The notes beneath the pieces were generated by a model. That model had not been told where the DNA came from. It saw nothing but the letters and a program-made list of their open reading frames with translations, and searched no databases. Positions 1-29,614 of a stretch of 29,614 nt of DNA are shown one piece after another. The stretch is from positions 1 to 29,614 of the IMG/VR virus record IMGVR_UViG_3300033142_000207; one strand, given 5' to 3'. The stretch's first letter is position 1; every line of letters starts with the position of its first letter. Origin of the DNA: a virus. The position numbers were made by a program, and so were the translations under genes.

Positions 1-697
1 GTCCCCAACGTCTTACTTGGTTTGCCTTGCCAGCATCACCGCAAGCAACCGTCATTTCTAATAACTGCGATTGGCCAGGAATATATTTGTGATGTACATC
101 AGTACGTCTGCTAGCAAGATCACCACTATCTGTTGTATTGGTAAGTATAATACAACCAACTGTTTGATCATGTGTTACTGTAGCAAAACTAGTTGCTGTG
201 TCAGTGAAGTGTCCATTTCGCCCATCATAGTTGAATGAATAGTCACCAATAGTTGTAGGATTGGAAACCTGCATACGACCAAACGAATCAAATCTAGGAG
301 AACCTTCATCGAATCTTGTTGATGAAGAACCTTTCTTATCAATATATTGGAGATGGGTTGGGTTATTACCACCAACAGCAATAGTTGATGGTATATAGAA
401 AGGTATGGTCGATGTTCCAGCTTGCGCGATCGTTACACCATTAACCTGCATATTCTCACCTTCTTGAATATCAGTAGGTGAACCATGGGTTAGTTTAATA
501 TGAAGATGATTTTCGGTATGTTGAATACCAACATGGTCTAATAGAATTTTTCCAGTTACCTGCGAAGTAATAAATGTAACTGTTTCATCTATAACAAACT
601 CGCCGGTCTTATTGACGTAATCAACCTCAATTTGGACCTCGTGCCTGATTGCTTTACCAGCACCGTCGTTCGGCACTCTTACGAAAAATTCACTCAT
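1..697 (-). CDS. Virion structural protein of the FD-FGR type, C-terminus cut by window edge
   Basis: An open frame begins at an ATG at 697 and runs 232 codons without a stop to the edge of the window, so the C-terminus is missing. AAGAGA lies upstream of the ATG as a plausible ribosome site, and the gene follows the 153-residue gene after 3 bases. The N-terminal 110 residues are beta-rich and charged. Residues 129-150 contain RFDSFGRMQVSNP, followed by a section with Tyr-Ile-Pro-Gly near 206-209. From memory, this F-D-x-F-G-R-x-x-V-S-N-P signature marks a family of putative structural or tail proteins common in marine phages. No enzymatic motif is visible. Its place in the virion is not known; co-transcription with other structural genes supports a virion role. 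Confidence 0.75.
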   Translation of the reverse strand, partial: MSEFFVRVPNDGAGKAIRHEVQIEVDYVNKTGEFVIDETVTFITSQVTGKILLDHVGIQHTENHLHIKLTHGSPTDIQEGENMQVNGVTIAQAGTSTIPFYIPSTIAVGGNNPTHLQYIDKKGSSSTRFDEGSPRFDSFGRMQVSNPTTIGDYSFNYDGRNGHFTDTATSFATVTHDQTVGCIILTNTTDSGDLASRRTDVHHKYIPGQSQLLEMTVACGDAGKANQVRRWG

Positions 698-700
698 CTA

Positions 701-1162
701 TTATTTTCTCTTCTTAGCTTTGTTCTTATTCTGAACTTTTATTTCTGCTTCGACCTTTTCTTTTACTTTAATATCAGGATATACCACAACACCATTTTTT
801 ATGGTAGGAAATTTAGATTCCATAAGAGCATCCCATTCTTCGATTTCGGATAATTTACGTGCAATAACAACTTCTGGATCATCTAACTTAACATCCCAAC
901 TGATTGAAAACATTTTCCAACCATCAAAACCTCGTTGTACTTCAAACTTTTCTTTAAATCCTTCCTCAGAAACATTGGATGCTCTACCTTCTGCTTCTGA
1001 TTTTAATCTATATAATTGATAACGTATATGTTTACGCATTGCTCTAATATTCCGAGCTTCGTTAGACATACCGCTGACAATTTTTTCAATATCTTTTTCA
1101 GACTTATCGTGTAATTCTAATTCTTCCACTTCATTATCTAGGTCTTCAACACTTCTATTCAT
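701..1162 (-). CDS. Small charged hypothetical protein with predicted coiled coil
   Basis: The 153-residue product is not recognised. It is strongly charged: residues 1-65 alternate Glu/Asp with Lys/Arg in heptad-like spacing and are probably helical or coiled-coil, and the last 20 residues are rich in Lys (ending NKNKAKKRK). There is no signal peptide or membrane segment. The ATG at 1162 has a clear AAGGAG ribosome site 7 bases upstream. A late promoter box at 1211-1218 and a perfect hairpin at 1182-1200 precede it. It is one of the few non-beta proteins in the left block, so it could be an assembly factor or a minor head or tail component rather than a fibre. Function cannot be assigned. 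Confidence 0.8.
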   Translation of the reverse strand: MNRSVEDLDNEVEELELHDKSEKDIEKIVSGMSNEARNIRAMRKHIRYQLYRLKSEAEGRASNVSEEGFKEKFEVQRGFDGWKMFSISWDVKLDDPEVVIARKLSEIEEWDALMESKFPTIKNGVVVYPDIKVKEKVEAEIKVQNKNKAKKRK

Positions 1163-1181
1163 ATTAATCTCCTTAATGATA

Positions 1182-1200
1182 AGGGGGAATAAATCCCCCT
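1182..1200 (-). promoter_or_regulatory. Perfect 7-bp GC-rich hairpin in the leader of the 153-residue gene
   Basis: AGGGGGA at 1182-1188 pairs exactly with TCCCCCT at 1194-1200 around a 5-base loop. On the transcribed strand it is followed by TTATCATTAAGG, which lacks a proper U-tract and runs straight into the AAGGAG ribosome site. It lies just downstream of the late promoter box at 1211-1218. It may be a 5'-end stabilising stem of the late transcript, or a weak terminator for read-through from the gene ending at 1229. Confidence 0.6.
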
Positions 1201-1210
1201 ATGATATAAC

Positions 1211-1218
1211 TATTTATT
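1211..1218 (-). promoter_or_regulatory. T4-type late promoter box for the 153-residue gene
   Basis: The minus strand reads AATAAATA, matching T4 late TATAAATA except at the first base. With T4 spacing (box at about -13 to -6) transcription would start near 1205, a few bases before the hairpin at 1182-1200. It lies in the gap between the genes ending at 1229 and starting at 1162. Confidence 0.6.
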
Positions 1219-1228
1219 ACGATATAAA

Positions 1229-3217
1229 TTATGCGTTTGCGTAGTTACGTTCATCACCAGAGTTAACAGCAATTGTTTGACCAGTTGCTTTAGTAATGGT
1301 ATGTGTTGCAGATATCCATTCAGCAGTGTTAAGAGATTGAGCAACAACAATGATAGGCGCATCTGTGTTAGCAGTACGACCGTCTTGAACATTGTTTGTG
1401 TAATCAAAGTCCCAGTTAAGTGAAGTTGCTGTGATGTCGCCAGAGATTGGAGTACCACCAGTATCGTCATTAACGATAACAGCACTTGGAGATTCAAATG
1501 GGTTTTTAAGTATAGTTACTGAATCTCCTACAGGTTCATCAACAATAGTAACACCATCAGACTTGGTAACAGCAATTGTATCGGTGGTAGGTTCACCAGT
1601 AAGAACATATAAACCATTATTGGTTGTTGTTCCGGTGAATCCAGACGCATCAATATAATCACCAGTAGTCAAAGCATTAAGTGTTGTCTTAGCACCAGCA
1701 CTCGCAGCACTATAATCTATAGTAGCGTTCGCACCAGAAGCGCCTGTGATTTCAATATCTGAATCGGTTGTTGATGTGATATACTGGAAGTAAACAGTAT
1801 AGAAAGAATCCGAATCGGTTACTTCTGCGTCTAAGTTATCAGAGAAACTAAAGCTACCAGCAGCAACGAATGGGAATGAAACGTCTGTTGTACTTAGTGG
1901 TACAAATTCTGAGTCAAGTCCGATATCAGATCCAACAACAATATCAACATCGATAGGTCTATGAATAATACTGTTTGTTGAGTTTGTATCAAAGTTACGA
2001 AGTAGAACACCGCCTCTAGGTTTAAGTGTATCACCAACATACTCAACTAATAGTGCAGCAACGTTACCGTTCACACTACCAAAAGAACCTTGTCCTGATG
2101 TAATATTAGTACAATCTGCGTTAATGTCTGACGATTGACGCAACATAAATTGTGACCAAGCATATGCTTGACGGTCTGTTAAACCATTACAATCGATAAT
2201 ACGATTGAACGCATACCATTCACCACCTATTTGTTCCGCACCAAAGTAAGCTGTCCATGTGTTACCAGTATCGACACCTGTATTGGCACCAGACGAATCG
2301 CCTGTTGTTGCTTCACAGAACCACCATGTACCTAATGTTGAAGTGTTTGCTTGTACAGCAGGGTCGAATACAACATCACCGATTACATATGTTGTTGCGT
2401 CTGCGTATGTTGTGAAACCAGAACCTTTTAGGAAGTCAACACGCATCCTTGCGCCAGCTGCTGCGGCTATAGGATACGTATCATCACCATAGACGCCATC
2501 AGCAATACCAGTTGAACCAGAATCGATATTTACATCGTAGTAGGTTGTTACAGGAGTTGTTATTTTTAAGTCAGTACCGTTTGATAATGGGAATGAGTAT
2601 GCTTGGAAACCCAATACAGATAGACCCTGTTCAGCAAGTAGTGAATACTCTGCGTATAATTTTGCTTCTTCACGAAGGAAAGATTTTGTATAACTATTTG
2701 TACCAGAACCACCAACGATTTGAATGTTCTCGTTAAGTTCTCCGGTTTTATCATAGTTTGTAGGAGTCTCTGTGAAACCAGCAACGTTTGTGTAGTAAAC
2801 TTGGTCTACAGCAGGAGCATCAATCGCACCAAGTGACACCAAACATGAATACTCATCAGCAGTTATTTCTTGGAAACCAGCATCACGGATTAAATCACGC
2901 GTTTGGGCGTCAGCAGGACTCCAACCATTTACCCAGATGAACGAACCTTCAAAAATCATTTTTAGTGGGAATTTGAATCTACGTAGTGTAGCAGAAACGT
3001 CATTTTCTGAAATTGCACCACCTAACCATTCTTCTTTTAAGAATGAATATAGTGCTTTTGCTGTTACACCTGAGCTTTTGCCAGGAGCAGTATCATTCAA
3101 ATCACCAACTAGTGTTAATTTGATAGTTTTAGCGCCAGTTTGTATCTCAACTTCTTCTGATGTCGCAGCAGTATTCAAAGCAAGTTGAAGATTGTCTGGG
3201 TCTGTAATTTTTGCCAT
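1229..3217 (-). CDS. Large beta-rich virion structural protein (MAKITDPD type)
   Basis: The 662-residue protein begins MAKITDPDNL. It continues with a section around residues 50-110 (Gly-Val-Thr-x-x-Ala-Leu-Tyr-Ser-Phe-x-Lys-Glu-Glu-Trp, then FKFPLKMIFEGSF and an IRDAGF motif near 110). I associate this start with a structural protein family widespread in marine phage and metagenomic contigs; its virion position is not established to my knowledge. Residues about 262-320 hold a Tyr/Trp-rich module (ATTYVIGDVVFDP, then TWWFCEATT and NTWTAYFG) that resembles the small CBM5/12-like modules of tail proteins. The C-terminal third is Thr/Asp/Ser-rich and beta-like. AGGAGAT upstream supports the ATG at 3217. 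A late promoter precedes it at 3257-3264. Length and position suggest a tail, fibre or surface component. Confidence 0.75.
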   Translation of the reverse strand: MAKITDPDNLQLALNTAATSEEVEIQTGAKTIKLTLVGDLNDTAPGKSSGVTAKALYSFLKEEWLGGAISENDVSATLRRFKFPLKMIFEGSFIWVNGWSPADAQTRDLIRDAGFQEITADEYSCLVSLGAIDAPAVDQVYYTNVAGFTETPTNYDKTGELNENIQIVGGSGTNSYTKSFLREEAKLYAEYSLLAEQGLSVLGFQAYSFPLSNGTDLKITTPVTTYYDVNIDSGSTGIADGVYGDDTYPIAAAAGARMRVDFLKGSGFTTYADATTYVIGDVVFDPAVQANTSTLGTWWFCEATTGDSSGANTGVDTGNTWTAYFGAEQIGGEWYAFNRIIDCNGLTDRQAYAWSQFMLRQSSDINADCTNITSGQGSFGSVNGNVAALLVEYVGDTLKPRGGVLLRNFDTNSTNSIIHRPIDVDIVVGSDIGLDSEFVPLSTTDVSFPFVAAGSFSFSDNLDAEVTDSDSFYTVYFQYITSTTDSDIEITGASGANATIDYSAASAGAKTTLNALTTGDYIDASGFTGTTTNNGLYVLTGEPTTDTIAVTKSDGVTIVDEPVGDSVTILKNPFESPSAVIVNDDTGGTPISGDITATSLNWDFDYTNNVQDGRTANTDAPIIVVAQSLNTAEWISATHTITKATGQTIAVNSGDERNYANA

Positions 3218-3256
3218 TTGGCTAATCTCCTAGTGAGTATGTGTTATTGTTTGTAC

Positions 3257-3271
3257 TATTTATTATTTATG
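3257..3271 (-). promoter_or_regulatory. Two adjoining late promoter boxes upstream of the 662-residue gene
   Basis: On the minus strand CATAAATA (3264-3271) adjoins AATAAATA (3257-3264), sharing one base. The upstream box contains the stop codon (3267-3269) of the 552-residue gene. Predicted starts are near 3258 and 3251. The leader then reads ACAATAACACATACT, a motif repeated at other late promoters in the window. Confidence 0.65.
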
Positions 3272-4925
3272 TTGGATTATTATAATTCGTATCAGAAATC
3301 ATTTGAAATTTAATCGAACTACTAACGTTGGGCAGAGTTAAATCATAAATGTCTGATAGATTTGGATCATATGATAACGAATTTAATAGAATATCTACCG
3401 TTTCTCCACCACCATGAGCGTATGTAATATCAGCACCGGTAGATTCTACGTGCTTTAATTCTGTTCTAGTTGAACTATTGACAATTGTGACATTAACTCC
3501 GGAAGGAATATCTGTTAGTGTGAGCGTGAACGCGGTAACAACACTAGTTGTCGCGCTTGTACCATTTCTATATGTAGGTGTATCTCCACCAACAACATTT
3601 ATAGTAACTGCTCCTCCAGAATTGTTATAAACAACAGCGTCTGTTGTGCCTGTTGAACCGTATCCAGACCATATGCTATCCCAATCATAGGTGCCAGTCG
3701 CGGTTAGTTCAACAGCATGACCTGTGCCGGCAGAGATAAAATTATTGACAGAGAAATAATCGAGCGAAGGAGTCTCTAAAGCGGTAACACCGCTTGCCGG
3801 TTTGAAGATATTACCTGTGAATGATGTGGTAGTTGCATCCAATGTCTGTGTTGCACATTCACTGAACGTACAGTTATCATAAGAGGCATTACTTAATGTA
3901 AGAGCATCACTTTCCGAGAAAACTGTTCCATCGAAAGTGTCACTAGTATTAGTTGTTAGTGTTTGAAGTAACTTTACATTTCCACCTGATAAACTACTAC
4001 CAGTACCAGCAGAAGTATTTAATATAAGTTTGTTGTCTACGAATCCAGATATACTAACGTTAGTCCAATCGATAGAAGCGTTAGCTAATACATTTACATA
4101 ATTGGAGGTAGATGGCATAGTAGAGACCCAAGCACTTCCTGACCAGAAACTCGTTTCTTCGTACTCGATACTATTACCATCTGCCGACATTGTTGTAGAA
4201 ATAGAACCATCTCCTACAGTTAGACCACCCTTTAAGAAGTATGTAGAACCACGAACTTCGATAAAACTAAATGCCCTATTAGCATAGTCGGTACACCATG
4301 TGGCCAGTTCGTCCCAACCTTCTCCTGAAACAGTAGGAGAACCAGTGAACTTGATTCCTTTGGCTGAGATAATCATAGATTGGAAAATAGAGTCCGCACG
4401 TACAGAAATATCAGTATCAATCCAGATACCTATTGTATCAATTGCTGTTAGTACTGCGCTATTATCTATAGAAGGAGTTATTTGAGGATCAATAACAAAA
4501 CATTTCCATCCGCCTGACCAACCATTAGCATCATCACTTCCAGCAATTTTGTAATGATTCATTGTACCGGTGGAATCACCTATAGCAACAGATAAACCGT
4601 CTGTAGCTAACGGAGCAAACGCGCCCGCAGACTGGATATTTACCAAACAATATAAGAAATTATCTTCGGCATTAGCACTGGCAGTAGTAAAGTCTAACGC
4701 GGTAATGCCATCTACATAAGAGTAACCAGATTTTGATGCATATTTAGAACCCATTGAACCAGCACCATCAGCTCCACCCTCAAATAGGTATACATCTGGG
4801 TTGAATCCGATAGTACCGCCGCCTAGTTCTCCCCAATCACCAGTAGCAGAACCGCCGGTATCATTTGTTTCACGGTCGGCATTAGCAACAACACCATAAC
4901 CATCATATGAAATAGTTTGGGCCAT
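3267..4925 (-). CDS. Beta-rich virion or fibre protein, family not recognised
   Basis: The 552-residue product is rich in Ser, Thr, Gly and Asn with very few charged clusters, typical of phage surface beta-structure. Residues 1-200 resemble a compact beta-sandwich segment (Gly-Trp-Ser-Gly-Gly-Trp-Lys near 138). Residues about 290-420 alternate short hydrophobic strands with Asn/Ser turns, consistent with a beta-helix or beta-solenoid. Residues 440-540 look like a C-terminal beta-sandwich. No catalytic motif is seen. It starts with ATG (4925) 6 bases after the preceding stop, without a strong ribosome site, so translation may be coupled to the 134-residue gene. It belongs to the same run as the 662-residue protein. 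It could be a tail spike or capsid fibre; the call rests on composition and context only. Confidence 0.7.
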   Translation of the reverse strand: MAQTISYDGYGVVANADRETNDTGGSATGDWGELGGGTIGFNPDVYLFEGGADGAGSMGSKYASKSGYSYVDGITALDFTTASANAEDNFLYCLVNIQSAGAFAPLATDGLSVAIGDSTGTMNHYKIAGSDDANGWSGGWKCFVIDPQITPSIDNSAVLTAIDTIGIWIDTDISVRADSIFQSMIISAKGIKFTGSPTVSGEGWDELATWCTDYANRAFSFIEVRGSTYFLKGGLTVGDGSISTTMSADGNSIEYEETSFWSGSAWVSTMPSTSNYVNVLANASIDWTNVSISGFVDNKLILNTSAGTGSSLSGGNVKLLQTLTTNTSDTFDGTVFSESDALTLSNASYDNCTFSECATQTLDATTTSFTGNIFKPASGVTALETPSLDYFSVNNFISAGTGHAVELTATGTYDWDSIWSGYGSTGTTDAVVYNNSGGAVTINVVGGDTPTYRNGTSATTSVVTAFTLTLTDIPSGVNVTIVNSSTRTELKHVESTGADITYAHGGGETVDILLNSLSYDPNLSDIYDLTLPNVSSSIKFQMISDTNYNNPT

Positions 4926-4931
4926 TATATA

Positions 4932-5336
4932 TTATTCAATACCAGATACAGAAGTCTTGCCGTGAAGTTCTACAATTCTGGCCAGAGCAAGTTCAAAGTA
5001 TGCCATTAATTCTGCATCACTGATGTTACCTGCGGCGAATTCTGTGTTGATTGCTGTCCTTGCTGTTACATATTCTACCATGAACGATTCTAGTGTTCCT
5101 CCGTTAGTGATATAATCAGTAACAACAGTGGCATCAAAGTCTTTGTCCTCGACTCCGATATTCTCATTAGAAAATACCTTGTCGCCGTTTTCGTCGAAAC
5201 CATATAAACACACACCCATACTGATAATTCGTTTAGGATCATTTTCTTTTGCTTGTTTGAGTGTGAAACTCTCAACATGTAATTTGTCCATTACGATAGC
5301 TGGTTGTGTAACCGAACTTGATACTATTACAGTCAT
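4932..5336 (-). CDS. Small hypothetical virion-associated protein
   Basis: The 134-residue protein is not recognised. Residues 1-60 look beta-rich (MTVIVSSSVTQPAIV, then a Lys/Glu stretch and MGVCLYGFDENGDKVF). Residues 70-130 look helical, with LESFMVEYVTARTAI and AELMAYFELALARIVEL as amphipathic helices. There is no signal peptide or membrane helix. AAGGTAAT lies upstream of the ATG at 5336. It sits between the small GTG-start structural gene and the 552-residue beta protein, with only 6 bases to the latter, so the two are probably made together. A role as a partner or assembly factor of the larger protein is conceivable but unsupported. Confidence 0.75.
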   Translation of the reverse strand: MTVIVSSSVTQPAIVMDKLHVESFTLKQAKENDPKRIISMGVCLYGFDENGDKVFSNENIGVEDKDFDATVVTDYITNGGTLESFMVEYVTARTAINTEFAAGNISDAELMAYFELALARIVELHGKTSVSGIE

Positions 5337-5364
5337 TATTTAATTACCTTATATTATTCTTTAT

Positions 5365-5679
5365 TTAACTATATGTGTATAATAATCTGGATTCCCAGAT
5401 ATTATCAAAATTGCTATCGCCATCTGCCCATGTGACAACAACATCCTCGTCAACACCAACGAATTCAATCTTTTGAATTCTCCAGGTACCGGCCGAGGTC
5501 AATGTTCCGACATCCGCCCAACCTTTATAGATTATTGTGTCACCAACAAAATCTGTCTGAGAAGCATATGGCACGCCTAACTCATCTCCGGATATGTATG
5601 TTGTTTGTTCAATGGTATCTCCAAGAGGAACTTGTTGGAGTTCACCATCGATAATGACAACAGGTCTATGTTCAGCCAC
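5365..5679 (-). CDS. Small beta-sandwich virion protein, GTG start
   Basis: The 104-residue product opens with EHRPVVIIDGELQQVPLGD, a form common at the N-terminus of phage structural and tail proteins (R-P-V-V-x-x-x-G-x-x-Q-x-x-P-x-G-D). The remainder is beta-rich with several Trp and Asp residues, including TWADGDSNFDNIW. The frame begins with GTG at 5679; the ATG two bases upstream is in another frame. It follows the 174-residue gene after 11 bases. It probably forms a small virion decoration or an anchor-type domain on its own, without a receptor-binding tip. The function is inferred from resemblance and context. Confidence 0.7.
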   Translation of the reverse strand: MAEHRPVVIIDGELQQVPLGDTIEQTTYISGDELGVPYASQTDFVGDTIIYKGWADVGTLTSAGTWRIQKIEFVGVDEDVVVTWADGDSNFDNIWESRLLYTYS

Positions 5680-5690
5680 ATTAAACTACT

Positions 5691-6215
5691 TTATGCAAGC
5701 TTGATTGGTTGCGTATTCTCAAACGCTATAGAAGTTGCTGTTGTAGCACGACCAAGGCGTTGAATTATCTCTCCAGAACCGGTAGGTACGGTTGGTGTTG
5801 CACCTCCAGCTGTGATAGTTGATAGGAAGTGAACGTTACCACTATCTAGTCCAGAAAGTTGGTCATTTGTGCCTTCGAAGTAAACAACCGTTGAGTCTAA
5901 TGCTGTATAAGAAGCAAGAACAAACCCGTTTGCTTCTTTGCCTGTTGTGCCGGCATCAGCCTTACGTACACGAACAGCACCAGCAGTACCATCGTAGTAT
6001 ACATTAACAAAGTCGCCAGCACTGAGATTTTCAAATGCTACAAGAGTCTGAACATCATCACCAAGACCAACAGGCATCATCGTATTAGGAAATCGTCCAG
6101 TCGCGTCTAGTGACGGAATTAGGTTTTCGTTACCTGCGCCGCCTGTTTGTGTTGATATGTTTTCTTCGATTCCGCCTGTTGCAGGATCGATTTTTAAGAA
6201 TTTTTCGCCGGCCAT
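5691..6215 (-). CDS. Virion structural protein with fibre-like N-terminus and beta-barrel body
   Basis: The 174-residue product begins MAGEKFLKIDPATGGIEENI and continues ENLIPSLDATGRFPNTMMPVG, the 'value to parameter' pattern seen in many small phage tail and structural proteins. Residues 62-174 (FENLSAGDFVNVY, then VRVRKADAGTTGKEANGFV) resemble small beta-barrel proteins such as capsid decoration or DUF2190-like proteins, but I cannot choose between capsid and tail. CGAGGAAC is a good ribosome site 7 bases before the ATG at 6215. It is the first gene after the late promoter box at 6252-6259, which suggests high late expression, as expected for an abundant virion component. Confidence 0.72.
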   Translation of the reverse strand: MAGEKFLKIDPATGGIEENISTQTGGAGNENLIPSLDATGRFPNTMMPVGLGDDVQTLVAFENLSAGDFVNVYYDGTAGAVRVRKADAGTTGKEANGFVLASYTALDSTVVYFEGTNDQLSGLDSGNVHFLSTITAGGATPTVPTGSGEIIQRLGRATTATSIAFENTQPIKLA

Positions 6216-6251
6216 AATTGTTCCTCGGTGTTTTTAGTATGTGCTATTGTT

Positions 6252-6259
6252 TATTTATC
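6252..6259 (-). promoter_or_regulatory. Late promoter box for the 174-residue gene
   Basis: The minus strand reads GATAAATA, and the TAA stop of the 203-residue gene (6255-6257) lies inside it. The predicted start is near 6246. The early leader ACAATAGCACATACT nearly repeats the leader at 3217-3257. Confidence 0.7.
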
Positions 6260-6866
6260 CTAAGTTGATAGGAGTCTTGATATCCACTATCATTTTGTCT
6301 GTTGTGACTGGATATCCAACTTGTAAAAGGAATCCTGTTGTTGGTACCGTTTGTGTCATGAATCCGTTATTTCCTAGAAATATAGGTTTGTTCAGAGTCC
6401 AAGTCCATGTAACTTCTTGTATATCTCCGTTCATTATTGCTAATACATCAGCCGATTGTAGAAATGCTGTGTCGGTTAATCCAGCAACAATGTGTATGTG
6501 GTCTGGGTCATCTTTATCCGCATAAACAACAAACCCATCATCAGCAGCAACCATTCTGTGTGCATTTATATCGGTACCGGCAATACCAACAATTGCAGAT
6601 TTAACAACATTATATGTGTTATTGAGAGTAACATTTTGATGAATCTCATTGAACTCTGGTGTGATTGCATCGTCACCATCCGTAACACTCAGGGACGTAT
6701 CGGAGTCAACGACCGAGACACTATCTTCTACGCTGTCTACATTGATACTATCTGTAGGTTCGGAGACACCAATAGAGTCTTCCGAGATGGTCACCGTTAA
6801 TCCGGTACCGCCTTCTATGACTTGGACAGAATCCTCATCGTCAACAATATTGTAAGTATCGGCCAT
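6255..6866 (-). CDS. Virion structural protein with acidic N-terminal repeats
   Basis: The 203-residue product has two parts. Residues 1-65 are a very acidic, low-complexity stretch built on Asp-Ser-hydrophobic-x-Val units (EDSVQVIEG, EDSIGVSEP, EDSVSVVDSD). This may form a short beta-solenoid or an extended stalk. Residues 75-203 include HQNVTLNNTYNVVKSAIVG, HRMVAADDGFVVYADKDDP and the closing FLGNNGFMTQTVPTTGFLL, a C-terminal pattern seen in other phage structural proteins with a small beta-barrel. It starts 3 bases after the stop of the 118-residue gene, so coupled translation is likely. It probably belongs to the same virion substructure as the genes on either side. Confidence 0.7.
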   Translation of the reverse strand: MADTYNIVDDEDSVQVIEGGTGLTVTISEDSIGVSEPTDSINVDSVEDSVSVVDSDTSLSVTDGDDAITPEFNEIHQNVTLNNTYNVVKSAIVGIAGTDINAHRMVAADDGFVVYADKDDPDHIHIVAGLTDTAFLQSADVLAIMNGDIQEVTWTWTLNKPIFLGNNGFMTQTVPTTGFLLQVGYPVTTDKMIVDIKTPINLG

Positions 6867-6869
6867 CTA

Positions 6870-7226
6870 TTAGATAATCTTTAGAGAAGGAATAACTTTA
6901 ACTTGGTCTTTGTATTCATCGATAGGAGGCAAGATAGTTTTTACATTACCTGAATCATCTACTCTTTTAACAGAATAGTAATACGAACCATCTTTTAGTA
7001 GTCCTGTAGTTGCAGAAGGAATGGTAATATACACTAGTCCATTAACGCCGTCATCAAGCGCATTATCTCCAACAAGGTGGGATATTTGTACCGTTGGTGT
7101 TTTTGTGTCTAGTTTGTCGTTCATCACAAACCAGAATGTCCAACCTGTAATATCAGTTCCAACAGGGTATTGTATCGTAATGACCTTATCATCGCCCTGT
7201 CTGAAATTATTTAAGTAATCACCCAT
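6870..7226 (-). CDS. Small beta-sandwich virion protein
   Basis: The 118-residue product begins MGDYLNNFRQGDDKVITIQY and continues DITGWTFWFVMNDKLD, with VYITIPSATTGLLKDGSYYY and a final charged strand. This pattern (order of strands, Gly-Trp-x-Phe-x-Phe, and Asp-Gly-x-Tyr-Tyr-Tyr) is typical of small immunoglobulin-like or BppU-N-like structural proteins in phages. There is no enzymatic signature. TAGGAT upstream of the ATG at 7226 is a good ribosome site. It is the first gene after the terminator at 7273-7301 and is preceded by its own late promoter at 7257-7264, so it heads the left-hand transcription unit. Confidence 0.7.
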   Translation of the reverse strand: MGDYLNNFRQGDDKVITIQYPVGTDITGWTFWFVMNDKLDTKTPTVQISHLVGDNALDDGVNGLVYITIPSATTGLLKDGSYYYSVKRVDDSGNVKTILPPIDEYKDQVKVIPSLKII

Positions 7227-7256
7227 CGTTTTATCCTATGTTATGCGGTTTACAAG

Positions 7257-7264
7257 TATTTATC
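7257..7264 (-). promoter_or_regulatory. Late promoter box starting the left structural unit
   Basis: The minus strand reads GATAAATA 8 bases after the terminator stem at 7273-7301, in the gap before the gene starting at 7226. The predicted start is near 7251. Confidence 0.75.
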
Positions 7265-7272
7265 TGAACCAC

Positions 7273-7301
7273 AAAAAAGGGAGTCACGAAGACTCCCTTT
7301 T
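7273..7301 (-). terminator. Strong intrinsic terminator closing the tail-fibre block
   Basis: AAAAGGGAGTC (7275-7285) pairs perfectly with GACTCCCTTTT (7291-7301): an 11-bp stem with a 5-base loop. On the minus strand the loop is TTCGT and the stem runs into six U residues (7273-7278). It lies 34 bases beyond the stop of the 118-residue gene ending at 7335. Confidence 0.9.
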
Positions 7302-7334
7302 GGCTGGTGTTTGTTATTATTATCGTACCAACAA

Positions 7335-7691
7335 TTACAATTCTATCATGAACTCTACAACTTCCAGCGCAGCAGGTGCAATCTCTACCTCACCAAGGTC
7401 TTCTACAGAAACCTTTTTGATGTCGATATCTACTTCTGATTGCAGGTGTTCGTTCATACCTTTATCAAACTTGGTTCTATCTTTTGGAGTTTTGAACTCA
7501 TATTCATTCTTTTCTTCGTTCAAGGTGCCAGTCTTTTCAAGGAGTTCTGTTCTCTTCTCCTCAAATGCTTTCACGATGATTTGAATCTCTTCAGCGTTTT
7601 TCTTGATTTTATAGGCAGCTCCGATTTTCATCTTTGAACCTAAAAGTTGTTGTACAACCTGAGCTGAATTAACAATATCAACTACTTTCAT
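7335..7691 (-). CDS. Small helical phage protein, DUF1617-like
   Basis: The 118-residue product is mainly helical. An N-terminal VVDIVNSAQVVQQLLGSKM is followed by a Lys/Glu-rich amphipathic region (KKNAEEIQIIVKAFEEKRTELLEKTG), an Asn-Glu-x-Tyr-Glu-Phe turn, and a short C-terminal beta part ending EVVEFMIEL. This layout (helix, 'lekyG'-type turn, then a short strand-rich tail) resembles DUF1617 proteins, small phage proteins of unknown function. The resemblance is by eye and moderate. TAGGAGAT precedes the ATG at 7691, and a late promoter lies at 7728-7735. It is the last gene before the terminator at 7273-7301. Confidence 0.65.
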   Translation of the reverse strand: MKVVDIVNSAQVVQQLLGSKMKIGAAYKIKKNAEEIQIIVKAFEEKRTELLEKTGTLNEEKNEYEFKTPKDRTKFDKGMNEHLQSEVDIDIKKVSVEDLGEVEIAPAALEVVEFMIEL

Positions 7692-7727
7692 AATATATCT
7701 CCTAACGATAATGTGTTTATGTGCTGT

Positions 7728-7735
7728 TATTTATG
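7728..7735 (-). promoter_or_regulatory. Late promoter box for the DUF1617-like gene
   Basis: The minus strand reads CATAAATA with the TAA stop of the DUF1353 gene (7731-7733) inside it. The predicted start is near 7722. The downstream leader begins ACAGCACATAAACACAT, sharing the ACARCACATA motif with other late leaders. Confidence 0.65.
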
Positions 7736-8096
7736 CGCCTTTATAGGCTAGTTTACCGAATATTCTAACGGCCAAGTATATAAGTTTTCTTTTGGTAGTA
7801 TTTACCCCAAGTACTTCCATACCTTCCAAGAAAATCTTGTCACATTCTTTTCTTGAACGTTTTCCTTCTCTATAGAGGAAATCGTGAATAACAGCAGCCT
7901 TGCCGTATTCACCGTGTGGAGGTAGTAATGACCACAAGAAACGAGGTACCGATGTTATATCTGTGATAAACATTTTTGGTACTACGATTATATCAAGACT
8001 TGGAAACTTTCCTACATGATATTCGAAAGATTCACTGACCATCCATCTTTCATTTGGAAGGTGTTCAAGTATTAGTGGTGTAGTGAATTGTGACAT
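7731..8096 (-). CDS. DUF1353 family protein
   Basis: The 121-residue product carries the features I know of DUF1353: a Phe-x-Thr/Ile-Asp-x-x-Ser-Val-Pro-Arg block (FITDITSVPRFLWSLLPP, residues about 43-60), then Gly-x-Tyr-x-x-Ala-Ala-Val-x-His-Asp-x-Leu-Tyr (about 62-75), a charged stretch with Asp-x-Ile-Phe, and a C-terminal helix RKLIYLAVRIFGKLAY. DUF1353 proteins are common in phages and prophages; I know of no established function. The conserved His-Asp pair hints at a catalytic or metal site, but that is inference. The ATG (8096) overlaps the stop of the Asp-box protein by one base, so they are translationally coupled. Confidence 0.85.
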   Translation of the reverse strand: MSQFTTPLILEHLPNERWMVSESFEYHVGKFPSLDIIVVPKMFITDITSVPRFLWSLLPPHGEYGKAAVIHDFLYREGKRSRKECDKIFLEGMEVLGVNTTKRKLIYLAVRIFGKLAYKGA

Positions 8097-9433
8097 TATG
8101 AACCCTGATAACTAAATGATGAAGACATCAAATCAGCAGAACTTAAAGCAACAAATCTTCCAACAACAGGACTCCAAGCTAGATCTGGCCATGACTCCGC
8201 AGCTTCGAAATTGAAATCATATTTATATGTCCAATTAACTCCGTCAGGAGAAGCCGCGACCGCTCTATTTCGGAAACCGCCTAGAACAGGTGATATGTTT
8301 GATACAAAAGATTTTAATTCTGGAGACCATACGATAGTATACCATGCAATATCATCTGTTATAACATGAGTCCAGTTTATTCCATCCGGAGAAGTCATGA
8401 CCTTACTTTGCAAAGCTCCATTTCCAACCGCTACAAGAAGATTCAACTCGGCGCTCCACGCTACTCCTGTTGCGATATGGTAATCTGGTGTCGTTTGTTC
8501 GGTCCATGTAATACCGTCCGGAGAAGTCATAATAATATTATCTCCGCTAGAGGCGCCTGCAATAAACAAACTTAGCTCTTCTGCCCAAATAATCCGGGCC
8601 CATGACGATGATCCTGGTGTTGTTTGAGATGTCCATGTAATACCGTCTGTAGAAGTCATAACCTGGTTATTTGTTCCGGTAGATGATACCGCTACGAATA
8701 ATGAATTTCCGTAGGTCACTTCTCGCCATGAATTATCGTTTGGTGTTGTTCGTGTGGTCCAGTTAGCACCGCCGTCTGTAGAAGTCATTGCTCTATCAAG
8801 TGAACCTGTATTTCCAACAGCTACATATGTACCAGCACCCCAACAAACAGCAACCCATTCATTATCTGTTTCGGTAGTGCCACTAGTCCAGGTAGTACCG
8901 TCAATAGAGTACATCGCTCTATCGAGTGTACCAGAAAAAGAAACCGCAACGAATTCTCCTACACTCTCACCGCCATATCCACCCCAACATAATCCTGCCC
9001 AAGAGTTCGCAACAGCTGGGGTACGCTCTGTCCAATTTGAGGTCATATAATTAACCATCGAACGGTCAGAATCGATTATATTTGTTTCATTTGTTGTAAT
9101 ATCAGATTCGATGTCTGTCAAACGTGTTTCGAGTGTCGGCGCCAAGTGTTCGTTGTCAACAACTCCAGGAGCAGGAACGCCTATCTCACTTTCGAGAGCA
9201 AGAAACGAGATTTCAATATTATCTGTGCCTTCTGGCGGAGCCTCGCTGAATGTCAGTTGGTCTCCTGTTACAGTGTATGTATTTGTATGTTGTGTTATAC
9301 CAGAAATGTTAATTTCAATAGCTTGTTCATCTCCAGCATATCTCGACAATGTAAAGAGAACAGTCGCTCCATCTCCATTGAAAGAGTCGCGTTCGAATGA
9401 TGCTAGATGAGGTTGTGTACCTATATATGCCAT
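8096..9433 (-). CDS. Tail protein: fibre anchor domain fused to an Asp-box beta-propeller
   Basis: The 445-residue product has a tail-fibre-type N-terminal anchor (residues 1-100: MAYIGTQPHLASFERDSFNG, a TQHTNTYTV strand, and a linker ending DNEHLAP) that closely resembles the start of the 246-residue collar protein. Residues 105-125 look like a short coiled coil. From about 130 there are six Asp-box motifs of type S-x-D-G-x-x-W at 176-182, 218-225 (one extra residue), 261-267, 304-310, 348-354 and 395-401. Spacing is about 43 residues, as in sialidase- or BNR-type propellers. Partial strands at 132-170 and 413-432 could close a seventh blade. No catalytic Arg triad can be pointed to, so binding is more likely than hydrolysis. 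AAGGAA precedes the ATG. Confidence 0.85.
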   Translation of the reverse strand: MAYIGTQPHLASFERDSFNGDGATVLFTLSRYAGDEQAIEINISGITQHTNTYTVTGDQLTFSEAPPEGTDNIEISFLALESEIGVPAPGVVDNEHLAPTLETRLTDIESDITTNETNIIDSDRSMVNYMTSNWTERTPAVANSWAGLCWGGYGGESVGEFVAVSFSGTLDRAMYSIDGTTWTSGTTETDNEWVAVCWGAGTYVAVGNTGSLDRAMTSTDGGANWTTRTTPNDNSWREVTYGNSLFVAVSSTGTNNQVMTSTDGITWTSQTTPGSSSWARIIWAEELSLFIAGASSGDNIIMTSPDGITWTEQTTPDYHIATGVAWSAELNLLVAVGNGALQSKVMTSPDGINWTHVITDDIAWYTIVWSPELKSFVSNISPVLGGFRNRAVAASPDGVNWTYKYDFNFEAAESWPDLAWSPVVGRFVALSSADLMSSSFSYQGS

Positions 9434-9442
9434 TTTGTTTCC

Positions 9443-9919
9443 TTAGTAAACAATAGTTGGTAGTTGAGCAATCACTTCATCGGCCGTTGGTTCTGTAATG
9501 TTGCCTGCTTCCCAATTAGAGAGTATAACGTGACACGTTGACCAACAAGATGCTGTCCACGCACCAAGAGTTTCACATTCTGTTTGAAAGTCGTTTGTAT
9601 ATCCCATATATTTAGCGATAGAATTTATATTATCATATCCTTTTGACCGAGCTTCTGTATCTATATGAACCTGTACGGCACTACTAATCGTTGATATTTT
9701 TTGTTCGGTTGTAATGGTAGGTGCTATATAAGGTTCAATTGAACCTACATTATCAACCAACCACTCTTTTATTTGTAATGTGTGTGGTTCTTTGTCATCA
9801 TTATCTAATAAGATTGTAGTAGGAATCCAACCATATACATCGGTTAAAATTTCCAAATCAATTTGATTTGTGCCTTCCGCTGAGTATATTGGGTTTTTGT
9901 AGTCTGTTACTTTAATCAT
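9443..9919 (-). CDS. Tail-fibre assembly-like protein, paralogue 2
   Basis: The 158-residue product ends with a region (residues about 70-158) that is a clear relative of the 191-residue gene product. Both contain Val-x-x-His-x-Asp-Thr, Gly-Tyr-Asp-Asn-Ile, a Trp-x-x-x-x-Trp stretch, L-x-x-W-E-A-G and a final P-T-x-x-x-V-x-x-L-P. This C-terminal pattern resembles DUF4376 and other tail-fibre assembly proteins, which help fibres fold and trimerise. The N-terminal part (MIKVTDYKNPIYSAEGTNQ) resembles the short domain found in front of such regions. AAGGAT precedes the ATG at 9919. It lies directly upstream of the Asp-box propeller gene and may serve it. The family call is by pattern, not search. 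Confidence 0.65.
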   Translation of the reverse strand: MIKVTDYKNPIYSAEGTNQIDLEILTDVYGWIPTTILLDNDDKEPHTLQIKEWLVDNVGSIEPYIAPTITTEQKISTISSAVQVHIDTEARSKGYDNINSIAKYMGYTNDFQTECETLGAWTASCWSTCHVILSNWEAGNITEPTADEVIAQLPTIVY

Positions 9920-9920
9920 T

Positions 9921-10253
9921 TTAAGAAATCCTTAACCAAAGAGCAACGCCTCTATGTGAATCGTCGAAATTGTAGTCATAATGCGCCATTGCTTGCCATG
10001 TGCCTGTTAACGCTGTGCCAGCAGATGATGTTCCGGTGCCAAAGTTGCCGGCTAAACCCGTAAAGGCGGAAGTTGGGTATAAAGAACTTCCTGTTCGTGT
10101 TGCGCCAAAGGCGCAATCAGAAGTAGACCGTGCAAAACAGTATGTTCCGATATCACCAGCTGACAATCCAGCGATTGACGCAGAAACATCAACTAATCCA
10201 GCAATGTCATTTTGTGCCTCTGTTGAAATATTACTTGACTTTATTTGAGTCAT
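9921..10253 (-). CDS. Small tail or virion protein, not recognised
   Basis: The 110-residue product begins MTQIKSSNISTEAQNDIAGL. It is rich in Gly, Ser, Thr and Ala with few charges, and closes with WQAMAHYDYNFDDSHRGVALWLRIS. The C-terminal Trp-Leu-Arg-Ile-Ser is a form often seen at the end of phage fibre or collar domains, where it packs as the last strand. Two cysteines lie near residues 39 and 47. There is no membrane segment. AAAGGTT precedes the ATG at 10253. It lies between two paralogous fibre-assembly-like genes, 1 base before the downstream one, which suggests it is a small receptor-contact tip or fibre segment served by them. Function is inferred from place only. Confidence 0.65.
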   Translation of the reverse strand: MTQIKSSNISTEAQNDIAGLVDVSASIAGLSAGDIGTYCFARSTSDCAFGATRTGSSLYPTSAFTGLAGNFGTGTSSAGTALTGTWQAMAHYDYNFDDSHRGVALWLRIS

Positions 10254-10266
10254 ATTAGTTTAACCT

Positions 10267-10842
10267 TTAAACTAGTGTTAATATAGGTAACGCCGCAACA
10301 ACTTCTGCTGAATCTGTTGGCTCTGTACCGCCTGCTTCCCAATCGTTTAGAAGTGTTGTAGCGGTTGTCCACACATCAGCTCTCCATACAAGGAACTGTT
10401 CACCTTCTGATTGATATGGGTTAACAACACTAGCATATGAACATGCTGACATAATATTGTCATATCCACTTGTCTGAGCAGTTGTGTCTAGGTGAGATTG
10501 AACATCTTTTGTGATTTCATCAACCTTAGTTGCAACTCGTTCTTCTTCTGTTGGTTCTGGTTGTGTTGTTACTGCACCATCAGGTAGAGCACCGAAGTCA
10601 CTCATTGTCGATTGAACAGCAGTATTACCAAGACCTTCCCAATATACAGTACCACGATTGTCTTCTACGACATTCCAGTTAGAACCATCGAATAGTGCAG
10701 ATTCGCCTACTTCTGTTGTTGGTGCTTGGATTTCGGTAGCATTAGCAGGGATTAAGAATATACCAGGTTCAAGTGGACTTTCGTCCGCTGTGCTTGTACC
10801 AACGTATTCGGTAGTGATTGGGTCGTAATTATAAATTTGCAT
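10267..10842 (-). CDS. Tail-fibre assembly-like protein, paralogue 1
   Basis: The 191-residue product begins MQIYNYDPITTEYVGTSTAD and continues with a Pro-rich stretch and ESALFDGSNWNVVEDNRGTVYW. This N-terminal part is a frequent opening of phage tail-fibre assembly proteins (Y-x-x-D-x-x-T-x-x-Y-x-G, then F-D-G-x-x-W-x-x-V-x-D-x-R-G). Residues 100-191 (KDVQSHLDTTAQTSGYDNI, then SYASVVNPYQSEGEQFLVW and LLNDWEAGG) fit the DUF4376-like pattern and are shared with the 158-residue gene product. Such proteins act as chaperones for fibre trimerisation. It follows two tail-collar genes and a late promoter at 10873-10880. CAGGAAAT precedes the ATG at 10842. Confidence 0.72.
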   Translation of the reverse strand: MQIYNYDPITTEYVGTSTADESPLEPGIFLIPANATEIQAPTTEVGESALFDGSNWNVVEDNRGTVYWEGLGNTAVQSTMSDFGALPDGAVTTQPEPTEEERVATKVDEITKDVQSHLDTTAQTSGYDNIMSACSYASVVNPYQSEGEQFLVWRADVWTTATTLLNDWEAGGTEPTDSAEVVAALPILTLV

Positions 10843-10872
10843 TGATATTTCCTGATTAAGTATTCTTTTGTG

Positions 10873-10880
10873 TATTTATT
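10873..10880 (-). promoter_or_regulatory. Late promoter box for the fibre-assembly gene
   Basis: The minus strand reads AATAAATA, overlapping the stop of the 161-residue collar gene (10879-10881). The predicted start is near 10867, within the gap before the ATG at 10842. Confidence 0.6.
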
Positions 10881-11364
10881 AGTATTTAATACAGTAGAGC
10901 ATAGTTACGTTACGAGGACGAGTTTCGGTCTCACCTTCTGTACTTGTGTAGTTATACCGTGTATAACTTTCGGTACCGTTTGCAGCATCTGTACCAGACA
11001 ATGTTGTATAACTATATAAACCAGCCTTATTTGTGCTTATACCTTGGTGATGATTATGAGAACCGTATGCATCAGCCTGTGAACCATCTCCTAAAACTCG
11101 ACCAGAGTCAACACCACGACCATCATCTAATCCGCGAATAAATTCACCTCTGAAATCAGGCACTCCAAATTCAGATCCGCTGCCGCCATATGTATATCCT
11201 ATCACAGCAAACAAATCGGCATAGGTTGTAGTTGATAGTGTAATAGAACCGTTACACTTTATATATCCATCAGGTAAAACAGAATCCGAAAATGCCGCAA
11301 TAGTGCCGGTAGGCACAGTTACACCACCGGAAATCATACTAGCTGGAGCTTTTGTTAATGCCAT
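10879..11364 (-). CDS. Short tail-collar domain protein
   Basis: The 161-residue product is almost entirely one phage tail-collar domain. After a short N-terminal stretch (MALTKAPASMISGG, typical of small fibre tips), residues 18-38 give PTGTIAAFSDSVLPDGYIKC, followed by YADLFAVIGYTYGGSGSEFG, PDFRGEFIRGLDDGRGVD, a Ser-His-Asn-His motif near 102-105 and the closing RPRNVTMLYCIKY. The collar family occurs in short tail fibres (T4 gp12) and baseplate proteins, and His-x-His may bind a metal ion. It is a paralogue of the adjacent 246-residue gene but lacks that protein's long anchor. AAGGAAT precedes the ATG at 11364. Confidence 0.9.
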   Translation of the reverse strand: MALTKAPASMISGGVTVPTGTIAAFSDSVLPDGYIKCNGSITLSTTTYADLFAVIGYTYGGSGSEFGVPDFRGEFIRGLDDGRGVDSGRVLGDGSQADAYGSHNHHQGISTNKAGLYSYTTLSGTDAANGTESYTRYNYTSTEGETETRPRNVTMLYCIKY

Positions 11365-11374
11365 TTCTTATTCC

Positions 11375-12115
11375 TTAGTATTTAATACAGTAAAGAACTG
11401 CTACGTTACGAGGTCTGGTTTCGGTTCCACCACTAGAATCGGTAGTATCTTGACCATAATAATGACCAGTTTGAATCATTGGAGTAAGGCGCCATTCACC
11501 GCCCAAATCTGGTACACCGTCAAATGTATGTGTGTGTGATTTATTATCATCAGCTTGACTTCCATCACCTAAAGCACGACCACTATCAACGCCTCTACCA
11601 TCATCTAGTCCACGCATGAATTCGCCTCGTAGGTCAGGAACACCGAATGATCCGCCAGAACCTCCGAATGTATATCCTACCGATGCAAACAAATCAGCAT
11701 ATACAGTAGTTGATAAGTCTGTTGCTCCGTTACATTTAATCCATCCATCAGGAGCAACGCCCATAGCAAAACCACCAACTGCGCCTGTAGGTGCAGTATT
11801 CTTTGTTGATGGTGCCAAGTGATTCGGTAGAATTGTTTGGTCTAACGGAACATAACCAGCAGAAATGATACCAACGACAATACGAACTTCGATTGCGTCA
11901 CCAGATTCTGGCGCTAACACAAAACTAAGTGTTAGTCCTGAAATAGAGTATGCGTCTGTATGTTGAACAACACCATTCTTTGTAACAACAGCGTCCTTAT
12001 CATTAGGAACACTAGAAGTTAATGTGAAATCTGTCTGAGAACCAGTACCATCAAAATTGTATAAATCAATTTCCTGTGTAGATTCTGTTGGTCTAACTCT
12101 ACCAATATAAGGCAT
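11375..12115 (-). CDS. Anchored tail-collar domain protein
   Basis: The 246-residue product has an N-terminal anchor (residues 1-105, MPYIGRVRPTEST, QHTDAYSISG, then a linker ending PNHLAP) that resembles the anchor of the Asp-box protein. It is followed by a tail-collar domain (108-246): PTGAVGGFAMGVAPDGWIKC, YADLFASVGYTFGGSGGSFG, PDLRGEFMRGLDDGRGVD, Ser-His-Thr-His near 193-196, and RPRNVAVLYCIKY. The collar is close to the one in the neighbouring 161-residue protein. It is likely a short tail-fibre or receptor-contact protein at the baseplate. The ATG at 12115 overlaps the preceding stop by one base, and GGAG lies within the upstream gene, so translation is coupled. Confidence 0.9.
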   Translation of the reverse strand: MPYIGRVRPTESTQEIDLYNFDGTGSQTDFTLTSSVPNDKDAVVTKNGVVQHTDAYSISGLTLSFVLAPESGDAIEVRIVVGIISAGYVPLDQTILPNHLAPSTKNTAPTGAVGGFAMGVAPDGWIKCNGATDLSTTVYADLFASVGYTFGGSGGSFGVPDLRGEFMRGLDDGRGVDSGRALGDGSQADDNKSHTHTFDGVPDLGGEWRLTPMIQTGHYYGQDTTDSSGGTETRPRNVAVLYCIKY

Positions 12116-12432
12116 TAGCTAATCTCCAGTACACTCGCAAAGGCATCTACTGAATCAGCAGTATTACAAGATATTTGAATAAAATCGGCATCATTCAAGT
12201 TAATTGGTTTATCCCAGATCAACGATGCCTCGGCCGAAATTGGAATGTTGGTACCAAGTGAATATGTTGTTGCGCTTTGAACAACAGTGATTGACACCTT
12301 GATTGAACTAGATGTTGTGTTGGAAATGTTAAGAGCATTAACAATTCCTTTCACACCACTAGCTGTATATAATGTTGCCGGTGTATCAGCTGTTGTTACT
12401 TTTAATACCGCATTTGTGAATGTACTTGCCAC
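12115..12432 (-). CDS. Small beta-rich virion protein, GTG start
   Basis: The 105-residue product (MASTFTNAVLKVTTADTPA, then GIVNALNISNTTSSSIKVSI, DKPINLNDADFIQI and SVDAFASVLEIS) has the pattern of a small all-beta phage protein: alternating strands, an N-x-x-N-T-x-x-x-x-x-V centre and a D-x-I-x-V/I edge. Many tailed phages, especially marine ones, carry such a protein among tail-fibre genes, annotated as structural. The frame opens with GTG at 12432, with AGAGG as ribosome site about 9 bases upstream. It overlaps the collar gene by one base, so it is probably made with it and may sit in the same fibre or adaptor complex. Confidence 0.7.
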   Translation of the reverse strand: MASTFTNAVLKVTTADTPATLYTASGVKGIVNALNISNTTSSSIKVSITVVQSATTYSLGTNIPISAEASLIWDKPINLNDADFIQISCNTADSVDAFASVLEIS

Positions 12433-12445
12433 GTTTAATTACCTC

Positions 12446-13006
12446 TTATCCTAATGCTATTGCCATTGCTATTGCCAAATCTTCGGCTTCTGCCAATGAC
12501 TCTGCTTTAGAATGTACGTCTAAATTTGTTCTTGCTGTTGCTATATCGGATGCACCAGTACCACCATCAGCAACTGCTAAATCAGTGATGCCTGTGACTG
12601 AACCACCTGTGATGGCCACCGCGTTTGCATCTTGTGTTGCTATTGAACCAAGGTCATCAAGTTCTAGTGAAGTGTTCACCCAGACCGCTGAACCAATAGT
12701 AGCATTGATACAACGCCATACTTCATTCTGTCCCTCAGCTGATGTGTCAATCCAAGCAGAACCTATATCGTATCCAGCGTCCGAATCATCTGTTGCTCCT
12801 GGTGCAGCTGTACCTGACCAATTATTCTGTAGATAAACTGGAATATCAACTCCAAGTTCTAGTCCAAGATTAACCCTTGCTGCGGCCGCATCTGGAACAT
12901 CTGATAAGTTCAAAGTCTTATCAAGCATATTAGAGATTACGGTATTAGTGGCTTCGCGCCATACTCTAAACGAATCTAATGCTGCTACCAATGATGGAAT
13001 TGCCAT
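12446..13006 (-). CDS. Small tail-fibre protein with a CBM5/12-like insert
   Basis: The 186-residue product holds two tail-fibre signatures: LNLSDVPDAAAARVNLGL near residues 32-49 and LAVADGGTGASDIATARTNL near 143-162. These belong to the (S-D-V-x-D-x-x-x-A-R-x-N-L-G-L) and G-G-T-G-A repeat types found in phage tail fibres. Between them, residues about 75-112 carry Y-D-I-G-S-A-W-I-D-T and EVWRCINATIGSAVWV, an aromatic module like the small CBM5/12-type domains of phage fibres and chitinases. The N-terminal 30 residues are helical. The C-terminus ends in a helical, Ala/Glu-rich stretch. TAGGAT precedes the ATG at 13006. It is probably a short side fibre or a connector. Confidence 0.78.
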   Translation of the reverse strand: MAIPSLVAALDSFRVWREATNTVISNMLDKTLNLSDVPDAAAARVNLGLELGVDIPVYLQNNWSGTAAPGATDDSDAGYDIGSAWIDTSAEGQNEVWRCINATIGSAVWVNTSLELDDLGSIATQDANAVAITGGSVTGITDLAVADGGTGASDIATARTNLDVHSKAESLAEAEDLAIAMAIALG

Positions 13007-13014
13007 ATATTATC

Positions 13015-13254
13015 CTATTTTGTATCTGATGACTTCGCTCGTTTCTTGACAACCCTTTTCGGTTTCAAAGCAGCGAGTTCTTCTTTCATGGTATTTATCA
13101 ACTCCATCATTAACTCGCGGTCGATTTCCAACGTTTCTACTCTACGATACAAATCTTTTTGCTTTTTAACGGCCATCTTTCGCATTTTAGCTGCGGTGAT
13201 ATTACCGCTGTTATCAAAAACAACAGCATTACCTTTTCTTTCTGGTTGTGGCAT
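13015..13254 (-). CDS. Small basic coiled-coil protein
   Basis: The 79-residue product is not recognised as a family member. Residues 1-18 are polar (MPQPERKGNAVVFDNSGN). Residues 22-62 look like one long amphipathic helix with hydrophobic residues in heptad spacing (VETLEIDRELMMELINTMKE), a likely coiled coil. The tail is very basic (KPKRVVKKRAKS). AGGAGAG precedes the ATG at 13254. It sits 11 bases after the DUF4815 gene and 8 bases before the small fibre gene. It may be a small trimerising connector or an assembly factor for the large protein. Its real existence is supported by a good ribosome site and tight packing. Confidence 0.75.
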   Translation of the reverse strand: MPQPERKGNAVVFDNSGNITAAKMRKMAVKKQKDLYRRVETLEIDRELMMELINTMKEELAALKPKRVVKKRAKSSDTK

Positions 13255-13265
13255 CTATATCTCTC

Positions 13266-16200
13266 CTACATTGTCGCTATAGCGCGGAAGTTCTTAACTT
13301 GAGGAACTTTATATCTTGTGGTTGTATCAACCTTCAATACAATCTTAACAGAGAACTCCGAGAAGTCTTCATCAGGATATTCCTTAGGGTCGTATGTATA
13401 CTCAACAAAGTTTTCGTATGTATTAACATTATCAGCAACAACGTTTGTTTGTTTCATTGGACGCCATTCTGTTCTATCATCTTCTGTTATGCCGTTTGTT
13501 GGGTCAACAACTACAGATATGATGTGTGTCCAGTTATCATCTGTTTGGTCTGATGTTGGTGTATTTGTGTTTGAACCAATCTTAGACTTATAAATCTCAG
13601 AATCGTATTGTACATAATCACCAATTGAATGACCGCCACTAGAATCAAACTCATATATAGTAGAAATAACTTCCTCTGTAACAAATATCACATTGTTTGC
13701 AGGAACTACAGTTGGGTCGAATTCTTGGAAGTCAGTAGCATTTGAAATGTACATCTTCTCAAGTCCAGTATCATCATCAATTCTGGTAACAAATACACTA
13801 CCTTTAACGATATTACCTGTTGAACCAGCAACAGTTGTTGTATCGTAGTATTGAATGTTACAAGTGTTGTTCACAAGAACATCATCAATTGCACCAATAG
13901 ATAGTGAAGCAGGTATCAAGTCAACATATTTTGGAACATACTCACTGGTCTTGTAGTACACATCAATTTCACTATTGAAAGGAACAACAGCGTCGAATAT
14001 AACCTTCAAATCATCGGATGATGTTGTTAACTTTGTGGCCTCTGTGATGTATACAGATGTTTCAGCAATATTACCTATAGGATTTTGTGATGTGTTATCC
14101 ACAGTGATTGCACTAGTTCTCTCATCATTAATAACAGGAGAGATATTAACATCGGTTGTAGACATCTTGGAGGTAATTGTCAAGTCTCCACCAGTAGTTG
14201 AAAGGGTCTCAACTGTATCAAGAGATGTGTTCTCTTTGTTCAGTAACGTGCCGTTATTTCCTGGTAATGCGTAGTCATAAACAATTCCTGTTTTAGGATG
14301 TTCTAGGTCTTCGATATTAAGATTCATCAACACTAAATCTTTATCGGTTGTCCATGCAACAGAATCTCCGTTTATCTCATCATAGTACGAAGCATCATTG
14401 ACTAAATCAAAGTTTGCCCAAGTGGAATCATCCAATTCAGAGAATCCAGCAGGGTTCTCGAACACACACTTATGAATATCGAACTTGACATCCTTTGTTT
14501 GGTCAGGAGTCCAAGTAGAACCATTCTGAGAGATTAACATAACACCAGCGTATGGTTGTTTCATAATCACTTCGTTTGTGAAGATGTCTTGTTTACCAAT
14601 CTCACCAACAAACATTGTGTACTCATTACTGTTAGACATAACAATGAATGAATACTCTACGCTTGGTTGTAGATATACAGGGTCACCAAAGACAAACTCT
14701 GTTGAAGTTTGTCCATCATCAGAAACGGTAATATCGCTCGGGTTAACTGTAACTTGTGAGAACGGTACCATATTCTGTGTTGGAATACCGTTTTCATTTT
14801 CAACTATCATTATCGAAACTGGAATATTCTTTGTTGATTTTGTTTGGAAGAACAGATCAATCTTATCAAGATAAATGCCTTGACCATCTTCAACAAGGAA
14901 CGTTTGGGCAACAGGGTCACTCCAATTAGTACGTCCTGCCCAAGTTGATATCCATCGGGATGGTGTAACAGTCGTAACAGTCGTAACGGTTCTTTGTGTT
15001 GTATTTAGAGTTCCGTTTGCTTCATATTCTGTTTCAGAAGAAGAAACACTGTCTGCGCCTGTATTATCATAGTCAACAAGTTTTACAACAACAGGTGTGC
15101 CTGCTTTGAACTTGTTAGCCGGTATATTAAATGTACCAGTACAAGCACCAGTCGCGTCTGTTTTAACGTTGTCTCCAACTGTTCCATCAGAAACAGTTGT
15201 TAAACTTGTTGAGATATCAATACCATCGAAGAACAACTTGTGTTTATAGTTAGGTACTAATCCTTCAGCAGAGAAAGTTACATTACGTGAACGCATAAAG
15301 TAAAACGCATCACGACTAACCAATCTATCCGAAACTCTACGTTCTGTAGTTGTACGACCTGTTGTTAACCAACCTCTGCGTTGACTACCGGTCACTGTGG
15401 TTGTTACACTAGTGGTTTCTCTTGGTGTAAACGGTCTAGCTGATAGTCCTAATTCTTTACGTCCCTCGGGAGAGACCAACATTTTATCAACATTATCTCT
15501 ATTCTTTCGTGTAAGTGGGTTCGACCAATCGCTATTACCAGGAATGTTCTCCATGCGGGTGCTTTTACCAACGATTGAATTTCTCCATGCGTTCCATATT
15601 GGTTCGATATTACGATTCAATGACTCGGTACGTTTTGCACCAGCCAATCGTGAACCAGAACCTGTTTGAATTGTAGGTAAGTAATATGTAGATACCCAGT
15701 TATCAGTTTTAGGAACTATATCAAGAGAACCTTCAAAGTGGAATACATTGAATGGGTTAACGTTGGTTACACCAGAAGCAGCACTAGCACTAATCGCAAT
15801 ATCTGTTGTGTGTGATAGATGCCAAGTAGTTACGCCTTTAGCGATACCTGTAGGTGTATTCGAACCACCATCATAATCGATAAGGTTTCTACTTGCATCA
15901 AGGAAGTATTTCTCTGTTGTACGAGCACCTTCTGTTTCAGCATAGTCAACATTGATATCAACATTGTTCATTGTAAATGAACCACGAAGAGTACCATCCT
16001 CAAAATCAAGAGAGGCAACATAGTCTGGGTGTATTACATTAGATACGTCATGTGATGTGAAGTTGTCAACAAGGATACCATTTTTGAATCTTGAATTTCC
16101 AAGTTCATCAAGAATGTTCATCTCGGATGCAGCTTTTTCAAGCATATTCAATGATGTGTAGTATTCAAGGTTCTCAACACGTTTTACGATATCACGAATA

Positions 16201-18554
16201 TCATCCATTGTGAATGTCTTCTTGTCGATATCGGTAACTTCTACAGCATTTGGTTCAAGTGTATATGAAGGAATATCAATGATATACATTGACATTGTGC
16301 CAGGAATATCCTTAGGCGTCTCAGGATTATTACTTGGTATACCAGTAGATACGCCATAGTTTCCTTGAGAGTCGAGATACACTTTGTCTAGTCTTGACAG
16401 ATATTGGGTATATGAACATGTAATGTTTGTTCTTGGTTCTACAACTGATACACTACCAGCAAGTTCGCCTTCTGTTCTTCTGAAATCGACAACGTTTCTG
16501 TTAGAAACATGTACTCTTGAATCGTTACTAATATATGTAGGCATATAACGATACAGGTCAGAACCTTCGGTCGCGCCTACATATGAATCAACTGTATACG
16601 CATCACCTTTGATAGAACCTTCACTATGAGCAAAGTATTCGTAGTCAATTGTATAATTTTTCGCAGCATTAAGACCACTAACTGTAGTCTTGCCGTACAT
16701 AACATCTGTTGCGCCGTCGGTAATAATTATATCGGTAAGTGGTACATCAAGAGAATCGGTTGTGTTTGTAACAGTGGTAACTCTATAGAAGTCATCATTT
16801 GGAAGAATAACACTATCAACAGCAATTGTATTTGTTGATGTTGATGTAAGTGTTTTAACTCTTGGTATACCACCAGTGATGTCTTCTTTAACAACAACGT
16901 TGATAGTTTGTGGTGTGCCAGGAACAAGTGTACCACCTGTACCAGTAATTGTGATTGTGGTTTGTGCAGAATTATCTACTGTGTAGTTAGATGGGTCAAC
17001 ATAACCACCAGCACCATCAAACAATACTACCTCTGTACTTGTACTCGAAGCGAACACACGATTAGATTGTGAGATGTTTTGCGTCCAGACATCGGTACCA
17101 GTTAGACTATATTGTGTAAGAACAGTATAGTCAAATGATGTATTGTCGATTTCCTTTACTTGTTCACGTTCAAATGAAAAAGCAAGACCATGATTCTCTG
17201 GTTGATTATCAGTATCAAACACATCAACATTCGCTACCGCTGAACTTGTAACACCGGTAATAGAACTTGTAGATTTAAGGAATGATGCAATAGATGGTGA
17301 CCACTCTAACCAAATACGTAGAGTATCAACATAAGGAGTAATAGCCACAATACGGGTGGTTGTAATCTCGGTACCGCCGCCAGAAACATCTGACCAAAGT
17401 TTTACTTCTTCGCGTTGTCCGATATTGAACGCACCGATACAATCAGGCACAATGCCATTAAGTACAAGGTCAATATAAACGCCATATTCAGCATAAATCT
17501 GTTCATTGATTATATCTTCTGTTGTTCTTGCTTTGTCAATATAAAGTGTTTCAGAAATTCTTTTGTCAATTTCGTAACCTCGTACATAGGCTTTACCTGT
17601 ACCGAGTTTAATTTCTAGTTGTTTTTCTTCATCGACGGTAGGAGTCTCAATGAACTTGAGTTCCATATCAATAGGGTTAACAGAGTAGTCTCCAGACTGG
17701 TCGTATGTTCTACGTGCAAGAAGGTCGAGAATGTCACTATATTGTACGTTGTTAACCGCTGTGATTGTCTCTCCATTCTCATAAATGGAAATCATGTAGA
17801 AGTCTTCGGGTACTGAACCTCCGTCTAGGTATGACGTTAGGACACACTCTCCTTTATATCTATCAGCACCAGGCGCATTGTAGTTATATGAACCAGAAGC
17901 GGGGTCGAGAAGGGTTGAATCATCATCAGATTCTACAAGAGAATCGGTGAATCTGTAACCAATGTAGTATTTTCCTGTTGTATCGTCAAGGTTAACGTCA
18001 GCTTCATTCTCACTAACTATAACAAACGAACCACCAAGATACACAAGACCATCGGTGATATTTGCTGTAATATAGTTGTGTTTTGTATCAACAACCATAC
18101 TTGTGTCAGGAATTAGTACATCGGTAGAAGTATATGCGCTAAACACCGCAGCAACATCGACAGAACCACTATGGGTGGTATAGTAGATACGACCATTTAC
18201 AGTATCAATAGAATCGATATATGCCTTATTTGTAACGTCTGACTCATCCGCGATATAAACACCTGTTAGAGCAGGGTCAGAGTCAACAAGATTATCAATA
18301 AGGTCGTTAACGGTATCACCAGTAACACTAATATATGTTCTTTTATCATTAACACTGATCTTGGAACCCAGAATCGGAGTACCATCAGCAAATATGTGCT
18401 TGCTGAAATGGCGAATCTGTCCTTGAAGGATTGTTTGAACCTGTGTAAGTTCTCTAGCCTGTACAGCACGACTAGGATTGAAAAGAATTCTTAGGTAATT
18501 CTTTGTTTCATCAAAATCGTCAAAGTAAGGCGAAGTATTTAGGTCTATGGCCAT
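13266..18554 (-). CDS. Giant DUF4815 virion protein, likely baseplate or tail-fibre attachment
   Basis: The 1,762-residue product begins MAIDLNTSPYFDDFDETKNY and continues with PSRAVQARELTQVQTILQGQ. This is the recognisable start of DUF4815 proteins: large structural proteins of marine T4-like phages found near the baseplate genes. Around residues 788-810 a helical stretch (VKRVENLEYYTSLNMLE) may be a coiled coil. Near residue 1210 the motif SDPVAQTFLVEDGQGIYLDK starts a beta domain that includes QPYAGVMLISQNGSTW. A CBM5/12-like module (HSIGDYVQYDSEIYKSKIG) lies near 1640-1690. It occupies the place of T4 genes 9 to 11 after gp8, so it may link baseplate and fibres; that is inference. AAGAGAT lies upstream of the ATG at 18554. 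Confidence 0.88.
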   Translation of the reverse strand: MAIDLNTSPYFDDFDETKNYLRILFNPSRAVQARELTQVQTILQGQIRHFSKHIFADGTPILGSKISVNDKRTYISVTGDTVNDLIDNLVDSDPALTGVYIADESDVTNKAYIDSIDTVNGRIYYTTHSGSVDVAAVFSAYTSTDVLIPDTSMVVDTKHNYITANITDGLVYLGGSFVIVSENEADVNLDDTTGKYYIGYRFTDSLVESDDDSTLLDPASGSYNYNAPGADRYKGECVLTSYLDGGSVPEDFYMISIYENGETITAVNNVQYSDILDLLARRTYDQSGDYSVNPIDMELKFIETPTVDEEKQLEIKLGTGKAYVRGYEIDKRISETLYIDKARTTEDIINEQIYAEYGVYIDLVLNGIVPDCIGAFNIGQREEVKLWSDVSGGGTEITTTRIVAITPYVDTLRIWLEWSPSIASFLKSTSSITGVTSSAVANVDVFDTDNQPENHGLAFSFEREQVKEIDNTSFDYTVLTQYSLTGTDVWTQNISQSNRVFASSTSTEVVLFDGAGGYVDPSNYTVDNSAQTTITITGTGGTLVPGTPQTINVVVKEDITGGIPRVKTLTSTSTNTIAVDSVILPNDDFYRVTTVTNTTDSLDVPLTDIIITDGATDVMYGKTTVSGLNAAKNYTIDYEYFAHSEGSIKGDAYTVDSYVGATEGSDLYRYMPTYISNDSRVHVSNRNVVDFRRTEGELAGSVSVVEPRTNITCSYTQYLSRLDKVYLDSQGNYGVSTGIPSNNPETPKDIPGTMSMYIIDIPSYTLEPNAVEVTDIDKKTFTMDDIRDIVKRVENLEYYTSLNMLEKAASEMNILDELGNSRFKNGILVDNFTSHDVSNVIHPDYVASLDFEDGTLRGSFTMNNVDINVDYAETEGARTTEKYFLDASRNLIDYDGGSNTPTGIAKGVTTWHLSHTTDIAISASAASGVTNVNPFNVFHFEGSLDIVPKTDNWVSTYYLPTIQTGSGSRLAGAKRTESLNRNIEPIWNAWRNSIVGKSTRMENIPGNSDWSNPLTRKNRDNVDKMLVSPEGRKELGLSARPFTPRETTSVTTTVTGSQRRGWLTTGRTTTERRVSDRLVSRDAFYFMRSRNVTFSAEGLVPNYKHKLFFDGIDISTSLTTVSDGTVGDNVKTDATGACTGTFNIPANKFKAGTPVVVKLVDYDNTGADSVSSSETEYEANGTLNTTQRTVTTVTTVTPSRWISTWAGRTNWSDPVAQTFLVEDGQGIYLDKIDLFFQTKSTKNIPVSIMIVENENGIPTQNMVPFSQVTVNPSDITVSDDGQTSTEFVFGDPVYLQPSVEYSFIVMSNSNEYTMFVGEIGKQDIFTNEVIMKQPYAGVMLISQNGSTWTPDQTKDVKFDIHKCVFENPAGFSELDDSTWANFDLVNDASYYDEINGDSVAWTTDKDLVLMNLNIEDLEHPKTGIVYDYALPGNNGTLLNKENTSLDTVETLSTTGGDLTITSKMSTTDVNISPVINDERTSAITVDNTSQNPIGNIAETSVYITEATKLTTSSDDLKVIFDAVVPFNSEIDVYYKTSEYVPKYVDLIPASLSIGAIDDVLVNNTCNIQYYDTTTVAGSTGNIVKGSVFVTRIDDDTGLEKMYISNATDFQEFDPTVVPANNVIFVTEEVISTIYEFDSSGGHSIGDYVQYDSEIYKSKIGSNTNTPTSDQTDDNWTHIISVVVDPTNGITEDDRTEWRPMKQTNVVADNVNTYENFVEYTYDPKEYPDEDFSEFSVKIVLKVDTTTRYKVPQVKNFRAIATM

Positions 18555-18567
18555 ATTTTATCTCTTT

Positions 18568-19500
18568 TTAGTATTCTAGTACAAGTCTAACAAGCTCATT
18601 CTGTCCTGATACTCTATATATAGGAACTCTGTGTTCAATATATAATAAGTCGCCAGAAGGAACAGTTACATTGGCTGCAATATCAGCTTGCACAATATCC
18701 GATGTGGTTAATCTTGTAGAACCATCATCTGCTAATGGATTACTTATGATAGCCACCTTTCTGTATGAATAGTCGAAATCAAGGTCTGTGTCTTCAAGCA
18801 ATGCACGAACCATAACGAAACGTGAACGAAGTTTTCTAATGTTGTATTCATGGTCGACATATAGAGGGTCACTAGGGTCAATCGCATCGATTCCGTAGTT
18901 GTTGTCTTCTTCAAAATCAGATGATTCGTTCCAATTTACAGGAATCCAAGCAGTCGCAAGGAACTTATCTTGGTCAACAGGTGCAATAGTGTATAGATAT
19001 TTCCATACGTTGCCGTCGTTAGCAGTGAATACACCACCAGTTAATTCTGCGAATACATATGTTCCGCCGGTACTTGTTTTGTTTGGTGAATCTGTGCTAG
19101 CGCCAGTAGAAGTCGTACATTCCCAAACTTCTCCTGTTGTCTCTACATACGCATAGTAATCAAGTGAGTCAAGATTAGCAGGTATCATAGAGGTATCATA
19201 GATAGGATATGTTACACCGGTTTCCCAGTTAATTCTGCGTACAACGTGTGAGAAATCAGCTTTGTCTACAAGGTGTAGGCCGAGAATTTCATCCCACATA
19301 CCGTCTACTGTATCATATTCTTCATCGTATGAACCAACCGTTGGGTCAGCGATTGTATCATCAGTCCATTCGGTTGATTTACCAATCGCGATATACACCT
19401 GATTTTTCACAGTCGGCAGGGTTGTTGTATTGAAACCAAACTGTCTAATGAAGTTTGTTGCGCCTTGTACTCTTAAATCTGAATGTACTATTGATGACAT
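18568..19500 (-). CDS. 8: Baseplate wedge protein gp8
   Basis: The 310-residue product matches T4 gp8 (334 residues) in layout. Near residues 35-45 VYIAIGKSTEW aligns with the T4 'I-F-I-T-F-G-R-S-E-P-W' block. MWDEILGLHLVD, then ADFSHVVRRINWETGVTYPI, matches the 'V-I-P-R-R-D-W' segment. DGNVWKYLYTIAP (162-174) matches 'D-G-Y-V-W-E-Y-L-F-E-I-P-P', and the C-terminal GDLLYIEHRVPIYRVSG matches 'G-E-M-I-Y-M-E-N-R-P-P-I'. gp8 is a dimeric wedge protein at the baseplate periphery. AGGAAAC precedes the ATG at 19500. Up to three late promoter boxes precede it at 19526-19577. Confidence 0.92.
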   Translation of the reverse strand: MSSIVHSDLRVQGATNFIRQFGFNTTTLPTVKNQVYIAIGKSTEWTDDTIADPTVGSYDEEYDTVDGMWDEILGLHLVDKADFSHVVRRINWETGVTYPIYDTSMIPANLDSLDYYAYVETTGEVWECTTSTGASTDSPNKTSTGGTYVFAELTGGVFTANDGNVWKYLYTIAPVDQDKFLATAWIPVNWNESSDFEEDNNYGIDAIDPSDPLYVDHEYNIRKLRSRFVMVRALLEDTDLDFDYSYRKVAIISNPLADDGSTRLTTSDIVQADIAANVTVPSGDLLYIEHRVPIYRVSGQNELVRLVLEY

Positions 19501-19525
19501 AATTGTTTCCTAAAACTATTTTTAA

Positions 19526-19577
19526 TATTTATGTTATTTATCACTGTTAACAAACAGTTGTATTATATGTATTTATG
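19526..19577 (-). promoter_or_regulatory. Cluster of three late promoter boxes upstream of gp8
   Basis: On the minus strand CATAAATA (19570-19577), GATAAATA (19535-19542) and CATAAATA (19526-19533) occur within 52 bases. Predicted starts are near 19564, 19529 and 19520. A small 6-bp hairpin (19543-19558, ACTGTT with AACAGT) lies between the first and second boxes. The region between the gp7-like stop at 19581 and the gp8 ATG at 19500 holds nothing else. Confidence 0.7.
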
Positions 19578-19580
19578 CTG

Positions 19581-21881
19581 TTAAGATGCGTTAGGATCCT
19601 TGAATACTTCAACCGCACCGGAATTTGTGTATACATTGCCGATATAGTCATCCAAATCAGCAGCTGCCAGCAAAGTATCACCTTGTATATCAACTGATGT
19701 TCCGAAATTATCATTGAGTTCATAACCAACATCACTATAAAGAATATTTCTTGTCTCTGTTTCTGTAATAATGTCAAACACATATACAGCCTTTTGTGGA
19801 CGATCACCAACAGCCAGTGTAGTACCATGTAATGCTATACTAGTACCAAATGAGTAACTAGTATTAGCATTAGAAGCTGTTAATCTGTGCATGAAGTTTC
19901 CAGTAGTCAGATCAAATACATATACAGCACCAGTACCAGTAGCAGTATTGTCAGCTACTTCAGCCACACAACAATAGTCACCATAGATAGCAACATTTGA
20001 TCCAAACCCAACATCTCCAAAAATTGGCGCAGGTAAATTAAGTACGTGTAGTTCATTTCCTGTTGCAGCATCATATACATATGATTTACCAACAGCATCA
20101 TATAAGCCCTGTGAACCGACTATAATTGTACCATCATGTGAATCCATAGTATAAGCATAACTGTCACCATTACCACTACCAGCAGATGGTCTTATGGTAC
20201 TAAGATAATTACCAGTAATTAAATCAAATACATAAATGCATCCCTCATAAGGAGTAGGATCGCCAGCACCACCAGATTCCCAAGCCGCGCCTACATATAT
20301 TTTACCTGATTCTATTCTTCCTGATATTCCAAAGTAATCCCATTCTTGTGCATCTGGCGCTTCTAATGTGTGTACTAAATCTCCTGTAACAGCATCAAAT
20401 ACATATGCTCTACCAGCAGAATCTATGGTACCATCTACCCATTCGCCGGGCGACCCAACAAAAATATAGTCATCTGTAATATGGACACTTGCACCGAAAC
20501 CTGCATAGTCAACCGGATTAGGGGTATTCAATGCAAAAATCGGGGCTAGAGTTTCTTTATCAAATACATCTACTCTACCTATAAACGTAGCTTCCGTAGA
20601 AGCTGATGAAACCGAAAATATAGTATTAGATATTTCAACACCATCTCCCCATCCTAAACCAAAACCATCCTGAGTTGCTGGTGTAGGTGCATAAAGGGTG
20701 GAATTATTTGTTGTAACAAAATCACCAAAGATTTCGGTAATTAACAATATAAGTTCAATTATTGGTCTTCTAACCAGCATAAACGTTTCTGTTGTGTCCT
20801 CGGTATCGAAATCATCGATGGTCATATGTTCAATATCGCTAATACTAACAGTCTGTGTATAGAAATCTTCATCTACGTTATCTTCAAACACTACATAACT
20901 TGTATGACGCATCGAACGATAATCGGTTGTGTGGTCTTGGAGATATAATTCCGCTGCGACCTCGATATCCATATCAACACTATAATAATTCCACTCTATT
21001 TCCCAAGTTCTTTCAAACTGGTAACAGTCCAAGAAATATCTCTCAATCGAGTCGCGTTTCCATGTGCCAAACAGTTTCATGCCAGCTGGGTGTATTAATC
21101 TTTTTAGAACACCTTTATATGTTCTTGCTGACATTTCAGCCCCAAGTACATACGAGAAATCTTGGTAGTAGTTGTTGTCTTGTAGTTTCTTGTCAGAAGA
21201 AAGGAAACCATCACGGTTGGTCCAACTACCTGGCAAGTCATCAATGATATCAAACACTTGAACAGTTGTGTAGACACCATCTGGGTTCTCTATGGTTAAG
21301 TCTTCACCAACAATAAAGTTTCCCACTTTATTAAGAACAGCAAATACAGGATTACCTCCGACGGTAGTATATGTCTCAACATAACCACGAGCCTCGGATA
21401 TGTCTCCAGTAATAAACTTGTCTTTGTACGCCGCGAGTAACAGGGTGTCGGATATGTCTGTGTGTATATAATATGGTTGAACCCATTTACCATCAGAGCA
21501 CCTAAGTATATCAACTTTTGGATAGTAGAAATCTACTTTTCTGTCGAATAGTGACTTGAATAGGAACTTATATGAGTTCTCATTACCCTTATTTGTAAAG
21601 AAGTCGCGGATGTTCTTTAAGAATAGTTTCTCATCAGCAATGATATTGATTGGAACATTCTCAGCAACCTCGGCCTTTATCTCATCAAGGAATTCCTGTG
21701 TTGTCTTGTCGATATCAAGATAGTCAGGAAGATTGCTTGGAATGTCAGCCTCGCCCATAGCTCTACTAAGATATTCAAAGTAGTTCTCTATGAGCGCGAC
21801 ATATTGAGGGCTCTCTCCGCGGAGATTAGATGGTATACACCTATCAACGATAACCGATAAATCTTTTCTCTTCATAGACAT
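19581..21881 (-). CDS. 7: gp7-like baseplate wedge protein with C-terminal FG-GAP-type propeller
   Basis: Residues 1-380 of this 766-residue protein resemble the C-terminal part of T4 gp7. IENYFEYLSRAMG (31-43) corresponds to 'C-E-A-Y-I-Q-Y-L-S-D-G-Y-G', and FFTNKGNENSYKFLFKSLFD (94-113) to 'F-Y-S-T-K-G-I-E-A-S-Y-K-F-L-F-K'. A Phe-Tyr-Tyr-Pro-Lys strand and RLIHPAGM (261-268) also match. The position between gp6 and gp8 supports gp7. Residues about 403-762 form a propeller with seven repeats, each ending in a V-Y-V-F-D-x-x-T-G-like motif (436, 492, 548, 600, 653, 699, 756) and including F-G-x-S-V/I and V-G strands. The whole is shorter than T4 gp7 (1,032). It starts 3 bases after the gp6 stop, with an alternative ATG at codon 3. 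Confidence 0.88.
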   Translation of the reverse strand: MSMKRKDLSVIVDRCIPSNLRGESPQYVALIENYFEYLSRAMGEADIPSNLPDYLDIDKTTQEFLDEIKAEVAENVPINIIADEKLFLKNIRDFFTNKGNENSYKFLFKSLFDRKVDFYYPKVDILRCSDGKWVQPYYIHTDISDTLLLAAYKDKFITGDISEARGYVETYTTVGGNPVFAVLNKVGNFIVGEDLTIENPDGVYTTVQVFDIIDDLPGSWTNRDGFLSSDKKLQDNNYYQDFSYVLGAEMSARTYKGVLKRLIHPAGMKLFGTWKRDSIERYFLDCYQFERTWEIEWNYYSVDMDIEVAAELYLQDHTTDYRSMRHTSYVVFEDNVDEDFYTQTVSISDIEHMTIDDFDTEDTTETFMLVRRPIIELILLITEIFGDFVTTNNSTLYAPTPATQDGFGLGWGDGVEISNTIFSVSSASTEATFIGRVDVFDKETLAPIFALNTPNPVDYAGFGASVHITDDYIFVGSPGEWVDGTIDSAGRAYVFDAVTGDLVHTLEAPDAQEWDYFGISGRIESGKIYVGAAWESGGAGDPTPYEGCIYVFDLITGNYLSTIRPSAGSGNGDSYAYTMDSHDGTIIVGSQGLYDAVGKSYVYDAATGNELHVLNLPAPIFGDVGFGSNVAIYGDYCCVAEVADNTATGTGAVYVFDLTTGNFMHRLTASNANTSYSFGTSIALHGTTLAVGDRPQKAVYVFDIITETETRNILYSDVGYELNDNFGTSVDIQGDTLLAAADLDDYIGNVYTNSGAVEVFKDPNAS

Positions 21882-21884
21882 CTA

Positions 21885-23651
21885 TTAACTTTGTGACTCT
21901 AGGTAAAGTTTAACATTAAGTTCTACAGCAGTAATGGTCTTTGTACCTTCAAGAACCATATTGTTTCCTGTTAGATACACATTGTTTGATACTGGTGAAA
22001 CGAACAACTCAATCTCTTGGTTGCCAGATGTACTGGCCACAAAACTATTTAGGTAGATTATTCCGTTGTCTGGGTCAATATTGCCGACACCTTTCTCTCC
22101 ACTAATGTTCACATCATTCTTATATAGATGAATCCAAATTCCCTCATCACAAGATTTTAACTGCCATACATCTCCTGAACCGTCTTCCCAAGTACTACTA
22201 CGGAAACAGGTACTATTGATAGGAACAGAGAAATCGAATACACGAGCAATACTGTCACCGTCATATGTGGTGAACTTCTTTGATAGGGTGATAGATGTTA
22301 CATTGTTCTTAATCGCAACATCAACATCATCGATATAGGCAACATATTTTGAGAAATAGAATGCCAACTCAAACACACTATCAATATCTTGGAAGAATGA
22401 TGAAATTCCAGCATCAATAGCCGTAATTAATTCTCCTTCTGTACGTGTTGTGTCGTATTTGTCGTATTCAACTTCTGTGGTTGTGTTGATGTATACATAT
22501 TCTGGAGTAACAATCTCAGGTATGATTCCGATTATACTATTTGTGCTAAGAATCTCCTCGATGATTTGACTCTTTGTTGTCAATGTTAATTCGGTACCAT
22601 AATTAGGTTTGATTGAGATGAACACCTTTCCGTATTGAGGAGGAGTATTATCTTCGCCTCCCCATACATTAATAGCATCGATGAATGAGTATTTGTTTAA
22701 AAGTAGTGCTGTGTAGTCTTCAACCGTAACCGCTCTTTGTTGTGACTTATAAACTTTGGGTGCTAACATCTTGATACGGTCATCATCTTCCCGATGTCCG
22801 CCGCCGCCGGCACTGTTGGTATTTGTTATTGTGAAGGAAGATCTAAGATATGTCTCACTAAGATGTGTAATTCCGTTTGTTAAATCGAAACCACTACAAC
22901 CATTGGCCGCTGGTCCTCTTGTAACAAGATAGTCGATACGAACAACATCATCATTCGCGATTGCAGCACTAATAACATCATCACCAAAATAGACTTCAAC
23001 ATTTCCATCATCACCCTCTTGTCGATAGAATACTTGCGAATCTTTGTCTGTTAGAATGATATTAGTTTGGCTTGTCCATTCGGTGATACCGAATTCGTCT
23101 GTAACATTAATAGTGAGATGTTTACTATCAACATCACCTTGATTAATTTTGAAGATGTCGCTAGATGATGCTGTATGTGTCCATGTTTGATATCCAGTAA
23201 CACCTTGGAACAGAGTTGCCGTACCAGTTAGTGTTCCTCCAGCATCACCAGTTAGGAAGAATTCGTCCATTGTTATAAATGTAAACGTTTCATTGTCGAG
23301 AAGACTTGTGAACTTTGTTCCTTTTGGAACAGTTACAGAAGTTTGACTACCTTGTGATGTAACCGACATATCAACTTCAACAGTCGCTGCGGTTATTGTA
23401 GATGGAACATATCCAAGACCCTGTGAACGGGAAATAATGTTCTTTCTTTGTTGTGCTGTTGATAAGAAACTCTCTGACATTGCCATGTTAGCGGTCAGTG
23501 CGTTATAGTGAGTTACATACGCCATTGCATCAAGAAGAATGTTCATTGCTGAACCTTCAAACTCATAGTCGGTCAGTTCGTCTTGACCTTGTAGGTATGT
23601 CTTGATTGACGATTTAATGTCGTCAAAGTCTAATGAAATCTTTTCAGGCAT
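21885..23651 (-). CDS. 6: Baseplate wedge protein gp6 (baseplate J-like)
   Basis: The 588-residue product opens ISLDFDDIKSSIKTYLQGQ and continues with GSAMNILLDAMAYVTHYNAL (33-52), then SESFLSTAQQRKNIISRSQG and GYVPSTITAA (81-90). This is the hallmark N-terminus of gp6/J proteins. Beta domains follow, with a His-Arg-Glu-Asp-Asp region near 286. QRAVTVEDYTALLLNKYSFI (305-324) plus YGKVFISIKPN (340-350) is the typical J-like block that lets two copies dimerise and clamp around the wedge. T4 gp6 has 660 residues. It lies 8 bases after gp25, and TAGGTT precedes the ATG at 23651. In contractile machines gp25 and gp6 contact each other, so co-expression makes sense. Confidence 0.94.
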   Translation of the reverse strand: MPEKISLDFDDIKSSIKTYLQGQDELTDYEFEGSAMNILLDAMAYVTHYNALTANMAMSESFLSTAQQRKNIISRSQGLGYVPSTITAATVEVDMSVTSQGSQTSVTVPKGTKFTSLLDNETFTFITMDEFFLTGDAGGTLTGTATLFQGVTGYQTWTHTASSSDIFKINQGDVDSKHLTINVTDEFGITEWTSQTNIILTDKDSQVFYRQEGDDGNVEVYFGDDVISAAIANDDVVRIDYLVTRGPAANGCSGFDLTNGITHLSETYLRSSFTITNTNSAGGGGHREDDDRIKMLAPKVYKSQQRAVTVEDYTALLLNKYSFIDAINVWGGEDNTPPQYGKVFISIKPNYGTELTLTTKSQIIEEILSTNSIIGIIPEIVTPEYVYINTTTEVEYDKYDTTRTEGELITAIDAGISSFFQDIDSVFELAFYFSKYVAYIDDVDVAIKNNVTSITLSKKFTTYDGDSIARVFDFSVPINSTCFRSSTWEDGSGDVWQLKSCDEGIWIHLYKNDVNISGEKGVGNIDPDNGIIYLNSFVASTSGNQEIELFVSPVSNNVYLTGNNMVLEGTKTITAVELNVKLYLESQS

Positions 23652-23659
23652 ATATTAAC

Positions 23660-24085
23660 CTATATTATTCTGCTTAAAACAAAACTGATTGTCGAATCAT
23701 ACTCTCGACCCTTAATAACAAAAACAATATCAATACCATATCTCTGATTATCTTCATCAGGAACCACTACGACCTCTAATAGGTCTATCCTTGGTTCGTA
23801 TGCCTTCAATGAATTGGTGATGGCATCTTTGATGTACATTGTTGTAGCAATATCAATCGGCTCAAACAACACACGCTTGAGGTCTGTGCCTCTTTCCGGA
23901 TGAAATGGAGCCTCGTTATACTCAAACATTACAATATTTTCTACTGCCTGTTTGATAGCATAATCATCTTTGACTATTACCACATCATCGGTAACAGGGT
24001 GTTTCTTTAGGTCAACATCGATGTCCACATAGGTAGACTTCTCGTTGTATTTCCCGGATGATTGTGTGCTGATTATATTACTCAT
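23660..24085 (-). CDS. 25: Baseplate wedge protein gp25
   Basis: The 141-residue product matches the gp25/TssE fold family (T4 gp25 has 132 residues). It has VDIDVDLKKHPVTDDVVIV, then DYAIKQAVENIVMFEYNEAP (41-60), F-H-P-E-R-G-T-D-L-K and the conserved Glu-Pro-Arg triad (residues 97-99) followed by IDLLEVVVVPDED. The EPR motif is the hallmark of gp25 and related proteins in T6SS and P2 (W). gp25 binds gp6 and the sheath-contact region. No classical ribosome site is visible: the ATG at 24085 is preceded by CATAAATAACGGT, a late promoter box exactly 5 bases upstream. Confidence 0.93.
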   Translation of the reverse strand: MSNIISTQSSGKYNEKSTYVDIDVDLKKHPVTDDVVIVKDDYAIKQAVENIVMFEYNEAPFHPERGTDLKRVLFEPIDIATTMYIKDAITNSLKAYEPRIDLLEVVVVPDEDNQRYGIDIVFVIKGREYDSTISFVLSRII

Positions 24086-24090
24086 ACCGT

Positions 24091-24098
24091 TATTTATG
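24091..24098 (-). promoter_or_regulatory. Late promoter-like box abutting gp25
   Basis: The minus strand reads CATAAATA with the fibre stop codon (24094-24096) inside. The spacer to the gp25 ATG is 5 bases, so T4 spacing would place the transcript start on the A of ATG. A promoter here would make a leaderless gp25 message. It could instead be a chance match in AT-rich sequence. Confidence 0.4.
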
Positions 24099-27000
24099 TA
24101 GTACTATTATGTGCATCTAAAAGTGTCTGCATCTCGGCCTTCAATTCTCCAACTTGTGTAGATAATTCTTGTATAGCTGTAACCATAACTGGTATTAAGT
24201 CACCTTGTTTGAATTCTAATCTATCTGGATTATTGTTTAATATAAGATCTTCTAATTCCCCACCAGCATGAGCAATAATTGAAGACTTAACTTCTTGGGC
24301 AATAAATCCATTCTGAATAATATCATCAATCTTACTACCATCATTGATACCATCATCATACCAATCTCGTTTATCCCATTGATATGTTACTGGTCTTAGT
24401 GAGTTAATGAATTCAATACCAGCACCAAGATCATTTATATTTGTCTTATCTCTCTCATCAGATAGTGCTGTAATTGATGTTTGTTGGCATCTTAGTGTGG
24501 CTATTAGGCTGTCACCTAACGTGATTTCATTGGCAATTGTTGTTGTGGATGCTTGAGCACCAGTACCAATAATTAGACAGTTATTTCCACTTACTTTTGA
24601 TGTACCAGCGGCATCACCTATAAATATATTTCCATTTCCAGAAGCATAAGCTAATCCAGTATTTCTACCAATACCTATAGCATTCGTAAAGGTTGAAGCC
24701 GCTGCTCCCATTAAGGAATCTGCACCTAATGCTATATTGGTATTTCCTACTGTGTTTATACCAGCACTACTACCTATAAAAGTATTTTTATATCCAGTTG
24801 TTAATTTGTATCCTGTACGATACCCAATACCAATATTATCATTACCAGTAAGTTTCAGAGTGGCATCTCCAAATAACGATTGATAACCCATAGCAATATT
24901 TCTAGTTGATGTAGTTATATGATTACCCGCAAAATAACCCAATAATACATTTGAACTACCTGTAGTAATATCAAACGCAGTATTTCTACCTAAAAGTATA
25001 TTTTCAGATCCACTAGTTAATCCAGAACCAACAGAATAACCAAAACCTATATTGTAATGTCCAGTTAATTTAGAAGTGGCATCTCCCGCTAATGCGTTAA
25101 CAGACATTGCAATATTATATGTACCAGTGGTGATATTTTTTCCTGAATTAAAACCTATTAAATTATTATTATGTCCAGTACTTAGGCTATATCCGGAAGC
25201 AGTACCAATACCTATATTGTTAGCGCCTGTTATTCCAGTAGCATCTCCAAATAAAGCTTGATCACCAATGCCTATATTACTATCTGATGTAGTGACATTT
25301 TGTCCTGCTTGATAGCCGATTAATACAGTAGTATCACCGGAAGAAATATAATAACCAGATTGTGCCCCCATAATTATATTACGGGCACCAGTAGTTAAAT
25401 TGAGACCAGTACTACCACCTATACCGATATTATCACCACCAGTAAATCCAATAGCATTTCCTCTTAATGCATTAAACCCTACACCAACATTATATCCACC
25501 AGCAGTTATATTTTGTCCAGCCGAATACCCCTGAAATACATTATTTGAACCAGTAGTTATTAGAGATCCTACATTAAATCCTATTCCAATATTATAGTTA
25601 CCAGTAAATTTAGAAGTGGCATCTCCTTGTAAGGCTTGTTCGCCTATAGCAACATTACGATATCCAACAGTTAGATATCGACCAGCGTATAATCCTTGTA
25701 AATTATTAGAGTAACCAGTAGTTAATTCGTTTCCAGAATAGCTACCAATCCCGATATTATTATCACCGCTTAGATATGTTGTAGTTAATCCTCGTAATGA
25801 ATTAGAACCTAATGCTGTATTATAATCACCTGTTCCAATATTTTGACCGGCTGTACTACCTAACATAATATTATATGTTCCAGTAGATAAATTATATCCA
25901 GTAGCCTTACCTATACCAATGTTACTAGTACCTGTAAGTTTAGATGTTATATGTCCATTTAGCGCACTTTCACCTATAGCAATACTATTAATAGCCGTTG
26001 TTAAGAATTCTGCTGCATATGCACCCATTGCGATAGTGTCATGAGTAGTAGTGCTTTCTACACCAGTTTTTCTTCCAAGAAATACATTGTTGTATCCTGT
26101 ACTTATAACTTTCCCTGCTTCATAACCTAAAGCGATATTATAAATACCTGTTGATGCACTAGCAGCATACAGAACCGATTTTCCGATAGCTATATTTCGT
26201 ATGCCAGTTAGATTTCGTCCAGCACTTTCTCCCATAAGAACACAATCTGTTGCTGTGACTAAGTATCTACCCGCAAAATCCCCAAGACAAATATTATCTA
26301 TACCAGTAGTAATAGCGTAACCAGCATAGTCTCCTATACCTATATTCTGATTATCAGAACCATCATCACTAAATAACGCTGTACCAGCATTACTAATTGC
26401 AATAGATGAACCAATAAATTCACCTATACCACTCAAACCAGTTAATCCAGAACCATCACCTGTGAATGATGTAGCAGTTAGGTCTCCATTTACTGTGACG
26501 GTATTGCCTGAGAAGTCTCCCTCGATTAGAGCTGTATCAGATGTAGCACTTGGACTAGCAATACGTAATGTATCATTGAATACTCCGCCAGTAATTGGTC
26601 CAGCACCTAACCATAAATTATTATTAGATGTAGTTTGTATTGCGCCACCGAAACTACCAAGATGAATATTATGATCACCAGTGAAGTAAACACCATTCGT
26701 TCCAAATAATGCTTGATAACCTACACCAATATTATAACTACTAGTATGTAGATAAAATCCAGTTCTCCAACCTATAAGTGTATTATAATCACCACTAGTT
26801 AAATACTGACCTGTTTCAATACCAATACCTATATTATTAGAACCTGTTAGCCCTGCTGAATTTCCTTTTAATCCATCTAAGCCTATACCTGTGTTTGAGC
26901 TACCAGAAGTTACATTACTGCCTGCACGGTTACCTAAGAAGGAGTTGCTAACACCACTAGTAACATCCTTTCCTGCACCATTTCCGACAGCTACATTATA

Positions 27001-29163
27001 ACCGCCTGTTAGTTTATTAGTTAGATCACTATATAATGCTTGATAACCTACTGCTGTATTATTACTACCACTAGACATATGATATCCAGCACTATTTCCA
27101 AGTAATAAATTATATTGGCCAGTTGAAAGATAATTTCCTGTATCTGGTCCTATACCTATATTGTAATCACCAGTTAGTTTTGCAGTAATATCCCCTCTCA
27201 GAGCAAATCGCCCTATGGCAATGGTATGAGATCCATCTAATAGATTCAAACAAGCCTGGGAGCCAAGTACTATGCCATAGCCTGCTTGTGTTGCGTTCAT
27301 CGCCGCAGAATATCCCATATAGATATTTTCACCGCCTTGTTCGCAATAACGACCAGCACTCTCTCCTATTGCAATGTTACGAGAGCTTTGAGCAGCACCA
27401 GAACCATATAGAGCATAGAATCCAATAGCAACATTATCGCTACCATCATTAAGATATCCTGAATATTGTCCAGCGAAGAAGTTATCAGAACCACTATCAG
27501 CAGTGTAACCAGCATTTACCCCCATGAATATATTATCATGACCAGTAGTTAAACCATATCCAGTATCCTCACCAATACCAATATTGTAAGAACCAGTTAA
27601 TTTAGTAGTTACATCTCCCATTAAGGCACTATGACCAAGTGCAATATTGTTACCACCTGAAGTTATATTAACACCTGCGTTATAACCAATAATGGTGCAA
27701 TATGTTCCTGTTAAAGCAACAGGTTGTGATTCACCTAATTGGGTAAGCCAAGGCGATGCACCATCGGTAACGCCAGTAAGAGATACTATACCAATAAATC
27801 CACCAGTAGCTTCAAGTGTTCCATTAATCTTAACTGTCTCAGCAGAGAAATCTCCCTCAATAAGAGCTACATCAGCCTTAGTAGTAGGATTGGAAATACG
27901 AAGAGTATCAGCAAACACTCCTGCTGTTAATGGGCCAGCTCCTAACCATAAGTTATTAGTAGAGGTTGTTTCAATCGCAGCACCGTCATAACCGATATGA
28001 ATGTTATAATCGCCAGTTAACGGGTTTGTAACATTACTTTGTAAAGAACCGGCCCCTACAGCAATATTTATATTTCCTTCTGTTACATAATATCCAGCAT
28101 TAACCGCAAGGTATATACTATTTCCAGAACCAGTATCCAGATTACTTCCAGCGTTTGTACCAATGGCCACAATTTCGCTAAGGGTTGAACCGACTGATCC
28201 TGTTAAAGCACCTGTACCAATTCCAATATTACTATTGCCAGAAGTTAGATTGGAACCTGCATTAGATCCTAATAATATAGATCCTGACGAACTAGTTAAA
28301 TTATATCCTGCATGAAATCCAATACCGATATTATCATTACCAGTAAGTAATGTGTCGGCCAGCGCATATTCACCGATTCCTATATTTGAATTTCCTGTAA
28401 CTGACCCAAGTCCAGCATTATAACCAACAAAGATATTATAATCTCCTACGGTTATACTACTACCTGTAGAAACTCCTAGGAATGTATTATATGTACCATC
28501 AGTGAGGTCATAACCAGCGTTATAACCAATACCAATGTTATGCCATCTAGTCAGTTTAGAAGTTGGATCGCCTCGTAATGCATTCTGCCCCATTGCAATA
28601 TTACTATGACCAGTTGTAATATTAGTTCCAGCATCATGGCCAAATAAGAAGTTATTATGTCCTGAGGTAATGCTGATGCCGGTTCCGTAACCTGAGAGTG
28701 TATTGTATTCGCCGGTGATTGAAACAGGGCCATTCTCGCCTAATTGTGTTGTGAATGGTGTTTCTGAGTCGGTTATACCAGTAAGTCCAGATGGAGCATC
28801 AATCCAAGAACGCGCACCAGCGATAGTAGACGATAGAATTTGCCCATCACTTGATGGATTTCCAAGGTCTGGTTCCCGAACCGACCAATCTGTCCATGTG
28901 TCTATGCCGGATGTAGTCTCATATCCTTGACGTATGTATTTTATTATAACAGCGTCTTCGGCTTTATAGGATTCTTGATATACCGATGAATCTTCTGTGA
29001 TTTCGGTAACTTCGACAATCCAATAAAATGCTCCAGCGACAGGAGGATTGGTAGCAGTACTACCATCAATTCTAAAAACACCATTATCGATGAGTGTATT
29101 AAAATCTGTAGCGCCTGTTATATTTTCGAATATACTTCTTTTTGCGTGCTTGATTACGTTCAT
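24094..29163 (-). CDS. Giant repeat fibre with beta-roll repeats and self-cleaving S74 chaperone
   Basis: I choose the ATG at 29163 (1,689 residues). An in-frame TTG at 29181 would add 6 residues and overlap the upstream gene; residue numbers here count from the TTG. Residues 20-105 resemble a pyocin-knob-type segment (IDNGVFRIDGSTATNPP, then DTWTDWSVREPD). Residues about 130-1,560 consist of short units of the form N-I-G-I-G-x-x-A-G-x-x-L-T-x-G, like YadA/trimeric autotransporter head repeats, in three blocks joined by near-identical linkers (DTLRI, LIEGDFS). The C-terminal 122 residues are a Peptidase S74 intramolecular chaperone. SDERDKTNI gives the Ser1574/Lys1579 dyad, with cleavage expected just before Ser1574, and a final coiled coil starts LIPVMVTAIQELSTQVGEL. 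It is most likely a trimeric receptor-binding or long tail fibre. Confidence 0.9.
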   Translation of the reverse strand: MNVIKHAKRSIFENITGATDFNTLIDNGVFRIDGSTATNPPVAGAFYWIVEVTEITEDSSVYQESYKAEDAVIIKYIRQGYETTSGIDTWTDWSVREPDLGNPSSDGQILSSTIAGARSWIDAPSGLTGITDSETPFTTQLGENGPVSITGEYNTLSGYGTGISITSGHNNFLFGHDAGTNITTGHSNIAMGQNALRGDPTSKLTRWHNIGIGYNAGYDLTDGTYNTFLGVSTGSSITVGDYNIFVGYNAGLGSVTGNSNIGIGEYALADTLLTGNDNIGIGFHAGYNLTSSSGSILLGSNAGSNLTSGNSNIGIGTGALTGSVGSTLSEIVAIGTNAGSNLDTGSGNSIYLAVNAGYYVTEGNINIAVGAGSLQSNVTNPLTGDYNIHIGYDGAAIETTSTNNLWLGAGPLTAGVFADTLRISNPTTKADVALIEGDFSAETVKINGTLEATGGFIGIVSLTGVTDGASPWLTQLGESQPVALTGTYCTIIGYNAGVNITSGGNNIALGHSALMGDVTTKLTGSYNIGIGEDTGYGLTTGHDNIFMGVNAGYTADSGSDNFFAGQYSGYLNDGSDNVAIGFYALYGSGAAQSSRNIAIGESAGRYCEQGGENIYMGYSAAMNATQAGYGIVLGSQACLNLLDGSHTIAIGRFALRGDITAKLTGDYNIGIGPDTGNYLSTGQYNLLLGNSAGYHMSSGSNNTAVGYQALYSDLTNKLTGGYNVAVGNGAGKDVTSGVSNSFLGNRAGSNVTSGSSNTGIGLDGLKGNSAGLTGSNNIGIGIETGQYLTSGDYNTLIGWRTGFYLHTSSYNIGVGYQALFGTNGVYFTGDHNIHLGSFGGAIQTTSNNNLWLGAGPITGGVFNDTLRIASPSATSDTALIEGDFSGNTVTVNGDLTATSFTGDGSGLTGLSGIGEFIGSSIAISNAGTALFSDDGSDNQNIGIGDYAGYAITTGIDNICLGDFAGRYLVTATDCVLMGESAGRNLTGIRNIAIGKSVLYAASASTGIYNIALGYEAGKVISTGYNNVFLGRKTGVESTTTHDTIAMGAYAAEFLTTAINSIAIGESALNGHITSKLTGTSNIGIGKATGYNLSTGTYNIMLGSTAGQNIGTGDYNTALGSNSLRGLTTTYLSGDNNIGIGSYSGNELTTGYSNNLQGLYAGRYLTVGYRNVAIGEQALQGDATSKFTGNYNIGIGFNVGSLITTGSNNVFQGYSAGQNITAGGYNVGVGFNALRGNAIGFTGGDNIGIGGSTGLNLTTGARNIIMGAQSGYYISSGDTTVLIGYQAGQNVTTSDSNIGIGDQALFGDATGITGANNIGIGTASGYSLSTGHNNNLIGFNSGKNITTGTYNIAMSVNALAGDATSKLTGHYNIGFGYSVGSGLTSGSENILLGRNTAFDITTGSSNVLLGYFAGNHITTSTRNIAMGYQSLFGDATLKLTGNDNIGIGYRTGYKLTTGYKNTFIGSSAGINTVGNTNIALGADSLMGAAASTFTNAIGIGRNTGLAYASGNGNIFIGDAAGTSKVSGNNCLIIGTGAQASTTTIANEITLGDSLIATLRCQQTSITALSDERDKTNINDLGAGIEFINSLRPVTYQWDKRDWYDDGINDGSKIDDIIQNGFIAQEVKSSIIAHAGGELEDLILNNNPDRLEFKQGDLIPVMVTAIQELSTQVGELKAEMQTLLDAHNSTT
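24457..27990 (-). repeat. Coding repeat array of the fibre, blocks 2 and 3
   Basis: This stretch encodes dozens of 13- to 20-residue units in the form N-(I/V)-(G/A)-(I/V/L)-G-x-x-A-L/G-x. Two linker copies with DTLRI...LIEGDFS lie near 26470-26580 and 27800-27930. The linkers separate block 3 (about 24500-26460), block 2 (about 26590-27780) and block 1 (about 27920-28740, outside this interval). The repeats are degenerate in DNA, so they are protein repeats rather than satellite DNA. There is no constant repeat-spacer structure. Confidence 0.85.
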
Positions 29164-29168
29164 GGTGA

Positions 29169-29176
29169 TATTTATG
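29169..29176 (-). promoter_or_regulatory. Late promoter-like box abutting the repeat fibre gene
   Basis: The minus strand reads CATAAATA with the TAA stop of the 124-residue gene (29172-29174) inside. The spacer to the ATG at 29163 is 5 bases, so with T4 spacing the transcript would begin at the start codon. No ribosome site is visible at this start. Confidence 0.4.
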
Positions 29177-29546
29177 TCCAACCAATGCTTAGATTATATT
29201 CATCAACTTCTTTGATAGAAGTAAAACCGGATATTCTTGATTCGTGTTCTTGTCTGTTCTTGATGATGTTAGACCTAAAATTTTTCAACGCCTCGGCCTT
29301 ACCAAGAATTACTGTTGCTAATTGTTCTGCACTATATTTAATGCCTATCTCAACAGTCATATATTCGCCTATTGTTCCATCAAGTTTATATTGAATGGCC
29401 TCTTCTCTAAGTATAGGCCATGCTGCGGCCTCCCATGTAGAGTATTCGGTCATGACGGAATCCATTACACGAATGGCTTCCTTATTGAGCTCATCAGTCT
29501 TCAAACTCTTGGCCAATTCTAAAAGTTGTTCGGGTGTTCTTTTCAT
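29172..29546 (-). CDS. Small protein resembling tail-fibre assembly or DUF4376 proteins
   Basis: The 124-residue product is helical: residues 1-35 have MKRTPEQLLELAKSL and DELNKEAIRVMDSVM. A Trp-x-x-Ala-Ala-Trp section and a middle part follow (YKLDGTIGEYMTVEIG, a Tyr-x-x-x-Gly-Thr-x-Gly-Glu-Tyr-x-x-Val motif). A Lys/Arg/Asn-rich helix carries ALKNFRSNIIKNRQEHESRI. The pattern (N-x-R, then R-x-x-H-x-x-x-I) resembles DUF4376-type tail-fibre assembly proteins. It overlaps the upstream stop by one base (ATG at 29546). It lies just before the 1,689-residue fibre gene, so a chaperone or adaptor for that fibre is a natural guess, with low certainty. Confidence 0.6.
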   Translation of the reverse strand: MKRTPEQLLELAKSLKTDELNKEAIRVMDSVMTEYSTWEAAAWPILREEAIQYKLDGTIGEYMTVEIGIKYSAEQLATVILGKAEALKNFRSNIIKNRQEHESRISGFTSIKEVDEYNLSIGWT

Positions 29547-29614
29547 TATAGTATTCTAACCTTTAGGTTATTGTCAGCTAGTGACTTGATTTCGACATTA
29601 GTTGTACTAGTTTT
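29546..29614 (-). CDS. C-terminus of an unidentified gene, cut by the window edge
   Basis: The open frame from the right edge ends with TAA at 29546-29548 and encodes 22 residues, TNVEIKSLADNNLKVRIL being the last 18. The stop overlaps the ATG of the next gene by one base, the same coupling used elsewhere in the window. It is too short for identification. Position and packing suggest another baseplate or tail gene. Confidence 0.55.
   Translation of the reverse strand, partial: KTSTTNVEIKSLADNNLKVRIL

Follow-up and report, generated by a model that had tools for sequence, protein, structure and literature searches.

A gp7-family baseplate wedge protein with a predicted C-terminal FG-GAP propeller in a virus with a T4-type baseplate operon

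The usual view of the baseplate protein gp7 is that of an internal scaffold. The T4 proteins gp6 and gp7 assemble into a (gp6)2-gp7 heterotrimer, which has a helical bundle and a trifurcation unit (PMC6300606; PMC10457771). In phage XM1, the gp7 orthologue gp17 has 12 tail spikes docked through its internal loop (residues 80-106) and its C-terminal region (residues 201-242) (PMC10457771). In phi11, PRD1 and phiKZ, the role of receptor-binding or peripheral tail domain is taken by propellers (PMC6115969). Here we describe a gp7-family protein that ends in a predicted propeller. It is encoded in IMG/VR record IMGVR_UViG_3300033142_000207, whose whole stretch of 29,614 nucleotides is called the window below. 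This 29.6-kb record is probably a fragment of the virus genome.

Gene order and the gp7 core

The window contains a T4-type baseplate operon in the order gp25, gp6, gp7 ORF, gp8 and VrlC/DUF4815, as assigned by Pfam and PHROG (Table 1). The coordinates, strand and length of the 766-aa ORF were exact, and it lies between gp6 and gp8, the gene position of gp7. The nearest isolate for the window gp6 is Nitratidesulfovibrio phage SRB7757 (34%). Further genes in the window are those for fibre, collar and S74-chaperone fibre proteins. Directly upstream of gp25 is a 1695-aa fibre-like protein (24094-29181, minus strand), which contains numerous GNxNIGIGxxAG-type repeats and ends in an S74 intramolecular chaperone. 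Two adjoining ORFs in the fibre region (5691-6215 and 6255-6866, minus strand) both match PHROG 4368, an apparent gene duplication.

Table 1. Features of the gp7-family protein and its neighbouring genes in the window.
Feature	Coordinates	Strand	Evidence
gp7-family baseplate wedge protein with C-terminal propeller, 766 aa	19581..21881	-	ORF; Pfam PF23786 and PF14312
Core module A, residues 5-119, helical, with FFTNKGNENSYKFLFKSLF; corresponds to T4 gp7 643-758	21525..21869	-	hhalign and hmmsearch against T4 gp7; predicted all-helical
Small beta domain in internal slot, residues 130-214	21240..21494	-	Positional equivalent of T4 gp7 domain V (766-861)
Core module B, residues 217-275, GFLSSDKKLQDNNYYQDFSYV...HPAGMKLFG; corresponds to T4 gp7 864-913	21057..21233	-	hhalign, alignment
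Core end, residues 276-371	20769..21056	-	Alignment with L008, L046, L044, L045 and L036
Hydrophobic helical linker, fusion point, residues 372-395	20697..20768	-	Predicted structure, third-position GC, alignment
Seven-unit FG-GAP_2 beta-propeller, residues 396-766	19584..20696	-	Pfam, motif count, viral alignment, AlphaFold2, Foldseek
gp6 baseplate wedge protein, directly upstream of gp7 ORF	21885..23651	-	Pfam Gp6-like; PHROG 219 E 5e-138
gp25 baseplate wedge / sheath initiator, upstream of gp6	23660..24085	-	Pfam PF04965
gp8 baseplate wedge protein, directly downstream of gp7 ORF	18568..19500	-	Pfam PF09215
DUF4815 / VrlC-type virion protein, 1762 aa, after gp8	13266..18554	-	Pfam PF16075; PHROG 358

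The preliminary description had matched the first 380 residues to the C-terminal region of T4 gp7. Pfam, a profile search of the PDB and hhalign all bore this match out, with the core ending near residue 371. The Pfam family Baseplate_wedge (PF23786) matched the ORF above its cut-off (E 1.5e-8); recognition of the core is not new, because this family already exists. HHalign aligned window residues 6-274 with T4 gp7 643-894 (probability 97.9, E 4e-13), so that T4 domain V (766-861) falls on the beta domain at about residues 130-214. Through the beta domain and the HPxG module (T4 gp7 766-913), the alignment was continuous to T4 residue 894, and the second block was weak alone. A core profile was then made from an alignment of 10 relatives, with T4 left out. 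When all PDB chains were searched with it, the best match was T4 gp7 (E 1.8e-10), followed by a second gp7 chain sequence (E 4.8e-6). No other match was below E 0.1. Blastp with the single sequence aligned residues 7-117 with T4 gp7 644-757 (28%). Phmmer with the whole 766-aa protein gave no significant match in the PDB, and gp7 was reached by the profile only. The minimal orthologue (L008) has 375 aa, and its end is level with window residue ~371. Judged from these sequence comparisons, the 766-aa protein is the gp7 orthologue of this virus, and residues 1 to ~371 are homologous to T4 gp7 643-894.

T4 gp7 (PDB 5IV5, 5HX2) shares with the window protein the helical core, the internal beta domain, the HPxG module and the position between gp6 and gp8. 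In contrast, its N-terminus is longer by ~640 residues and no propeller is detectable in its sequence, whereas the window protein begins at the core, lacks this N-terminal part with its fn3-like domain, and has a C-terminal propeller instead. The T4 N-terminal part does not define the wider gp7 family, because the name gp7 orthologue is also given to XM1 gp17, which has 242 aa (PMC10457771). The proteins of PF23786 / PHROG 17744, for example those of Caulobacter phage Cr30 and Desulfovibrio phage SRB7757, are alike in core homology and operon position, but the isolates examined have other extensions or internal inserts and no FG-GAP propeller. None of the phage records covers 80% of the window protein.

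The C-terminal propeller and its junction with the core

A seven-repeat FG-GAP propeller had been proposed for the C-terminus, and three kinds of evidence agreed with this proposal. First, Pfam FG-GAP_2 (PF14312) matched at E 4.7e-21, with 75.2 bits against a cut-off of 23. Second, the motif [YDSE]V[FY][DK] occurs seven times (residues 438, 493, 550, 601, 654, 700 and 758; spacing 46-58 aa), and the maximum in 20,000 shuffles was three. Third, AlphaFold2 predicted seven units with ~27 strands for residues 396-766 (pLDDT 82, pTM 0.87) from an alignment of 16 viral propellers, which are 370-430 aa long, alignable over all seven units and 22-29% identical. The seven blades expected from the repeats were thus also found in the predicted structure. 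The span had first been given as 403-762, and the FG-GAP match held while the limits shifted slightly, to 396-766. AlphaFold2 with the full-length 766 aa gave a weak model (pLDDT 52), and the Foldseek matches listed for it were all propellers. When core and propeller relatives were aligned jointly, the propellers were set onto the core, and this alignment was discarded. A search of viral contigs with the propeller alone returned no virus but this one, and the single propeller sequence found no relative among bacterial genomes. Other viral FG-GAP_2 propellers (the S-TIM5 virion structural protein, S-SCSM2R 'TolB' and stand-alone genes) have FG-GAP units and the same predicted fold, but in isolates they stand alone or lie in other large proteins, with no gp7-core fusion.

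Foldseek placed the propeller model nearest to generic propellers, namely tetrathionate hydrolase, integrin alpha-V (TMq ~0.67-0.72), WDR5 and YncE. The preliminary description had pointed to integrin-type binding propellers within the FG-GAP family. The predicted fold is like that of the integrin alpha-subunit propeller, which belongs to the FG-GAP repeat family, but identity is ~16%, and the motif search of residues 391-766 found none of the integrin-type DxDxDG calcium loops. An enzyme, either of the quinoprotein type or degrading polysaccharides at the cell surface, is very unlikely. It would fit the tetrathionate hydrolase hit, which had the best Foldseek E-value, a weak PQQ_2/BamB match (E 4e-4, below cut-off) and the glucose/sorbosone dehydrogenase (GSDH)-type propellers of relatives described below. 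However, the FG-GAP_2 match was far stronger, the Foldseek ranking among propellers was almost flat, and no active-site signature was identified in the propeller.

Third-position GC drops at codons 361-420, from about 0.39-0.4 in the core to about 0.17-0.19 in the propeller, and this contrast persisted after amino-acid stratification (z 5.2). In the 1695-aa fibre gene, elsewhere in the window, the value is just as low (0.18). The GC step is thus a mark of a different history or constraint, and recent import is neither required nor proven by the low GC of the propeller. The shift across the junction would also fit an assembly chimera in which the gp7 gene was joined to an unrelated propeller gene. 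We consider such a chimera extremely unlikely, as frame and operon are intact, and a second IMG/VR contig of 43 kb has the identical ORF with 0 mismatches in 12.4 kb across the gene and both neighbours, although it may stem from the same reads.

Five close relatives (L008, L036, L044, L045 and L046) have the order gp6-gp7-gp8, and their gp7 proteins (375-608 aa) have no propeller. One of them, L036, is the isolate phage SRB7757, and the core of L044 is 44% identical to the window core in the best segment. The DUF4815 gene is also present in four of the five. Because close relatives with the same gene order are without the propeller, we read it from the sequences as a domain that is added to gp7 in this lineage and not a domain swap. 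The preliminary description had placed a propeller-like region near the N-terminus of T4 gp7 and suggested that, if so, the domain order is swapped here. This suggestion was not supported by sequence: T4 gp7 1-640 matched no propeller family in Pfam at E<=10 (only an fn3-like match was found), and hhalign against the propeller alignment gave no match (probability 0.1). A T4 tail review that predates the atomic structure names three gp7 domains and does not mention a propeller (PMC3004832). That the same propeller sits near the T4 N-terminus in rearranged order is, from these comparisons, hardly credible.

Cargo of the gp7 core in other viruses

A scan of viral contigs with the core profile gave at least 558 relatives, and 80 were kept. 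Among 116 loci that have a core ORF, 107 have gp6 directly upstream and 64 have gp8 directly downstream. Extensions were counted in 92 core proteins, all non-redundant and with both modules, using an approximate core end and a best-first sample of limited size. In this sample, 25 of the 92 had no extension above 100 aa, 52 had an internal insert above 100 aa, 43 had a C-terminal extension above 100 aa, and only three had an N-terminal one. The internal slot, residues 130-214 in the window protein, holds large inserts in many relatives. Thus, in the best-first sample, cargo is mostly found in the internal slot or at the C-terminus of the gp7 core. One protein with cargo at the other end is L076 (5873-11932), which has a 1368-aa N-terminal extension with laminin-G, at the same end as the N-terminal part of T4 gp7.

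The cargo itself is varied. Laminin-G is found on the gp7 core of L120, L121 and L076; the gp7 of S-RIM8 carries laminin-G, YHYH and a reelin repeat, and the gp7-core protein of S-RSM4 carries YHYH. A GSDH-type propeller, unrelated to FG-GAP, was detected in 4 of the 46 core members scanned, among them L012 and L013. These two and their relatives L009 and L047, from other viruses, are gp7-core proteins of 1.9-2.7 kaa in which a long stretch lies between the core and the downstream GSDH propeller; this propeller was gained independently. FG-GAP propellers are also present in four giant gp7-like ORFs, in the internal slot in L162 and after module B in L135, L136 and L189, the last three being open at the 5' contig end. 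Among the relatives listed, the compact form, with a single propeller directly on the core end, was found only in the window virus.

By position, the cargo places look topologically the same as the two spike-docking places of XM1 gp17. In Vibrio phage XM1, the internal loop and the C-terminal region likewise carry host-contact devices, but separate spike proteins are docked there, whereas the module of the window protein is covalently fused. We give about even odds to the idea that T4-like phages outside the enteric group use gp7 as a general plug-in platform. Such a platform would have a conserved core and two main cargo positions, with repeated exchange of unrelated propellers and lectin-like domains as host-contact modules, as a covalent counterpart of XM1 docking.

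The presence of gp7 in marine T4-like phages has been described differently. A pelagimyophage comparison found T4 gp7 absent from pelagi- and cyanomyophages, with VrlC in its place (PMC7029224), and an earlier comparison listed gp7 in the non-cyanophage core (PMC3037559). Other authors have named gp7 in such phages (DLP6; PMC5349666), and the S-RIM8 annotation names a gp7. Our core profile matched gp055 of Pelagibacter phage HTVC008M (E 6e-58) and protein 151 of Synechococcus phage S-RSM4 (E 2e-49), both between gp6 and gp8, and it did not match HTVC008M VrlC (E 1.3). These profile matches support the presence of the gp7 core in HTVC008M and S-RSM4, in favour of the authors who name a gp7 in phages of this kind. 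HTVC008M gp055 (L198, 2936-5986) is annotated as 'head closure Hc2', and PHROG 3465, of the same name, also matches the window protein.

Possible role of the propeller

We propose that the core (residues 1 to ~371) and gp6, from the neighbouring gene, together build a (gp6)2-gp7 wedge scaffold, as homology suggests. With an FG-GAP_2 seven-bladed propeller fused to the gp7 C-terminus in this lineage, each wedge would present one propeller, giving six copies at the baseplate. Their most likely task would be to bind a ligand on the cell surface, probably a glycan or a protein, and the propeller may then be an accessory receptor-binding module beside the fibres of the virus. We give a probability of about 0.58 to this reading of the protein as a gp7 orthologue with a wedge-scaffold core and a fused propeller that would serve as a baseplate-displayed binding module. 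From the modelled fold, the propeller as a ligand binder is plausible. The propellers of phiKZ gp131C, phi11 gp45 and PRD1 P2 are likewise in peripheral tail or receptor-binding proteins, but these are different proteins with other propeller families. The missing integrin-type calcium motifs speak against a binding module, and with fibre, collar and S74-chaperone fibre genes in the virus, another adhesin is not strictly needed.

The main rival is a structural adaptor, in which the propeller would be a docking point for a fibre or spike, or would hold neighbouring wedges together, with no host binding of its own. Propellers are protein-protein scaffolds as often as ligand binders, and the several fibre and collar proteins encoded downstream in the window need an attachment point. 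The C-terminal region of the XM1 gp7 orthologue is a spike docking site (PMC10457771), which also fits an adaptor. However, close relatives with the same operon do without the propeller. Furthermore, this place is occupied by varied, adhesin-like cargo (laminin-G, GSDH, YHYH), which is expected for host-range modules and not for one conserved docking function. We therefore consider the adaptor possible but rather unlikely. The host-contact module is the leading reading, since the cargo positions resemble the XM1 docking sites.

If gp7 does act as a platform for display, abundant marine T4-like phages have some host-range determinants that are filed as 'virion structural protein' or misannotated, and the two-position pattern is a testable rule for locating cargo domains. 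For the cargo pattern and the window fusion, no description was found in the literature. A search of the open literature found no paper linking FG-GAP, phage and baseplate, and a 2024 paper suggested that a prasinovirus may be the first virus in which FG-GAP domains are confirmed (PMC11467894). In cyanophage S-TIM61, the annotation 'virion structural protein' is given to an FG-GAP propeller (L033, 8581-9804) that has a homologue in S-TIM5. Many viral contigs (L125-L160) contain stand-alone FG-GAP propeller genes of ~400 aa each, with three or four of them in a row.
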